Source: Candidatus Tepidiaquacella proteinivora
GTDB taxonomy: Bacteria; Bacteroidota; Ignavibacteria; Tepidaquicellales; Tepidaquicellaceae
Reading direction: 5' to 3'
NCBI GenBank assembly: GCA_013348845.1
Contig: CP054675.1
Coordinates: 1,807,501-1,871,500 of the forward strand
Length of the DNA: 64,000 nucleotides
The translations under genes were made by a program, and so were the position numbers. Of this stretch, positions 1 to 64,000 are shown piece after piece. The notes under the pieces are model-generated. The model saw only the letters and a program-made list of their open reading frames with translations. It had not been told where the DNA came from and searched no databases. Each line of letters starts with the position of its first letter. Positions within the stretch are counted from its first letter, which is position 1.

Positions 1-585
1 TAATAAAAACGAAAACCTTGCCGCCACATCTCTCTTAAGACCACACAATAAACCTGCAGTAATAGTTACACCACTTCTTGAACTTCCCGGTATAAGAGAT
101 AATGCTTGTGCTAATCCTATTATAATACCGTCTTTAATGGTTATCTCGGTAAAATCTTTTTTGTGAACACTAACCTTTTCTGCAATGAAAAGTATTATAG
201 CAAGTAGAATTAATGAAGCACTAATTATATATAAACCTCTTGCTTCGTTTTCTATAAATTTTTTAAATATTACTCCGGCAAGTGAAATTGGTATAGTTCC
301 AATTATTATCAGTATAAAAATTCTGGAATTAGGATTTTTAAAAAAGTCTTTTTTATTCTTTATCGCATTAATAAACCCCTTTGTTAAATCTAAAATATCT
401 GTTTTAAAATAAACAAATGTTGCCAGCAGAGTGCCCATTTGAATTACCGCCGTAAACGCAGCCCCTTTATCTCCCCAGCTAAGCAAAGCAGGAATAACTC
501 TTAAATGAGCTGTACTACTAATAGGAATGAATTCCGTTAATCCCTGAATCAATCCGAATACTACTGCCTGTATAATTTGCTCCAA
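1..585 (-). CDS. uppP: Undecaprenyl-diphosphatase UppP/BacA (partial, 3' end outside window)
   Basis: Integral membrane phosphatase that recycles undecaprenyl pyrophosphate to the monophosphate carrier for peptidoglycan and other cell-wall polymers. The reverse-strand translation begins MEQIIQAVVFGLIQGLTEF and contains the family's Gln/Glu-rich first motif (QGLTEFIPISSTAHL) and the phosphatase motif PGSSRSGVT; hydrophobic helices lie between them. No ATG exists between the in-frame stop at 598-600 and the conserved start, so TTG at 585 is the likely start. The frame is still open at base 1, giving 195 codons of an expected 260-280. It lies 57 bp downstream of gyrB in the same direction. The family call is firm; the start codon is inferred. 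Confidence 0.93.
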   Translation of the reverse strand, partial: MEQIIQAVVFGLIQGLTEFIPISSTAHLRVIPALLSWGDKGAAFTAVIQMGTLLATFVYFKTDILDLTKGFINAIKNKKDFFKNPNSRIFILIIIGTIPISLAGVIFKKFIENEARGLYIISASLILLAIILFIAEKVSVHKKDFTEITIKDGIIIGLAQALSLIPGSSRSGVTITAGLLCGLKRDVAARFSFLL

Positions 586-642
586 ACAATTATGATTTTA
601 ATTGTTTTAAAAATGTTTTTATGTTAATACAATGAAAACTTT

Positions 643-2634
<1,992 letters not shown>

Positions 2635-2645
2635 TTATTTTCTTT

Positions 2646-3017
2646 TTAAATAAATACAATTTCTCTAATCGGTTTAAAATATTTTTTGTTCAGTTGATTT
2701 TTTTTATTATCACTTTTTAAACTTTCTGCATATGATTTTTCTAAATTTTCATTAAATATCCTTATAATTTCCTGTTTCTTTATCGATAATTCGTAACGCC
2801 ATATAGCATTTTCAACATTAACAAATAATTTACCTCGTTTTATGACCACTGGTTTTGAAAACTTTGATATGGGTTCGCCTACTGAGTCTTTCCATATTGA
2901 GTTTAACATCAGGTTGTATAAACCTGTATTAAGACCAAGATCATTAAGAAATATCTCAATCTCATTTTTTAAAAGTACCGTTTTATTTGCTCTCTTTTTT
3001 AAATCAGATGATTTCAA
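2646..3017 (-). CDS. DciA-like DUF721 protein
   Basis: Small basic protein of 123 residues resembling DUF721/DciA proteins, which act as replicative-helicase operators or loaders in many bacteria lacking DnaC. The recognisable core is the segment around residues 35-90: a helix with LMLNSIWKDSVGEPISKFSKP, then VVIKRGKLFVNVENAIWRYELS. The start lies 4 bp after the recF stop and the gene precedes gyrB, a common setting for DUF721 genes. The C-terminus is lysine/asparagine-rich. The family assignment rests on the core pattern and the context; the helicase role is family knowledge, not visible here. Confidence 0.75.
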   Translation of the reverse strand: MKSSDLKKRANKTVLLKNEIEIFLNDLGLNTGLYNLMLNSIWKDSVGEPISKFSKPVVIKRGKLFVNVENAIWRYELSIKKQEIIRIFNENLEKSYAESLKSDNKKNQLNKKYFKPIREIVFI

Positions 3018-3021
3018 TTAT

Positions 3022-4209
3022 TTAATTTATTGATTTAACTTTATTATTTTCAACCTTAAAAATTTTAATTACTGACGAATTTAAAAAATTTTTAAATTCA
3101 TCTATATGATTAAGATCTGTTGAAGTTACAAACACCTGGCTAAAATTTGGTATGTGGGACATCAATTTCTTTACTCTGATCGGGTCAAGTTCAGACATAA
3201 CATCATCAAGTAATAAAATAGGATTAGTTCCGAGTTTATCTTTAATAAAATTATACTCTGATAGTTTCAAAGCAATTAAAAATGTTTTATGTTCACCTTG
3301 TGAAGCAAAACTTTTCAATTCTATTAATTGCTCTTTATTTTCTAATGTTTTTCTTTTAAGTAAGAATATATAATCATCTCTATGAGGACCAATAAGCGTT
3401 AGTTTTCTTGATATTTCCTTACTTTTTATTTCATCAAACATTTCTTTAAATATGTCTTTTATGTTTTCCTTTTGACTATCGGGTGAATCTTTTAAAGTAT
3501 CTGTGTTATTTAAAGTTGAAGAATATGTTATTATTGGCAATTCATTTTCTGTGGAGAGATGTTTATAATTCCTGATTAAGTATTTTTCAAATTCAGCAAG
3601 GAAAAGTTTTCTACGATAGATTATTTCTGCGGATATATCAGCCATAAGTTCATTATAACTATCAAGCAATTTATTGAATTCAAATTGTGAAATATTAAGA
3701 TTGCTTTCTTTTAAAAGCGTGTTTTTTAACTTAAGAATTTTATTTAATTTTTTTAGGTAATCTAAGTATAAAGGATTTATCTGAGAAAAAATTATATCAA
3801 AAAACTTTCTCCTTTCAGAAGGATTTCCATATGTAATATTTATGCTGTGAGGAGTTAAATAAACAAGAGGAAACTTCCCGAAAACATTACCTGAAAAGCC
3901 ATTAACTCTTTCTTTATTTAGAGAAAAAAATTTCTTTCCGGTATAATAATTTAATGAAAGCAAATATTCGTTAGTAAATTCATTTTGGTATTGTCCCTCA
4001 ATGAAAAAATTATCTTTGCCTAAAAGAATACAATCAGATTCTTTTGAATTTAAAAAACTTTTTCCAAACGATAGAAAAGTCATTGCTTCAAGAATATTTG
4101 TTTTTCCAACACCATTATTTCCGAATATATAATTGAATTCATCACTAAATATGATTTTTTCATTTTCATAATTCCTGAAATTGTTCATATATAAACTTTT
4201 TATAACCAT
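3022..4209 (-). CDS. recF: DNA replication/repair protein RecF
   Basis: SMC-like ATPase that helps load RecA at single-strand gaps through RecFOR. The 395 residues start MVIKSLYMNNFRNYENEKI, with Walker A FGNNGVGKTN at about residues 29-38. The ABC-type signature region is FASQGEHKTFLIALKLSEY, and the Walker B/D-loop is NPILLLDDVMSELDP. Slightly longer than the usual 360-370, mostly in the middle coiled region. It follows dnaN by about 100 bp and precedes the dciA-like gene by 4 bp, the usual dnaN-recF order. Confidence 0.96.
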   Translation of the reverse strand: MVIKSLYMNNFRNYENEKIIFSDEFNYIFGNNGVGKTNILEAMTFLSFGKSFLNSKESDCILLGKDNFFIEGQYQNEFTNEYLLSLNYYTGKKFFSLNKERVNGFSGNVFGKFPLVYLTPHSINITYGNPSERRKFFDIIFSQINPLYLDYLKKLNKILKLKNTLLKESNLNISQFEFNKLLDSYNELMADISAEIIYRRKLFLAEFEKYLIRNYKHLSTENELPIITYSSTLNNTDTLKDSPDSQKENIKDIFKEMFDEIKSKEISRKLTLIGPHRDDYIFLLKRKTLENKEQLIELKSFASQGEHKTFLIALKLSEYNFIKDKLGTNPILLLDDVMSELDPIRVKKLMSHIPNFSQVFVTSTDLNHIDEFKNFLNSSVIKIFKVENNKVKSIN

Positions 4210-4312
4210 AAATTCTATATAAAAATGTTAAAGAAAAGTTAATAAATAACAATTAACTTTTTTCTCCTTTTGTTTATCAGTATAAAACATTTATGATAAT
4301 ACACTCATAAAA

Positions 4313-5764
4313 TTACCCCACCCTAACGGGCATAACTAATTCCATATAGTCTTCATTATTTTCCTGTACCGATGGAGTAATTACACAGGCTTTTGATGGG
4401 CTGCTAAATGTCATTAATATTTCAGGGCTTTCTAAAACCGAGAAGCAATCAATTAAATAATGTACATTAAAGGAAATTGAAAACGGATTTTTATCGAAAT
4501 CCGCTTCATTATCTTCAAGACTGATAAAATTACAATCTATAACTTCTTCTACGTCTGCTCCAATTTCGGGATTATCTGCTTTAATGTTAATAGTGGAATT
4601 TTTTATTTCAAACTTTACTCTTTTTGTTGCTGGGTCAACGAAGATTGATGCTCGCTTCAAAGAATTTAAAAAATCAGTTCGGCTGACTTTTAATTTTTTA
4701 TCATTGCTTTTAGGTATTACAGTTTCATAATTTGGAAATGTATCTTCTATTAATTTTGAATAAAATTCAGTTGTATCTGTTGATAGCTTAATTAATGTTT
4801 CATCATATTCTATTGTGCTTTCTTCTCTACCTATTAATTTTGTTATTATATCTGCTGCTTTTAAAGCCACGATAATTTTACTCTCTTTAATCTCTGTGGT
4901 TTCATAATCTCTTAATGAAAACTTGCTGAGCCTGAAACCATCAGTTGAAACAAATCTAAGCTCATCTTTTCTTATATCAAAAAGTATTCCGGTCATGTTT
5001 CTCTTTGTTTCCTCCATACTCACGGCATGCCTGACTTTCGAAATAATTCTTCTAAGCGTTGTATCCTTTATCCTTATGGATTCTAATTGGTTTTTATCTT
5101 CTATGCTTGGAAAATCTTCTGTTGATTGTCCAAAGAAGGAATATTTTCCATTTGAAGAAGTTATTGTAACCTTGCCTTTCTCATTAGTTTCAAACTTTAT
5201 TTTTTTCTTTGTCATCAATTTACTTAAAGTGCTCTCGTTTTTCTCATATAATTTTTCAATTGCATTTTTTAGCTTTTCATTTGCACTTGCAAGTTCATGT
5301 TTTCCTTCGTTTATATATATTTGTTGATTGTTTCCTAATTTTTCTAACAGTGATAATCTTACCTCATTCTCAAAAACCCCTGTAAAGACTAAACTTTTTG
5401 TTTTATATATGTAAGTAATTTTTCCTTTAAGTAGCTCATATAAATTCCCCTCCTTATTTAATAAATCATAGTCATCAGAATTAAACTCTGTCTCTACGAC
5501 AATATTATCATATTTTGCGACGAGTAGTCTTAACAAATCAAGTAATTTTTTAGCTGGAATTGCGCACTCTCCATCTTCGTGTCCTTCTACCGGTACTTTT
5601 ACCCTTATAAAGTTTTCTAAGTCTGTAGCTTGTAATGTTAGTTCGTTTCCCTTTAATTCAAATAAAACGTTTTCAAGAATCGGAAGTGCAGAACGACTGG
5701 GAATAACATAACTTAATTTAGTTAAGTAATTTACGAAATTCTCAACAGTAATGTTAAATTTCAT
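4313..5764 (-). CDS. dnaN: DNA polymerase III beta sliding clamp, with a large insertion
   Basis: Ring-shaped processivity clamp for the replicative polymerase. The start is typical (MKFNITVENFVNYL, then IPSRSALPILENVLFE) and the end is the usual (ELVMPVRVG). The protein is 483 residues where the family is normally about 365-380. Domain I reads normally to about residue 93 (LLDLLRLLVAKYDNIVVETE) and resumes at about 193 (EKGKVTITSSNGKYSFFGQSTEDFP). The roughly 100 residues between are an insertion in the first domain's beta hairpin, lysine/glutamate-rich and helical in its second half. It is in frame with no stop, and shows none of the splice motifs of an intein. The rest of the clamp looks intact. 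Confidence 0.95.
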   Translation of the reverse strand: MKFNITVENFVNYLTKLSYVIPSRSALPILENVLFELKGNELTLQATDLENFIRVKVPVEGHEDGECAIPAKKLLDLLRLLVAKYDNIVVETEFNSDDYDLLNKEGNLYELLKGKITYIYKTKSLVFTGVFENEVRLSLLEKLGNNQQIYINEGKHELASANEKLKNAIEKLYEKNESTLSKLMTKKKIKFETNEKGKVTITSSNGKYSFFGQSTEDFPSIEDKNQLESIRIKDTTLRRIISKVRHAVSMEETKRNMTGILFDIRKDELRFVSTDGFRLSKFSLRDYETTEIKESKIIVALKAADIITKLIGREESTIEYDETLIKLSTDTTEFYSKLIEDTFPNYETVIPKSNDKKLKVSRTDFLNSLKRASIFVDPATKRVKFEIKNSTINIKADNPEIGADVEEVIDCNFISLEDNEADFDKNPFSISFNVHYLIDCFSVLESPEILMTFSSPSKACVITPSVQENNEDYMELVMPVRVG

Positions 5765-5968
5765 AATTTTTATTATATATTTTTGAAAATTTTATAACAA
5801 AATAAAGAAAATAAAAAGAATATACAATTAAGTTATAGTTTCAGATTTTTTCATTGGAATTTCTTATCTAAATTTTGATAAATTCAACAATTACAATACC
5901 TTTGAATTATGTATCACTTTAAAGTAAAAAAATTTTATTATAGATTTTTTTATATGTAAAATATAAAG

Positions 5969-7498
5969 TTAAAACCAGTTAGAACGGTCTAAACTTCTGT
6001 ATTGTATAGCTTCACTAATATGAGCGGTCGTGATGTTTTCAGAACCTTCAAGGTCAGCAATTGTTCTGCTTACCTTTAGTATTTTATCGTATGCACGGGC
6101 CGATAAACCGAGTTTAGTCATAGCAGTTTTTAATAAGTCCTCACATGCTGAATCTATTTTGCAATAGTTCTTTATTAATTTTGTTGACATATTAGCATTA
6201 CAGTAAACACCTTCATAACTTGAAAATCTTGCTAACTGTATTTCCCTTGCTCTTGTAACCCGTTCTCTTATTACTTCTGATTTTTCTCCTTCTTGTTTTG
6301 TTGATAAATCAGAATATTTTACAGGATTTACAACTATATGAATGTCAATTCTATCGAGGATAGGACCTGATATTTTTGAAAGATTTTTTTGAATTTCATA
6401 ATCTGAATACATTTCAATTTCTTTTGCAGTTGCGGCAGGAGTTGGGTTCATTGCAGCAACCAGCATAAAATTGCAGGGATATTTTACTGTGATTTTTGCT
6501 CTGGATATTGTAATAACTTTATCTTCGAGTGGCTGTCTTAATACTTCAAGAACATTTTTCTTGAATTCAGTTAATTCGTCAAGAAATAAAACTCCGTTAT
6601 GCGCAAATGATATTTCTCCCGGTTTTGCATTTGTACCACCCCCTACAATTGCTATATCGCTTGCTGTGTGATGTGGAGCGGCAAATGGTCTTGTAAAAAT
6701 AATTGGAGTGTCTTTATTTACTAAACCCGCAACAGAATGAATCTTTGTTGTTTCTAAAGCTTCTTTTAAGGTTAATGGAGGTAAAATTGAAGGTAATCTT
6801 TTTGCCAGCATTGTTTTTCCGGAACCCGGTAATCCAATCATTAATATATTATGCCCGCCGGCAGCCGCAACTTCCATAGCTCTTTTAACTTCTGCCTGCC
6901 CTTTAACATCTGCAAAGTCTAATTCATAATTTTTATGTTTATTGAAAAGTTCTTCTAAATTAATTTTATAAGGTTTTACAACAATATTTCCATTTAAAAA
7001 ATCTACAATACTTTTTAAATCATCAAAAGGATATACATCCAAACCATCAACAACCGCCGCTTCATCAGCATTTTCTTTTGATAGTAAAATACCTTTGAAT
7101 TTTCTTTTTTTTGCTTCCAATGCGATTGGTAATATTCCTGGGACACCTCTTAATTTTCCATCCAGAGAAAGTTCACCGATAAATAGTATATCTTTTGTTA
7201 AGTCAGGTTTAACCTGTCCTGTTCCTGATAATATTCCCAATGCAATTGGCAGGTCATAACCTGACCCTTCTTTTTTAATATCAGCCGGGGCGAGATTTAT
7301 TGTTATTTTCTTTGTAATGGGGAAAAAGAAACCGGAATTTTTCATTGCTGCAGAAACTCTGTTCCTTGATTCCTTAACAGTGTTATCGGGTAGTCCAACC
7401 ATATAGAAATTATGCATCCCTGCTTCAAGATGAGTTTCAACCCGTACTATATATCCTTCTACCCCTAAAGTTGCAGCTGTAAAAACTTCTGAGATCAT
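5969..7498 (-). CDS. comM: YifB/ComM family Mg-chelatase-like AAA+ ATPase
   Basis: 509-residue protein of the YifB/ComM family. In naturally transformable bacteria ComM is a helicase that promotes branch migration during integration of imported DNA; in others the role is unclear. An N-terminal ChlI/Lon-like domain (residues 1-170, with GLPDNTVKESRNRV and NLAPADIKKEGSGYDLPIA) is followed by the Mg-chelatase AAA+ core. Walker A is GLPGSGKTML at 222-231, and Walker B lies in GVLFLDELTEF. The C-terminal part holds the family LSARAYDKILKVSRTIADL motif. It lies 4 bp downstream of der in the same direction. Confidence 0.93.
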   Translation of the reverse strand: MISEVFTAATLGVEGYIVRVETHLEAGMHNFYMVGLPDNTVKESRNRVSAAMKNSGFFFPITKKITINLAPADIKKEGSGYDLPIALGILSGTGQVKPDLTKDILFIGELSLDGKLRGVPGILPIALEAKKRKFKGILLSKENADEAAVVDGLDVYPFDDLKSIVDFLNGNIVVKPYKINLEELFNKHKNYELDFADVKGQAEVKRAMEVAAAGGHNILMIGLPGSGKTMLAKRLPSILPPLTLKEALETTKIHSVAGLVNKDTPIIFTRPFAAPHHTASDIAIVGGGTNAKPGEISFAHNGVLFLDELTEFKKNVLEVLRQPLEDKVITISRAKITVKYPCNFMLVAAMNPTPAATAKEIEMYSDYEIQKNLSKISGPILDRIDIHIVVNPVKYSDLSTKQEGEKSEVIRERVTRAREIQLARFSSYEGVYCNANMSTKLIKNYCKIDSACEDLLKTAMTKLGLSARAYDKILKVSRTIADLEGSENITTAHISEAIQYRSLDRSNWF

Positions 7499-7502
7499 TT
7501 TT

Positions 7503-8876
7503 TTAATTTTTCTTTTTAAAAATCATTTTAAATGGTACGCCGGAAAAACCAAAATGTTCTCTTATTTTTTTTTCTAAAAATCTTTTATAGTTTTCCATAA
7601 TTAGTTTAGGTTCATTGGAAAAGAACACGAATGAGGGAGGAGCAGTTGATATTTGAGTTACATAATTTATTTTTATGTCCCTTCCTCTTACCGAAGGTGG
7701 CGGATTTAGTTTAATTTCGTTTAGAATTTCTTTGTTAAGTAAACTTGTCTTAATTAGTTTCGTATATTCTTTATAAATCTCATTTGCTTCCTGAAGAACT
7801 TTGTGTATTCTTTGTTTGGTTAATGCAGAAACGAATATTAACTTTAGAAATCCAAAACTCTGTAAATGTGATTTAATTTTTTTTTCAACTAAAAAAGAAG
7901 TATTAGAATCTTTTTCAATTAAATCCCATTTGTTTATTATTATTAGTAAACCCTTTCCTAAAGTGATTACATCATTTATTATGTCTATATCCTGTTTATC
8001 AAGTTTTAGATTTGAAAGTTCTAATTTAGGGGTTTTTTCTAACGCTTTGAAGAGCAAACTTGCATCTACAACTAATAGAGCAACATCACACCTTTCTATT
8101 GCACGATAAGTTCTTACAATTGAATAAAAATCAATTGAATCTGTTTTAGGTAACTTACTCTTTTTCTTAATTCCTGCTGTATCAATTAAAACGATTTCTT
8201 TTCCGTAATATTTCAGAACGGAGTCAATAGAGTCTCTTGTTGTTCCCGGGATATCAGTAACTATATTTCTTTCTTCTTTTAAGATTGCATTAAGGAGAGA
8301 TGATTTTCCTGTATTAGGTTTTCCGATTATTGCAAATTTCGGTCTGCTATCAGGTTTTTCTATGGACTCTTTATATTGAGGAATATTTCTTGTAAAGAAA
8401 TCAATTAGTTCAGCAACATTTCTTCCATTAATACTTGAAATTAAATAATGTGAATCAAAACCAAGTTTGAAAAATTCTGTTACATTAATATCACGGGAAG
8501 GGGAGTCAATTTTATTGACTACGAGTATTACTTCTTTGCCTATGGCTTTTTTTCTTAAAAGTTTTGCTATTTCTGAATCCAAAGGATGTAAGCCGGTTTT
8601 TCCATCAACAAGAAACAAAAAAATATCTGCCTCATTAATTGCTTGTTTAACCTGATTTTGAATATGTTTGTCAAAAAGTTTGTCGGATTCAGGCACAAAA
8701 CCGCCAGTATCAACCAATAAAAATTTCTTCCCCTGCCAATCTACCTCAGCATAATTTCTATCTCTTGTTACACCACTTTTGTGATGAACAATTGCTATTC
8801 TTTTTCCAATTATCCTATTGAATAAAGTTGATTTCCCGACATTAGGTCTACCAACAATTGCAACGATATTCTTCAT
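7503..8876 (-). CDS. der: Ribosome biogenesis GTPase Der (EngA)
   Basis: Double-GTPase needed for 50S ribosomal subunit maturation. Two G domains stand in tandem: G1 GRPNVGKS at residues 9-16 with NKID near 121, and G1 GKPNTGKS at 185-192 with NKWD near 315, followed by a KH-like C-terminal domain. In the second G domain the segment between VVDAS and QDIDI carries about 17 extra residues compared with typical Der proteins. ATG at 8876 opens onto the divergent region that faces the porin gene. It is followed after 4 bp by the yifB/comM gene. Confidence 0.96.
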   Translation of the reverse strand: MKNIVAIVGRPNVGKSTLFNRIIGKRIAIVHHKSGVTRDRNYAEVDWQGKKFLLVDTGGFVPESDKLFDKHIQNQVKQAINEADIFLFLVDGKTGLHPLDSEIAKLLRKKAIGKEVILVVNKIDSPSRDINVTEFFKLGFDSHYLISSINGRNVAELIDFFTRNIPQYKESIEKPDSRPKFAIIGKPNTGKSSLLNAILKEERNIVTDIPGTTRDSIDSVLKYYGKEIVLIDTAGIKKKSKLPKTDSIDFYSIVRTYRAIERCDVALLVVDASLLFKALEKTPKLELSNLKLDKQDIDIINDVITLGKGLLIIINKWDLIEKDSNTSFLVEKKIKSHLQSFGFLKLIFVSALTKQRIHKVLQEANEIYKEYTKLIKTSLLNKEILNEIKLNPPPSVRGRDIKINYVTQISTAPPSFVFFSNEPKLIMENYKRFLEKKIREHFGFSGVPFKMIFKKKN

Positions 8877-9372
8877 AATCTAATTGTAAATATAAGTAAT
8901 TATCATCTATATTCAATGAATTAAGTTTTCTTTGTGCTAATATAAATATTGGGTCGGTATATGTTTTGAGTAATTCATTTATACGGGAGTTAGTTATTTT
9001 AAGTTTCAAGGATTTTATTTAATAGTATGACGAATAAAAACGGGAAGAAATAAATTAAGCTATTTCAGGTTTTTGAAATCCGATTATTTGTCTAGGTTAT
9101 TAAAAATTAATGGAAAAAGCATTATGTAACAAATAGGTGCAATATACAATAAACTGTAATAATATTTTTTCATTAGAGATAACAATTTTTTAATAGTGTA
9201 ATTTCCTAATTTTTATTAATTATCTAAGTCTGATGTTAAAAAAGAAACATTTTGAAAAATTTATTTACAATTATTTAACAATTACATAACAATTATTAAA
9301 TGATATATATGAAATTTTACAAAAAATTAAAGATTTATTAAAAATTCAGAAACAAAATTAAAAGAACTTTGT
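8877..9372. other. Divergent intergenic region, about 0.5 kb
   Basis: Very AT-rich spacer between leftward der and the rightward porin gene. It must hold promoters for both. The one ordered element I can see is the hexamer array at 9264-9302, described separately. I looked on both strands for DnaA boxes, tRNA genes, hairpin terminators and a short conserved ORF and saw none. Confidence 0.6.
9264..9302 (+). promoter_or_regulatory. Putative PHO box: four hexamers at 11-bp spacing
   Basis: Four hexamers start at 9264 (TTTACA), 9275 (TTAACA), 9286 (ATAACA) and 9297 (TAAATG), each separated by a 5-base spacer (ATTAT, ATTAC, ATTAT). This is the architecture known for PhoB/PhoP binding sites: direct repeats with an 11-bp period, the Bacillus type being TTAACA-like. 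A TATATG at 9306 lies where a -10 element could follow the third repeat. The array ends about 70 bp before the porin start, with pstS behind it, so the phosphate context fits. The low-complexity background lowers certainty, particularly for the fourth, degenerate unit. Confidence 0.55.
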
Positions 9373-10449
9373 ATGAAAAAAACAAAAACAACTTTTTTTT
9401 ATTTTATTTTTTTATTGATGATTATTACGGGTTCAGCATTACCACAAGAACAAAAGGAGGGATTTAAACCATCTGGTAAAGTCTGGGGAATGGTGTTTGG
9501 AGATATTTATTACAAAGCTGCGGGAGATACTACCGGGAGTTTTGTTGGAGAATATACAAAAACAGATGTGTACAAAAACGCATTTGATTTCAGAAGAATA
9601 TATCTCGGATTTAATTATGAAATTAGCGAAAAGTTTTCAAGTGAGTTTATTGCAGCATTTGAAGGTACTGATTATCTGCCAAATGGAAAGCGTTCCTTAT
9701 ACGTAAAAATTGCAAATATAAAATGGAAAGATATATATCCAAATGCAACATTAGTTTTAGGGCAATTATCAACTCCTACATTTAGTTATACATCAGAAAA
9801 ATTGTATGGATATAGATGGCTTGAAAAAACAATTCTTGATATGAAAGGCATTGCTTCTTCTCATGATTTTGGTTTAGCGATATTAGGAAAGTTTGATCAA
9901 GAAGGGAAATACGGATATAACCTGATGATTGGAAATGGTAGAGGTGCTTTGGTTGAAAACAACAAATTTAAGAAGTACTATGCCGGACTATATGGATACT
10001 TTTGGGATAAAAAAATATTAGCCGATGTATATTCTGATTATGAAGATATAAACTCAAATAAGAATAAAACAACATTAAAAAGTTTTATTGGTTTTCAAAC
10101 CCCCGAGGTGAGAATAGGGTTCGAAATTTTTAATCAACTGTATAGGCGATTTTATAGTGACGGCTCCAATAAGAGTACATTTGGGTTTTCAATTTTTTCC
10201 GCTGCAACATTAATTGAAAATAAGATTTATGCTTTTGGAAGATTTGATTATGTTGATCCGGATTTAAATCATTCTGATTTAGGATATAAAGAAAATTTTC
10301 TTATAGTGGGAGCTGATTTTGTGTTTGATAAAAATATACATTTTATGCCTAATTTATGGGTTAATATATATAAAGATAAATCAGCAGCAAATGTTGAAAG
10401 AAAAGCGGATATTGTACCTAGATTAACATTTTACTATTTATATAAATAA
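9373..10449 (+). CDS. Outer-membrane porin, probably for phosphate or other anions
   Basis: 358-residue secreted protein with an N-terminal signal peptide (hydrophobic stretch at residues 8-23, cleavage likely after SALP or nearby). The rest alternates short beta strands with aromatic girdles and ends in an aromatic beta strand (LTFYYLYK), as expected for a porin-like barrel. I do not see a named family motif with certainty; the overall pattern (GKVWGMVFGDIYY, FDFRRIYLGFNYEIS) is that of phosphate-selective or phosphate-starvation porins. The pstS gene follows after 12 bp and a putative PHO box lies upstream, which makes phosphate uptake the best inference. Confidence 0.7.
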   Translation: MKKTKTTFFYFIFLLMIITGSALPQEQKEGFKPSGKVWGMVFGDIYYKAAGDTTGSFVGEYTKTDVYKNAFDFRRIYLGFNYEISEKFSSEFIAAFEGTDYLPNGKRSLYVKIANIKWKDIYPNATLVLGQLSTPTFSYTSEKLYGYRWLEKTILDMKGIASSHDFGLAILGKFDQEGKYGYNLMIGNGRGALVENNKFKKYYAGLYGYFWDKKILADVYSDYEDINSNKNKTTLKSFIGFQTPEVRIGFEIFNQLYRRFYSDGSNKSTFGFSIFSAATLIENKIYAFGRFDYVDPDLNHSDLGYKENFLIVGADFVFDKNIHFMPNLWVNIYKDKSAANVERKADIVPRLTFYYLYK

Positions 10450-10461
10450 AAAAACAAAAAA

Positions 10462-11505
10462 ATGAAAAAAATTACATTCACACTTGTTATCATTCTCACA
10501 GGTCTGATTATCTTTTCTTGTGGGAAAAAAAGCGGAGATAAATCCGTTCAATTAAATGGAGCAGGGGCAACCTTTCCTTATCCTCTGTATTCTAAATGGT
10601 TTGATGAATATTCAAAAATTCACAAAGAAGTAAGAATCAACTATCAATCTATTGGCAGTGGTGGTGGAATCAAACAATTGACTGAAGGTACAGTTGATTT
10701 TGGTGCTACCGATAGTCCAATGACTGAAGAAGAACAGCAATTGGCAGAATCCAAAAATAAAACTAAAGTGTTTCATATTCCAACGGCACTTGGAGCAGTT
10801 GTATTAACATATAATGTTCCTGATTTAGAGAAAACAATAAATTTAAAAGCAGATGTTGCTGTAAATATTTTTCTTGGTAAAATAAAAAAGTGGAATGACC
10901 CGCAAATCGTTGCAGACAATCCAGATATAAAACTTCCGGATAAAGAAATAGTAGTAATTCATAGAACCGATGGAAGCGGTACAACATATATTTTAACAGA
11001 CTTTTTCTCAAAAATTAGTGAGGAATGGAAAAATAATGTCGGAGTAGCAAAAACTGTCAAATTCCCAACTGGTCAGGGAGCAAAAGGAAATGAAGGAGTT
11101 TCGGGTTCCGTTAAGCAAATTCCATATTCAATCGGATATGTAGAGTTGATATATGCCATCCAGAACAATTTAAAATATGCAAATATTCAAAACGCAAATG
11201 GCGAATTTGTAACTCCAAGCCTTGATGCAGTTACAAATGCCGGGAAAGCAATGTTAAATGAAATGTCTGAAAGTCTTACTGTATCGCTTGTTAATGCAAA
11301 AGGTGAAGGAGTATATCCGATTTCAAGTTATACATATTTACTGGTTTTGGAAAAATATGAGGATCCGGCAAAAGCAAATTTACTTTCTGATTTTCTTAAA
11401 TGGGCATTAACTGATGGACAGAAACTCGCTAAAGAACTCGGATATTCACCGATTCCACCTGAAGTTTATCAAAAAGCACTGGAAAAAATTAATAAAATAC
11501 ATTAA
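10462..11505 (+). CDS. pstS: Phosphate ABC transporter substrate-binding lipoprotein PstS
   Basis: High-affinity periplasmic phosphate-binding protein, 347 residues. A lipoprotein signal ends at LIIFSC with the lipidated Cys at residue 20. Phosphate-binding loops are clear: GAGATFPYPLYSKWF, then IGSGGGIKQLTEGTVDFGATD and HRTDGSGTTY. It is transcribed with the porin 12 bp upstream and ends at a strong terminator (11527-11569). The permease and ATPase genes pstC, pstA and pstB do not follow, so the membrane part of the transporter must be encoded elsewhere. Expression is likely controlled by phosphate starvation if the upstream hexamer array is a PHO box. Confidence 0.95.
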   Translation: MKKITFTLVIILTGLIIFSCGKKSGDKSVQLNGAGATFPYPLYSKWFDEYSKIHKEVRINYQSIGSGGGIKQLTEGTVDFGATDSPMTEEEQQLAESKNKTKVFHIPTALGAVVLTYNVPDLEKTINLKADVAVNIFLGKIKKWNDPQIVADNPDIKLPDKEIVVIHRTDGSGTTYILTDFFSKISEEWKNNVGVAKTVKFPTGQGAKGNEGVSGSVKQIPYSIGYVELIYAIQNNLKYANIQNANGEFVTPSLDAVTNAGKAMLNEMSESLTVSLVNAKGEGVYPISSYTYLLVLEKYEDPAKANLLSDFLKWALTDGQKLAKELGYSPIPPEVYQKALEKINKIH

Positions 11506-11526
11506 CACACACATTTTATTTTTATC

Positions 11527-11569
11527 AAAAGAAGATAAAGTATTATAATATTACTTTATCTTCTTTTTT
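11527..11569 (+). terminator. Rho-independent terminator after pstS
   Basis: Perfect 16-bp inverted repeat: left arm 11527-11542, loop of 9 bases, right arm 11552-11567. The right arm ends in a run of T. The stem is AT-rich but long. It lies 22 bp after the pstS stop and closes the porin-pstS unit. Confidence 0.85.
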
Positions 11570-11733
11570 ATTTAATGGTAGTATTTATAAATCGAACTGA
11601 AAAACACATTTATAAATTTGTTGAAATTTTTTTTAAAAAAATCTAACTTTAATTAATTTACAAATATTGTTATCAATGATAATTTTTCAGTATTTTATAA
11701 ATAATTATTTTTAAAAATTTAAATTATTTAACC

Positions 11734-12975
11734 ATGAAAAAATCTGTGTACATAATAATTTTACTTTTACTGTTTTCAGGTTGTTTATTTTCTCAAACAT
11801 GGGTTCAAAGGTTAAATGGAATTTCTATGTGGTCACTTGCAGTTGACTTACAGGGTAATTTGTATGCAGGCGCATCCGGAACAGTAAAAAGTATTTATAA
11901 ATCAACTAATGGTGGGGAAAATTGGGTTGAAGTTTTTTCTTCTGGTACTGCAAATATTATTTATATTGCTTGTGATTCAAATAATAATGTTTTTGCTTCG
12001 TATGGAAGCTCTGGCGTTTTAAAATCAACTAATGGTGGGATTAACTGGACTGTTATTCCCCCCGCTACATTCAACAGCAATACTGTGAACTCGGTAAAAT
12101 GTGGGAAAAATAATTATGTTTATGTAGGTACTACTTTGGGTGGTATTTTTGTTAGCACTGACGGAGGAGAAACTTTCCCCTATAATTATTTATCAGGTTC
12201 AAATATAGTTAGCATATATGTTGATAAATATAATTCGGATATTGTTTATGCTGGAGCCTCTGCCGGAACTGGTAATAATGGGATTTACCGTTCTTCTAAT
12301 GCAGGCTTTAACTGGAGTGAGTTAATGAATAGTGGAGCTAATTGCTGGGGAATGGTACAATTTAACCCAAACGAACTACTTTATGTGGGTACCTCCTCCG
12401 GATATCCGGTTTATAAATCCACTAACAGTGGACTAAATTGGTTCATTGCTTCCTCTTTACCGGGTGCAATGCGTGGAGCAACTATTAATCAGTCTCAATT
12501 TGTCTATACTTCTGGTAATGGAGGTGTTTATAGGTCAACTAATTCTGGGTTAAGTTTTTCTAATTTTGGTTTTACATTTTCAAGTAACCATTGTCTTGCA
12601 TATCAGAATAAAGTCTTTGTTGCTGCTTCCGGGACTTCAAGTGGAGGGGTATGGTTTACTTTGGATACTCTTGTTTCAAATATTAGTAATTCTAATTCAG
12701 GTATCATTGATAACTATTTTCTATATCAAAATTATCCAAACCCATTTAATAACTCAACAATTATAAGATATGAACTGCCCAAATCTGGAAATGTCAATAT
12801 CATACTTTATGATATAAGCGGAAAAGAAGTTTTTACTTTGGTAGATGAATTTAAAAGAGATGGAATATACGAGTTAAAATTTCAATCAGATAATTTATCA
12901 AGTGGTGTTTATTTCTATATATTGTATATAGATAATAAGTTCATTGATACTAAAAGAATGGTATATTTAAAATAG
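11734..12975 (+). CDS. Secreted Asp-box repeat protein with type IX sorting domain
   Basis: 413-residue protein with a signal peptide (residues 1-20, ending CLFSQ). It has six BNR/Asp-box type repeats, for example IYKSTNGGENW, VLKSTNGGINW, IFVSTDGGETF, IYRSSNAGFNW, VYKSTNSGLNW and VYRSTNSGLSF, predicting a beta propeller like the YCF48/sialidase-fold proteins. The last 80 residues are a type A sorting domain (YQNYPNPFNNSTIIRYELP, SGKEVFTL, SSGVYFY, KRMVYLK) that directs export by the type IX secretion system. No catalytic residues were recognised, so a binding or structural surface role is only an inference. It has its own upstream AT-rich promoter region after the pstS terminator. Confidence 0.85.
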   Translation: MKKSVYIIILLLLFSGCLFSQTWVQRLNGISMWSLAVDLQGNLYAGASGTVKSIYKSTNGGENWVEVFSSGTANIIYIACDSNNNVFASYGSSGVLKSTNGGINWTVIPPATFNSNTVNSVKCGKNNYVYVGTTLGGIFVSTDGGETFPYNYLSGSNIVSIYVDKYNSDIVYAGASAGTGNNGIYRSSNAGFNWSELMNSGANCWGMVQFNPNELLYVGTSSGYPVYKSTNSGLNWFIASSLPGAMRGATINQSQFVYTSGNGGVYRSTNSGLSFSNFGFTFSSNHCLAYQNKVFVAASGTSSGGVWFTLDTLVSNISNSNSGIIDNYFLYQNYPNPFNNSTIIRYELPKSGNVNIILYDISGKEVFTLVDEFKRDGIYELKFQSDNLSSGVYFYILYIDNKFIDTKRMVYLK

Positions 12976-13000
12976 CCTTCGATTTAGAAAATTTTTGTAA

Positions 13001-13663
13001 TTACTTTGTTAATTGTTTGATAATATCTTCTGTTGTTGTAATATAAGCAAATCCAAAAGCAAGATTTAATAAACTTGCTAAATGCATCTCTTCGTTTATA
13101 GTGCCTGTTGCATCAGCAAGGAAAAATGTTTTGTAATCTCTAAAGTAAGCATCTCTTGCTGTTGATTCACAACACATATTTGTCATAATCCCGGTTATAA
13201 CTAAATCCTCTATTTTTAAACATCTTAATACTGTTTCCAAATCTGTATTATAGAACCCTGAATATCTATGTTTTAAAATTACTTTTTCCTGAGGGGTCGG
13301 TTCTAATTCGTGGTGTATTTCGCTTTCTGGAGTTCCTTCAACACACATACCGTCCCACCACCAGCCCATTATTCCTGCGTCAAGCAGCTCGGGATGATGT
13401 ACATGTTTTGTATAAATAACAGGGAGTTTTATTTTTCTAAAAACATTTATTAACTTTTTTATATTTGGAATTATGGCAATTCCACCACAAGTAAAAGTTG
13501 GTGAATTTGGATCAAGAAAAAATTTTTGCATATCTATAATAAGTAAAGCAGAATTTGTTTTACTTATCTGCATTTTATGTTGATTGAAGAGAGAAATTTT
13601 TTCCAGCCAAATTTTAGTTTTTTCTTTTAAGTTTTCAGATGTTACATAAGGTTTTGAGTTCAT
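13001..13663 (-). CDS. Isochorismatase-like cysteine hydrolase
   Basis: 220-residue cytoplasmic hydrolase of the isochorismatase/nicotinamidase superfamily. The catalytic triad is visible: Asp44 in LLIIDMQKFF, Lys131 in ILKHRYSGF, and Cys164 in GIMTNMCCESTARDA, with the characteristic bulge before the Cys. The N-terminus carries about 35 residues more than minimal family members. The substrate cannot be read from sequence; members act on isochorismate, nicotinamide, ureidoacrylate, N-carbamoyl compounds or biuret. It faces the sorting-domain gene tail to tail and is divergent from sufB, so no operon partner gives a hint. Confidence 0.88.
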   Translation of the reverse strand: MNSKPYVTSENLKEKTKIWLEKISLFNQHKMQISKTNSALLIIDMQKFFLDPNSPTFTCGGIAIIPNIKKLINVFRKIKLPVIYTKHVHHPELLDAGIMGWWWDGMCVEGTPESEIHHELEPTPQEKVILKHRYSGFYNTDLETVLRCLKIEDLVITGIMTNMCCESTARDAYFRDYKTFFLADATGTINEEMHLASLLNLAFGFAYITTTEDIIKQLTK

Positions 13664-13897
13664 TGCGAGTTATTTTAGTTAAAAATGTTTTTTAAAAATG
13701 GTTAATTTTATAATAATTATAAAATTAACATTTACTTATTCATGTATCAATAACAATTCAGAAAAGATAATTTATTCTTGTAAATTAAGTAACTTCGGAA
13801 TCAGAATATGCTTTTAAATTCAAGTTTGGAATTATATTTTAATCTTGAATTTTATATTTTAATTTTATGTTTATATTTGTAAATATCTGTAAATATT

Positions 13898-15340
13898 ATG
13901 AATAACGAAGATATATTACAACAGAAAATACTTAGTGATTACAAATATGGATTTGAGTCCGATATTGAGATGGAAAAATTCGAGAAAGGACTAAATGAAG
14001 AAATTATCAAGCGTTTATCTGAAAAGAAAAACGAACCCGATTTTATGCTTAAATTTAGGTTGGATGCATATAAATTCTGGCTTAATATGGAAGAACCCAA
14101 ATGGCCTAATGTTAAATATGATCCGATAGATTATCAGGATATTATTTATTATGCTGCTCCGAAGAAACAAAAAAAACTTAAATCATTAGATGAATTAGAT
14201 CCTGAAATTAAAAGAATATACGATAAATTAGGAATTCCTCTTGAAGAACAGAAATTTCTGGCTGGGGTTGCTGTTGATGCAGTTCTTGATAGTGTTTCTG
14301 TTGCTACTACTTATAGAGAAAAATTAGCAGACCTCGGAATTATTTTTTGTTCAATTAGTGAAGCTATTACATTATACCCGGAGCTCGTGCAAAAATATCT
14401 TGGGTCTGTTGTTCCATACACAGATAACTTTTTTGCAGCTTTAAATTCAGCAGTATTTAGTGATGGTTCCTTTGTATATATTCCAAAAGGAGTAAGATGC
14501 CCAATGGAATTGTCAACTTATTTTAGAATTAATGCTGCTAATACCGGACAATTTGAAAGAACACTTATAATTGCTGATGAGGGCAGTTACGTGAGTTATC
14601 TTGAAGGTTGCACTGCACCAATGAGAGATGAAAATCAATTACATGCTGCTGTAGTTGAACTTATTGCTCTGAAAGATGCAGAGATAAAATATTCTACAGT
14701 TCAGAATTGGTACCCTGGGGATAAAGAAGGAAAGGGAGGAGTTTATAATTTTGTTACAAAACGAGGACTTTGTTCTGGAGAAAATTCTAAAATCTCCTGG
14801 ACTCAGGTAGAAACCGGGTCTTCAATAACATGGAAATATCCATCCTGTATTTTAAAAGGCGATAATTCAATTGGTGAATTTTATTCTGTTGCATTGACTA
14901 ATAATTATCAGCAGGCTGATACAGGAACAAAGATGATTCATATTGGTAAAAACACAAAAAGCAGAATTGTCTCAAAAGGGATTTCTGCAGGTTATAGTAA
15001 TAACAGTTATCGTGGTTTGGTTAAAATTGTTAAAAATGCTGATAACGCAAGAAATTATTCGCAATGTGATTCACTTCTTATGGGTGATAAATGTGGTGCG
15101 CATACATTCCCTTATTTTGAAATCAATAACAATTCTGCAATTGTAGAACACGAAGCTACGACTTCAAAAATAAATGAGGATATTTTATTCTATTGTAATC
15201 AGCGGGGAATTTCTGAAGAAGAGGCAATTGCTTTGATTGTGAATGGATATGCAAAAGAAGTTTTAAATCAATTACCGATGGAATTTGCAGTAGAAGCTCA
15301 AAAACTACTTGCCATTTCCCTTGAAGGAAGCGTAGGGTAA
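13898..15340 (+). CDS. sufB: Fe-S cluster assembly scaffold SufB
   Basis: Scaffold subunit of the SufBC2D complex on which iron-sulfur clusters are assembled. 480 residues, typical length. Family blocks are well conserved: [40 protein letters not shown], then [20 protein letters not shown] and the C-terminal [21 protein letters not shown] with the ferredoxin-like [16 protein letters not shown]. First gene of the sufBCDSE-T operon. ATG at 13898 is the only reasonable start; the Shine-Dalgarno is weak. Confidence 0.97.
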
Positions 15341-15390
15341 AGTAATAATAATTTTTATCAACTAATTAAATCATTAATAAAAAAAAATTT

Positions 15391-16143
15391 ATGTTAACAA
15401 TAAAGAATCTAAAAGCAACTGTTGAAGGAAAAGAAATTTTAAAAGGAATTGACTTACAGGTGAACTTAGGCGAAGTTCACGCAATTATGGGTCCAAATGG
15501 TTCAGGGAAAAGCACACTTGCTTCAGTTCTAACTGGCAGAGAAGGATATCAAGTTACGGGCGGTGAAGTAATTTTTGAAGGAAAAAATTTATTGGAATTG
15601 AGTCCTGAAGAACGAGCAAGGGAAGGAATATTTTTAGCTTTTCAATATCCGGTTGAAATTCCGGGAGTTACCATTACAAATTTTATGAAAACTGCGGTAA
15701 ATGAAATTAGAAAATCAAAAGGATTAGAACCAATGAATTCCGTTGATTTTCTGAAACTGATTAGAGAAAAAGCAAAACTTGTTGGTATTTCAAAAGAAAT
15801 GCTTAGTCGTTATGTAAATGTTGGTTTTTCAGGTGGCGAGAAAAAGAGAAATGAAATTTTTCAACTTGCATTAATGAATCCAAAACTTGGTATTCTTGAC
15901 GAAACAGATTCAGGACTTGATATTGATGCATTAAAAATTGTTGCGGATGGAGTAAATAGAATAAAGAGTGATAATAATGCTTTTATAGTTATAACACACT
16001 ATCAACGGCTTTTAAACTATATTATACCTGATTATGTTCACGTGCTTTATAATGGTAGAATTGAGAAATCAGGCTCAAAAGAACTCGCGCTTGAACTTGA
16101 AGAAAAAGGATATGATTTCATTGCATCAGAGGTAATGCCTTAG
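15391..16143 (+). CDS. sufC: Fe-S cluster assembly ATPase SufC
   Basis: ABC-type ATPase that drives conformational change of the SufB-SufD scaffold. 250 residues. Walker A GPNGSGKS at 34-41, the SufC-specific FLAFQYPVEIPGV segment near 90, ABC signature FSGGEKKRNE near 150, and Walker B with LGILDETDSGLDIDAL. It lies 50 bp after sufB and 28 bp before sufD. Confidence 0.97.
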   Translation: MLTIKNLKATVEGKEILKGIDLQVNLGEVHAIMGPNGSGKSTLASVLTGREGYQVTGGEVIFEGKNLLELSPEERAREGIFLAFQYPVEIPGVTITNFMKTAVNEIRKSKGLEPMNSVDFLKLIREKAKLVGISKEMLSRYVNVGFSGGEKKRNEIFQLALMNPKLGILDETDSGLDIDALKIVADGVNRIKSDNNAFIVITHYQRLLNYIIPDYVHVLYNGRIEKSGSKELALELEEKGYDFIASEVMP

Positions 16144-16171
16144 TGTATCAAACTTAAAACATAAAGTAAAT

Positions 16172-17557
16172 ATGAATTCAAAAGAAAATTTAAAAGAATA
16201 TTTAATAAAAGAATTTGAAAGGAATAAAGAATTTTTTAAAAATAATTCCTTACCTGAAATTTTTGAAAAACGACTTGAGGCAATAAAATATCTCTCAGAT
16301 TTCGGATTTCCTACCCGCAAAGATGAAGAATGGCGTTTTACAAATATTAATCCAATTATAAAAAATAATTATTCATCTCTTAATATAAATAAGTCTGATA
16401 CCTTTAATACGCGCATTAATTCAATTTTAAAAAGTGAAATTAATAAACATTTAATAAAAAATTTAAATGTTAATCTAATAGTAATAATAAACGGTTTTTA
16501 TTCAGAAAAACATTCAGTAATCAAGGAAAAAATTCCTTCAGCTCAGATTAGTAATATTGCTGATTTTCAAAAAGGCAATGATGATTTGATAAAGCAGTAT
16601 TTTAACAAATCATTAGGAAATATTAAAGATGCTTTTACTGCTATAAATATGGCTTTTTCTACTAATGGAGCTTTTATCTACATACCAAAGAATGTTTCTG
16701 CTAAAAATCCATTTCACATTTTAAATCTAAATATATCAGAAGAAAATACACTTATTAATTCAAGAAATATAATAATTGCAGATGTTGGTTCCGATATTAC
16801 CGTTTTGGAATCATATCATAATATTTCTGACAGTGGATTGCAAAACTCTAATTTTATTAATTCAATAACGGAAATTTTTTTGAAACCTAATTCAAGAGTT
16901 CATTATTATAAAATTCAAAAGGATAACAACCTGCCTAATATTGTCCATACTACTCAGGTTATTCAGGAAAGAGATTCGAAATTTAAATCTTTTAATTTAA
17001 CCTTAAATGGAACTATTGTAAGAAATAATCTTAACTCTTTGTTAATTGGGGAAAATAGTGAGTGTATTTTTAATGGGATATATGTTGGAGATAATGGCAG
17101 TTTAATAGATAATCATACTCTTGTTGACCATGCTGTTCCTAATTGTTATAGTAATGAGTATTATAAAGGTATTATAAGTGATGAATCAAAATGTGTTTTT
17201 AATGGAAAAATACTTGTTCGGAAAGATGCTCAAAAAACTAATGCATATCAGTCAAATAAAAACATTTTAATTTCCGATAAAGCAACTATTAATGCCAAAC
17301 CACAACTTGAAATTTTTGCTGATGATGTTAAATGTAGTCATGGTGCAACTTCCGGAAGATTAAATGCTGATGAATTATTCTATATGAGAGCACGCGGAAT
17401 TCCCGAAAAAATAGCACAAAGATTACTTTTATTTGCATTTCTTACTGATGTTGTTGGTTTAGGTAATAACTATTCTGATTCAAAAAAGTATCGTGAATTA
17501 ATTGATAAGTGTATTATTAAAGTAATAAGTGAAAAAATTAATTCAATTAATTTATAA
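16172..17557 (+). CDS. sufD: Fe-S cluster assembly protein SufD
   Basis: Paralogue of SufB and third member of the SufBCD scaffold, involved in iron acquisition for cluster assembly. 461 residues. An N-terminal helical part contains FPTRKDEEWRFTNI, typical of SufD. The beta-helix core follows, and the C-terminal block DVKCSHGATSGRLNADELFYMRARGIP includes the conserved Cys-His pair important at the SufB-SufD interface. Asn and Ile content is high, in line with the local AT bias. 28 bp after sufC. Confidence 0.95.
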   Translation: MNSKENLKEYLIKEFERNKEFFKNNSLPEIFEKRLEAIKYLSDFGFPTRKDEEWRFTNINPIIKNNYSSLNINKSDTFNTRINSILKSEINKHLIKNLNVNLIVIINGFYSEKHSVIKEKIPSAQISNIADFQKGNDDLIKQYFNKSLGNIKDAFTAINMAFSTNGAFIYIPKNVSAKNPFHILNLNISEENTLINSRNIIIADVGSDITVLESYHNISDSGLQNSNFINSITEIFLKPNSRVHYYKIQKDNNLPNIVHTTQVIQERDSKFKSFNLTLNGTIVRNNLNSLLIGENSECIFNGIYVGDNGSLIDNHTLVDHAVPNCYSNEYYKGIISDESKCVFNGKILVRKDAQKTNAYQSNKNILISDKATINAKPQLEIFADDVKCSHGATSGRLNADELFYMRARGIPEKIAQRLLLFAFLTDVVGLGNNYSDSKKYRELIDKCIIKVISEKINSINL

Positions 17558-17598
17558 TTTTATTTTTTTAATTTAGTAAAATATAATATAATTCAAAG

Positions 17599-18825
17599 TT
17601 GCCTGTTTTTGATGTAAAAAATATTAGAAAAGATTTCCCAATATTAAGCAGAAGAAACTTAAATGAGAAGCCCTTAATTTATTTTGATAATGCAGCAACA
17701 ACTCAAAAGCCAGCAATTGTAATTGAAACAATAAGAAATTATTACGAAAACATAAATAGCAATGTTCACCGTGGGGTTCATTTTCTTAGCGAAGAAGCAA
17801 CGACTAAATTTGAAGAAGCACGGGAAAAAATCAGAAGCTTTATTAATGCGGATTCGGTTGAAGAAATAATTTTCGTTAGAGGAACAACAGAAGCAATTAA
17901 TCTTGTGGCAACCTCTTTTTGTAGAGGGAAAATAAAAGAAAATGATGAAATAATTATCTCATTTCTTGAACACCACTCAAATATTGTACCCTGGCAATTA
18001 CTTTGTGAATGTACCGGTGCAGTTCTTAAAGTTATTCCCATTAATAGTAATGGCGATTTAATGTTTGATGAATTTGAAAAGTTGTTAAATGAAAGAACAA
18101 AGTTTATAGCGCTTAATCATATCTCAAACGCTATTGGGACGGTGAATCCAATAGAAGAAATTATAAAGACTGCACATAAACGAAACATTCCTGTTTTAAT
18201 TGATGGCGCTCAGTCTATCCAGCATAAGAAAATTGATGTAAAAAAACTTGACTGCGATTTTTTTGCTTTCTCTGGTCATAAAGTTTATGGACCAACCGGC
18301 ATTGGGATTCTTTATGGGAAAAAAGAAATTTTGGATGCAATGCCACCTTATCAGGGTGGGGGAGAAATGATTAGTTCTGTTTCTTTTGAGAAAACAGATT
18401 ATAATGTGTTGCCTTATAAATTTGAAGCAGGTACTCCCAATATTGCAGACGCTATTGGTTTGGCTTCTGCAGTTGAATATATTAGTAAGATTGGAATGGA
18501 TAATATTGAAAATTATGAAAAAGAAATATTTGAATATGCTACAAATAAATTAAGTGGCATAGAAGGATTAAAAATAATTGGAACCGCAAAGCAAAAAGCA
18601 AATATAATATCTTTTCTTTTAAACGATTTTCACCCTTATGATGTAGGTGCTATTCTTGATAATGAGGGAATTGCTGTAAGAACAGGTATGCATTGTGCTG
18701 AGCCCCTGATTAAGTTTTTTAGTAAGATTGGAACTGTAAGAGTCTCATTTGCATTTTATAATATGAGAGAAGAAGTAGATAAACTTGTTGAAGCAATTTA
18801 TAAAGCAAAAAAATTACTTGGATGA
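17599..18825 (+). CDS. sufS: Cysteine desulfurase SufS
   Basis: PLP-dependent desulfurase that supplies sulfur as a persulfide to SufE and the SUF scaffold. 408 residues. PLP lysine K228 lies in FSGHKVYGPTGIG, the catalytic Cys366 in RTGMHCAEPL, and the group II (SufS/CsdA) signature fits. The likely start is TTG at 17599; no in-frame ATG precedes the conserved DFPILSRR region, and the upstream Shine-Dalgarno is poor. It overlaps sufE by 4 bp (ATGA), implying translational coupling. Confidence 0.96.
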   Translation: MPVFDVKNIRKDFPILSRRNLNEKPLIYFDNAATTQKPAIVIETIRNYYENINSNVHRGVHFLSEEATTKFEEAREKIRSFINADSVEEIIFVRGTTEAINLVATSFCRGKIKENDEIIISFLEHHSNIVPWQLLCECTGAVLKVIPINSNGDLMFDEFEKLLNERTKFIALNHISNAIGTVNPIEEIIKTAHKRNIPVLIDGAQSIQHKKIDVKKLDCDFFAFSGHKVYGPTGIGILYGKKEILDAMPPYQGGGEMISSVSFEKTDYNVLPYKFEAGTPNIADAIGLASAVEYISKIGMDNIENYEKEIFEYATNKLSGIEGLKIIGTAKQKANIISFLLNDFHPYDVGAILDNEGIAVRTGMHCAEPLIKFFSKIGTVRVSFAFYNMREEVDKLVEAIYKAKKLLG

Positions 18826-19241
18826 GTATTAAGGAAAAACAAGAAGAAATTATAGAAGAATTTTCAATGTTTGATGATTGGGATTCGAAGTATGAATATA
18901 TAATTGAACTTGGGAAACAACATCCCCCTTTACCTGATGTGGATAAAACCCAGGAAAATAAAGTTAGCGGTTGTCAATCTCAGGTATGGATAAAAACAGA
19001 ATATCAAAATGGTAAAATGATTTTCCGGGCAGATAGTGATGCGATTATTACAAAAGGGTTAATTGCCCTTCTTATAAGAGTTTTTAATAATCAAGATCCA
19101 AGAGAGATTTATAATAGTGATATAAAATTTTTAGATGAAATTGGTTTAATTAAACATTTATCACCAAATCGTTCCAATGGTTTATTGTCAATGGTTAAAA
19201 GAATAAAGGCTGAAGCTCAGAAATATTTAAATAACAACTGA
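18822..19241 (+). CDS. sufE: Cysteine desulfuration protein SufE
   Basis: Sulfur acceptor that takes the persulfide from SufS and activates it. 139 residues, normal length. Active-site Cys51 in KVSGCQSQVW; the downstream DSDAIITKGLIALLIRVFN block is typical. The start overlaps the sufS stop by 4 bp. Confidence 0.96.
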   Translation: MSIKEKQEEIIEEFSMFDDWDSKYEYIIELGKQHPPLPDVDKTQENKVSGCQSQVWIKTEYQNGKMIFRADSDAIITKGLIALLIRVFNNQDPREIYNSDIKFLDEIGLIKHLSPNRSNGLLSMVKRIKAEAQKYLNNN

Positions 19242-19259
19242 TTTACTTAAAATGATTTT

Positions 19260-19622
19260 ATGAGTAGCGAAGAAAAAAATTCTCCAAAAACAGACTCAAC
19301 CCTCAAACCCAAAGATCTGGAAAAATTAAAAGAGGAGGTTATAAAAGTTTTAAAAAATTGTTATGACCCTGAAATCCCTGTGAATATATATGACCTTGGC
19401 TTAATATACGATATTAAGCTTGCAACAAATGGTGATGTGCTTGTTGTTATGACCTTAACTTCGCCTGCCTGTCCTGTAGCCGGAACTTTACCCGTTGAAG
19501 TACAGCAAAAATTGAAAGAGAACCCAATGATAAATGACGCAAAAGTTGTTGTTACATTTGACCCGCCCTGGGATTTTTCCCGTATGACAGATGAAGCAAA
19601 ACTTGAACTCGGCTTCCTGTAA
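19260..19622 (+). CDS. sufT: SufT/MIP18-family Fe-S assembly factor (DUF59)
   Basis: 120-residue DUF59 protein with the core CYDPEIPVNIYDLGLIYDI and the conserved Cys71 in LTSPACPVAG. SufT-type proteins help mature Fe-S proteins under high demand; PaaD-type relatives act in specific oxygenases. Placement as the last gene of the suf operon, 18 bp after sufE, supports SufT. The N-terminal 20 residues are polar and variable. The convergent TPR lipoprotein gene's open frame extends antisense through most of this gene. Confidence 0.9.
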   Translation: MSSEEKNSPKTDSTLKPKDLEKLKEEVIKVLKNCYDPEIPVNIYDLGLIYDIKLATNGDVLVVMTLTSPACPVAGTLPVEVQQKLKENPMINDAKVVVTFDPPWDFSRMTDEAKLELGFL

Positions 19623-21967
19623 TCAATTCCTGATATATTTTTTACATTAATTATTGAAAATAATATCTCAATATCTTTCTTAATTTCATTTCCGAGAGAA
19701 TCGTATTGAATTTCTTCTTCACCTTTATTTTCATCAGGCAAAACCGTCTTTTCTTTTTCTAAAATTTTTGTGGTATCTTTCTGTAATATTATTTTCGAAG
19801 TATCACTTTCTAAGTTTAACGAGTCATTTATGGCTTTTATACTATCAGATATTTGTTTCTGAGTAAGATCTGTAAAAAATTGTAATTTTGGTTTTACTGT
19901 CGTTGAGTATATTGATATTGGATACTTTTCTACGAGCAAGGAATAATAATAAAGCATACTATCTTTATTTTGTCCGTAATTTTCAAACAGCCAACCAATG
20001 GTATATAATGACTTTGGAGCTAATGGACTTTCCGGATAGTTGCTGTAAATTTCCCTTAATTTTTCAATTGCTATGTTATATTCACTTTCAGAAAAATATG
20101 AAGATGCAATCAGGTATAATGAATCAGCAGGGTCTTTGGAAATTTCCACCGTTTCTATATTTAGTATTCTTCTTGCTTCATTAGCAATTTCGATGTTAGG
20201 GTAATCTTTTATTATTAAGTTTAAGTAGTAATCTGACTTTTCAATTTGGTTTTTGGTTCGGAAGATTGTTGCTATCATATAAAGCGATTTACTCCTGCGT
20301 ATACTGTTTGTATCTGATTCAATTACATAGTCTAAATATACAATTGCAGAATCTTCTATGTTTAATTCAAATAAAAATAATTCAGCCATGTTCAAACATG
20401 CAGTAAATTTCTTCTCATTTTTTGCATATATTATTGAATCTTCAATCTTTTGTTTTATAAGTAGTGAATCAACTTCATTTAAAATAAGTGTGTCTTCTAT
20501 TACTTCTTTCACCGTATCTTTGGATGTTTTTAATATAACATCTTCGTCATTCGTATCTAATAAGCTATAAAAATTATATATATACTTTGCTCCTCCACCT
20601 TTTCCTTCGTATTTTGGAATATTCCTATCTTGTTTATCTTCTAATTCTTTTAATTTCTCTTTTTTATACTTTTCAAATTCGGGATTTTCTGTTGGTATTT
20701 GTATTTTGGTTGTATCATTAATTTCAGCCAGAAGAGTAAAATATTTATCAAGAGAATTAGCTTTCTTTCTGCTTATTACCATATTTTCCTTAGTTGCATT
20801 TAATGTTGCCTTGTTGTAGTTGACGAGAGCATTCAGATAGTCTTTTTTTACTTCTTCATAATACTTTGCGATGTAAAAGTAAGAATCTCCGGCAACATTT
20901 CCCCCGGGATAATCTATTATAATATCATAAAATTTAGTTAATGCAATGTCATATTTTTTTAAATAATAAAATGTTAATGCATACACAAATTCTGCCTGCT
21001 GTAATAATTCAGTATAATCCTTGTATTTTTTTACCATTGAGTTTGCATACTCATTTGCTTCTTCATATTTATTAGTAGTAATTAATGCTTTACACTTATT
21101 AAGCCTTGCATAAAATTCAAGTTCAAAATTTGAAGTATTTTTAATTACTTCTTCATATTCAGTGACGGCTTTTTCAGGGGTTGTTAGTAAATAAATTTTT
21201 GCAAGTATAAATTGTCTTCTTGCTTTGTTCTCTTTATCCTCTGTATATTTAATTGCTTCATTAAAATAATCTATTCCGCTCAATATTTCTTTTTTGGATA
21301 ATGAATTTATCGCTAATTCCTCAGCAATTTCTGCTTTTATCTCATTTTTATTTGTTAATGTAAATAAGTTTTTTAAAATTGTTTCCCCTTCTGTTCTTTG
21401 CCGCATTTTCATTTTTGTTTTTCCTAAATATAGAATCGCTTCATCATATAATTCACTCTGAGTAAGTTTAGATAAGAATTCGCTAAACTTTCTTTCAGCC
21501 TGTAAGTATTCTTGCATATAATAATATGATTTCCCTATCAATAAAACCGCATCATCTAAATACCTTGTGCTTTTATGATATTGAATTATTTTTGAACAAC
21601 CTTCTATTACGCTGTTGAATTTTTCTTTTGCTGTTGCAGATACGGGGGGAACTACATCAAGTGAATCTATACTTGGAATGTAATTAGCAATAAATGTATT
21701 TAGATAGTCCTGTAATCCTTCTTCAAAATCTTCTTTTGCTGAATAGTATTTATTAAAATATGTTCCGAAACTTTCCGACCTATTCCCGATAAACAAATAT
21801 TCAACAAAATTCTGGAAATTTTCATCTAATGTAATATCGTATAACGGTTCAGGATCTTCCTCACCTTCTTTTATTGTCCCGGAAGATAGTACCGTGTATG
21901 ATAAATGACTGCATCCCCATAAACCATATAAAATTATCGTAACGAGTAAGTATATTAATTTTTTCAT
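19361..21967 (-). CDS. TPR-repeat lipoprotein, with C-terminus antisense to sufT
   Basis: Large surface- or periplasm-facing lipoprotein. The frame is open from 22003, but ATG at 21967 gives a proper lipoprotein signal (MKKLIYLLVTIILYGLWGC, Cys19). The body consists of TPR units in two blocks, roughly residues 110-410 and 590-720 (e.g. YYMQEYLQAERKFSEFL and YTIGWLFENYGQNKDSMLYYY), separated by a charged linker. TPR lipoproteins of this kind often act in envelope assembly or gliding/secretion machinery, but no specific role can be read. The last about 86 codons run antisense to sufT; the TPR-like content ends before that, near EEEIQYDSLGNEIKKD. Either the overlap is real or a stop has been lost. 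Confidence 0.75.
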   Translation of the reverse strand: MKKLIYLLVTIILYGLWGCSHLSYTVLSSGTIKEGEEDPEPLYDITLDENFQNFVEYLFIGNRSESFGTYFNKYYSAKEDFEEGLQDYLNTFIANYIPSIDSLDVVPPVSATAKEKFNSVIEGCSKIIQYHKSTRYLDDAVLLIGKSYYYMQEYLQAERKFSEFLSKLTQSELYDEAILYLGKTKMKMRQRTEGETILKNLFTLTNKNEIKAEIAEELAINSLSKKEILSGIDYFNEAIKYTEDKENKARRQFILAKIYLLTTPEKAVTEYEEVIKNTSNFELEFYARLNKCKALITTNKYEEANEYANSMVKKYKDYTELLQQAEFVYALTFYYLKKYDIALTKFYDIIIDYPGGNVAGDSYFYIAKYYEEVKKDYLNALVNYNKATLNATKENMVISRKKANSLDKYFTLLAEINDTTKIQIPTENPEFEKYKKEKLKELEDKQDRNIPKYEGKGGGAKYIYNFYSLLDTNDEDVILKTSKDTVKEVIEDTLILNEVDSLLIKQKIEDSIIYAKNEKKFTACLNMAELFLFELNIEDSAIVYLDYVIESDTNSIRRSKSLYMIATIFRTKNQIEKSDYYLNLIIKDYPNIEIANEARRILNIETVEISKDPADSLYLIASSYFSESEYNIAIEKLREIYSNYPESPLAPKSLYTIGWLFENYGQNKDSMLYYYSLLVEKYPISIYSTTVKPKLQFFTDLTQKQISDSIKAINDSLNLESDTSKIILQKDTTKILEKEKTVLPDENKGEEEIQYDSLGNEIKKDIEILFSIINVKNISGIDYRKPSSSFASSVIREKSQGGSNVTTTFASFIIGFSFNFCCTSTGKVPATGQAGEVKVITTSTSPFVASLISYIKPRSYIFTGISGS

Positions 21968-22474
21968 TTCTGTTAAATTATCCCTTATAATCAGATAAAT
22001 CAATACAAATATACTTTTATTGAAGCAGTTTTTATTTTAATAATTTCGAATTATAGAAAACATTTACTTTTCTAAAAGTTATGAGGAAAGAAGATTACTA
22101 CCTGATTGAATAATTATGAGGATGTGCCTAAATAACAGAGAAGAATAAAAAAAGTAAATAAGAATTCCGAATTTATTAGCTAACAAAATTTTAAGTAGAA
22201 TATAAAATTGTAATTTATTTTTGAAAAAATGTTTATATTGCAAAATTGTTCTTTAATTAAAATACTATTAAAACAAGTGATTAGATATAATAACTACTCA
22301 TATTATTTTATAATTACAATCGTTTTTGAAGGGAAAAATTCATAACATATAGTAAGAAATTGTTTTTCAGTTTTAAAATGATATATTTTAATGAAAATAT
22401 AAATTATAACATTGAAAATTGTGTTATAAGGGATTAATTTAGAAAAATAAAAAATCTATTTTAAGGAAATCGTT
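21968..22474. other. Divergent intergenic region before lon, about 0.5 kb
   Basis: AT-rich spacer between the leftward TPR lipoprotein gene and lon. A possible housekeeping promoter for lon is TTGAAG at 22326-22331, a 16-bp spacer, and TATAGT at 22348-22353, leaving about 120 bases of leader. Neither a CIRCE element nor a riboswitch-like fold was recognised, and there is no convincing short ORF. Confidence 0.45.
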
Positions 22475-24946
22475 ATGGAACTAAACCCTACAGATATTAG
22501 TGGTGAATTTAATAAAAGCACGTTAGAAGAAATTAAAGGTAAAACAAAATTTCCGGTTATTCCATTGAAGGATACTGTTATATTTCCCTTTATTTTATAT
22601 CCTGTGCTTGCGGGGAGAGAAACAACAATTAAAGCAATAAATTCCGCAACTGATTCAGATAAATATGTTCTTCTTGTTGCACAAATAGATTTCACTGCTG
22701 AAAATCCAGACCTACAAAATTTATACAAAACAGGTACAATTGCCAAGATATTACAGGTACTTAGAATGCCAAACGGATTATTAAAAGTACTTGTTGATGG
22801 TATTGCAGTTGCTAATGTACTCAATTATAATTTTGAAGATTATATTGAAGCAGAAGTTGAGATTAGAACAACAGATATTAAAGAAGATAATGAACTTATA
22901 GCATTATCAAGACAGGTAAAAAAGTTGTTTATTGATTATATTAATGTAAATCAAAGTATTCCCAAAGAAACAGTCATAACCTTTGAAAATATTTCTGATT
23001 ATGAGCGGAGAGTATATTTCATTGCTTCGACCCTAAACATTGAATTAAAAAAGAAACAACAACTACTCGAAATTTCTGATATTAAAAAACTTTATTATGA
23101 ACTTCTTTATATTCTGAATTCTGAACTTGAGATTTCAAATATGATAAAGGAGATTGATAATAAAGTTAATTCAGAAATACAGAGAAGTCAGCGTAGATTT
23201 ATTATACAGGAACAAATTAAAATATTACAGGATGAGCTTAACGAAGGGATAGAATTAGACCCGGATCTTAAAAAAATTCTGGAAAAAATTGAAAGTGCAG
23301 GAATGCCTGAAAATGTTAAGGAGAAAGCGCTTGAAGAATTTAATAAATTGAAGAAAACCCCTTCAATGTCACCTGACTTTTCTGTTACAAGAAATTATCT
23401 GGATTGGATGGTTAGTGTACCCTGGAATGTTTTTACCGAGGATAATTATGACCTTGAAAATGCAAAAAAAATTCTCGATGAAGACCATTATGATTTAGAT
23501 AAGCCAAAAGAAAGAATACTTGAATTACTTGCAATTCTTAAATTATTAAAATCGCAAAAGATAAAAAAATATCCCAAAGGTCAAATTTTATGTTTTGTTG
23601 GTCCACCCGGAGTTGGAAAAACATCGCTTGGGAAATCTATTGCAAGAGCGTTGAATAGAAAATTTGCACGCCTTTCTGTTGGAGGGGTGAGGGATGAAGC
23701 AGAGATCAGAGGACACCGCAGAACCTATATTGGTTCTATGCCGGGAAAGATAATTCAGGCAATGAAAAAAACCGGAACCTGCAATCCTGTTATTTTAATT
23801 GATGAAATAGATAAAATGGGAACAGATTGGCGTGGGGATCCTGCAAGTGCTATGTTGGAAGTGTTAGACCCTGAGCAGAACAATACTTTTAATGACCATT
23901 ATCTTGATGTAGATTATGATTTATCAAATGTACTTTTCATAACGACCGCTAATGTTCAATATAGCATACCACCTGCATTGAGAGATAGAATGGAAATTAT
24001 TGAAATGAGAAGCTACCTTGATTTTGAAAAAATAGAAATTGCAAAGCGTCATATAATTCCCAAAGAACTTCAGGAACATGGTTTAACAAAAGATGCAATT
24101 AAATTTCCGGATAATGTAATTTTAAAAATTATTAGAGAATATACAAAGGAAGCGGGAGTAAGAAATCTTGAGAGAGAATTGACTTCTATTATAAGAAAAG
24201 TTATCAGGGAAATTGTTACGGATTCAAAAGGGAACATAAAAACTGAAAAAAATCAAAATAGTGAAAAGCCCTTATCATTACCTAAAAGAATTGTGATTAA
24301 AACAAGTGATGTACCCAAATATCTTGGAGTTCCTAAATATGTAAGCCGAAAATCTGCTAAAGAAAAACATAAAATAGGAACAGCTACAGGACTTGCCTGG
24401 ACGACACTTGGTGGTGATATTTTGACCGTTGATGTTACAGTTATGGAAGGGCAGGAAAAGTTTATACTTACCGGTCAATTAGGAGATGTAATGAAAGAAT
24501 CAGCACAGGCAGGTTTATCTTTTATTAAATCAAATATGAAAAAGTTTGATATCCCAAAAGATTTCTTTAAAAATAAGGAAATTCATATTCATGTACCAGA
24601 AGGAGCCATTCCAAAAGATGGACCTTCTGCCGGTATAACAATGACAATTGCAATGTTATCTGCTATAACCCGAGTTCCTGCAAGAACAGATGTTGCAATG
24701 ACCGGTGAAATTACACTTAGGGGTGAAATTTTACCAGTGGGTGGGTTGAATGAAAAAATGCTTGCTGCATTAAGAAGTGGAATAAAAACTGTTTTAATTC
24801 CCAAAGAGAATGAGAAAGACCTTGATGAAGTTGCAAAAGAAATAAAAGATAATCTAAATATTATTTTAGTAAAAAATATTTTAGAATCGTTACCCTATAT
24901 TTTCGATAACGGTGAGTTAAAATTTAAAAGGAAAAAAAATGAATGA
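22475..24946 (+). CDS. lon: ATP-dependent protease Lon
   Basis: Cytoplasmic AAA+ serine protease for misfolded and regulatory proteins. 823 residues. Domains in order: LON substrate-binding domain (about 25-220), coiled helical linker, AAA+ module with Walker A GPPGVGKTSLGKS and Walker B VILIDEIDKMG, then the protease domain with catalytic Ser718 in PKDGPSAGITM and Lys761 in NEKMLAAL. The ribosome-binding site AAGGAA lies 7 bp before ATG 22475. The stop overlaps the dnaX start by 8 bp. Confidence 0.98.
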   Translation: MELNPTDISGEFNKSTLEEIKGKTKFPVIPLKDTVIFPFILYPVLAGRETTIKAINSATDSDKYVLLVAQIDFTAENPDLQNLYKTGTIAKILQVLRMPNGLLKVLVDGIAVANVLNYNFEDYIEAEVEIRTTDIKEDNELIALSRQVKKLFIDYINVNQSIPKETVITFENISDYERRVYFIASTLNIELKKKQQLLEISDIKKLYYELLYILNSELEISNMIKEIDNKVNSEIQRSQRRFIIQEQIKILQDELNEGIELDPDLKKILEKIESAGMPENVKEKALEEFNKLKKTPSMSPDFSVTRNYLDWMVSVPWNVFTEDNYDLENAKKILDEDHYDLDKPKERILELLAILKLLKSQKIKKYPKGQILCFVGPPGVGKTSLGKSIARALNRKFARLSVGGVRDEAEIRGHRRTYIGSMPGKIIQAMKKTGTCNPVILIDEIDKMGTDWRGDPASAMLEVLDPEQNNTFNDHYLDVDYDLSNVLFITTANVQYSIPPALRDRMEIIEMRSYLDFEKIEIAKRHIIPKELQEHGLTKDAIKFPDNVILKIIREYTKEAGVRNLERELTSIIRKVIREIVTDSKGNIKTEKNQNSEKPLSLPKRIVIKTSDVPKYLGVPKYVSRKSAKEKHKIGTATGLAWTTLGGDILTVDVTVMEGQEKFILTGQLGDVMKESAQAGLSFIKSNMKKFDIPKDFFKNKEIHIHVPEGAIPKDGPSAGITMTIAMLSAITRVPARTDVAMTGEITLRGEILPVGGLNEKMLAALRSGIKTVLIPKENEKDLDEVAKEIKDNLNIILVKNILESLPYIFDNGELKFKRKKNE

Positions 24947-26423
24947 CTATAAAGTTTCAGCATTAAAATATAGGCCACAGCGGTTTGACGAAGTTATATC
25001 ACAGGATTTTGCTACACAAACTCTAAAGAATGCGATTATTTCTAAAAAGATTGCTCACTCTTATTTAATAAGCGGACCGCGTGGAATTGGAAAAACAACT
25101 ATTGCAAGGGTTTTCGCAAAGGCTCTTAATTGTAAGAACCAGAAAGATGGAGAACCCTGTAATGAATGTGAATCTTGCATTGAAATTACAAATGGAATTC
25201 ATCCCGATGTGTTTGAATTAGATGCTGCTTCTAATAGAGGTATTGATGATGTAAGAGCAATTCAGGATGCTGCAAAATATTACCCCGTTAAAGCAAGTTA
25301 TAAGTTTTTTATTGTGGATGAAGTACATATGCTTACGATACAGGCATTTAATGCATTACTTAAAATCCTTGAAGAGCCACCGCAATATTTAATTTTCATT
25401 CTTGCAACTACTAACCCGGAAAAAATTCCCCCTACGATTTCAAGTAGATGTCAGAAATTTAATTTACAAAGGATAAAGATTGAGGATATATCAAAAAGAA
25501 TATCTGAAATTGCAAAAAAAGAAAATATTACAATTGACGAACAATCACTCTTTTTAATTTCCAAACTTGGTGATGGTGCATTAAGGGATGCTCTTGGTAT
25601 TTTTGATTTAGCAGTTTCTTTTTGTGGACAAAATATTGTTTATGATGAACTAAAACAGTTTTTTAATTTACCTGAGAAAGAGGTTTATTTTAAAATTTCA
25701 GATTTTATTTACAAGGGGGATTCTAAAGGTGTTTTAGAATATTTTTCAAATTTGTTTGATCAAGGTTTCGATTTACATACTTTTTATTCTGGAATTACTG
25801 AACACTTCAGAAATTTATTGATTATTAAATCTACGAAAGATTGTAGTTTGATAGATGAGTCCGATGTAATTAAAAATAAGTATATTCAGGAAAGCGATAA
25901 GTTTTCAGAAAGCCAGTTACTTAGAATTCTTCAGATTTTATTCGATGATGAACAAAGATTCAAATTTTCTGCGAATCAGCGTATATTATCTGAAACCATT
26001 CTTGTTGAACTGTGTAGAATCAACAAGGAAGTTATTGATCTTGAAAGACTTATTTCTGAACTGGAAGAATTCAAAAAAAAAACTTCTGAACACGATATAA
26101 CCAATATTAAGTCGGGAAATTCTTATCAATCTCTTACTACCAAAACAAAAGAAAAAAAAACTTCAGAGATAATTAATAATGAAAAGGAGACCGAAACATA
26201 TCAGGTATCAGAAGAAATACACTCAGAAAATATCACCAAAACCTCTTTAGCTATTGATGAAAAAAATACAGATGAAATTGTCGAAAAAGATGAAATTATT
26301 AACTCTAACGAGAACACAGTTACAAGTGATTACAGAAAATTTGACTCATCCTTGATTAATAAATTGCGCACGCTTTTCGATTTAGAGGAGGAAAGGATTA
26401 ATAATGTAAGAAGACACAAATAA
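24939..26423 (+). CDS. dnaX: DNA polymerase III subunit gamma/tau
   Basis: Clamp-loader ATPase of the replicative holoenzyme. 494 residues. Walker A SGPRGIGKTTIARVF, a four-cysteine zinc module (CKNQKDGEPCNECESC), DEVHML, the SRC-type sensor SSRCQKFNLQR, and the collar domain to about residue 370. The C-terminal 110 residues are polar and low complexity. Codons from about 379 contain an A10 tract (26073-26082) and about 70 bp on an A9 tract (26152-26160); a one-base slip at the first gives a stop within about ten codons either way. The start lies inside the lon stop region, which suggests translational coupling. Confidence 0.95.
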   Translation: MNDYKVSALKYRPQRFDEVISQDFATQTLKNAIISKKIAHSYLISGPRGIGKTTIARVFAKALNCKNQKDGEPCNECESCIEITNGIHPDVFELDAASNRGIDDVRAIQDAAKYYPVKASYKFFIVDEVHMLTIQAFNALLKILEEPPQYLIFILATTNPEKIPPTISSRCQKFNLQRIKIEDISKRISEIAKKENITIDEQSLFLISKLGDGALRDALGIFDLAVSFCGQNIVYDELKQFFNLPEKEVYFKISDFIYKGDSKGVLEYFSNLFDQGFDLHTFYSGITEHFRNLLIIKSTKDCSLIDESDVIKNKYIQESDKFSESQLLRILQILFDDEQRFKFSANQRILSETILVELCRINKEVIDLERLISELEEFKKKTSEHDITNIKSGNSYQSLTTKTKEKKTSEIINNEKETETYQVSEEIHSENITKTSLAIDEKNTDEIVEKDEIINSNENTVTSDYRKFDSSLINKLRTLFDLEEERINNVRRHK

Positions 26424-26438
26424 CAATCTTTCCTTATA

Positions 26439-29400
26439 TTGAAACCAGTAAAAATAATATTATTAGCCACTATTTTATTTATAGCTAATCCAAATTATAT
26501 TTTTTCTCAAAATGAGTTAAATTATAAGACAATAAAATTACAACTTTCATTTCTTGACAGTCAACTCGTAACGGGTGATAGTTTTATAATAACAGGTAGT
26601 GAAGAATTAAAAATTGAGATACCGCCTGATTTTATAAAACTTATTAAAAATGAAGACTATGAATTCAATTACGCAAAAGGAATTATTTTTTTAAGTAAAG
26701 ATTTATTTAAAAAATATTCCCTTGATACCCTAAGGATATATACTTTAGTAGTTATTTATGACCTATATCCCTACAAATTAAAAGAGGAATATTCAAACTT
26801 TGAAGTTATAACACAAAAGGATACATTAACTGGTGATACTATAACAGTAGCGACAACATCAAAAGATTTTTTAGAAGATTTGTTTGAAGGAACTGATCTT
26901 GAAAAGTCAGGCTCAATATTCAGGGGAATAAACTTTGGCTCTAATCGTGATATTTCTGTGAACTCCGGATTCAGACTTCAACTAAAAGGTAAACTATCCC
27001 GCGAAATTGATATTACTGCTGCATTAACAGATGAAACTACCCCTATTCAACCTGAAGGTAATACTCTTAAATTACAAGAGCTTGATAAAGTTTTTATAGA
27101 AGTAAAAAGTAGTAATATTGCTGCAACACTTGGTGATTTAGAAGTAAACTTTCCATCTTCTTACGAAGGAGGTTTCATTAATTTTAATCGAAAAATTCAG
27201 GGAGTAAAAGGATTTGGGAGTTATGATTTAGGAAATATTACTTTTGTCGGGGCTATTTCGAGAGGGAAATTTAACACAAATTCTTTTAATGGTATTGATG
27301 GAGTTCAAGGTCCATACAGGTTGACCGGTAAAAATAACGAAATAAATATTCTTGTCTTATCCGGAACTGAAAAAGTTTATCTTGATGGTGTATTACTGGT
27401 AAGAGGAGAGCAAGCAGATTATGTGATTGATTATGCACTTGGACAAATTACATTTACAAATAAAAAAATTATTACAAGTGCCTCAAGAATTATTGTTGAT
27501 TTTGAGTATTCAGATAGAAAATACAGTAGAGCACTGATTACTGGAAATAGCAAGATTGAGCTACTGAATAAAAATTTAAAAATCAATTTTTCTTATTTAA
27601 ATGAAACTGATAATGAAAATAAGCCTATTGATTTTACATTGAGTGATTCTGATAAGGTAATTTTAAAAAATGCTGGTGCTGATCCGCCAACAAAATCTGG
27701 TGTAGTATATGTTGGTAAAGATTCACTTGGACGTAGCCTTGGAACATATATTAAGAAAATAGATTCAACTGGTTATGTATATTATGTCTATTCGCCAGGT
27801 GATACAGCTGCTGTATATAATATTACATTTTCTTACGTTGGACAGGGTAGGGGTGATTATATTAATAAAAGTTTATTAAACTACGAATTTGTCGGTAATA
27901 ATAAAGGGGCTTATGCTCCTGTGATATTTCTACCTGTTCCAACATCTTATCAACTTGGGGATATTGTTATTGAATACAACACAGGTAAAGATAAAGAGTT
28001 ATTTTTCAGACTTGAGTCTGCGTATTCTTATTTTGATAAAAACAAATTTTCTGTTCTTGATGACCATACAAACGGAGGGGTTGCATTCTTCGGGGTACTT
28101 GGTTATCAAAAAAGAAACCTGGATTTTCTTGGAATAGAAATAAATAATTTACAGATTTCGTATAAGCAAAGAGTAATAAATAAATTATTTTACTCTTTGG
28201 ATAGAATTAATGATGTTGAATTTAATAGGAATTTTGATGTTCAGGATTCTACTCAAGCTACAGAAGATTGGAAAGAGGGGAATGTAAATTTAACTTTAGG
28301 GAATTTATTTTCTTTCAAAAGTAATTTTGCAAATTTAAAAAGGGGGGATTTTTTTAACTCGTTTAGAACAATTGCTTCATTTGAATTTAATAACCCATCT
28401 GTTTTAGTTGATACTTCAGGCTTACCACAATTCAAATATATATTTGAAAATGTATCAAGTGATTTTAAACCCACAAATTTTGAAGGGAATTGGTTTAAAC
28501 ATTTAGCATCCTTTTCATATAGATTAATGTTTAGAAAAAAAAGGAGTAATTATTCATCGTTATTATTTAATATTACATATAATAGTGAAATAAAAAAGAA
28601 TTTTATTAAATATGGAAATCAGGATAGCTTAACTTTTGAGAGTTTTCTTTTTCATGATATAACACATAAAGTTTCATTAAATAATTTTTTAAACTTAAAT
28701 TTATTTGCTGAATTTAATTATAGAAAAGAGGATTTCCCTGATAATGGGTATCTTAAAAATTTTTCAAATGCATATACACAAAAATTTGGCCTAACATATA
28801 CTGGTATCGATTGGTTTTTTACATATTTTGATATTGGTATAAGAAATAAGAAATTTTCAGAAATAGGTTATCAAAAAGGAAATGTAGATAATAATACTGT
28901 ACTTGTGAATTCAAGAACAAAATTTTCACCACTGAGTAATGCGTTATCAATTGATTTACTTTATAATATTACAAGTGAAAGGACAGCAAAAATAGAAAAA
29001 TTATTCGTTCTTGTTCCGATTGGTCAGGGAAATTATATTTATTTAGGAGACTTGAATGCTAATGGAGTTCAAGACGAAAATGAATTTCAACTTGTAAATT
29101 ATGATGGTAACTATATTAAATTAAATGTACCGACCGGGGAATATTTCCCAACTATAGATTTAAAAACTTCTGCGAGACTATACTTTAAACCCTCCCGTTA
29201 CTTTTATCTTAATGGTGTAACATTCTTAAATGAATTATATAATAATATTTCCGCGGAAACCTTTATAAAGGTTGATGAAAAAAGTAAAGACCCGATTTCT
29301 GAAAATATTTATTTTCTCAGGTTTGCTACCTTTTTAAACGATTCAAACACACTATCCGGGATTCAATTGTTTCAACAGGATTTTAATTTTTTTGACAATA

Positions 29401-30014
29401 ATCCGCAATATTCATTACGGTTAAGATATTTACAACAAAAAGGTTTTAATCAATATAGCAGTGGAAATGAAAGATTACTCAATATTCAAAAATCTGTAAA
29501 ATTCAGATTTGGTGTAACATCAGATGTTAGTATTCAACTTGAATATGTTAATAAAATAGATAATAATCTTGCTCCAATTAATTCTGTTAGGAATAGAAAA
29601 ATTAAAGGTGACTATTTTAATACCGACTTTTCTTACAAACCGATTTCTGAAATTGAAAGTGGACTTGAGATAAATTTCTCTCGTGCAACAGATTATTATC
29701 CGCTTGAAATTGGTTCAACTTTTACTCAAGCAGATATTAATCAGCAAGTATTAAGATTTATATATTCCTTTGCTACCGTTGGTAGATTGAGGTTGGAATT
29801 CGAAAGAGCTGAGGTATCTTTTAATCAAAGTAGGTTAACATTTCCCTATGAACTAACCAATGGAAAAACCGAAGGAAAAAGTTATTTCTGGCGTGGATAT
29901 TTTGATTATAGTATTAGTAAAAATATTCAAGCATCTTTAAACTATGACGGTAGAATTGAAGGAGGAAGAAAAGCAATTCATACCGGAAGAGCGCAAATCA
30001 CAGCTTTTTTCTGA
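26439..30014 (+). CDS. Large outer-membrane beta-barrel protein, function unknown
   Basis: 1191-residue protein with a signal peptide (residues 3-24, ending IFSQ). The start is TTG 26439, 15 bp after dnaX; no better start was found. Residues 25-370 form a periplasmic-looking N-terminal part with GSNRDISVNSGFRLQLKGKL, the segment KVYLDGVLLVRGEQADYVID and YALGQITFTNK, a motif seen in large surface proteins of the FCB group. The remainder (about 370-1191) is a long series of amphipathic strands with aromatic girdles and a final strand ending ITAFF, as in outer-membrane barrels. I cannot name the family; the SprA translocon is a distant analogue at most, being about twice as long. Confidence 0.65.
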   Translation: MKPVKIILLATILFIANPNYIFSQNELNYKTIKLQLSFLDSQLVTGDSFIITGSEELKIEIPPDFIKLIKNEDYEFNYAKGIIFLSKDLFKKYSLDTLRIYTLVVIYDLYPYKLKEEYSNFEVITQKDTLTGDTITVATTSKDFLEDLFEGTDLEKSGSIFRGINFGSNRDISVNSGFRLQLKGKLSREIDITAALTDETTPIQPEGNTLKLQELDKVFIEVKSSNIAATLGDLEVNFPSSYEGGFINFNRKIQGVKGFGSYDLGNITFVGAISRGKFNTNSFNGIDGVQGPYRLTGKNNEINILVLSGTEKVYLDGVLLVRGEQADYVIDYALGQITFTNKKIITSASRIIVDFEYSDRKYSRALITGNSKIELLNKNLKINFSYLNETDNENKPIDFTLSDSDKVILKNAGADPPTKSGVVYVGKDSLGRSLGTYIKKIDSTGYVYYVYSPGDTAAVYNITFSYVGQGRGDYINKSLLNYEFVGNNKGAYAPVIFLPVPTSYQLGDIVIEYNTGKDKELFFRLESAYSYFDKNKFSVLDDHTNGGVAFFGVLGYQKRNLDFLGIEINNLQISYKQRVINKLFYSLDRINDVEFNRNFDVQDSTQATEDWKEGNVNLTLGNLFSFKSNFANLKRGDFFNSFRTIASFEFNNPSVLVDTSGLPQFKYIFENVSSDFKPTNFEGNWFKHLASFSYRLMFRKKRSNYSSLLFNITYNSEIKKNFIKYGNQDSLTFESFLFHDITHKVSLNNFLNLNLFAEFNYRKEDFPDNGYLKNFSNAYTQKFGLTYTGIDWFFTYFDIGIRNKKFSEIGYQKGNVDNNTVLVNSRTKFSPLSNALSIDLLYNITSERTAKIEKLFVLVPIGQGNYIYLGDLNANGVQDENEFQLVNYDGNYIKLNVPTGEYFPTIDLKTSARLYFKPSRYFYLNGVTFLNELYNNISAETFIKVDEKSKDPISENIYFLRFATFLNDSNTLSGIQLFQQDFNFFDNNPQYSLRLRYLQQKGFNQYSSGNERLLNIQKSVKFRFGVTSDVSIQLEYVNKIDNNLAPINSVRNRKIKGDYFNTDFSYKPISEIESGLEINFSRATDYYPLEIGSTFTQADINQQVLRFIYSFATVGRLRLEFERAEVSFNQSRLTFPYELTNGKTEGKSYFWRGYFDYSISKNIQASLNYDGRIEGGRKAIHTGRAQITAFF

Positions 30015-30158
30015 TTTTATTTATTATCATCGGTCAAATGTCTTGTGAACTTTATAGTAATTATATTAGTATATATTATATGAGTTTATTGAAAATGCTT
30101 ACATAAATGAATTTATTATTAATTATAAGTTATTTATCTTTATTATTTAGTATTTTAA

Positions 30159-31655
30159 ATGTCAGATAAACAGGAAAATAGAAAGAAATCAACCACAACT
30201 AATTCTCAGGATGAATTCAAAAGTGATAAAGACAAACCTATGTTTTCTGAGAATTTAGAAAGAGAAGACGAAGCTTCCGGGCTTGATAATGCTGTTCAAA
30301 ATACAGAAAATTCGTTTGACTTCTCAGAAAATACTGGTGAAGCGGAATTAAAAAAAGATAGCGAAATATCCAAATTTGATAATCATTTACAAAGAGAGTT
30401 GGTTTCCAAAGAAAGTAATTATCAGGTAAGTTTAATAAATGAAAATTTACTGAGAATTGTTGTAGTTACTGATAAATCCATCGGAGTGGATTGTACTGTA
30501 AAAGATAAAAAACTTGATAAAGAAACCTCTTCCCAAACACAATCAAATAAAATTCTTATTAACCCTAAAGACGATGGTAGTAAGCAGGAAGTTGAAATTA
30601 TAGTTGCTATTAATCCTGTAAAAGATACATCTCTGATTGAGGGAAAAAAGGCAACAGAAGAATTTACTTCTGAAAATAAAAAAAAACTTCTGATTGATCC
30701 ATCAGTTTCAGATTTAGTTGAAGAACAGAAAAAACGCGATAAACTATTTGAACAACAATATATTCCAAAAACCCGGGAAGAATACTATCAGGAAAGATTA
30801 AAACCCAATAATCCTTATAGAAAAAATTTAAAATTAATTGAGAAGCATCTAAAAGTTGGGACGGTTATTTCAGTAATTGTTTTTTTAATAACAATAATTA
30901 TTTATTCTTCTATTGCAGCGAGTAAAGAAGAAGTTGATAATGATTCCCATCAGAGATTAATAGTTATTCAGGATGTCCCCGAAACAATTAACGAAGTTCC
31001 TGTTAAGAAAGAAGAAAGTTTAATTGAAGATGAAAATAAAGATGATATTCCTTCAAATATCATCTCAAAACCCCGTCCGACCAAAATAAAAACACCTAAA
31101 ATCGTAAGTACAGAAATAAAAAAGGATACAACACAAAAAGATACTTCTGATATAACAATGATAAATAAAACTCTCGATAAAGAAAGAAAGACAGATACAA
31201 CTCGCGCTGATTCAAATTTTGTAAGGAATTATATTGATACAACTAATGCTAAGATAATTTATATGGATTATCAAAAATATGGATGGCAAAAAACAGATGA
31301 GGTTACAGGATTAACAATGAGTAATGATACCTCACAGTTTTTAACTGATAGGAGTAATAACAGAAAATATGGAGATTTTGATTTGAAAATTGTTAAAGAT
31401 ATAAATGGGGTATTATTTACTTGTAAAGGTGACGCAAAACAGTTTCCAATGAAAGACACTTCTTATACTGCCGTAAGTTGTGGTCCGCTTAAAGAGGAAA
31501 AATTAAGCAAAAAATATAATTATTATTTTCAGGTAAAAAATAAAACTAATACATACGCAGTAACAATTATAGCAACAATTAATGAGATTTATTTGGATGA
31601 ATATAAGACTAAAGTTGATGATGTGGTTAGTGGTATGAAAATTCCTACAGAATAA
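30159..31655 (+). CDS. Acidic single-pass membrane protein, unknown
   Basis: 498-residue protein, not recognised. Residues 1-220 are highly charged, Asp/Glu/Lys/Ser-rich and probably disordered on the cytoplasmic side. One transmembrane helix lies near 230-250 (VGTVISVIVFLITIIIYSSIA). After it comes a Thr/Lys/Asp-rich linker (about 255-350) and a compact C-terminal domain of about 150 residues beginning near DTTNAKIIYMDYQKYGW, which would be outside the cytoplasmic membrane. The single-helix layout with a long disordered cytoplasmic arm resembles anti-sigma or envelope-sensor architecture, but no such domain is identifiable. It lies 144 bp after the barrel protein, with its own ATG. Confidence 0.7.
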   Translation: MSDKQENRKKSTTTNSQDEFKSDKDKPMFSENLEREDEASGLDNAVQNTENSFDFSENTGEAELKKDSEISKFDNHLQRELVSKESNYQVSLINENLLRIVVVTDKSIGVDCTVKDKKLDKETSSQTQSNKILINPKDDGSKQEVEIIVAINPVKDTSLIEGKKATEEFTSENKKKLLIDPSVSDLVEEQKKRDKLFEQQYIPKTREEYYQERLKPNNPYRKNLKLIEKHLKVGTVISVIVFLITIIIYSSIAASKEEVDNDSHQRLIVIQDVPETINEVPVKKEESLIEDENKDDIPSNIISKPRPTKIKTPKIVSTEIKKDTTQKDTSDITMINKTLDKERKTDTTRADSNFVRNYIDTTNAKIIYMDYQKYGWQKTDEVTGLTMSNDTSQFLTDRSNNRKYGDFDLKIVKDINGVLFTCKGDAKQFPMKDTSYTAVSCGPLKEEKLSKKYNYYFQVKNKTNTYAVTIIATINEIYLDEYKTKVDDVVSGMKIPTE

Positions 31656-31677
31656 AACTGTTCCCGGGGAAGAAATA

Positions 31678-32094
31678 TTAATCGATTATTTCACTTTCAT
31701 CAAAGAAAAACGATACCTCTCTTATTCCATTTTCAATTGAATCTGAGCCATGCACTGCATTTTCCTGAACATCAGTGGCAAATAGTTTTCTAATTGTTCC
31801 ATTGTTTGCTTTTAGTGGGTCTGTAGCACCTATTAAATTTCTGAAATCTTCAACAGCATTTTCCTTTGAAAGAGCTATAACAATTACGGGACCTGAAGTC
31901 ATAAAATTAATTAAACCTTTGAAAAATGGTTTATCTTTATGTATTTCATAAAAACTCATTGCTCTTTCATTTGTTAATCTAATCAGTTTCAGAGCGATAA
32001 TTTTGAACCCTGCATCAAGAATCATCTGAATTATATTTCCTTCTACTTTTTTTCTGATTGCATCAGGTTTTATAATACAAAGCGTTCTTTCCAT
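31678..32094 (-). CDS. ndk: Nucleoside diphosphate kinase
   Basis: Transfers the terminal phosphate of ATP to NDPs, balancing nucleotide pools. 138 residues. The phospho-histidine His115 lies in ENAVHGSDS, with the family start ERTLCIIKPDAI and the SGP motif (MTSGPVIVIAL). It follows the PBP1A gene by 13 bp as the last gene of a leftward run, and ends 22 bp from the convergent membrane-protein gene. Confidence 0.97.
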   Translation of the reverse strand: MERTLCIIKPDAIRKKVEGNIIQMILDAGFKIIALKLIRLTNERAMSFYEIHKDKPFFKGLINFMTSGPVIVIALSKENAVEDFRNLIGATDPLKANNGTIRKLFATDVQENAVHGSDSIENGIREVSFFFDESEIID

Positions 32095-32107
32095 TTTAAA
32101 TTATGTG

Positions 32108-34393
32108 TTAATTTTCTTCTTCTGATACTCTTGCTGCTGTAGAATCAATTATTTCGTACATATGAGTAATGTTACACCTTTTGGGCATAAACTTTTTTAA
32201 AACAAGGTCAACCGATGATGGACATGTGCTATTTGCAAGTAAACCGGAAATAAGACAAATATTTACTTCTTCAACATCTTCAGGCATATAGAAATATTCA
32301 ACGGGAAAATCAAAATCATCATCGGAATAAAGATATTTCATAAACCTTCCCCATATTGGCGCTGCTGCTTTTCCACCTTGTCCATATGATCCCCCGAAGT
32401 TTATTCTCGCATCATCAAAACCAAGCCATACCCCCGCAACAAACTGCGGTGTGTAGCCTATAAACCAGGCATCTGTATAACTTTGAGATGTTCCTGTCTT
32501 TCCGGCACAGGGACGATGAAAAAATTGCCTTATTGATGTTGCTGTTCCATTATCGATTACCCCTTCCATAACATCTGTCATTATATAGGCAACCCCTTCA
32601 CTTAAAACCTCTTTGTGAGTAGTCGTCATAGAAACATCTTCTATTATTTTTCCATTTCTATCTTCAATTCGCAGTATAGCAACAGGTTCTACCCAGATTC
32701 CACCATTAGCGAATGTTCCAAAAGCATTTATTATTTCGAGTGGGGATACTTCTCCTACCCCTAATGATAATGATAAGTAGTTCGGTAAAGGTGATTTAAT
32801 ACCCATATCATGTGCAAGCTTTATAACCTTATCAATTGGCGCTATTTGCATCGCAGTTCTTACAGCAACAACATTTATCGATTTTTCCACAGCTTCTCTT
32901 ATAGAAACTATTCCTCCTGTGCCACCGCCTTTGGGTGACCAGGTTTTACCATCAATTGTAACTGTTATTGGGTCATTTGAAATTCCGTATCCAGGTGAAT
33001 ACCCATCATTTATAGCAACAGCATAAACAAATGGTTTAAATGCTGATCCCGGCTGACGTCTTATTTGCACTGCATGATTTAATCCATATTTTACTCTTGT
33101 AAAAGGATTTGAGCCTACCATTGCTCGGATATAACCTGTCTTAACTTCCATTGCTACGAAACCAACCTGAATAGTAGAAGCAATTTGTTTTACTGAATCA
33201 ATTATAGATTTATTGTTTTTCATTGATTCATAAACTTTTTGCTTCTCTTTTTCAGTTTTGCATTTCTTATATTCTTCAGATTGCCGTATAAATTTATCTA
33301 AGTTTGAGTTTAAAATATCCTTATGATTTTTCCAGTTCCAATAAGAATTAAATGATTTTTGATAAGTTTTTAATTGTTCTTTTATTGCAAGTTCTGCGTG
33401 ATTTTGTATTCTTGTATCAAGTGTGGTATAAACTTTTAACCCATCTCTGTATAAGTCAAATCCATATTTTTCTGCTTTCTCTTGTAATAATTGTCTAATA
33501 TATTCTGTAAAGTCAGAATATTGACTTTCGGTTGTATATGTACTGATTTTCGGGGAAATTTTTATTGGTTCTTCGATGTTCGCTTCATATACTTCTTTAG
33601 ATATGAAATTACATTCATACATCGAATTTAAAACAGTATTTCTTCTTGCTTTTGCTGCATCAGGATTTGTAACCGGGTCGTAATTCGAAGGGGATTTTAA
33701 AAGACCAATTAGAATAGCGCATTCATTAAGATTTAAATCTTTAACTGATTTATTAAAATAGGTTTGCGCTGCTGTTTCTACACCATAAGCACCCTTACCA
33801 AAATATACTGTATTTAAATAATAAGCAAGAATTTCTTGTTTTGTATAGGTCTTTTCAATTTGAACAGCAGTCATTGCTTCCCTTAGCTTTCTACTCAAGG
33901 TAGTTTCTGTAGTATTAAGGTAAAGATTCCTGGCTAACTGTTGAGTAATTGTAGATGCACCTTCTTTTGTTAAGTTAAAACTAATTATATTTTTTACAAA
34001 TGCTTGAACTATTCTTCTTAAATCTACCCCCCAATGATTAAAAAATCTTCGATCCTCTGTTGCAATTAAAGCGTTAATTAAATCTTGGGGTACTTCGTCA
34101 ATAGTTACCCGGGTACGGTTTTTCAGATAAAATTTATCTATTAATTCACCATTATCTGAGTAAATTTTTGTTGCCTCTTCCAATCGTGGATTTTCAAGCT
34201 CTGAAAGAGATGGTAACGTTTGGGAAAGATATATTAACCATCCTATGAATACAAAAAACAGCGTGACTAAAGAATATAAGATTATTGTGGTATAAATGTT
34301 TTGTTTTCTTTTGTTCTTTAATATGTTTTCCCGATATTTTTTATCTTTTAAAAATTTATCTAAATCTTTATTCTGTTTTCTCTTTTTTAACAT
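32108..34393 (-). CDS. Bifunctional penicillin-binding protein 1A
   Basis: Class A PBP polymerising and cross-linking peptidoglycan, 761 residues. A cytoplasmic Lys/Arg-rich tail and a TM helix at about 33-55 come first. The GT51 glycosyltransferase has ATEDRRFFNHWGVD (catalytic Glu113) and EGASTITQQLARNLY. The transpeptidase has the SxxK motif in QPGSAFKPF (near 450), SINV as SxN, and GKTGTSQSYTDAWFIGYTP as KTG. A long loop between GT and TP domains (about 330-420) is Lys/Asn-rich. The start overlaps the stop of the upstream phosphatase gene by 7 bp. Confidence 0.95.
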   Translation of the reverse strand: MLKKRKQNKDLDKFLKDKKYRENILKNKRKQNIYTTIILYSLVTLFFVFIGWLIYLSQTLPSLSELENPRLEEATKIYSDNGELIDKFYLKNRTRVTIDEVPQDLINALIATEDRRFFNHWGVDLRRIVQAFVKNIISFNLTKEGASTITQQLARNLYLNTTETTLSRKLREAMTAVQIEKTYTKQEILAYYLNTVYFGKGAYGVETAAQTYFNKSVKDLNLNECAILIGLLKSPSNYDPVTNPDAAKARRNTVLNSMYECNFISKEVYEANIEEPIKISPKISTYTTESQYSDFTEYIRQLLQEKAEKYGFDLYRDGLKVYTTLDTRIQNHAELAIKEQLKTYQKSFNSYWNWKNHKDILNSNLDKFIRQSEEYKKCKTEKEKQKVYESMKNNKSIIDSVKQIASTIQVGFVAMEVKTGYIRAMVGSNPFTRVKYGLNHAVQIRRQPGSAFKPFVYAVAINDGYSPGYGISNDPITVTIDGKTWSPKGGGTGGIVSIREAVEKSINVVAVRTAMQIAPIDKVIKLAHDMGIKSPLPNYLSLSLGVGEVSPLEIINAFGTFANGGIWVEPVAILRIEDRNGKIIEDVSMTTTHKEVLSEGVAYIMTDVMEGVIDNGTATSIRQFFHRPCAGKTGTSQSYTDAWFIGYTPQFVAGVWLGFDDARINFGGSYGQGGKAAAPIWGRFMKYLYSDDDFDFPVEYFYMPEDVEEVNICLISGLLANSTCPSSVDLVLKKFMPKRCNITHMYEIIDSTAARVSEEEN

Positions 34394-35172
34394 TTTATTT
34401 CTGAATTAATGATAGTTTTTGTTTGTATATCATAATATCTGTAAAGTCTGAATTCTGAGTTCTTATAACAACCATACGAAAAGTTTTCAATCCAATCTCC
34501 TAAATTAATATAATAAGAATTCTTTTTTTTTACAATTTCAGGTTTGTGTCGATGTCCAAGAATTACATAATCAAATCCCTCATCAATTTTTTTAAAAGCA
34601 AAATCTTTTAAACCATCTTTTTCCGAATAATCTTTTTTATTTGTGTATTCTCTTGAAGTTGATGATGTGCTTTTTGCTATCCAGATTCCTAAATCCGGAT
34701 GAATCAGGTAATATAGTTTTTGTAAGATTCTGTTTCTGAATATCTTTTTTAAAATTCTATAACCTAAATCTTTATATGCTAATCCATCACCATGACTTAT
34801 ATAAAATCTTTTGTTATCAATAATTTTTTCTATGTCTTTAAATTGAATCTCAATTCCAAATTCTTCCTTAAAATAGTTCCCTCGCCAAAAATCATGATTA
34901 CCTGCTAAATATGTAATTTTAATTCCATTTTTCAGTAATTCATCTATTTTATTAAACAATTTATAATAACCCTTTGGAATTACATACTTGTATTCAATCC
35001 AACAATCGAAAAGGTCACCAACAATAAATAACTCAATTCCTCTTGAGTTATTCTGGGATTGTTCATTATTAATGTCATTTAAAAAATTAATAAGGAGTTC
35101 TTCTCGGGAAATATCGGAAATACTGTTTTTTATTCCGAGATGAATATCTGATATAAAATAATATGTGTTAAC
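34387..35172 (-). CDS. LpxH-family UDP-2,3-diacylglucosamine pyrophosphatase-like metallophosphatase, non-canonical start
   Basis: Calcineurin-like metallophosphatase resembling LpxH, which forms lipid X in lipid A synthesis. All metal ligands are present in order: ISDIHLG, GDLFDCW, AGNHDFW, SHGDG and LGHRHKP. The shortest standard start, TTG at 34959, would remove the first two motifs. The frame stays open upstream to a stop at 35185-35187 with no ATG, GTG or TTG anywhere before the DIHLG motif; codons there are ATA ACC AAA GAG GTT AAC ACA TAT. The homologous start position is GTT at 35172 (NTYYFISDIHLG follows); ATA at 35184 is the alternative. It lies 27-39 bp after the DsbD-N-like gene. 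A mutated start or base error is possible. Confidence 0.75.
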   Translation of the reverse strand, partial: VNTYYFISDIHLGIKNSISDISREELLINFLNDINNEQSQNNSRGIELFIVGDLFDCWIEYKYVIPKGYYKLFNKIDELLKNGIKITYLAGNHDFWRGNYFKEEFGIEIQFKDIEKIIDNKRFYISHGDGLAYKDLGYRILKKIFRNRILQKLYYLIHPDLGIWIAKSTSSTSREYTNKKDYSEKDGLKDFAFKKIDEGFDYVILGHRHKPEIVKKKNSYYINLGDWIENFSYGCYKNSEFRLYRYYDIQTKTIINSEIKC

Positions 35173-35211
35173 CTCTTTGGTTATTTATTTTTGAATAATG
35201 TTTTTAAATAA

Positions 35212-35643
35212 TTATTTTATCTGTATCGTTTTTGAAAAGTTTTTGGTTCCTATTTTACAAATTCCTGAATCTTCATTGCAATATCCAAACTTAATACTTC
35301 CGGATATTGTAACACTACTTCCTTTTGTTACATTTGAAGATACTTTGAACTTATATTTGACTTGTGCTGGTTTTAAATATCCGCCTTCTGATGATACTGG
35401 TTGCAAACCTAAACCTTCAACCTCAGAGGAATTTAAAGTAACTTCTATTTCAGGTTCAACTGGAATTTTAACTTTTTTTGCAGTTTTAAATTTTATTATT
35501 AAAGTACCTGTTTCACCGGCTTTATATGATGATTTATTCGTTGAAACAGTTACAGTTGGAGTGGTTTGAGCAAAAGAATCTGTATTAATGAAAAACATAA
35601 GAATAATAAGTGTTACTGCACCCAAAATAATTTGCCTTTTCAT
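35212..35643 (-). CDS. Secreted DsbD-N-like protein with a cysteine pair
   Basis: 143-residue exported protein. ATG at 35643 gives a clean signal peptide (MKRQIILGAVTLIILMFF...SFAQ); the frame extends further upstream but without a signal sequence. An immunoglobulin-like fold is suggested by YKAGETGTLIIKFKTAKKVKIP and a C-terminal pair of Cys in GYCNEDSGICKIG. These features resemble the N-terminal domain of DsbD or the related corrector proteins, which accept electrons for disulfide reduction in the periplasm. The whole protein is only that domain; no membrane part follows. It sits between folE2 and the LpxH-family gene. Confidence 0.7.
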   Translation of the reverse strand: MKRQIILGAVTLIILMFFINTDSFAQTTPTVTVSTNKSSYKAGETGTLIIKFKTAKKVKIPVEPEIEVTLNSSEVEGLGLQPVSSEGGYLKPAQVKYKFKVSSNVTKGSSVTISGSIKFGYCNEDSGICKIGTKNFSKTIQIK

Positions 35644-35717
35644 AATATAGTTTTTTAAGTTTATATTCAAAAATAGTTTTGTAATTAACAAACATCAAGT
35701 AATTACATTAGTTTTAA

Positions 35718-36629
35718 TTAATATCTACTGATAATGAACCTTTTACCATTATTATTGTCTAAATAAAAATCAGATTCTATTTGGGCATAAGCGTTGTGAT
35801 TATGAATACTTTCAAAGTTTTCTGCTTCTACTGAATACCAGATTATATCTTTATTTTGTTTCAGCTTTAAGACAATATTTCTTACAAGATCCTCAACAAA
35901 GAGAGGATTTTCATATGCTTTTTCTGTTACATATTTTTCGTCTTCTCTTTTGAGAAGAGAATATAAATCACAACTTGAACTTTCTTCTACAATTTTTATT
36001 ACATCTTCAATCCATACAGAATTATTAAACCGAATTGATACTGTTACCTCACCTCTTTGGTTATGAGCATTATATTTAGAGATATTTTTTGAGCAGGGAC
36101 ATAAAGTTGTAACGGGTACTTTAACAGTCATTATGAAATCTTCTCTTTTATTATCTTTTACGGCGTGAAATTTTACCTTATAATTCATTAGAGATTTTCT
36201 CTTTGATATGGGTGCTTTTTTGCACATAAAGAAAGGAAATTCAACTTCTATGTGTGAAGCTTTTGCTTTTAAAAGCTTTTGCATCTGATTTAATATTTTG
36301 AAAATTGCATTAACATGAATCTCTCTATTATGCCCTTCTATTATCTCTAAGAATCTACTCATATGTGTACCCTTATATTGCTTTGGTAAATCTACATACA
36401 TTGAAATATTAGCAACAGTATGTTGTATTTTAATGTCTTTATCTTTTACTGCGATTGGGTATTTAAGTTCCCTTATTCCAACTTTGTTTATCGGTAATTC
36501 ACGAGTATCTTTTTGACTTTGTGTGTCATGCAGGTTTTCTTTAAAGCGTTTTTTATTTCTAAAATCTAATTTTACCTTATTAATACTTTCTTTTTTTTTC
36601 TTTTTTTTTGTTTTTTTAACCATTTTCAA
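35718..36629 (-). CDS. folE2: GTP cyclohydrolase I type 2 (FolE2)
   Basis: Converts GTP to dihydroneopterin triphosphate, first step for folate and queuosine precursors; the type 2 enzyme does not strictly need zinc. 303 residues. The catalytic region TTLCPCSKNISKYNAHNQRGEV (Cys near 178-180 and His) is clear, as is the N-terminal motif DTRELPINKVGIRELKYPI. The first 20 residues are almost all Lys, encoded by two A9 tracts. The start overlaps the end of the Nudix gene by 14 bp. A queG gene is present elsewhere in the window. Confidence 0.95.
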   Translation of the reverse strand: MKMVKKTKKKKKKESINKVKLDFRNKKRFKENLHDTQSQKDTRELPINKVGIRELKYPIAVKDKDIKIQHTVANISMYVDLPKQYKGTHMSRFLEIIEGHNREIHVNAIFKILNQMQKLLKAKASHIEVEFPFFMCKKAPISKRKSLMNYKVKFHAVKDNKREDFIMTVKVPVTTLCPCSKNISKYNAHNQRGEVTVSIRFNNSVWIEDVIKIVEESSSCDLYSLLKREDEKYVTEKAYENPLFVEDLVRNIVLKLKQNKDIIWYSVEAENFESIHNHNAYAQIESDFYLDNNNGKRFIISRY

Positions 36630-37089
36630 TAACGCATTTTAATTTTTTAATATTTGTACAGTCTATTCTAATACTAAACCATCTATTTCTTAAAACAAAT
36701 TTCCATATAAATAGTTTATCAGTTTCTGGTAATTTAAATTTATGTAAATCTTTTGGTGATATAAATAAAAAATTTCCTTCGTTTGTATTTTCAGGTAAGT
36801 GATTGCTTAATAATTTTTTATATTTTAAGCAAAATACCATTATATTACCAATATTAGGGTAATTCTTTTCAGTTACAATACCTATTATTTTCCAATCTTT
36901 TGGAGTGGATATTATACCGCATTCTTCTTTTGCTTCCCTTGCTCCACATTGTAGAATTGATTCACCCTCGATAGTGTTTAATTTTCCCCCCGGCGGAGAA
37001 TATAATCCCTTGTTTGGATTTTTAGTCCTTTTTAATAGGAGGTATTCCCCCCTTTTGTTTTTTATATATAAAAGAGTTGCAAGTATCAA
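36616..37089 (-). CDS. Nudix hydrolase
   Basis: 157-residue hydrolase cleaving nucleoside diphosphate-X compounds. The Nudix box is GGKLNTIEGESILQCGARE followed by AKEECGI; it has two extra residues between the Gly and the first Glu compared with the usual spacing. The rest fits MutT/8-oxo-dGTPase-like proteins, with YSPPG ahead of the box. The start is likely TTG at 37089 (MILATLLYIKNKRGEYLLLK). It lies 30 bp after rpmG and overlaps folE2 by 14 bp. The substrate is unknown; a dihydroneopterin triphosphate pyrophosphatase role next to folE2 is possible but unproven. Confidence 0.88.
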   Translation of the reverse strand: MILATLLYIKNKRGEYLLLKRTKNPNKGLYSPPGGKLNTIEGESILQCGAREAKEECGIISTPKDWKIIGIVTEKNYPNIGNIMVFCLKYKKLLSNHLPENTNEGNFLFISPKDLHKFKLPETDKLFIWKFVLRNRWFSIRIDCTNIKKLKCVIENG

Positions 37090-37119
37090 GAAGAAAAAAA
37101 TTAATGTTTTGTCTTGCTA

Positions 37120-37299
37120 TCACTTTGCTTCACGATGAAGTATATGCTTCTTGGTATACTTACAATATTTTTTTAATTCCAATCTCTCTTTAGTATTATT
37201 TCTATTCTTTGATGTAACGTAAACCGATTTACCTTTGTAAGGTCCTTCTACACTTACAAGTTTTATGTTTATTCTTGCTCCTTCTTTTTTCTTTGCCAT
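37120..37299 (-). CDS. rpmG: 50S ribosomal protein L33
   Basis: Small ribosomal protein, 59 residues, translating as [20 protein letters not shown] and ending [13 protein letters not shown]. The signature block [19 protein letters not shown] is present. Only one Cys remains (residue 46), so this is the zinc-free C- form rather than the four-Cys form. It starts the leftward run of folE2, lpxH-like, PBP1A and ndk genes. The region upstream (37300-37574) is an AT-rich divergent promoter region for it and the next rightward gene. Confidence 0.93.
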
Positions 37300-37574
37300 T
37301 TTTAATTATAATTTATAAAACTATAAATATACTTAATATTTTATAAAATTTTCATACCATTATTAATACATATACTTAAAATATATTCCCTTACACTGCC
37401 GACTAAACCGATATAAAACAATAACTTATTTTTAGTAACAAAATAATCGAATTGTTAATAGTTATTAGTTTACTTATATTTATATGAATTTATGAATATT
37501 ATTATAGTTTTTTGAAAAAATAATATATAATAAAGATTATTGTGATTGGATATTAATGTATTAGGAAAATAAAA

Positions 37575-37937
37575 ATGAAAAGAAACGCTTTATTTATAAT
37601 TTTATTATTAATATTAGCCAAATTATCAATATCCCAGGAGGCATCTTTAGACAGAGATGTATATTGGCTTGACCAAAAAGATTATGCTGTTTTAAGAATA
37701 GTTATGCCTGAGCCAGGATTGAATTTGAAGGTCTTCTTGTGGGATCAAACAAGAAATACTAAAAAAGTAATTATAAATAAACAGATAAATACGACGGATG
37801 AAAAATTTTTTGAGATAGATTTAAAAAAGTTTCTGACTGGATACTATAGTCTCGATGTATATTTTGGTATAGATTTCTTTAAGTCACTTAAAATGACTGT
37901 TATTAATAATTTGAAAAAAAGCAAAAAATCTAATTAA
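37575..37937 (+). CDS. Small secreted protein, unknown
   Basis: 120-residue protein with a signal peptide (MKRNALFIILLLILAKLSIS, cleavage likely before QE). The mature part has beta-rich character: YAVLRIVMPEPGLNLKVFLWDQ, GYYSLDVYF, and a Lys-rich end. No known family was recognised. No gene lies close enough to imply an operon; the next start is 213 bp away and has its own ribosome-binding site. Confidence 0.7.
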   Translation: MKRNALFIILLLILAKLSISQEASLDRDVYWLDQKDYAVLRIVMPEPGLNLKVFLWDQTRNTKKVIINKQINTTDEKFFEIDLKKFLTGYYSLDVYFGIDFFKSLKMTVINNLKKSKKSN

Positions 37938-38150
37938 TTATATTGATTTTGCTTTTAGGATGAAATTGAAATAGATTATAATTTGTTTATATATATCAGG
38001 AATAACATAATAAATAATTGTATAGATCTAATGTTTTTTGAGAATAAAATTTTTATGCAGAGGTTTCAGAAAAAAATGCAAAGATAAACATTAATTTTTT
38101 AAAACAAATTCTATTTAAAAACTAAAATGAATATAAAAAAGGAGTAAAAT

Positions 38151-38639
38151 ATGCCACTTAAAATAGGAGATAAAGCACCCGATTTTACATTGAAATCAAA
38201 AAATACAACCGGAGAACCAATAGATATAACATTGTCTGATTATATTGGTAAAAAAGTTGTTTTGTTATTTTATCCTCTTTCTTTCACAAGTGTATGCACG
38301 GATGAAATGTGTACAATATCCGGTGGATTCAATGAATATTCTCAATTAGATGCTGTGGTTTTAGGAATTAGTGTTGATTCTATTTTTACACAGGAAGCCT
38401 GGGCGAAGAGTAATAATATTACCATACCTCTTTTAAGTGATTTTAATTGCGAAGTTTCTGAGAAATATGGAACTAAATATGCAGATGGCGAATTCGTTCT
38501 TGGTATGAATGGTGTTTCTAAAAGGGCTGCCTTTGTTATTGATAGAGATGGTATCATACAATATATTGAAATACTCGACGATGCTGGTAAATTACCAAAT
38601 TTTGAAAAAATAAAAGAAGTCCTGAGGAATTTAAAATAG
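38151..38639 (+). CDS. Peroxiredoxin (AhpC/TSA family, BCP-like)
   Basis: Thiol peroxidase reducing hydrogen peroxide and organic hydroperoxides. 162 residues. Peroxidatic Cys49 lies in YPLSFTSVCTDEMCTI, and Cys54 five residues later matches the resolving Cys spacing of BCP-type enzymes. The start APDFTLKS is typical. A strong ribosome-binding site (AAGGAG) precedes ATG 38151. The ribF gene begins within 10 bp of the stop, suggesting one transcript. AhpE is the other close group. Confidence 0.92.
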   Translation: MPLKIGDKAPDFTLKSKNTTGEPIDITLSDYIGKKVVLLFYPLSFTSVCTDEMCTISGGFNEYSQLDAVVLGISVDSIFTQEAWAKSNNITIPLLSDFNCEVSEKYGTKYADGEFVLGMNGVSKRAAFVIDRDGIIQYIEILDDAGKLPNFEKIKEVLRNLK

Positions 38640-38648
38640 TTGTTTTTT

Positions 38649-39674
38649 ATGCGTGTTGTTAAAGTTATTACGAACGATGAGAAAGAAGGGGATATTAGTT
38701 TAGATGTAGGGAATAAATATGAATTTTCTATTCTAAAATTTAGTGAAAAAAACTATTCTCAAAAAGAAAACAGTATAATTACCGTTGGTACTTTTGATGG
38801 CTTACACTTAGGGCATAGGAAAATACTTGAAACTTTAGTTTCAAAAGGTACCCAACTTAACCTGAGAAAAACCGTAATAACATTTGAGCCACATCCAAGA
38901 CTTGTTTTAAAAAATAAACATAAAAAAGAAATTAAATTACTATCTAGCATAAATGAAAAGCTCATTTTCTTTGAATTATTAGGAATTGATACTGTTTTTA
39001 TAATAAACTTTACAGAAGAATTTTCAAAAACACCAGCAATAAATTTTTATGAAAATTATTTATTGGATACTATAGGCTTAAAATATCTTATTATAGGATA
39101 TGATCATACATTTGGTAAAAACAGAGAAGGTAATTATGAAACAGTTAGAATGTTGTCGGAAAAATATAATTTTGGTTTTTTAAGGATTAGTGAATTTAGA
39201 ATTAATGATGAAATAGTTAGCAGTACTGTCATCAGAAATCTGATTAACAATTATGATTTAGAAAAAGCTTCAACCTTTTTAGGTAGAAATTATTCTTTTA
39301 ACGGAAAAGTTGTTTATGGTGATAAAAGGGGCAAGACTTTAGGGTTTCCAACTGCTAATATTGAAGTAGAAGATAAAAATAAACTAATACCACCGGATGG
39401 AGTATATGCTGTTAAGGTTATTGTTACTGGAGAGGAATATATCGGAATGATGAATATTGGAGTACGACCAACTGTGAATAAAAAATTAAATGAGTTAAAA
39501 CAGGAGAAATTTATTGAGGTACATATTTTAAATTTTGATAAAGATATTTATGATGCGATAATTACAATAGAATTTATTAAATTTATCAGAAATGAAAAAA
39601 AGTTTGAATCAATAACAGAGTTAATAGAACAATTAAAAAAAGATAAAAAAACAATAGAATTATTAAATCAATAA
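38649..39674 (+). CDS. ribF: Bifunctional riboflavin kinase/FAD synthetase
   Basis: Makes FMN and FAD from riboflavin. 341 residues from ATG 38649; a TTG three codons earlier (38640) is an alternative. The FAD synthetase half has VGTFDGLHLGHRKIL and IGYDHTFGKNREGNYE. The kinase half has YGDKRGKTLGFPTANIE, PPDGVYAVKV and the GVRPTV motif. The 30 residues before the first motif are longer and more polar than usual. It is followed after 8 bp by rpsO, an arrangement common in many bacteria (ribF-rpsO-pnp). Confidence 0.96.
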   Translation: MRVVKVITNDEKEGDISLDVGNKYEFSILKFSEKNYSQKENSIITVGTFDGLHLGHRKILETLVSKGTQLNLRKTVITFEPHPRLVLKNKHKKEIKLLSSINEKLIFFELLGIDTVFIINFTEEFSKTPAINFYENYLLDTIGLKYLIIGYDHTFGKNREGNYETVRMLSEKYNFGFLRISEFRINDEIVSSTVIRNLINNYDLEKASTFLGRNYSFNGKVVYGDKRGKTLGFPTANIEVEDKNKLIPPDGVYAVKVIVTGEEYIGMMNIGVRPTVNKKLNELKQEKFIEVHILNFDKDIYDAIITIEFIKFIRNEKKFESITELIEQLKKDKKTIELLNQ

Positions 39675-39682
39675 ATTAAAAT

Positions 39683-39955
39683 ATGGCAATGACAAAAGAA
39701 GAAAAACAAGAACTTGTAAAAAAGTATGGAACCTCCCCAAAAGATTCCGGGAGACCCGAAGTACAGATTGCAATTTTAACGAAAAGAATAAATGAACTGT
39801 CTGCTAATCACTTTGCTGCTCATAAGAAGGATCTACATTCAAGAACTGGTTTATTAAAAATGGTTGGCAAAAGAAGAAAATTATTAAGGTATCTTGAAAA
39901 GAAAGATATAAATCGATACAGACAGATTGTAAAAGAACTGGAATTAAGAAAATAA
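39683..39955 (+). CDS. rpsO: 30S ribosomal protein S15
   Basis: Primary 16S rRNA-binding protein, 90 residues, normal length ([49 protein letters not shown]). It lies directly between ribF and pnp, as in many genomes. Confidence 0.98.
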
Positions 39956-39972
39956 ATTCCTTAGAAGAAAAT

Positions 39973-42105
39973 ATGATAGTAAAGAAATCTATTCAGTTAG
40001 GTGAAAGAACATTAACCCTTGAAACAGGAAGGGTTGCTAAACAAGCTAACGGTGCAGTACTTGTTTATTATGGGGATAACATCGTACTTTGTACAGCAGT
40101 TGCTAAGGATAAACCGGTTGAAGGGCAAGATTTTTTCCCCTTATCGGTTGATTATAGGGAAAAGTCTGCTTCAGTGGGAAGAATTCCCGGAGGATTTTTC
40201 AAAAGAGAAGGTCGTCCCTCAGATAAAGAAATTCTATCTGCTCGCCTTATTGATAGACCCATAAGACCTATGTTTCCTGAAGGGTTCTTTTGCGAAACAC
40301 AAATTATTTGTAATGTTTATTCTTCTGATGGAGAAACGGATGCAGATGTTATTGGTGCAATAGGTGCTTCAGCTGCTTTATTAATTTCTGATATTCCTTT
40401 TGAAGAACCAATTTCTGAAGTACGAATTGCAAAAATTAATGGTGAATATATAATTAACCCCTCTTATAAACAATTGGAAGAAAGTTGTTTTGATATTACT
40501 GTTGCCGGTACAGTAGATTCTATTGTTATGGTAGAAGGGGAAGCGAAGGAAATTTCAGAGAAAGAATTTATTGAAGCAATTAAGTATGCTCATATAAAAA
40601 TTAAACAACTGTGTGAATTTCAAAGAGAATTTTCTAATGAGGTAAGAAAGGAAAAAATGAAATATGAACTACCTGAAAGTTGTGATGAATTAAGAAATGA
40701 AATAATTGAGAAATATAAAGAAAGGTTAATTCAGGTTTATACAAATACGATTGTTAAACAAGAGCGAAAAGAAAAATTAAAAGAAATTCGTGATTTAGCG
40801 AAAACAGAACTCGCAGAAAGATATCCTGATAAAGAAAACAAAATAAATGAAATAATTGATGAAATTCTTCAGGAAGAATTAAGAAGACTCATTCTTGTTG
40901 AAAATAGAAGAATTGATGGAAGAGGGTTAAAAGATATAAGACCGATAACATGTGAAGTTTCAGTCTTACCAAGAACTCATGGCTCTGCACTCTTTACACG
41001 GGGAGAAACTCAAAGTCTGACAACTTTAACACTCGGAACAAAAAGTGACCAACAGATTATTGAAGGATTAATGTTAGAAGAGAATATGAAGCGATTTATG
41101 CTTCATTATAATTTTCCACCGTTTAGTACAGGTGAAGTTACTGGACGACTGGGACCAACAAGAAGAGAAATAGGCCATGGAAATTTAGCGGAGAGAGCAT
41201 TAAAAAATCTTATCCCTACTGAAGATGAATTCCCTTATACAATCAGACTTGTTTCCGATATTCTTGAATCTAACGGGTCTTCTTCTATGGCTACTGTGTG
41301 TGCAGGTTCCCTTGCTTTAATGGATGGTGGTGTTAAAATTAAAAAACCTGTTGCTGGTATTGCAATGGGATTAATTAAAGAAAATGATGAGATAAGAATT
41401 CTTTCTGATATTTTAGGCGATGAGGATCATTTTGGCGATATGGATTTTAAAGTTGCTGGTACTAAAGATGGTATTACCGCTATACAGATGGATATAAAAA
41501 TAAAAGGTATTTCATTTGAAATTATGGAAAAAGCCCTTGAACAAGCAAGAGAAGGCAGGTTACATATTCTCGAAATTATGAATCAAACTATATCTATCCC
41601 AAGAGAATCAATTTCAAAATATGCACCAAGATTATATACGATGTATATACCAACTGATATGATTGGATTAGTAATTGGTCCTGGTGGTAAAACAATTAGA
41701 AATATTATTCAGGAAAGTAAGACAGAAATTGAAATAGAGAATGACGGTAAAGTTATTATTGCTGCAACTTCAGAGGAAGGAGCAGAGTTAGCAAAGAGTA
41801 TGATAGAAAAACTTACTGAACAGCCCGAAGTTGGTAAAGTTTATTCAGGAATTGTTAAAGCTGTTAAAGATTTTGGGGCTTTTGTTGAAATATTGCCCGG
41901 CAAAGAAGGTTTGCTTCACATTTCTGAAATTGAAAATAGAAAAATATCACGGGTATCTGATGTTTTAAAAGTTGGACAACAGGTAGAAGTAAAACTTGTT
42001 GGGGTAGATGAGTTTGGTAAGCTTAGACTTAGCAGGAAAGTTTTAATAAAATCCGAACCTCATTCGGGTAAACCCCATTCTACAAAGCAATTCAAGGATA
42101 AATAA
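39973..42105 (+). CDS. pnp: Polyribonucleotide nucleotidyltransferase (PNPase)
   Basis: 3'-5' phosphorolytic exoribonuclease for mRNA decay. 710 residues. First RNase PH domain with RIPGGFFKREGRPSDKE and LIDRPIRPMFPEGF; helical linker; second RNase PH domain with RTHGSALFTRGETQSL and HFGDMDFKVAGT. The C-terminal KH domain (MIGLVIGPGGKTIRNI, near 560) and S1 domain (KVYSGIVKAVKDFGAFVEI, near 625) are complete. 17 bp after rpsO. Confidence 0.98.
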   Translation: MIVKKSIQLGERTLTLETGRVAKQANGAVLVYYGDNIVLCTAVAKDKPVEGQDFFPLSVDYREKSASVGRIPGGFFKREGRPSDKEILSARLIDRPIRPMFPEGFFCETQIICNVYSSDGETDADVIGAIGASAALLISDIPFEEPISEVRIAKINGEYIINPSYKQLEESCFDITVAGTVDSIVMVEGEAKEISEKEFIEAIKYAHIKIKQLCEFQREFSNEVRKEKMKYELPESCDELRNEIIEKYKERLIQVYTNTIVKQERKEKLKEIRDLAKTELAERYPDKENKINEIIDEILQEELRRLILVENRRIDGRGLKDIRPITCEVSVLPRTHGSALFTRGETQSLTTLTLGTKSDQQIIEGLMLEENMKRFMLHYNFPPFSTGEVTGRLGPTRREIGHGNLAERALKNLIPTEDEFPYTIRLVSDILESNGSSSMATVCAGSLALMDGGVKIKKPVAGIAMGLIKENDEIRILSDILGDEDHFGDMDFKVAGTKDGITAIQMDIKIKGISFEIMEKALEQAREGRLHILEIMNQTISIPRESISKYAPRLYTMYIPTDMIGLVIGPGGKTIRNIIQESKTEIEIENDGKVIIAATSEEGAELAKSMIEKLTEQPEVGKVYSGIVKAVKDFGAFVEILPGKEGLLHISEIENRKISRVSDVLKVGQQVEVKLVGVDEFGKLRLSRKVLIKSEPHSGKPHSTKQFKDK

Positions 42106-42115
42106 AAATTTCTAT

Positions 42116-42430
42116 ATGAAATACGAAATAGATAAACAAAAAGATTTTACAATTTTTAGGCTTCGCGAGAAGGAATTAAATCATAGTATTTCTGCTGATC
42201 TGAAGACAGAATTAATTTTTCTGCAAAGGGAAATTAAAAATCAATTTATTATTGATTTACAAGATGTTACTAAATGTGATAGTTCCGGGTTATCTTGTCT
42301 TTTATTATCTGAAAGGATGGAAAGAGAAAAAGGAAAGAAACTTATTTTGCGTAATTTAAACAAAAATGTTATTGATTTATTAAAAATTGCAAGACTTGAT
42401 AGAGTCTTCGACCTTAACGAAGAAAATTAA
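42116..42430 (+). CDS. STAS-domain anti-sigma factor antagonist-like protein
   Basis: 104-residue single STAS domain. The conserved phosphorylation site CDSSGLSCLL holds Ser57, the position phosphorylated by partner kinases in SpoIIAA/RsbV proteins. No partner anti-sigma kinase or phosphatase gene is adjacent. The last about 44 bp overlap the longest reading frame of queG. It follows pnp by 10 bp, so it is likely co-transcribed with rpsO-pnp, although a functional link to RNA decay is not evident. Confidence 0.88.
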   Translation: MKYEIDKQKDFTIFRLREKELNHSISADLKTELIFLQREIKNQFIIDLQDVTKCDSSGLSCLLLSERMEREKGKKLILRNLNKNVIDLLKIARLDRVFDLNEEN

Positions 42431-43337
42431 ATCCCTTTGTATTAATGCTGGGTTTTCAGCTGTAGGGGTATCGAAAGCAGAAATTATTACTGATGAATCA
42501 GACTATTTTTTAACTTGGTTATCAGAGGGTAGAAATGCAGGGATGGAGTGGCTTAAAACTACCTACCATCAAAGAATTAATCCATTCAAAATATTCCCTG
42601 AGGTAAAATCAATTATATCCTTAGCATATATTTATAATACTCCATTTAAACATAAGGAGCAAAAGAATATTCCTAAAATATCTAAGCATGCCTGGGGTAA
42701 TGTTGATTATCATAAAGTGATAAAAAGAATTTTAAAAGAGCTGTGTATAAAAATTAATTTTTTAGTAAAAAATCAAACAAATAAAACAATAACCACTGTA
42801 TATTTTGTTGATACTGCACCAATAATGGAAAAATACTGGGCAATTAAATCAGGAGTTGGATGGCGGGGGAAAAACACAATAGTTATTAATCCTCAATTCG
42901 GAAGTTTTTTTTTCATTGGAACTATTTTTTTAAATCTGGAACTTGAATATGATACTGCAATTGATAATATATGTAATGAATGTGATATTTGCTTGAAAAG
43001 TTGTCCCACAGGTGCATTATATAATGAATATAATCTTGATGCTAATAGATGCATTTCCTATCATACTATTGAAAATAAAAATGAAATCCCGGATAATATT
43101 AATCTTCATAACTGGATATATGGGTGTGATATATGTCAAAATGTGTGTCCTTATAATAATGTAAAAAAAACCATTTATTCTCAAAATAAAGACTTTAACC
43201 CCAAGAATAAGTTTTTTAACAAATCTAAGGATTTATATCTTAATGTAACAGAAGAAGAATTTCATAATGAATTTAGTAACTCTCCTCTTTCACGATTAAA
43301 GTTCCAGAATTGGATACGGAATCTTAGAAGAATTTAA
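42387..43337 (+). CDS. queG: Epoxyqueuosine reductase QueG
   Basis: Cobalamin- and Fe-S-dependent enzyme making queuosine in tRNA. 316 residues from TTG 42387; a second TTG at 42396 is equally plausible. Both starts overlap the STAS gene, and conserved homology begins only near KIKSLCINAGFSAVGV. The two [4Fe-4S] motifs are clear: CNECDICLKSCPTGAL and GCDICQNVCPYN. The region VDTAPIMEKYWAIKSGVGWRGKN is diagnostic. The C-terminal HEAT-like extension of longer QueG proteins is short here. Confidence 0.95.
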   Translation: MQDLIESSTLTKKIKSLCINAGFSAVGVSKAEIITDESDYFLTWLSEGRNAGMEWLKTTYHQRINPFKIFPEVKSIISLAYIYNTPFKHKEQKNIPKISKHAWGNVDYHKVIKRILKELCIKINFLVKNQTNKTITTVYFVDTAPIMEKYWAIKSGVGWRGKNTIVINPQFGSFFFIGTIFLNLELEYDTAIDNICNECDICLKSCPTGALYNEYNLDANRCISYHTIENKNEIPDNINLHNWIYGCDICQNVCPYNNVKKTIYSQNKDFNPKNKFFNKSKDLYLNVTEEEFHNEFSNSPLSRLKFQNWIRNLRRI

Positions 43338-43415
43338 ATAATTTCAGATATTAATTAATTATCCATCAAATAATTTTACATTGTTTTTTAATTAGATGCT
43401 ATTTATATTTTTTTC

Positions 43416-43943
43416 GTGAAAAAGTATATTTCTTTACTTTTGGTTTTATTTCTGATTCTCAATGCAGGGGGATATGTATTTATATATATTGAAATGTCAT
43501 ACTATTTTAAAAAAATTGCTTTTGAAAAAATCAACAACTTCATACAGGAAGATGAATTATCAATACTAAAATTTAAAAAAAATGAATTAAATAATAATTC
43601 TTCTTTTAGATGGATAGATGAGAAAGAATTTTTATTTGAAGATAGTTATTATGATATTTATAAGATTATTGAAGAAGATGAGTATGTTTATTTTTATTGT
43701 TTATGCGATGAAAATGAAAATATTCTTGGAAAGGCATTTGTTAAATTTATTAATAATATTTCCAGTTCAGATGTATTTTATTCTTGTTTGAAAAACTTTA
43801 TTAAGAATATAATAACAGTAGCTCAGGCCCCCGTTTATGAGACAAATAATTTTTATTTTAAAACTATAATTTATAATATTCTTCTTGTAACAAACTATAA
43901 TAGTATAGGTTTAGAAGTTCCCACCCCGCCTCCAAAATCATAA
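43416..43943 (+). CDS. Small membrane-anchored protein with PPPK tail, upstream of a TonB receptor
   Basis: 175-residue protein starting at GTG 43416. A signal or anchor helix (residues 4-26) is followed by an extracytoplasmic region rich in Asn, Phe and Tyr, with a Cys pair in YFYCLCDENEN, and an end of VPTPPPKS. Small proteins with a Cys pair and a proline-rich end lying just before a TonB-dependent receptor gene are a recurring pattern in Bacteroidetes (HYC_CC_PP type); this one fits the layout but is longer, and I cannot confirm membership. The receptor gene starts 87 bp downstream. Confidence 0.65.
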   Translation: MKKYISLLLVLFLILNAGGYVFIYIEMSYYFKKIAFEKINNFIQEDELSILKFKKNELNNNSSFRWIDEKEFLFEDSYYDIYKIIEEDEYVYFYCLCDENENILGKAFVKFINNISSSDVFYSCLKNFIKNIITVAQAPVYETNNFYFKTIIYNILLVTNYNSIGLEVPTPPPKS

Positions 43944-43950
43944 TAATTAT

Positions 43951-43988
43951 GTTCCGGCTTATCTATTTACGGAACTGATTTTTTCTTA
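43951..43988 (+). terminator. Weak hairpin between the small protein and the receptor gene
   Basis: GTTCCG at 43951-43956 pairs with CGGAAC at 43970-43975 across a 13-base loop, followed by GATTTTTTC. The 6-bp stem is short, so this is a weak terminator or an attenuating pause site before the TonB receptor gene. Confidence 0.4.
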
Positions 43989-44030
43989 AATCATTAATAA
44001 TTACTTTTCTTAATTTAAATTATTATTTGT

Positions 44031-46454
44031 ATGAAAAAAATAATTATATTTATTTTTGCATTTGTTTGCTTGATTTCTCATTTAGTATATCCTCAAACGG
44101 TTAGTGTATTTGATAAAATTACATTAAAACCTATTGAGGGTGTTATAATAACGGATGGTAAATCAACCGTAAAAACAGATATTAAAGGACAAGCTGATAT
44201 TTCTGTTTTTAAGGGTGCGGAAAGCATAAAATTTCAAGCATTAGGATTTGTTGATCAATATTATAGTTATGCATTACTCGAAAGAAATAATTTTGTGGTT
44301 ACTCTTGATGAAAAAAGTTATGTTATAGATGAAATTATTATTTCTGCTGACCGTTTTTATGAGAAGCTGAAAGATATACCCGGACAAGTTGAACTTTTAA
44401 ATGCTAAAGAAATGGAATTTAAAAATGTTCAGACAACAGCAGATTTATTACAAAAAACAGGTGCTGTTTTCGTTCAGAGAAGTCAGATGGGTGGCGGGAG
44501 CCCTGTACTCAGAGGTTTTGAAGCGAATAAAGTATTGCTCGTCTTAGATGGAATCAGAATGAACAATGCTATCTATCGGGGAGGGCATTTGCAAAATATA
44601 TTAAGAGTAGATAATAATATGTTAGATAGAGCAGAAGTTATTTTCGGTGCCGGTTCATTGATGTATGGAAGTGATGCGTTAGGTGGTGTTATGAGTTTTT
44701 ATACTAAGAATCCTGTTTTCAGCAATACTGATAGACCCCTTATTAAAGGTGGTGCAATGACACGCTTTTCCAGTGTGAATTTAGAAAAGACAGGACATCT
44801 TGATTTTTCTATTGGATTTAAAAATATTGCTTTTTTAACAAGCTTTACTTTTTCAGATTTTGATGACTTAGTAATGGGAAAAAATCTGATTGGAGATGAT
44901 GCCTGGTTAAGACGGTATTATACCGAAAGAATTAACGGTGTTGATACAATGCTACTTAATGATGATATGTTTAAACAAAAACCCACAGGATACTACCAAT
45001 ATAATTTCCTGCAAAAAATTATGTTCAAGCAATCTGAAAATGTAATGCATACCTTGAATTTTTATTTTACCAGAACAGGTGATGTACCAAGATATGATAG
45101 ATTAAACACTTTAGGCTCTAATCAGAAATTCACTAATGCAGAGTGGTATTATGGACCAGAAGAATGGTTATTAGGTGCTTATAAGTTTGAGATTTCGAAT
45201 AAAGAAAAATCATTCTTTGATAATCTTCAGGTTACAGCAGGTTATCAAAGAGTAAAAGAAAGCAGGCACAACAGAAAATTTGGTAGTTCAAACAAAACTA
45301 ATCAATACGAAAAAGTTGATGTATTAACATTAAATGCTGATTTTAAGAAAAATATAAAAGAGCACGAATTAAGATATGGTATTGAGGGAACTTATAATTA
45401 TGTAACTTCTACTGCAAATAGATTAAATATAAATACTGGAGTAGAATCATATGCAACCACAAGATATCCTGATGGTGGAAGCAATATGAAATCATTGGCA
45501 GCATATATTTCACACAGCTGGGAACTGAGTAAATATTTTGTATTATCAGATGGAGTACGATTTAATTATGTAACGCTTGATGCTACTATTAATGATACCG
45601 TACTGAAATTCCCCTTCAAAGATCTCGAAGTAAGAAATGCAGCTATTAATGGAAATCTCGGTTTAGTTTTCACCCCCGGAGAAGATTGGAGAATTTATTT
45701 AAATGGTTCAACTGGATTTAGGGCACCTAACGTTGACGATATGTCAAAGATAAATGAATCTGTAAAAGGTACTGCTACACAAATTGGAAATGTGGTAGTT
45801 CCAAACCCGGATTTAAAACCTGAATATACTTTCAATGGCGAATTTGGTATTTCTAAAATATTTATGAATAGTATTAAACTTGAAGGAATTGCATTCGCTA
45901 CATATTTTAAGGACGCTATAGTTAAGGGACCATTTAAATTTAACGGGCAAGATACTATTATTTGGGATGGTTTTCCTGCCGTGGTAACTGCGAATGTAAA
46001 TTCTGAGAATGGTGCTTACATTCTTGGATACAACCTTAATCTATCTGCTGACCTTACCGATTATTTTTCAATCATAAGTACTGTTACATTCACTTATGGT
46101 AGAATAAAAACCGATTCAACTGATTCACCCTTAGACCATATACCCCCTGTCTATGGGCAAACTGATTTTATCGTAAAAGCAAATAAATTTAAATTAGACT
46201 TTTGGATTGCATATAATGGTTGGAAACATGTATGGGATTATAATATGTTAGGAGAAGATAATTTTAGAGATGCAACCCCGGATGGTATGCCAGCATGGTA
46301 TACTTTGAATTTATCAGCAATTTATCAAATAAATAAATATTTACAAATTCAGGCTGGTGTTGAAAATATTCTTGATAAAAATTATAGAGTTTTCGCCTCA
46401 GGTATTACAGCACCTGGACGAAATTTCATCATCTCACTTAGAAGTTCTTTCTAA
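44031..46454 (+). CDS. TonB-dependent receptor, haemoglobin/haem receptor type
   Basis: 807-residue outer-membrane receptor. A signal peptide (residues 1-22) is followed by a carboxypeptidase-like regulatory domain (about 23-100: VSVFDKITLKPIEGVIITDG), then the plug with the highly conserved GGGSPVLRGFEANKVLLVLD and GIRMNNAIYRGGHLQN, a pattern typical of haemoglobin/haem-type receptors. A 22-strand barrel follows, ending FIISLRSSF. Ligand identity is inferred from the plug only. No Fur box was recognised in the short upstream spacer. A strong terminator follows. Confidence 0.92.
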   Translation: MKKIIIFIFAFVCLISHLVYPQTVSVFDKITLKPIEGVIITDGKSTVKTDIKGQADISVFKGAESIKFQALGFVDQYYSYALLERNNFVVTLDEKSYVIDEIIISADRFYEKLKDIPGQVELLNAKEMEFKNVQTTADLLQKTGAVFVQRSQMGGGSPVLRGFEANKVLLVLDGIRMNNAIYRGGHLQNILRVDNNMLDRAEVIFGAGSLMYGSDALGGVMSFYTKNPVFSNTDRPLIKGGAMTRFSSVNLEKTGHLDFSIGFKNIAFLTSFTFSDFDDLVMGKNLIGDDAWLRRYYTERINGVDTMLLNDDMFKQKPTGYYQYNFLQKIMFKQSENVMHTLNFYFTRTGDVPRYDRLNTLGSNQKFTNAEWYYGPEEWLLGAYKFEISNKEKSFFDNLQVTAGYQRVKESRHNRKFGSSNKTNQYEKVDVLTLNADFKKNIKEHELRYGIEGTYNYVTSTANRLNINTGVESYATTRYPDGGSNMKSLAAYISHSWELSKYFVLSDGVRFNYVTLDATINDTVLKFPFKDLEVRNAAINGNLGLVFTPGEDWRIYLNGSTGFRAPNVDDMSKINESVKGTATQIGNVVVPNPDLKPEYTFNGEFGISKIFMNSIKLEGIAFATYFKDAIVKGPFKFNGQDTIIWDGFPAVVTANVNSENGAYILGYNLNLSADLTDYFSIISTVTFTYGRIKTDSTDSPLDHIPPVYGQTDFIVKANKFKLDFWIAYNGWKHVWDYNMLGEDNFRDATPDGMPAWYTLNLSAIYQINKYLQIQAGVENILDKNYRVFASGITAPGRNFIISLRSSF

Positions 46455-46481
46455 GTAGAGAATAAGATGCTTTCTTCATTG

Positions 46482-46515
46482 ATACCGTCATTTGAAAAAA
46501 TGACGGTATTTTTTT
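46482..46515 (+). terminator. Rho-independent terminator after the TonB receptor gene
   Basis: Perfect 12-bp stem (ATACCGTCATTT with AAATGACGGTAT) around a 4-base loop, followed by seven T. It lies 27 bp after the receptor stop. Confidence 0.92.
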
Positions 46516-46752
46516 ATGATGGTTTGATAAAATTTTAGTTTCTTTTGTTTTTACTCCCAAAATCAATACTACAATTTTATTAGTCGTGGAAACATTTTAA
46601 ATAGAGTAATATTATACTTTACATTTGAAATTTTGTTTACTAAATTATATAGAAATTATTTATTCTGGTTTTTATGTCCTTATGTGGAATATTGTGTTAA
46701 GCTCTTAGGAACTATTAAAAATGTATTTAGTTTAAAAAACAAAAGGAATTAT

Positions 46753-47238
46753 ATGAAAAAGAAAATAAACATAAAAACAGCATTAATTATTATTCTTTTG
46801 TTTAGTAATATTGTTTTTTCACAATATAATTTTAATGATGGTCTTAAAGCAGGGAGTACATCCGGAAAAATGATTCTTGTTAGTATATATAGTACAGATG
46901 ATGCATGGAGTAAAAAAATGGAACCGGTATATTCTGATAATAAAATTGCATCTTTAATGCATAATTTTATTTTTGTAAGATTAAATGCAACAGGTAATGA
47001 AAGATATAATTACCTTGGGAAAGAATTTTCAGCTAATGATTTATCAAGACTATTGGGAGCTACTGGGTATCCAACTCACTCGTTTTTAAATCCGGATGGT
47101 AGTATTATTAAATTTAAATATAATGGAAATGAATATAATGGTTATCCAGGTTATCTTGATGTAGGAGATTTTGAAAAGTTGCTAAACTTTTTTATTAATA
47201 AAAATTATCTTAATTCAGACTTATCTAAATTTCTTTAA
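46753..47238 (+). CDS. Secreted thioredoxin-fold protein lacking the CxxC motif
   Basis: 161-residue exported protein. ATG 46753, with AAAAGGAAT just upstream, gives a signal peptide (MKKKINIKTALIIILLFSNI then VFSQ); the frame is open further upstream but contains no signal there. The fold is that of thioredoxin_7/DUF255-like proteins: KMILVSIYSTDDAWSKKMEP, NFIFVRLNA, and GATGYPTHSFLNPDGS with the cis-Pro. The usual WCxWCKKM is replaced by DDAWSKKM, so both catalytic Cys are gone (Asp50 and Ser53). A binding or chaperone role is more likely than redox. The end overlaps convergent coaD by 18 bp. Confidence 0.82.
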   Translation: MKKKINIKTALIIILLFSNIVFSQYNFNDGLKAGSTSGKMILVSIYSTDDAWSKKMEPVYSDNKIASLMHNFIFVRLNATGNERYNYLGKEFSANDLSRLLGATGYPTHSFLNPDGSIIKFKYNGNEYNGYPGYLDVGDFEKLLNFFINKNYLNSDLSKFL

Positions 47239-47715
47239 TTTTTTCTTAAAAGTCTCAATAACAAAATCGGGAACAAAATCTGAGACATCAGCGCCTAAAT
47301 GCATTAATTCCCTTACCAGAGAAGAGTTTAAATAAGTGTATTTTTCATTTGGCATCATAAAAATTGTTGTTATTTCAGGAGCAATTTTACGATTGGTTAG
47401 CGACATTTGAAATTCATATTCAAAATCTGATACTGCTCGTAATCCTCGTATTATAACAGATGCACTTTTTTTTATTGCATATTTTACAAGAAGCCCTTGA
47501 AAAGAATCTACTTCTACATTATCAAATTTTTCTACAGAAAGACGAAGCATATTTGTTCTTTCCTTTAATGTAAAAAGAGGAATTTTAGCAGGATTGTTTG
47601 CAATTGCAACTATTACTTTATTAAATAATGTTGAGGCGCGCTCTATGATATCAATATGTCCATAAGTTACAGGATCAAAAGTGCCTGGATAAATTGCAAT
47701 AATTCTATTTTTCAT
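47221..47715 (-). CDS. coaD: Phosphopantetheine adenylyltransferase
   Basis: Fourth step of coenzyme A synthesis. 164 residues. Nucleotidyltransferase motif YPGTFDPVTYGHIDII (His20) and the C-terminal YLNSSLVRELMHLGADVSDFVP are diagnostic. Last gene of the long leftward run from tmk; it overlaps rsmD by one base and the convergent thioredoxin-fold gene by 18 bp. Confidence 0.97.
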   Translation of the reverse strand: MKNRIIAIYPGTFDPVTYGHIDIIERASTLFNKVIVAIANNPAKIPLFTLKERTNMLRLSVEKFDNVEVDSFQGLLVKYAIKKSASVIIRGLRAVSDFEYEFQMSLTNRKIAPEITTIFMMPNEKYTYLNSSLVRELMHLGADVSDFVPDFVIETFKKKLKKFR

Positions 47716-48257
47716 TATTGATTAATTTTCTTTAAAAAATTGTAAATAGATATTCTTGTAAACCCGATTTTTTTGAATATAAATGGTTTTATATCTAAAT
47801 TCTCATTATCAAATTTATTACTATGTTCAAGAACAAAAATACTATTAAGATTTGACACGTTTCTAATTAAATTTTCATATTTATTAAATTCATAAGGAGG
47901 GTCTGCAAAAACTAAATATTTATTTTTATTATTTTCAAATACTTGTAAAAATTTTACTGCATCCATTCTCTTTATTACAGCTATGTCGTTTATGTTTAAT
48001 AAAGAAATATTTTCCTTTAATATGTTAATACTTTTATCAACAAAATAACACATTCTTGCCCCCCTTGATAAACACTCTATTCCATAACTACCCGTTCCTG
48101 CAAATAGGTCTATGCAAATAAATTTTTCAAAACTGATATAATTTGATAAAATATTAAAAACCGTTTCTCTTGTTGAATCTTTAGATGGTCTTATTTCCGA
48201 ACCATTGGGTGGTGTTTTAATTTTTCTACTTTTATAAATCCCTGATATAATTCTCAT
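47715..48257 (-). CDS. rsmD: 16S rRNA (guanine966-N2)-methyltransferase RsmD
   Basis: SAM-dependent methyltransferase of 180 residues. Start RIISGIYKSRKIKTPPNG, then RPSKDSTRETVFNIL, the SAM motif CIDLFAGTGSYGIECLSRGA, and the catalytic DPPY in VFADPPYEF are all present. rsmD-coaD pairing is widespread. Confidence 0.95.
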   Translation of the reverse strand: MRIISGIYKSRKIKTPPNGSEIRPSKDSTRETVFNILSNYISFEKFICIDLFAGTGSYGIECLSRGARMCYFVDKSINILKENISLLNINDIAVIKRMDAVKFLQVFENNKNKYLVFADPPYEFNKYENLIRNVSNLNSIFVLEHSNKFDNENLDIKPFIFKKIGFTRISIYNFLKKINQ

Positions 48258-48262
48258 TATTT

Positions 48263-49174
48263 CTAACCTTTTAAAAAAAGCCCAAAGAGTGGAACAAATT
48301 TATTCCCTTCTGTCTTTAGCTTTTTTTCAATTTGTTTCTTATCATTAATAGGAAAAGCTTCAAAAGGATTGGGCATCTTAAAGTTAATATAACTGAACTT
48401 TTTTGAAAGAAATTTACATACATCCTCGGTATAATCTTCTCCATAAACCATTGCTAATTTAATCTGGTTTAAGTAAATCTCTTTCTTGAGATTGGAAAAT
48501 AGTTTTAAAAGTTTATCCTGATAATTAACATCTTTGAAATGAATAAAATTGTAGTATCTAATTCCCTTTTGACCGGTTATACTAATGTCAACCCGATTTC
48601 TTTTGCACCCGATAGAAATAATTTCATTAGTATAAGTATTATCAACAAAAATATTATTAGCATATTTATCAGCTGCAAAATGATCAAGATCTAATAAATT
48701 TATTTGCATCCTGCAATTATGAAAAATTTTTCTTATAATTTCTAATTTTGAATTTTCAATTGCTGCAATTAGTGTAGCTTTTATTCCTGATGCGAATTTA
48801 TATTCGTTTAATTTATAATAATTAATTTTAAAATTTTTATAACTATCAGGGTAATAATTAGAAATATCCCATAATATGTATGTATTTATGTTTGATTCTG
48901 AATCATCTATGTCCAATGGAACTACATTCAGAAAGGAATAACTTGTATCTAACAGTAGTAATATTTTATAGGAAGAATAATTTAAATTCTTTAAAGAATC
49001 TTTTATTAAAGAGCAAGCTTCTGAAATAAAAGTATCATCGTAATTTCCAAATTTAAAACATTCTGAAAAACTAAAAGGAATATCCACACTTTTTGCAAGT
49101 GTAATTTCTCGTTGTGAATTTATCTCAAGAAACCTTATAGTTCTGTCGTATATTCCTATTACAAGGGTATTCAA
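48263..49174 (-). CDS. PilM-like actin-fold protein
   Basis: 303-residue protein with ASKHA-type features: an N-terminal strand pair (TLVIGIYDRTIRFLEI), a middle region matching PilM (VPLDIDDSESNINTYILWDI then SNYYPDSYKNFKINYYKL), a following ATLIAAIENSKLEIIRKIF and a second phosphate-like loop region ISIGCKRNRVDISI, ending FVPLFGLFLKG. PilM proteins are cytoplasmic ATP-binding organisers of type IV pili and related secretion and DNA-uptake machines. pilN and pilO are not adjacent. A ComEA-like gene lies immediately upstream (10 bp). The family call is moderate: identity to classical PilM is low and no TM helix is present. Confidence 0.6.
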   Translation of the reverse strand: MNTLVIGIYDRTIRFLEINSQREITLAKSVDIPFSFSECFKFGNYDDTFISEACSLIKDSLKNLNYSSYKILLLLDTSYSFLNVVPLDIDDSESNINTYILWDISNYYPDSYKNFKINYYKLNEYKFASGIKATLIAAIENSKLEIIRKIFHNCRMQINLLDLDHFAADKYANNIFVDNTYTNEIISIGCKRNRVDISITGQKGIRYYNFIHFKDVNYQDKLLKLFSNLKKEIYLNQIKLAMVYGEDYTEDVCKFLSKKFSYINFKMPNPFEAFPINDKKQIEKKLKTEGNKFVPLFGLFLKG

Positions 49175-49184
49175 TTATTTATTG

Positions 49185-49763
49185 TTAGTTTACAGTAATG
49201 TATTTTTTTAATTTTTCAAATTTCTTTTTCCCAATACCTTTAACCTTCATTATATCTTCAATTTTTTTAAAACCATTGTGGTCTCTTCTATAGGTAATTA
49301 TTCTCTCAGCCATAGTTTCACCTATACCCGGTAGAGCCATTAATTCTTCTTTTGTTGCAATGTTTATATTTATAACTTTTCCTTCAAGAGCATCTTCTTT
49401 TTTACTTTTCTTATTTTTGGTTTTCTTGATTGAATCTTCAACTAACTTCAACCTGTCTTCTAATTCACGTTCCTTAATGCTATCCTGAATTATTGTTTCT
49501 TGCTCAATAAGATTGATTTCTTCCGGGTTTGTATCTTTTATAACTAATCCATACTTTATTTTGTTTATTTTATCAGAACCCTTGTAAAACTCTTCTGTTA
49601 CTTTACTATAATCATAATTACCGGTAGAGCTTAATAATAACTTTACATATTTAATTGAGAAGCCTAAAACTAATACTAATGTAAGTATTAAAATAACCTT
49701 CTTTTCACTTTTAGTGAAATTCAATCTATTAAATATGTCTTTTATTTTATTTAAGACAGACAA
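49185..49763 (-). CDS. ComEA-like helix-hairpin-helix DNA-binding protein
   Basis: 192-residue protein with an N-terminal membrane anchor (residues 22-42: KKVILILTLVLVLGFSIKYV), a charged linker (about 60-125), and a C-terminal ComEA HhH domain: INIATKEELMALPGIGETMAERI then FKKIEDIMKVKGIGKKKFEKL. In competent bacteria ComEA is the periplasmic DNA receptor. The same domain also occurs in proteins of unknown role, so competence is only an inference. It is followed after 10 bp by the PilM-like gene. Confidence 0.85.
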   Translation of the reverse strand: MSVLNKIKDIFNRLNFTKSEKKVILILTLVLVLGFSIKYVKLLLSSTGNYDYSKVTEEFYKGSDKINKIKYGLVIKDTNPEEINLIEQETIIQDSIKERELEDRLKLVEDSIKKTKNKKSKKEDALEGKVININIATKEELMALPGIGETMAERIITYRRDHNGFKKIEDIMKVKGIGKKKFEKLKKYITVN

Positions 49764-49808
49764 AATTTCTTATTAGTAGCTAAGTTGATATTTTATTAAG
49801 ATACTTCT

Positions 49809-50690
49809 TTATGGATTAAAATTATTTTTTGAATCCTTGTTTATTTTTACATCAATTATAACTTTGTATATATCATTGGGTTGGTCATAATATAAATCTC
49901 TGATTAATAATAAGCCATAAACCCTTCTTCCCTGATTTTGCCCTGGATATCTGCCTTTAAGATAAAATGAATACACAGGTCTTAAAGATGAACCGACTGG
50001 AAAAACATTGAAGTATTGGGTATAATGATATCCAAAATCCCAGTCAGGATTAATTTCTCTACCTACAACATCCCATCTTTTTGATAGAGTATCAAATTGG
50101 GATTTCGTGTACATACCAAGTAGTTCGCTAAACTCAGTTTCATAACCCGCAGGTAGAATGTTATTTAATGATAAATGTCCTGACCGAAAATAAAAATTAT
50201 ATCTTGTACCATTTGAATCTTTAAACTGTATATCCCTTATTGGATTATTTTCGGTTACTACTTTACCTTCTAAAAGGTCAACACCGCTAAAAGATGAACC
50301 CGTAAATGATTCATTAACAACTAATCCATTAAATACCATAATATCTCCATAGGTCATGTTTACATTTACAGTTACAGTATCCTTTCCACTAACAGTTCTT
50401 GCTACGGTATCTGTTTTGTAATTTATTTTTGAAAAAATTATTAAATACGAACCCTTTTCCAGTTTGGTTAATTTATATTGACCATTTATATCAGTTGTAT
50501 CTACATCTGATGCAGGGCTTGTTCTTACATAAACCCCTTGGAGTGGTTGGTTTGTTAATAAATCTCTGACTACCCCCATTATTACACTTTCACCTGATTT
50601 TGGAGAGGTTGTTTGTTCACAGGAATAAAAAAGAAACAGTGATACCATAATAGTGGTAATAAAAGCGATGAATAATAATTTTTGTTTCAT
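49809..50690 (-). CDS. Lipoprotein with carboxypeptidase-like regulatory domain
   Basis: 293-residue lipoprotein: signal MKQKLLFIAFITTIMVSLFL followed by FYSC with the lipidated Cys24. Residues about 35-115 form a CarboxypepD_reg-like domain (MGVVRDLLTNQPLQGVYVRT, TTDINGQYKLTKLEKGSYLI). The rest, up to 293, has no recognised domain. It overlaps the YmdB-type phosphodiesterase gene by 4 bp. Confidence 0.8.
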   Translation of the reverse strand: MKQKLLFIAFITTIMVSLFLFYSCEQTTSPKSGESVIMGVVRDLLTNQPLQGVYVRTSPASDVDTTDINGQYKLTKLEKGSYLIIFSKINYKTDTVARTVSGKDTVTVNVNMTYGDIMVFNGLVVNESFTGSSFSGVDLLEGKVVTENNPIRDIQFKDSNGTRYNFYFRSGHLSLNNILPAGYETEFSELLGMYTKSQFDTLSKRWDVVGREINPDWDFGYHYTQYFNVFPVGSSLRPVYSFYLKGRYPGQNQGRRVYGLLLIRDLYYDQPNDIYKVIIDVKINKDSKNNFNP

Positions 50691-51508
50691 TGATTTTTAA
50701 TTTTATTGTTTAATGAATTTGGTTTAATTATAAATTCTATTTTTTGAGTTCTATTTGTTTTGCTATCAATGCTGATAACTACTCCGCAAACTCTTGAGTT
50801 ATTTTCAGCGACCTCAAACTTTTGTGGGGTTGCATATAAAAACCTTTTAATTGAGGATTCTTTGTCCATACCTATTACCGAATCGTATGGTCCTGTCATT
50901 CCAACATCTGTAATGTATGCAGTACCGTTTGTTAGTATGCGTGCATCAGCGGTTGGTATATGGGTGTGAGTGCCTATAACAGCATTTGCTCTTCCATCTA
51001 CATACCAGGCAAAAGCCATTTTTTCAGCTGTGATTTCTGCGTGAAAATCAACAATGATTATATCAACTTCATTCGAAACTACATCATATATCGTATCAAA
51101 AGCCCTAAAAGGACAATCAATTGGCTTCATATATATTCTTCCTTGCAAATTTGCAATACATATTTGTTTATTAGTATTCGGTATACTGTATATTCCATAA
51201 CCTTTTCCGTATGCACCTTTCGGATAATTAAAAGGTCTTAAAATCCTTTCTGAGTTATTTATATACTTGTGGCTTTGTATTTTGTCCATCGTATGATTTC
51301 CACCTGTAAGGACATCGATTTTTAGGTTTAAGAGTTTATTCGCATCTTTTTCGAGCAAACCAATTCCGTTTGAAATATTTTCTGCATTTGCAATTGTGAA
51401 GTCAATACTATGTTCTGAAATAATATTATCTAAATAAGACGATAAAATATTTAAGCCTGGTTCTCCTATTATATCTCCGATGAAAAGTATGTTTATATTT
51501 TCTTTCAA
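50687..51508 (-). CDS. TIGR00282/YmdB-type metallophosphoesterase
   Basis: 273-residue cytoplasmic phosphoesterase. Family blocks: NILFIGDIIGEPGLNIL at the start, ANAENISNGIGL, GGNHTMDK, DFHAEITAEKMAFAWY and GTHTHIPTADARIL, with the metal ligands Asp, Glu, Asn and His in place. YmdB in Bacillus hydrolyses cyclic nucleotides and affects biofilm; the role here is not known. It follows the YkvA gene by 14 bp and overlaps the lipoprotein gene by 4 bp. Confidence 0.93.
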   Translation of the reverse strand: MKENINILFIGDIIGEPGLNILSSYLDNIISEHSIDFTIANAENISNGIGLLEKDANKLLNLKIDVLTGGNHTMDKIQSHKYINNSERILRPFNYPKGAYGKGYGIYSIPNTNKQICIANLQGRIYMKPIDCPFRAFDTIYDVVSNEVDIIIVDFHAEITAEKMAFAWYVDGRANAVIGTHTHIPTADARILTNGTAYITDVGMTGPYDSVIGMDKESSIKRFLYATPQKFEVAENNSRVCGVVISIDSKTNRTQKIEFIIKPNSLNNKIKNQ

Positions 51509-51522
51509 GAAATTTGATTTTC

Positions 51523-51942
51523 TTAAAAAACTCCTTCAAGTGGATAATTTTTCCATTCTGCATACTTAACTAAATCACTCTTTATCGCTTTAAAAACCGT
51601 AGCCATCATTATTGCATCATCAGTAATTCCAAAAACCGGAATGATATCAGCAATTAAATCAAACGGGTTCCAGAAATATAAAATAGCTAAAGCAAGTAAG
51701 GATATTGTTCGCCAGGGTATTTTTTTATATAATCCTGATTTATAATCATTAATAAATGAAATCGCGAGGTTAATTTGTTTAAAGAGTTTCAGAAATTTAT
51801 TTAAGTCAAGTGTATTTGCTTTTTTTAATATTTTATTTTCTCCTTTTGTATCTTTAACAATTTTATCTAAGTCATTTTCAATTATTTTTTGGGATGCTTC
51901 CTCTAATTCTAATATTCTTTCATCTTCTTTTGTATTTTTCAT
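51523..51942 (-). CDS. YkvA/DUF1232 membrane protein
   Basis: 139-residue protein with the DUF1232 core YFWNPFDLIADIIPVFGITDDAIM near residue 95-120 and one or two hydrophobic helices around 80-120. The N-terminal 60 residues are charged and helical. No function is established for this family. It sits between the dipeptidase and YmdB-type genes in the leftward run. Confidence 0.85.
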   Translation of the reverse strand: MKNTKEDERILELEEASQKIIENDLDKIVKDTKGENKILKKANTLDLNKFLKLFKQINLAISFINDYKSGLYKKIPWRTISLLALAILYFWNPFDLIADIIPVFGITDDAIMMATVFKAIKSDLVKYAEWKNYPLEGVF

Positions 51943-52020
51943 ATTAATATTTGTTTACAATCTAATACCTATAAATTAAAAATAATATATTTTATCTGCT
52001 ATATAGAATGGTTTCTATAA

Positions 52021-53334
52021 TTATCCGCATACTTCTTTGAATACTCTTAAAAAATTCAGACCTAAAATTTTTCTGATTTCTGTTTCTGTATATCCTCTTT
52101 CAGCAAGTTTCTTTGTCAATAAAGGAAAACATGTTGCATCATACAAATCAAAGGGAGGGTTTATCCCGCCATCAAAATCTGTTCCGATGCCAATATAATC
52201 TATCCCAACGAGTTGTTTTATATAATCAATATGGTCTATTAAATCGTCAATTGAAACTTCGTTTGCCGGAGTGGCTTCCTCGAGAAATTTTGCAAGTTCC
52301 TCGTAATACTTAATTTTATCATTCTTATAGCTGTTATAAATTTCTGTTATTTCCTTTTTATATATCTCATTTGCATTTTTAGAATCTTTTGCTGCATCAG
52401 ATACAATAAACCAGTCTAAAAAATTTATCATTATTATTCCATTTTTATTTGCTACAGCTTTTATTTGCTTATCTGTCAGATTTCTGTAATGTTGGCAAAG
52501 TGTATAACAATTAGAATGTGATGCAATAATTGGATCCTGTGTTGTCTCAATTACATCCCAAAATGATTGTTCACCTAAATGGGATACATCAATTAACATT
52601 CCGACTTTATTCATCCTCCGTACAACTTCCTTTCCAAATTTTGTTAAACCACCCTTTTTACCATTTGCTTCATCTTTTGCTGAGACACCAATTTTGTTGG
52701 AATTATTCCAGGTTAACCCTATATACCTTACCCCTTTTTCAAAAAATAAATCGATATTATCAAGGTTATCTTCAATTGCAGTACCCCCCTCAATTCCCAT
52801 CATAATAGCAATTTTACCCGCTTGTGTAATTCTTTTTATGTCTGAATAATTAAAGGCAACCTCAATTGAGTTTTGATATTTTTTTTCTAAATTATTTAGT
52901 AAGTCAATCTGTTCTAAAACATACGCTTTTGACCTGTTAAAATGTTTTGGTGGTATATATAAGGCTAAAAATTGGATGTCAATTCCTCCTTCTTCAAGTC
53001 TTTGAATCCCTGTTTGGGTTTTAGAATCTTTTGAATAGAAGTCACAGTTTTCATGTCTTACTTTATATAACAAATCGTTATGAGCATCAATTAATACAGC
53101 ATCAAAATGTAATTCATACCATTCTTTTTCAGGGTCAGTGGTAATTAGTATAGGATTTATTAAATAATCTCTTGTTGTATCTTGTATCGTATCTTTCCCG
53201 GTACTTGTTTTATCTTTGTAAGAATTGTTATACTTTTGACTGCATGTAGCGGTTTTTGTGATAAAATATAATGTTAAAGCTAATGCTATAAAAATTATAA
53301 CAATCCAAATTATATTAATTTTTCTAATATTCAT
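52021..53334 (-). CDS. Membrane-anchored M19-family dipeptidase
   Basis: 437-residue zinc dipeptidase of the renal dipeptidase type. An N-terminal anchor (residues 8-26) is followed by the metal motif LIDAHNDLLYKV (His-x-Asp), GIEGGTAIEDN (bridging Glu), LIDVSHLGEQSFWDVI and IASHSNCYTLCQHYRNLTD (His ligands), and IGIGTDFDGG. Substrates are likely dipeptides outside the cytoplasmic membrane. The start overlaps the DUF2007 gene by 11 bp. Confidence 0.94.
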   Translation of the reverse strand: MNIRKINIIWIVIIFIALALTLYFITKTATCSQKYNNSYKDKTSTGKDTIQDTTRDYLINPILITTDPEKEWYELHFDAVLIDAHNDLLYKVRHENCDFYSKDSKTQTGIQRLEEGGIDIQFLALYIPPKHFNRSKAYVLEQIDLLNNLEKKYQNSIEVAFNYSDIKRITQAGKIAIMMGIEGGTAIEDNLDNIDLFFEKGVRYIGLTWNNSNKIGVSAKDEANGKKGGLTKFGKEVVRRMNKVGMLIDVSHLGEQSFWDVIETTQDPIIASHSNCYTLCQHYRNLTDKQIKAVANKNGIIMINFLDWFIVSDAAKDSKNANEIYKKEITEIYNSYKNDKIKYYEELAKFLEEATPANEVSIDDLIDHIDYIKQLVGIDYIGIGTDFDGGINPPFDLYDATCFPLLTKKLAERGYTETEIRKILGLNFLRVFKEVCG

Positions 53335-53590
53335 AATCGTCGTTTAAAAGATTAGACTTATCAGTATATAAAGCTAATTTAGCTCTTTCTTCGTCTTCAG
53401 GTTTTACAAATATTTTTATTGGTTGTTTTAAAGCCATTCTTGCTAAAGGAGTATTGAATGTTTCCATCGTTACGGTTAGCTGAGATTCTCCTGTTATTTC
53501 AAACCATATTTCTTCATCCATTAGTTTTGCTTTTGCAAGACTTGCTTCCATTGGGTCATAGGTCTTATATATTTCTATTAAATTTCCCAT
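53324..53590 (-). CDS. DUF2007 putative signal-transducing protein
   Basis: 88-residue single-domain protein with the DUF2007 pattern: an opening LIEIYKTYDPMEASLAKAKL, the variable strand, then PIKIFVKPEDEERAKLAL. Such small domains bind metals or act as partners of larger proteins. 4 bp after the SPFH gene; it overlaps the dipeptidase gene by 11 bp. Confidence 0.82.
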   Translation of the reverse strand: MGNLIEIYKTYDPMEASLAKAKLMDEEIWFEITGESQLTVTMETFNTPLARMALKQPIKIFVKPEDEERAKLALYTDKSNLLNDDYEY

Positions 53591-53594
53591 AATA

Positions 53595-54515
53595 CTAACG
53601 ATTAAGATTTAATAATGGCATTAATTTCTGATCATAGGGGGCTATGATGAAAGTACTGTTTTTGGAGTTGATAACATCTTTTAGAGTTTCGATATATTTC
53701 CATTGTAAATATTGAGAATTTATTGTATTCGAAATTATCTTTTGTGCTTCTGCAATCCCTGATGCTTCAACCTTTTTTCGTTCTGCTTCCTGTTTTTCTT
53801 TTTGTAATATATATACCATCTGTTGAGCCCGCTGTTCAGCTGCTATTTTTTCGTCTATCGCTTCTCTTACTTTTTCAGGTAACTCTACATTTCTTAATAA
53901 AACTCTTTCTAATAATATTCCTCTTCCCTCAAATGCTCCTTCCAGATTCTTTGTTACATCTGAAACAAAATCATTCCTTTTTGTTGAATAAATATCAGTT
54001 GCAGTATATTTTACAGATATATCTCTTAATGCTGTTCTTATTGCAGGTCTTACTATTTTTTCTGTATAATCTAACCCAATAGTTCTTAATACATTTGGGG
54101 CATCCACAGCATTTACTCTATACCATACAGTTACATCAAGCCTGATTGTCAACCCATCTGATGTTAATGTTGTTATTGCATCATCTCCCGTCCTTTGTCC
54201 TTCCTCTCTTACTACACTCATTGTATATGCCTGGGTTTTTACATCAATTATTTCTACTGTCATTAAGGGGTTTATTATGTTTAATCCGCTATATAACACA
54301 TTATCTTGAACTTTACCAAATAAAATTGGGACACCTACTTCACCGGGCCCTACCTGTACAAGAGAAGAGAACACAATTACTAATACTATTCCCGCAATCA
54401 AAAGAATTGTAAGAATTTTAGTTACTTTTAATGCGGACTTATTATCTGCTGTTTGCTTTTTTGCAATCAGTACTATTACGAGTAAAATAATTAAGAGAAT
54501 TAATATTGCTAACAT
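53595..54515 (-). CDS. SPFH/prohibitin-family membrane protein
   Basis: 306 residues. Two hydrophobic helices at about 1-18 and 34-52, then the SPFH/band-7 domain (VQVGPGEVGVPILFGKVQ through VRPAIRTALRDISVKYTATDIY) and a C-terminal coiled coil (about 215-265: VREAIDEKIAAEQRAQQMVY, QKEKQEAERKKVEASGIAEA). These proteins form membrane microdomain cages, often around FtsH or other proteases. FtsH-modulator HflC and prohibitin are the nearest groups; the exact subgroup is uncertain. It lies 19 bp after the ctp gene. Confidence 0.88.
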   Translation of the reverse strand: MLAILILLIILLVIVLIAKKQTADNKSALKVTKILTILLIAGIVLVIVFSSLVQVGPGEVGVPILFGKVQDNVLYSGLNIINPLMTVEIIDVKTQAYTMSVVREEGQRTGDDAITTLTSDGLTIRLDVTVWYRVNAVDAPNVLRTIGLDYTEKIVRPAIRTALRDISVKYTATDIYSTKRNDFVSDVTKNLEGAFEGRGILLERVLLRNVELPEKVREAIDEKIAAEQRAQQMVYILQKEKQEAERKKVEASGIAEAQKIISNTINSQYLQWKYIETLKDVINSKNSTFIIAPYDQKLMPLLNLNR

Positions 54516-54534
54516 TTTTTTATAATTAAGTTTT

Positions 54535-56229
54535 TTAATTTTGTTTATTTAAGATATTATTATATTTATAAATGTCTTTCACAATACTAATTGCTTCAAG
54601 AAGTTGCGCATCTGTTGAAAAAGATTTTTTAATACGTTCTTCTTCATTTAATAATTTTCTATCAATTTCATTTTCAATTATCCTTTTGATTTCTTCTTTT
54701 ACTGATAAAAATTCTTTCTCTGATTCTTTCTTAGATATTTCAATAAGATTCTCTATTTTATTGATATAGCTATCTGAATATTTCTTTTTTTTAGCGGCTT
54801 CTAATATTTCTGTTAATTTAATTTCTTCTGCGGAAGAATAAAACATTTCATTATCTTTTAAAAATTTCACAAACTCCTGGAAAACTAAGTCAGTACAGAT
54901 AAAAGTTTTAATTTCCGGATTTTTCTCTAAGTAATAGTTTGCGAACTTAAAGAAAGCATCTTTTTTTACAAGAAAATCATAAACCTCACCTTTCGGTATC
55001 TGCTCCACTTCAACATCGGGGGTTATACCACCATTTGCATAGACAGTTCGTCCATTAATTGTTTTAAAAGTTTGTCCTTCTTGTATAAATTTGTCCTTAA
55101 AAACCCCATACTTATTTTCAAGAAAATAATTTTTCTGTTGTATCCATCTACCAGATGGGGTAAAATATCGTTTCGTTGTAAGTTTCAATTTTGTACCATA
55201 ATTTAAATCTCTAATCTGTTGAACTAACCCTTTTCCTAAAGATTTTGTTCCAACAATTACTCCACGGTCAAGATCTTGTATTGCACCTGCAACAATCTCT
55301 GAAGCAGATGCCGTAGAACCATTAATTAATATTATTATCGGTATTTCTGGGGGTAATAATGGTTCTTCTCTTGAAAAGAATTTTTCTTCACTTTCCCTTT
55401 TTACGCCGGATGCATCTATTTGCTTTCCCTTTGTTATTAACAATAAGTTATTTTTAGGAACAAGTTTATTTAAAATTCCAATTGCTGCATCAAGTAACCC
55501 ACCTCCGTTATTTCTTAAATCTAATATTAAACCCTTTAGATTATTATTGGCTTTCAGAGTTTTAATAGTAGTCTCAATTTCATTAACTGAAGTCACAGTA
55601 AACCTTGATAATTTAATGTATCCTATTCCATCTGTTGTATCACCAATGAACCCTGAATAAGGAACATTTTTTAATATAATTTCCTGCCGTGTAAGAACCA
55701 CTTCAAAAGTTTCCTTATTTCTTTCAATTAAAAATTTAACCTGAGTCCCCGGTTCTCCTCTTACCATAATCCTTATCTTTTCAAGTTTTATCCCTTTAAT
55801 ATTTGTTCCATCAATTTCTAATATTATATCCCCTTTCCTTAATCCTTTTTTTTCAGCTTCGTATCCTGTCATAACATCAGATATTACTACAACACTATCA
55901 TGTAACTCAATTGCTATTCCAACCCCTCCGTATTTCCCAACTGTAATCAGATCCAATTCATCTTTACTTTTCTCATCATAATAAACAGTATAAGGGTCAA
56001 GAGTATTCAACATACCTTCAATTCCTGCTTTAATAAATCTGTCCACATCGAGTTCATCAATATAATTTAATGTGATCTCTTTATAAATATTCCCGAAAAT
56101 TTCCAGATTCCTGTTTATTCTTTCATAGATATCATCATTCTTTTCTAAGGTTATTCCGTAAAAAAGAATTATTGATATAAATATTAACAGATATGTGCGA
56201 AAAATTTTTTTAAAATTATTTGTTTTCAT
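54535..56229 (-). CDS. S41-family carboxyl-terminal processing protease
   Basis: 564-residue exported serine protease. An N-terminal hydrophobic signal or anchor (about 8-26) is followed by a PDZ domain (about 85-175, YGGVGIAIELHDSVVVISDV) and the S41 catalytic core with the nucleophile in ILINGSTASASEIVAGAIQD (Ser near 308) and the Lys of GTKSLGKGLVQQI about 25 residues on. The last 100 residues are Lys/Glu-rich and helical. It overlaps tmk by 4 bp. Roles in this family include envelope protein processing and prohead-like maturation; the substrate here is unknown. Confidence 0.93.
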   Translation of the reverse strand: MKTNNFKKIFRTYLLIFISIILFYGITLEKNDDIYERINRNLEIFGNIYKEITLNYIDELDVDRFIKAGIEGMLNTLDPYTVYYDEKSKDELDLITVGKYGGVGIAIELHDSVVVISDVMTGYEAEKKGLRKGDIILEIDGTNIKGIKLEKIRIMVRGEPGTQVKFLIERNKETFEVVLTRQEIILKNVPYSGFIGDTTDGIGYIKLSRFTVTSVNEIETTIKTLKANNNLKGLILDLRNNGGGLLDAAIGILNKLVPKNNLLLITKGKQIDASGVKRESEEKFFSREEPLLPPEIPIIILINGSTASASEIVAGAIQDLDRGVIVGTKSLGKGLVQQIRDLNYGTKLKLTTKRYFTPSGRWIQQKNYFLENKYGVFKDKFIQEGQTFKTINGRTVYANGGITPDVEVEQIPKGEVYDFLVKKDAFFKFANYYLEKNPEIKTFICTDLVFQEFVKFLKDNEMFYSSAEEIKLTEILEAAKKKKYSDSYINKIENLIEISKKESEKEFLSVKEEIKRIIENEIDRKLLNEEERIKKSFSTDAQLLEAISIVKDIYKYNNILNKQN

Positions 56230-56840
56230 ATTTTAAAATTTTTCAGAATTTTTAATATTTGATTATGAATATCACTAACAGGCTTGCAACCGTCAATTAT
56301 TTTAAATCTGTCTTTATTAGATTTTGCTAATTTCTTGTATCCCGCAATAATTTTTTTATAATAATTTATTTCTTTTGATTCAATTCTATCATTAACTTTT
56401 TTTATTATTCCTCTTCTTTTCATACTCTCTTCAAGTGGAATATCTATAAGGAAAGTTAAATCAGGTTTAAGATTTTCTGAAGCAATTTTGTTTATCTTAT
56501 TTATGTATTTTATATCCACCATACCACCATATCCCTGATATGCAGTTGAAGAATCATAATATCTATCACATATAACAATAAATCCCTTTTTGAGAAATGG
56601 TTTTATAATTTCTTTTGTTAATTGATACCTTGATGCAGAGAAAAGAAAAAATTCCGTTAAAGGGAAAATATTTTTGTTTCTTCTATCTAATAGTATTTTT
56701 CTTATTTTTTCTGAAACTAAAGTTCCTCCGGGTTCTCTTACAAAAATCACTTTTCTCCCTGCTTTTTTATAATGCTTATAAAGCAAAGCCGCTTGTGTTG
56801 TTTTGCCGCTTAAATCAATTCCTTCAAATGTTATAAACAA
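56226..56840 (-). CDS. tmk: Thymidylate kinase
   Basis: dTMP to dTDP kinase, 204 residues. P-loop GIDLSGKTTQ at 7-16 (Leu-Ser in place of the usual Gly-Ala), FVREPGGTLVSEKIR, FLFSASRYQL and the DR(Y/H) motif CDRYYDSSTAYQGYG are present. First gene of the twelve-gene leftward run that ends with coaD. The upstream spacer to 57015 is AT-rich and divergent. Confidence 0.96.
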   Translation of the reverse strand: MFITFEGIDLSGKTTQAALLYKHYKKAGRKVIFVREPGGTLVSEKIRKILLDRRNKNIFPLTEFFLFSASRYQLTKEIIKPFLKKGFIVICDRYYDSSTAYQGYGGMVDIKYINKINKIASENLKPDLTFLIDIPLEESMKRRGIIKKVNDRIESKEINYYKKIIAGYKKLAKSNKDRFKIIDGCKPVSDIHNQILKILKNFKI

Positions 56841-57014
56841 TTTAAATTATTTTGTTAATGTAATAAAGTATTTAATTAATATAATAGAACATTTATAGCT
56901 AAGAAATACAAAATTTAAACATTTTAACAATACAATAATAATTTAAAATATGTATATTTAAAAGCAATTTCAAAATATAAAAATTTTAATTAATTTATAT
57001 ATGTTAATAGTTAT

Positions 57015-57992
57015 TTGAAACCGAAGAATTACATATTTCCGATTATAATTTTATTACTTATAATTAGTGGATTTTATCTAAGTATTTTAAGATACCAAAA
57101 TCAGAATCTGCTACCCGAAAAATACGATTTTTTTCAAACTGGCAATATATTAAGTAATGCCCTTTTTTTCTTACTGCTGATTTTTTCCTTCCTTAATTTA
57201 TTTACTAAATCTAAATTTCCCAATAAAACAATTTTTTACTTTTTGATATTATCATTTTCATCGTTAGTTTGTTTATTTATTAGTGGTATTTCTAATGAAA
57301 AAGAAACAAAAGTGGTATTTTCAGCACTTTTCTTATTTTTAATATCTTTATTTTTAATCTCGCTTCTTACCGTATATTTTTCAAAATCTAAAAAAGTCCA
57401 TATTTTCAGAGATTTTATTTATACAATGATTATCGGAATTTTAGGATTTGTTTTTAATATTTTTCAAATTTATACATTTAAAGATGATTACAATTATATT
57501 ATGAAATCTAATGTTTCTGCTGATGCTGGGGTAATTCTTGGTGCAGCTGTCTGGGGTGGTAATAGACCCTCACCTGTTTTTAGGGAACGGATTAATAAAG
57601 GATATGAACTGTATGAGAAGAAAATTGTTCCTAAACTTGTTTTAACTGGTGGTGGATATGGCGGAGAACTTTCAGAAGCTGAAGTTGCTAAAAATGAATT
57701 AATTAGATATGGTATAAATGAGAATCATCTTATTGTAGAAAAAGAATCTTTCTCAACAATTGAACAAATTTTTTTTGTAAGGGATTTTTTGTATAACCGC
57801 TATAAGTGGAACAGAATTATTATTATTTCTGACGGGTTTCATTTATTTCGTTCCAGAGAACTTTGCAGATTTAATAATATGAATGTTCTTACTGTATCTA
57901 CTGATACTCCGTTGACTACCGAAAGCGCTTTAAATTTTTGTATTAAAGAAAGCATTGCTACTTTGTTTTTTTGGTTTTTTGGTATTGGGTAG
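57015..57992 (+). CDS. YdcF/SanA-type DUF218 membrane protein
   Basis: 325 residues starting at TTG 57015; no in-frame ATG precedes the first helix. Four TM helices occupy about residues 5-155. The DUF218 domain follows with AGVILGAAVWGGNRPSPVFR, then VLTGGGYGGELSEAEVAKNE and KESFSTIEQIFFVRDF. Such proteins are linked to envelope integrity and vancomycin sensitivity (SanA) in enterics, with unknown biochemistry. It is followed after 38 bp by nusB. Confidence 0.85.
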   Translation: MKPKNYIFPIIILLLIISGFYLSILRYQNQNLLPEKYDFFQTGNILSNALFFLLLIFSFLNLFTKSKFPNKTIFYFLILSFSSLVCLFISGISNEKETKVVFSALFLFLISLFLISLLTVYFSKSKKVHIFRDFIYTMIIGILGFVFNIFQIYTFKDDYNYIMKSNVSADAGVILGAAVWGGNRPSPVFRERINKGYELYEKKIVPKLVLTGGGYGGELSEAEVAKNELIRYGINENHLIVEKESFSTIEQIFFVRDFLYNRYKWNRIIIISDGFHLFRSRELCRFNNMNVLTVSTDTPLTTESALNFCIKESIATLFFWFFGIG

Positions 57993-58030
57993 TAAAAAAT
58001 TTTTATAATTTAATTAAATTTTATTAAATA

Positions 58031-58516
58031 ATGACATACAGAAGAAGAATTGTTAGAATTAAAGTGCTTCATGTCTTATATGCTCATGAACTTTCAAAAG
58101 ACCCTATTACAAAGGTAAAAAAAGATTTACTTAAGGACTTGCAGGATAGTGATAGTATACTTTTTGCTAATGAGTTAATAGATTCTGTTTTGAAAAATCA
58201 AAATGAACTTGATAAAACAATATTTTCAAAAATTCATAATTGGAAGTATGAAAGAGTTGCTGTTATTGATAGACTTATTTTAAGAATGGCTCTGGCGGAA
58301 ATTTTGTATTTTCCACAAATTCCACCTAAAGTATCTATTAATGAAGCTATAGAATTAGCTAAAGAATATTCTTCATTAAAAAGTGGAAGTTTTATTAATG
58401 GTGTACTTGATTCTATTTTATTGGAACTAAAAGAAAAAGGACTGTTGAATAAAAAAGGTAAAGGACTTATTGATAATAAATCTGAGAAGCACGATGTTTC
58501 CTCAAAACAAGAATGA
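58031..58516 (+). CDS. nusB: Transcription antitermination factor NusB
   Basis: 161-residue RNA-binding factor for rRNA antitermination. Start RRRIVRIKVLHVLYAHEL and the block RVAVIDRLILRMALAEILYF then PKVSINEAIELAKEYSS are typical. The C-terminal 20 residues are a polar extension. The next gene starts 14 bp on. Confidence 0.96.
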   Translation: MTYRRRIVRIKVLHVLYAHELSKDPITKVKKDLLKDLQDSDSILFANELIDSVLKNQNELDKTIFSKIHNWKYERVAVIDRLILRMALAEILYFPQIPPKVSINEAIELAKEYSSLKSGSFINGVLDSILLELKEKGLLNKKGKGLIDNKSEKHDVSSKQE

Positions 58517-58530
58517 AATTATTATAACCT

Positions 58531-59793
58531 TTGAATAAATCCAAAGTTTTTATCTGGTCTCTTTTTGACTTCGGAAACTCTTCTTATGCAGTCATTATTG
58601 TAGCTTTTGTATTTGCTGTTTATTTCACTGATATAATTTGTAATAAAGAACCAGTGGGTGATTTTTACTGGTCGCTCGGTATTATTATTTCGATGATTAT
58701 TTCTGCTGCTATAAATCCTATTGGAGGTGCAATTGCAGATAAAACATCAAGTAAAAAATCTTTCTTATTATTCTTTACATTAATTTGTATATTTCCTACT
58801 GCTCTAATGTATTTTACCGGACCCGGAAAAGTTGCCCTTGCTTTAATATTATTTATAATTTCTAATATCGGATTTCAATCCGGACTTACATTTTACGATG
58901 CTCTAATATCTGATGTTACAGAGGAAAAATATTATAACAAAGCTTCAGGGATAGGATATGCTGTTGGATATGTTGGTTCACTTGTATCCTTGCTTTTGGT
59001 TTTTGCTGTTCTTTCTTATCAACCTGATAATTATAATTTACTTTTTATTATTTGTGCTATCTTTTTTGCAATTTTTTCACTTCCTCTCTTTTTATTCCTG
59101 AATGAAAAAAGAACTCAGCCAAGGATTGAGAATTACAAATTTTCCGAATACGTAATTTATGGATTTAAAAAAGTTATTAATACTCTAAAAAATATAAATG
59201 AATACCGAAACCTGAAAAATTATTTGTTCGCATACTTTCTGTATATTGATGCTGTTAATACCATTATTTTTTTCTCTGGTATTTTTGCAAGGAAAACTCT
59301 TAATCTTAATTATGTTGAACTTGCTATATTCTTTGTTGTCGTGCAAATTACAGCATTGATTGGTTCTTTAATTTTTATCAGGATTGGAGATAGATATGGA
59401 ATAAAAAAGTCAATTGTAATTACTTTATTATTCTGGACTGTTATAGTATTCATAATTTTTTTCTTTGTTGATGAAAACTCATTTGTTAGTATTGCTTCTG
59501 TTAATATTCATCTGTTTTTTTTTATTGGTGGTTTTGCCGGGACTTTTCTGGGAGCAACTCAAAGTTTATCAAGAGCATTAATGGCTAAACTTACTCCTGA
59601 GATAATCAAAACAGAGTTTTTTGGGTTCTATTCATTATTTGAGAAAACTTCTACTCTTATTGGACCTATAACATTCGGTTTAGTTTCGTATTTAACAGAG
59701 TCTCAAAATATTGCTACTCTTTCGGTGGCGACATTTTTTGTCCTTGGAATTATTGTTTTAAGTAAGGTTGACGAAAAAGCAAAAGAAAAATAA
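58531..59793 (+). CDS. UMF1/Atg22-like MFS transporter
   Basis: 420-residue major facilitator protein with 12 predicted helices, starting at TTG 58531. The N-terminal WSLFDFGNSSYAVIIVAFVF corresponds to the UMF1/Atg22 signature (aromatic-D-x-x-NS-x-Y). The central loop contains EKRTQPRIENYKFSEYVIYG. Substrates of bacterial members are unknown; the yeast homologue exports vacuolar amino acids. No solute clue comes from the neighbours. Confidence 0.9.
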   Translation: MNKSKVFIWSLFDFGNSSYAVIIVAFVFAVYFTDIICNKEPVGDFYWSLGIIISMIISAAINPIGGAIADKTSSKKSFLLFFTLICIFPTALMYFTGPGKVALALILFIISNIGFQSGLTFYDALISDVTEEKYYNKASGIGYAVGYVGSLVSLLLVFAVLSYQPDNYNLLFIICAIFFAIFSLPLFLFLNEKRTQPRIENYKFSEYVIYGFKKVINTLKNINEYRNLKNYLFAYFLYIDAVNTIIFFSGIFARKTLNLNYVELAIFFVVVQITALIGSLIFIRIGDRYGIKKSIVITLLFWTVIVFIIFFFVDENSFVSIASVNIHLFFFIGGFAGTFLGATQSLSRALMAKLTPEIIKTEFFGFYSLFEKTSTLIGPITFGLVSYLTESQNIATLSVATFFVLGIIVLSKVDEKAKEK

Positions 59794-60027
59794 ATTACTT
59801 TTAAATAAATCAGTGTTTTTAATATATATTATTTACTTTTTCTTTAAATGGGTTTCTTTAATTTATCTTGACTTTAATTTGTATTGTAATTAAATTTATT
59901 ATTTAAAATGGAAACATATCTTTTCTATACGGATTCTTATCGTAATTTAAATTTAATTAACCATACTTTAAAAATAATCATTTCTTTTAAATAAACTCTT
60001 TTTATAAACAATCAAAGGAATACAGCA

Positions 60028-63000
60028 ATGTTAAAACTTAACCAAACCCAAAGCATTACTTTAAAGTTAATAGTAATGCTAATGTTAGTTTTTGTATTTG
60101 TTTCAGTGTCCACAGGACAGGAAATAAAATACAGAGACAGTTGGGGACCAACAGGATTTACTTACACACGAGCTGGAGTAGGAGGGATGGAATTGAACTT
60201 TTCTCTTACCAGTGTGTTCTTAAACGATGTAGTTGTTGACGGAGTTCAAATGAAAACAGTAGGAATCCCCGGAGTGTTCTTACCAAATGATGCAGGAATG
60301 CCTGACTTGGCTGGTATGGGAAGATTTATTGCAATTCCAACTGGAGCAACAGTCAGTTGGAGAATAGTATCTTCAAGAGTTGAGAAAATACAAAATGTAG
60401 AAATTGCACCTGCCCCCGTACTTCCATTGGATAATGACCCGAGACCTCTTGTAAGAGAAAAGAACATGGAAGTTTACAGCAGAAATGCCTACTATCCGGA
60501 AAGCCCTGTTAGAATATCTGACAGAATGAATGTCAGAGGAGTAGATGCAGTTATAGTTGGTATTACTCCTTTCCAGTACAACCCTGTAACTAAAGAATTA
60601 TTGATTTACCGAGATATGAAAGTCGAATTAACATTTGTTGGAGGTAATGGGCAGTTTGGTGATGTTTCATACAGAAGCAGATGGTTTGAGCCAATATTAC
60701 AGGATGTGTTTTTAAATTACGAAATGTTACCAAAAGTAGATTTTGATAAAATTGATGTTGAAAATTTAACTGGATATGAATATGTAATTATAAGACCTAA
60801 TAGTGCAGACCATGCAGCATGGGCAGATTCATTAAAAAAATTCAGAACTGAGCAGGGGATAAAAACAACAGTCGTATCACTTTCAGAAATTGGTGGTAAT
60901 ACTGTAGATGCAATAAAAAATTGGGTTACTAATGCCTATAATACATGGCAAATAAAACCAACTGCCGTATGTTTACTTGGTGATTATGGCTCAGATGCTA
61001 ATACTCAGATTATTTCATTATTGAGAACACACCCTGCATCATATCCGAATTTCCCTTCGGATAACTATTATGCAGATGTAAATAATGATGAAATGCCAGA
61101 GATTATATTTTCAAGAATTGTTGCTTCCACAACAGCTGATTTACAGAAATTAGTTGGTAAGCAGTTATATTATGAACGATACCCGGTAACGGCAGCCAAT
61201 TATTATAACAATCCAATTACAGCTCTTGGATGGCAGACAGAAAGATGGTTCCAATTATGTTCAGAGATTGTCGGTGGCTTTTGGAGAAAAATATATAGTA
61301 AATTACCATTAAGAGTAAATGCTATTTATTCAGGAAGCCCCGGTAGCACCTGGTCAACCGCAACAAATACTGCTCAGGTTGTTGCATATTTTGGTCCGGC
61401 AGGAAGGTATTATATACCTTTAACACCTGACTCACTTGGTGGTTGGAGTGGTGGAACCGCTGCGATGGTTAATAATGGTATCAACAGCGGTGCATTTATG
61501 TTACAACATAGAGACCATGGAGCATATACAGCTTGGGGCGAACCTGCTTATTCAAATTCTAATGTTGACCAGTTGACAAATGCAAATAAAATGACCTTCG
61601 TATATTCAATTAACTGTCAAACAGGTGCTTACCAATATGCTTCAGGTGATTGTCTTGTTGAAAGATTCATCCGGCATATGTATAATGGACAATATGCAGG
61701 TGCAGTAGGAGCGGTAGCACCATCAGAAGTATCGTATTCGTTTGTTAATGATACCTATTGCTGGGGAATGTATGATAATATGTGGCCAAATTTTATGCCG
61801 GATACTATGATATCTAATATACCACAAAGAGGCTTAAAACCAGCATTTGGTGCTGCTGCTGGCAGGTATTTCCTGATGTATTCTAACTGGCCCTATAACA
61901 CAGGAGATAAACTTGTAACTTATAGATTGTATCATATGTTTGGTGATGCTTTCTTAACATTATATTCAGAAGTTCCTCAAACGTTATCTGTAAATATTCC
62001 AACTGCAATTTTAGCAGGCCAGACAACAGTTAGCGTAACCGCAACTGCCGGAGCTTTTGTTGCATTGACCTTGAATAATGAAATACTTGGAACTGCAACC
62101 GCAACCGGTTCACCACAAAATATTACGATTCCGGGTACTCAAGTTCCGGGACAGGTTATCAAAGTTGTTGCTACGAAACAGAATTACTTTAGATGGGAAG
62201 GAAGCATTAATGTTATTCCGGCAACCGGACCCTATGTTACATATCATAGTCATACAATTAATGATGCCGCACCTCTTGGGAACGGTAATGGATTAATGGA
62301 TTATGGAGAAACTAATAAACTTAACCTTAGAGTAAAGAATGTTGGGTCTGCTGCTGCTACAAATACTGTTGTAAAATTAACTACAACTGATCCATATATT
62401 ACAGTTACTGACTCTACAGAAAATTATGGAACAATTAATGCCGGTGACTCAGTACTTGTCAATAATGCATTTACTTATAATGTAGCAAACAATATTCCGG
62501 ATAACAGAAATGTTTCATTTACATTAACGGTTACAAGTGGTACAAATACCTGGACAAGTAATTTCAATATTGTTTCTCATGCACCTGTTCTAAAATATGG
62601 AGGATTTGCTATTATTGATTCAATTGGTAATAATAATGGCAGATGGGATCCGGGCGAAACAGTAAAAGTTAGAGTGACTGCTAAAAATAATGGTTCATCT
62701 CAGGTTAATAATGTCGTAGGTACATTAACCGAGAATGATCCTTACATTACTATTGTTTCAGGAACAGCAACTTATGGAAATATTGCCGGAGGTGATTCTG
62801 TAAAGAAAGATTTCACTGTAAGTTCGGCTGCTAATACTCCATCCGGATACGCTGGTAAATTATATATTAATTTAGCTGGTAATCTTGGAATCTCAACGAA
62901 TGATACAATTAATGTTATCATTGGACAGAATGTATTCTATATTGGTAATGGTACTCAATCCTGTGGATATCCATTCTATACTTTCTATATGGATTCACGA

Positions 63001-63756
63001 ACGACGATGTTATATACAGCAGCAGAAATTAATGCAGGAAATAATCCTCCTCCGACTGGCTATGTTACCCATATTGGTTTTAATGTAACAAGCGCTGCAT
63101 CACAGGCTATGCAAGGATTTAAGATATTTATGCAAAATACAACTGCAACTTCTTTAACTGGATTTATGACAGGTGGAACTCTTGTATATTCAGGCACATA
63201 TACTGTCCCAGGTACAGGATGGCGGGATATTCAATTACAAACACCATTCTTATGGACTGGTAATAATCTTGCAATCGAAATTTGCTTTAACAATAGTAGC
63301 TATACATCAAACTCAACTGTATATGGTTCAGTGAATTCATTAAATCAATTAAAACATAATCATTCTGATTTAAGCAGTGGTGATGGATGTACTCAAATAA
63401 CATCTCCATCATCATCTTATACAGATAGACCGAATATCAGAATTACCTTTAACTTTACATCAGGATTAGAACAGAAAAACAATAATATACCGACCAAGTA
63501 TGAACTTTCTCAAAACTATCCAAACCCATTTAATCCGGTTACAAAGATAAACTATGCGATACCAAAACAGGGATTTGTAACGTTAAAGATTTATGATATA
63601 TTGGGTAGAGAAGTATTAACACTTGTCAATGAAACTCAGGAAGCTGGTTATTATTCATTTGACTTTGATGCTTCTTCACTTTCAAGTGGAGTCTACTTCT
63701 ATAAGTTGACTTCAGGTACATTCACTGATGTAAGGAGAATGGTCTTGATTAAGTAA
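60028..63756 (+). CDS. Gingipain-type C25 peptidase with type IX sorting domain
   Basis: 1242-residue secreted cysteine protease. A signal peptide (to about residue 30) is followed by a propeptide domain (31-240) and a C25 catalytic domain (about 245-650) with catalytic His497 in QHRDHGAYTAWG and Cys530 in FVYSINCQTGAY. After it come an Ig-like domain (about 655-735), two CARDB-like repeats each opening with a GxNNGxxDxGE-type calcium-loop pattern, a further beta domain, and the type A sorting domain from about 1160 (YELSQNYPNPFNPVTKINYA). Codon use is more G/C-rich than its neighbours. AAAGGAA precedes ATG 60028. It is likely anchored at or released from the cell surface by T9SS. Confidence 0.93.
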   Translation: MLKLNQTQSITLKLIVMLMLVFVFVSVSTGQEIKYRDSWGPTGFTYTRAGVGGMELNFSLTSVFLNDVVVDGVQMKTVGIPGVFLPNDAGMPDLAGMGRFIAIPTGATVSWRIVSSRVEKIQNVEIAPAPVLPLDNDPRPLVREKNMEVYSRNAYYPESPVRISDRMNVRGVDAVIVGITPFQYNPVTKELLIYRDMKVELTFVGGNGQFGDVSYRSRWFEPILQDVFLNYEMLPKVDFDKIDVENLTGYEYVIIRPNSADHAAWADSLKKFRTEQGIKTTVVSLSEIGGNTVDAIKNWVTNAYNTWQIKPTAVCLLGDYGSDANTQIISLLRTHPASYPNFPSDNYYADVNNDEMPEIIFSRIVASTTADLQKLVGKQLYYERYPVTAANYYNNPITALGWQTERWFQLCSEIVGGFWRKIYSKLPLRVNAIYSGSPGSTWSTATNTAQVVAYFGPAGRYYIPLTPDSLGGWSGGTAAMVNNGINSGAFMLQHRDHGAYTAWGEPAYSNSNVDQLTNANKMTFVYSINCQTGAYQYASGDCLVERFIRHMYNGQYAGAVGAVAPSEVSYSFVNDTYCWGMYDNMWPNFMPDTMISNIPQRGLKPAFGAAAGRYFLMYSNWPYNTGDKLVTYRLYHMFGDAFLTLYSEVPQTLSVNIPTAILAGQTTVSVTATAGAFVALTLNNEILGTATATGSPQNITIPGTQVPGQVIKVVATKQNYFRWEGSINVIPATGPYVTYHSHTINDAAPLGNGNGLMDYGETNKLNLRVKNVGSAAATNTVVKLTTTDPYITVTDSTENYGTINAGDSVLVNNAFTYNVANNIPDNRNVSFTLTVTSGTNTWTSNFNIVSHAPVLKYGGFAIIDSIGNNNGRWDPGETVKVRVTAKNNGSSQVNNVVGTLTENDPYITIVSGTATYGNIAGGDSVKKDFTVSSAANTPSGYAGKLYINLAGNLGISTNDTINVIIGQNVFYIGNGTQSCGYPFYTFYMDSRTTMLYTAAEINAGNNPPPTGYVTHIGFNVTSAASQAMQGFKIFMQNTTATSLTGFMTGGTLVYSGTYTVPGTGWRDIQLQTPFLWTGNNLAIEICFNNSSYTSNSTVYGSVNSLNQLKHNHSDLSSGDGCTQITSPSSSYTDRPNIRITFNFTSGLEQKNNNIPTKYELSQNYPNPFNPVTKINYAIPKQGFVTLKIYDILGREVLTLVNETQEAGYYSFDFDASSLSSGVYFYKLTSGTFTDVRRMVLIK

Positions 63757-63780
63757 TTAGTGATTCTAATTTGCGAAATA

Positions 63781-63815
63781 AAAAAGGGCTGATTGTTAAA
63801 TCAGCCCTTTTTATT
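63781..63815 (+). terminator. Rho-independent terminator after the C25 peptidase gene
   Basis: 14-bp stem (left arm 63781-63794, right arm 63799-63812) with a 4-base loop, GGGCTGATT pairing with AATCAGCCC inside A/T flanks. The symmetric A/T flanks let it work in both directions, also closing the convergent gene to the right. Confidence 0.92.
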
Positions 63816-63834
63816 TATTTATATTATGATAAAA

Positions 63835-64000
63835 TTATAAGAAAGTAGCTTCAAATTTAGCAATAATTTTATCCCCTTTATACAGATATAAATTCTTTTG
63901 GATTATTTTATGCTTATCAAAAGATTTTAATACATTCATAAAACTATCTTCGTATTTATCTTCCCCATCTGTGCAATTAATTTTTGTCTTACCAATAGAG
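63835..64000 (-). CDS. META/HslJ-like protein (partial, 5' end outside window)
   Basis: The last 55 codons of a leftward gene. The translation SIGKTKINCTDGEDKYEDSF, then NVLKSFDKHKIIQKNLYLYK, ending KIIAKFEATFL matches the end of META domains (a short motif with Cys, then a helix and the final strands holding the L.L pattern). META proteins such as HslJ are small envelope lipoproteins linked to stress or novobiocin resistance. The call is moderate because the diagnostic N-terminal half is not in the window. Confidence 0.55.
   Translation of the reverse strand, partial: SIGKTKINCTDGEDKYEDSFMNVLKSFDKHKIIQKNLYLYKGDKIIAKFEATFL

What the first reader, a model, noticed from the sequence alone, without database searches (positions are those of the whole stretch)
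5186..5482. Roughly 100-residue insertion in the DnaN sliding clamp
The beta clamp is a size-constrained ring (365-380 residues). This one has 483. All extra length sits in one place in domain I, between the strand ending VVETE and the strand beginning KGKVTITSS. The insertion is mostly charged and helical and lies at a hairpin likely to project from the ring. It could bind a partner specific to this lineage.
Basis: partly seen in the sequence, partly recalled or inferred. Interest (0 to 1): 0.6.

Follow-up and report, generated by a model that had tools for sequence, protein, structure and literature searches.

The report
Wandering protein module inside DNA clamp
The ring protein that keeps DNA polymerase on DNA carries, in some Ignavibacteria, an extra folded domain that belongs to an unnamed small protein module found scattered through unrelated proteins of three bacterial phyla, and in two distant genomes the DNA for that module looks like a tiny transposable element that inserts into genes without breaking their reading frame.

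Summary
The insertion is real but was misplaced by about 30 bases. DnaN (window 4313-5764, minus) has ~101 extra residues (84-184, window 5213-5515) in domain I, between helix alpha2 and the next strand; the 'VVETE' strand lies inside it. It occurs in the only DnaN of 15 of 29 genomes (7 of 16 genera) of one Ignavibacteria family. It is predicted as a confident, self-contained beta-alpha-beta-beta-alpha-alpha domain and matches no Pfam, NCBIfam or PDB entry.

It is not lineage-specific in origin. It belongs to an unnamed ~60-residue module that recurs in unrelated proteins of Bacteroidota, Acidobacteriota and Planctomycetota (lipoproteins, ResIII helicases, an OLD-like ATPase, a UPF0324 transporter, Cas7, a TonB receptor). 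A profile of planctomycetal copies alone aligns with the DnaN inserts at 98% probability, E 1.5e-13. In two planctomycetal genomes the module's DNA is a 199-bp element with terminal inverted repeats; with its 5-bp target duplication it adds exactly 68 codons.

Best reading: an old, vertically inherited copy of this module sits in a tolerant loop of the clamp. Its fold is kept and its surface drifts, so a conserved partner is unsupported. Entry by transposition is inferred; no terminal repeats remain in dnaN.

The parts
4313..5764 (-). dnaN, DNA polymerase III beta subunit (sliding clamp), 483 aa, the only dnaN of the genome
   Evidence: TIGR00663 E 7.7e-73; PF00712/PF02767/PF02768; one match in G000
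5516..5554 (-). clamp helix alpha2 of domain I (residues 71-83), the last clamp element before the insertion; the model extends it to residue 87
   Evidence: alignment with uninserted relatives; model DSSP H71-87
5213..5515 (-). the insertion, residues 84-184 (boundaries +-3 residues)
   Evidence: MAFFT alignment of 30 DnaN, 15 with and 15 without
5486..5503 (-). first strand of the inserted domain (residues 88-93, IVVETE)
   Evidence: model E89-93, E8-12 of the insert alone
5240..5461 (-). part that matches the recurring module profile built from planctomycetal copies only (residues 102-175)
   Evidence: hmmsearch with A7; hhalign A7 vs DnaN inserts prob 98, E 1.5e-13
5381..5419 (-). beta hairpin of the module (residues 116-128, ITYIYKTKSLVFT); Y118 and L125 conserved, G129 follows
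   Evidence: model; conservation
5210..5368 (-). helical hairpin of the inserted domain (residues 133-185), longer than in other module copies
   Evidence: model H133-152, H156-185
5156..5203 (-). clamp strands that follow the insertion (residues 188-203), the hairpin that in E. coli carries rim residues E93 and L98
   Evidence: alignment; E93/L98 rim contact from PMC3022782; equivalence by hand alignment
3022..4209 (-). recF, neighbour used as a tree marker
   Evidence: order dnaN-recF-DUF721-gyrB kept in the family
643..2619 (-). gyrB, neighbour used as a tree marker

Best explanation
The extra ~100 residues are one copy of a self-folding module (beta-alpha-beta-beta-alpha-alpha, ~60-70 residues, here enlarged by a longer helical hairpin) that recurs in unrelated bacterial proteins. 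An ancestor within this Ignavibacteria family acquired it in the loop between helix alpha2 and strand beta5 of clamp domain I. That loop lies on the edge of the ring, away from the partner-binding cleft (domains II/III), so ring closure, loading and polymerase binding go on, and the copy has been inherited with losses (or a second gain) since. Its present effect on the clamp is most likely that of a tolerated peripheral domain: selection keeps the fold but not a surface. SHOWN: site, fold prediction, homology to the module, distribution, purifying selection on the insert, weakly conserved surface. SHOWN for two planctomycetal genomes: the module is carried by a 199-bp element with ~15-bp terminal inverted repeats and 5-bp target duplications that adds exactly 68 codons. 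INFERRED: that dnaN received its copy through such a frame-preserving element, and that the copy has no essential function of its own.
For: Homology: profiles that contain no DnaN sequence recover the DnaN inserts (in one search all 15 score above 50 shuffles each, best E 6.2e-8, window 3.3e-4 in 3744 ORFs); planctomycetal-only profile vs DnaN-insert-only profile: hhalign prob 98, E 1.5e-13. Most top matches of the mixed module profile in the 29 family genomes are the DnaN inserts (7 of 8; that profile held one DnaN row, L013). Fold: full clamp pLDDT 88.9 with insert blocks 80-94; insert alone pLDDT 88, pTM 0.80, same secondary structure. Recurrence: PBP_like_2 lipoproteins, ResIII helicases, OLD-like_TOPRIM ATPase, TPR lipoproteins, ABC_toxin_N protein, UPF0324/PF03601 transporter, TonB receptor, metallophosphoesterase, NMT1, HD, pentapeptide proteins, Cas7 split by it; 12 copies in one 2.5-Mb genome. 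Element: copies in different host genes 83-85% identical over ~204 nt, ending at module borders; terminal inverted repeats; 19 convergent repeat pairs under 300 bp vs 0 in divergent order, 5-bp target duplications, four TIR-bearing module copies all 199 bp; every DNA-level module hit in 737 kb in the module's own frame. Selection: insert dN/dS 0.06-0.18 vs core 0.01-0.04 where dS is not saturated; conservation almost only at core positions. Canonical clamp motifs intact.
Against: No terminal inverted repeats remain at the dnaN insert borders in the 10 inserts tested, so transposition into dnaN is not shown. TIR-bearing copies were seen only in two genomes of another phylum. No transposase with the same repeats was found. 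dN/dS well below 1 means the insert is not free to vary, so it may do something. K182 and K188 near the C-terminal junction are conserved.
Confidence: 0.6

Rival explanations
1. Docking platform: the domain projects from the ring near the dimer interface and binds a protein of this clade, which is thereby recruited behind or beside the polymerase.
For: Separate folded domain at a ring edge; kept under purifying selection in the single essential clamp of 15 genomes; the strand after it leads to the rim hairpin that TLS polymerases contact in E. coli (PMC3022782).
Against: No conserved surface patch is visible in the alignment; very fast divergence, e.g. 45% insert identity where the rest is 97%; DinB presence and full-length DnaE size do not differ between genomes with and without it.
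Confidence: 0.2
2. Ordinary domain shuffling: the module is a promiscuous small domain spread by recombination and gene transfer; the planctomycetal element is a later or separate capture, and no mobile element was involved in dnaN.
For: No inverted repeats at dnaN; many copies in Bacteroidota and Acidobacteriota sit in fixed places of protein families, e.g. the same position in ResIII helicases of several genera.
Against: Does not by itself explain insertion into interior loops of unrelated compact proteins with frame kept; the TIR-bearing copies are exactly 199 bp and add 68 codons with the target duplication.
Confidence: 0.3
3. Ring tuning: the domain packs against domain III of the other protomer or limits access to the rim, changing ring stability or translesion polymerase exchange.
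For: Site follows pore-lining R80 (PMC5042465) and precedes the rim strand with E93/L98 near the dimer interface.
Against: No conserved surface residues that could form such a contact except around K182/K188; DinB is kept in genomes with the insert.
Confidence: 0.12
4. Hypervariable shield: the insert diversifies under attack by phage proteins that target the clamp.
For: Sharp local divergence confined to the insert between L008 and L011.
Against: dN/dS in the unsaturated pairs is 0.06-0.18, not above 1; in L008/L011 synonymous divergence is also raised in the insert, so local recombination is as good an explanation.
Confidence: 0.06

Closest known systems
Bacterial DnaN / beta sliding clamp (TIGR00663; PF00712, PF02767, PF02768)
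   Same: Three clamp domains, canonical motifs, dnaN-recF-DUF721-gyrB neighbourhood; VIA-align Z 36-38 to solved clamps over ~360 residues
   Different: An additional ~101-residue folded domain in the alpha2-beta5 loop of domain I; matching PDB clamp entries are 366-410 aa, apart from tagged and fusion constructs
Rickettsia palindromic elements (RPE; Ogata 2000, 2002, as summarised in PMC10969869)
   Same: Small repeated DNA elements that sit in frame inside unrelated protein-coding genes and add a peptide
   Different: RPEs are ~150 bp and described from Rickettsia in that account; the planctomycetal element is 199 bp with ~15-bp TIRs and 5-bp target duplications, encodes a domain with a confident predicted fold (in the DnaN homologue), and relatives of that domain occur in three phyla
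Prokaryotic MITEs
   Same: Short non-autonomous elements with terminal inverted repeats and target duplications; the same TIRs flank short non-coding elements in the same genomes
   Different: This version carries a conserved open frame whose length plus target duplication is a multiple of three; the dnaN copy itself has no TIRs left
BON / ring-building motifs (YscD PF21934) and KH-like folds
   Same: Similar order of strands and helices; weak Pfam matches of 3 module copies (E 0.0013) and weak Foldseek matches to a KH domain and secretins
   Different: No significant match in sequence or structure; resemblance only

Membership tests
DnaN sliding clamp (TIGR00663) | Full-length match above the curated cut-off | tested here: met
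   245.6 bits vs cut-off 137.65
DnaN sliding clamp (TIGR00663) | Three domains of the clamp fold | tested here: met
   Pfam domains; model aligns over 1-482 to solved clamps, Z 36-38
DnaN sliding clamp (TIGR00663) | Closed homodimeric ring on DNA | not testable with these tools
   No dimer prediction offered
Recurring unnamed module (this report) | Sequence similarity to copies in unrelated proteins, found without DnaN | tested here: met
   hhalign prob 98, E 1.5e-13; all 15 inserts above shuffles
Recurring unnamed module (this report) | Same fold as copies in other proteins | not tested
MITE / RPE-type frame-preserving element (planctomycetal copies) | Terminal inverted repeats | tested here: met
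   L257 and L236 16/18, L248 14/18, 0 of 200 shuffles each; GAGACYTCTGAAAAA pairs; older copies decayed
MITE / RPE-type frame-preserving element (planctomycetal copies) | Target-site duplication | tested here: met
   5 bp in module-bearing L236 and L237 (2 of 4 TIR-bearing module copies) and in most of the non-coding elements with the same TIRs
MITE / RPE-type frame-preserving element (planctomycetal copies) | Insertion in frame inside genes | tested here: met
   199 + 5 = 204 nt = 68 codons; every module hit in its own frame
MITE / RPE-type element (the dnaN insert itself) | Terminal inverted repeats at the borders | tested here: not met
   9-12 of 16, as in shuffles, for 10 inserts; so the dnaN insert is not filed as such an element, only its domain as a homologue
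YscD BON-like domain (PF21934) | Clear Pfam match of the DnaN insert | tested here: not met
   best E 0.0013 in 3 of 13 module copies; not listed for any DnaN insert

The most novel reading that the evidence does not exclude
A frame-preserving transposable element that encodes a foldable protein domain has spread this domain through unrelated proteins in at least three phyla, and one copy became a permanent part of the essential replication clamp of a group of Ignavibacteria.
Probability: 0.5. Interest if true: 0.85.

Novelty: new variant of a known kind. Interest (0 to 1): 0.7.

Why it matters
It shows that the size-constrained clamp can carry a fourth, unrelated domain in nature. It also links that domain to an uncatalogued module found in many proteins (replication, defence, transport, envelope). 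The planctomycetal element offers a concrete route by which new folded domains can be dropped into working proteins without breaking the frame, a question so far tied mainly to Rickettsia. The prediction is directly testable: the module should fold alone and be tolerated in loops of other proteins.

Tried and rejected
Known family for the insert: none in Pfam, PHROGs, NCBIfam or PDB sequences (only weak chance-level matches). Known fold: Foldseek PDB best E 0.21, BFVD best E 0.087, VIA-align best Z 6.0, all in the range of common arrangements. Assembly error or frameshift: rejected, 15 genomes. Insert as a single clade trait: rejected on gyrB+recF (AU p 0.0018), because genus g7 branches apart; either ancient gain with losses or two gains. 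Co-change with DinB or DnaE: none seen (only these two partners were tried). DNA-binding by charge: insert is acidic. Matches to OsmC proteins, DnaK tails and others among the weak hits are chance or convergent hairpin-helix motifs. No module hit at E 1e-4 in 249 genomes of the phylum of an alphaproteobacterial MAG (negative without positive control). tblastn of single module copies against plasmids found nothing. Search for a transposase between matching TIRs 300-3500 bp apart: none convincing. First tree attempts with IQ-TREE failed or timed out. A viral scan with the module alignment could not be run because no stretch was conserved enough.

Full report
WHAT WAS CLAIMED.

CHECK. The ORF at 4313-5764 (minus) is DnaN. 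The window comes from a 2.4-Mb Ignavibacteria genome (family neighbours are named Ignavibacteria or Bacteroidetes MAGs). Alignment with 29 relatives, 15 of them uninserted, puts the insertion at residues ~84-184, window ~5213-5515. The finding's coordinates are shifted by about 30 nt, and the strand VVETE that it took as clamp is inside the insert. The true site is the loop after helix alpha2 of domain I, before KKIKFETN. In E. coli numbering this is about 82-86 (hand alignment), just after the pore-lining R80 (PMC5042465) and just before the hairpin with rim residues E93 and L98 that Pol IV and V contact (PMC3022782). From the antiparallel arrangement of the two helices of each clamp domain (general knowledge), I infer that the loop opens on the face opposite the partner clefts; this is not tested.

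DISTRIBUTION. Every one of 29 genomes of the family has one DnaN; 15 genomes (7 genera) have the insert, 14 (9 genera) do not. Other families of the order and class lack it, and among 296 genomes of the phylum only the window's own genus gave strong insert matches. On gyrB plus recF the inserted genomes are not one clade (AU p 0.0018): genus g7 branches apart from the rest. The insert is homologous and at the same site in both groups, so an early gain with losses, or transfer between them, is more likely than two unrelated insertions. Length also varies: 78 residues in genus g16 (L013), which is closest to the module described below, and 99-101 elsewhere.

FOLD. AlphaFold2 on a 27-sequence alignment gives a clamp with pLDDT 88.9, and the insert blocks score 80-94. 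The insert alone folds with pLDDT 88 and pTM 0.80 into the same elements: strand, two short helices, beta hairpin, helical hairpin. No significant match in PDB or BFVD.

THE MODULE. A search of the phylum with the 15 inserts found weak but consistent matches in unrelated proteins with the pattern LP..L..K..YD....L...G.MT..E...L..L......A...L...S. Because those were found through DnaN, I tested the link with sequences found without it. A profile of non-DnaN copies found new copies elsewhere, including TPR lipoproteins and a UPF0324 transporter in genomes of the phylum of an Acidobacteria MAG. A profile of only these second-generation copies scored all 15 DnaN inserts above every shuffle (best E 5.3e-6; window 0.005). 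The mixed profile then found 29 of 294 genomes of the phylum of a Planctomycetota MAG positive, one with 12 copies in 2.5 Mb. A profile of planctomycetal copies alone against DnaN inserts alone gives hhalign probability 98 and E 1.5e-13, and again all inserts beat shuffles. Hosts include PBP_like_2 and TPR lipoproteins, ResIII helicases, an OLD-like ATPase (between ATPase and TOPRIM), a protein with ABC_toxin_N and PA14 domains, TonB receptor, metallophosphoesterases, NMT1, HD and pentapeptide proteins, and a Cas7 whose domain is interrupted by it. No Pfam or NCBIfam model covers the module.

THE ELEMENT. In planctomycetal genomes G853 and G921, copies in different genes are up to 85% identical in DNA over ~204 nt, and the similarity stops at the module's borders. 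The less decayed copies have terminal inverted repeats GAGACYTCTGAAAAA. In 737 kb this repeat forms 19 convergent pairs under 300 bp and none in the opposite order; most pairs carry 5-bp target duplications. Four pairs are module copies, each exactly 199 bp (two with an intact 5-bp duplication); the rest are non-coding elements of 88-260 bp, nearly all outside open frames. 199 + 5 = 204 nt = 68 codons. All module hits lie in their own frame, nearly all in long ORFs. So in these genomes the module travels, or travelled, as a frame-preserving miniature element, comparable with Rickettsia palindromic elements (PMC10969869). I found no matching transposase, and no such repeats at the dnaN borders. 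For dnaN, transposition is therefore an inference from homology of the domain.

WHAT IT DOES IN DnaN. Where synonymous change is not saturated, dN/dS of the insert is 0.06-0.18 against 0.01-0.04 for the rest. Conserved positions are hydrophobic core or the glycine after the hairpin, plus lysines at the junction. Surface residues vary freely, charge is mildly negative, and DinB presence and DnaE size do not follow the insert. L008 and L011 are 97% identical outside the insert and 45% inside; raised synonymous divergence there leaves recombination open. I conclude that the fold is maintained and the surface is not, which fits a tolerated peripheral domain better than a conserved docking site. 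A fast-evolving partner remains possible.

LIMITS. No dimer model, no coordinates, no wet data. The number of phyla is from samples. Genome handles of other phyla are unnamed beyond the record that led to them. Module searches were made with small, hand-made profiles. In steps before the members were selected through DnaN, which is why only those later tests are used as proof of homology.

Noticed in passing
L236:2910-3108, L237:9832-10030, L257:327-525, L223:17880-18078 (genomes G853, G921): 199-bp elements with terminal inverted repeats GAGACYTCTGAAAAA; L236 and L237 have intact 5-bp target duplications. They carry the module in frame inside host genes; the same repeats flank short mostly intergenic elements (e.g. 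L243:3090-3219, L244:9208-9338, L258:6131-6272).
   Followed up: partly
L232:10578, L245:19162, L253:9566, L257:19221, L260:11556: Solitary perfect copies of the same 15-bp repeat without a partner within 300 bp; might mark decayed or larger elements or the missing autonomous transposon.
   Followed up: partly
L008 and L011, DnaN residues ~80-184: Two close relatives are 97% identical in the rest of DnaN but 45% identical in the insert, with raised synonymous divergence too: local recombination or very fast change.
   Followed up: partly
L025, L027, L028 (genus g2): DnaN of 408-409 aa with a different, ~30-residue extra stretch near the C-terminal part (window residues 445/446), without the domain I insert.
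   Followed up: no
L219:645-2126: Cas7-family protein (PF05107) of 494 aa whose domain is interrupted by a stretch that contains the module (residues 146-192).
   Followed up: no
L164:302-2242: OLD-like ATPase with the module between its ATPase and TOPRIM domains.
   Followed up: no
L099 and L163 (genome G260): Large ORFs (2427 aa, with ABC_toxin_N and PA14 domains, and 3566 aa) that hold the module; two tandem copies in the larger one.
   Followed up: no
window 643-5764: Gene order dnaN-recF-DUF721-gyrB, conserved across the family and the sister family.
   Followed up: partly
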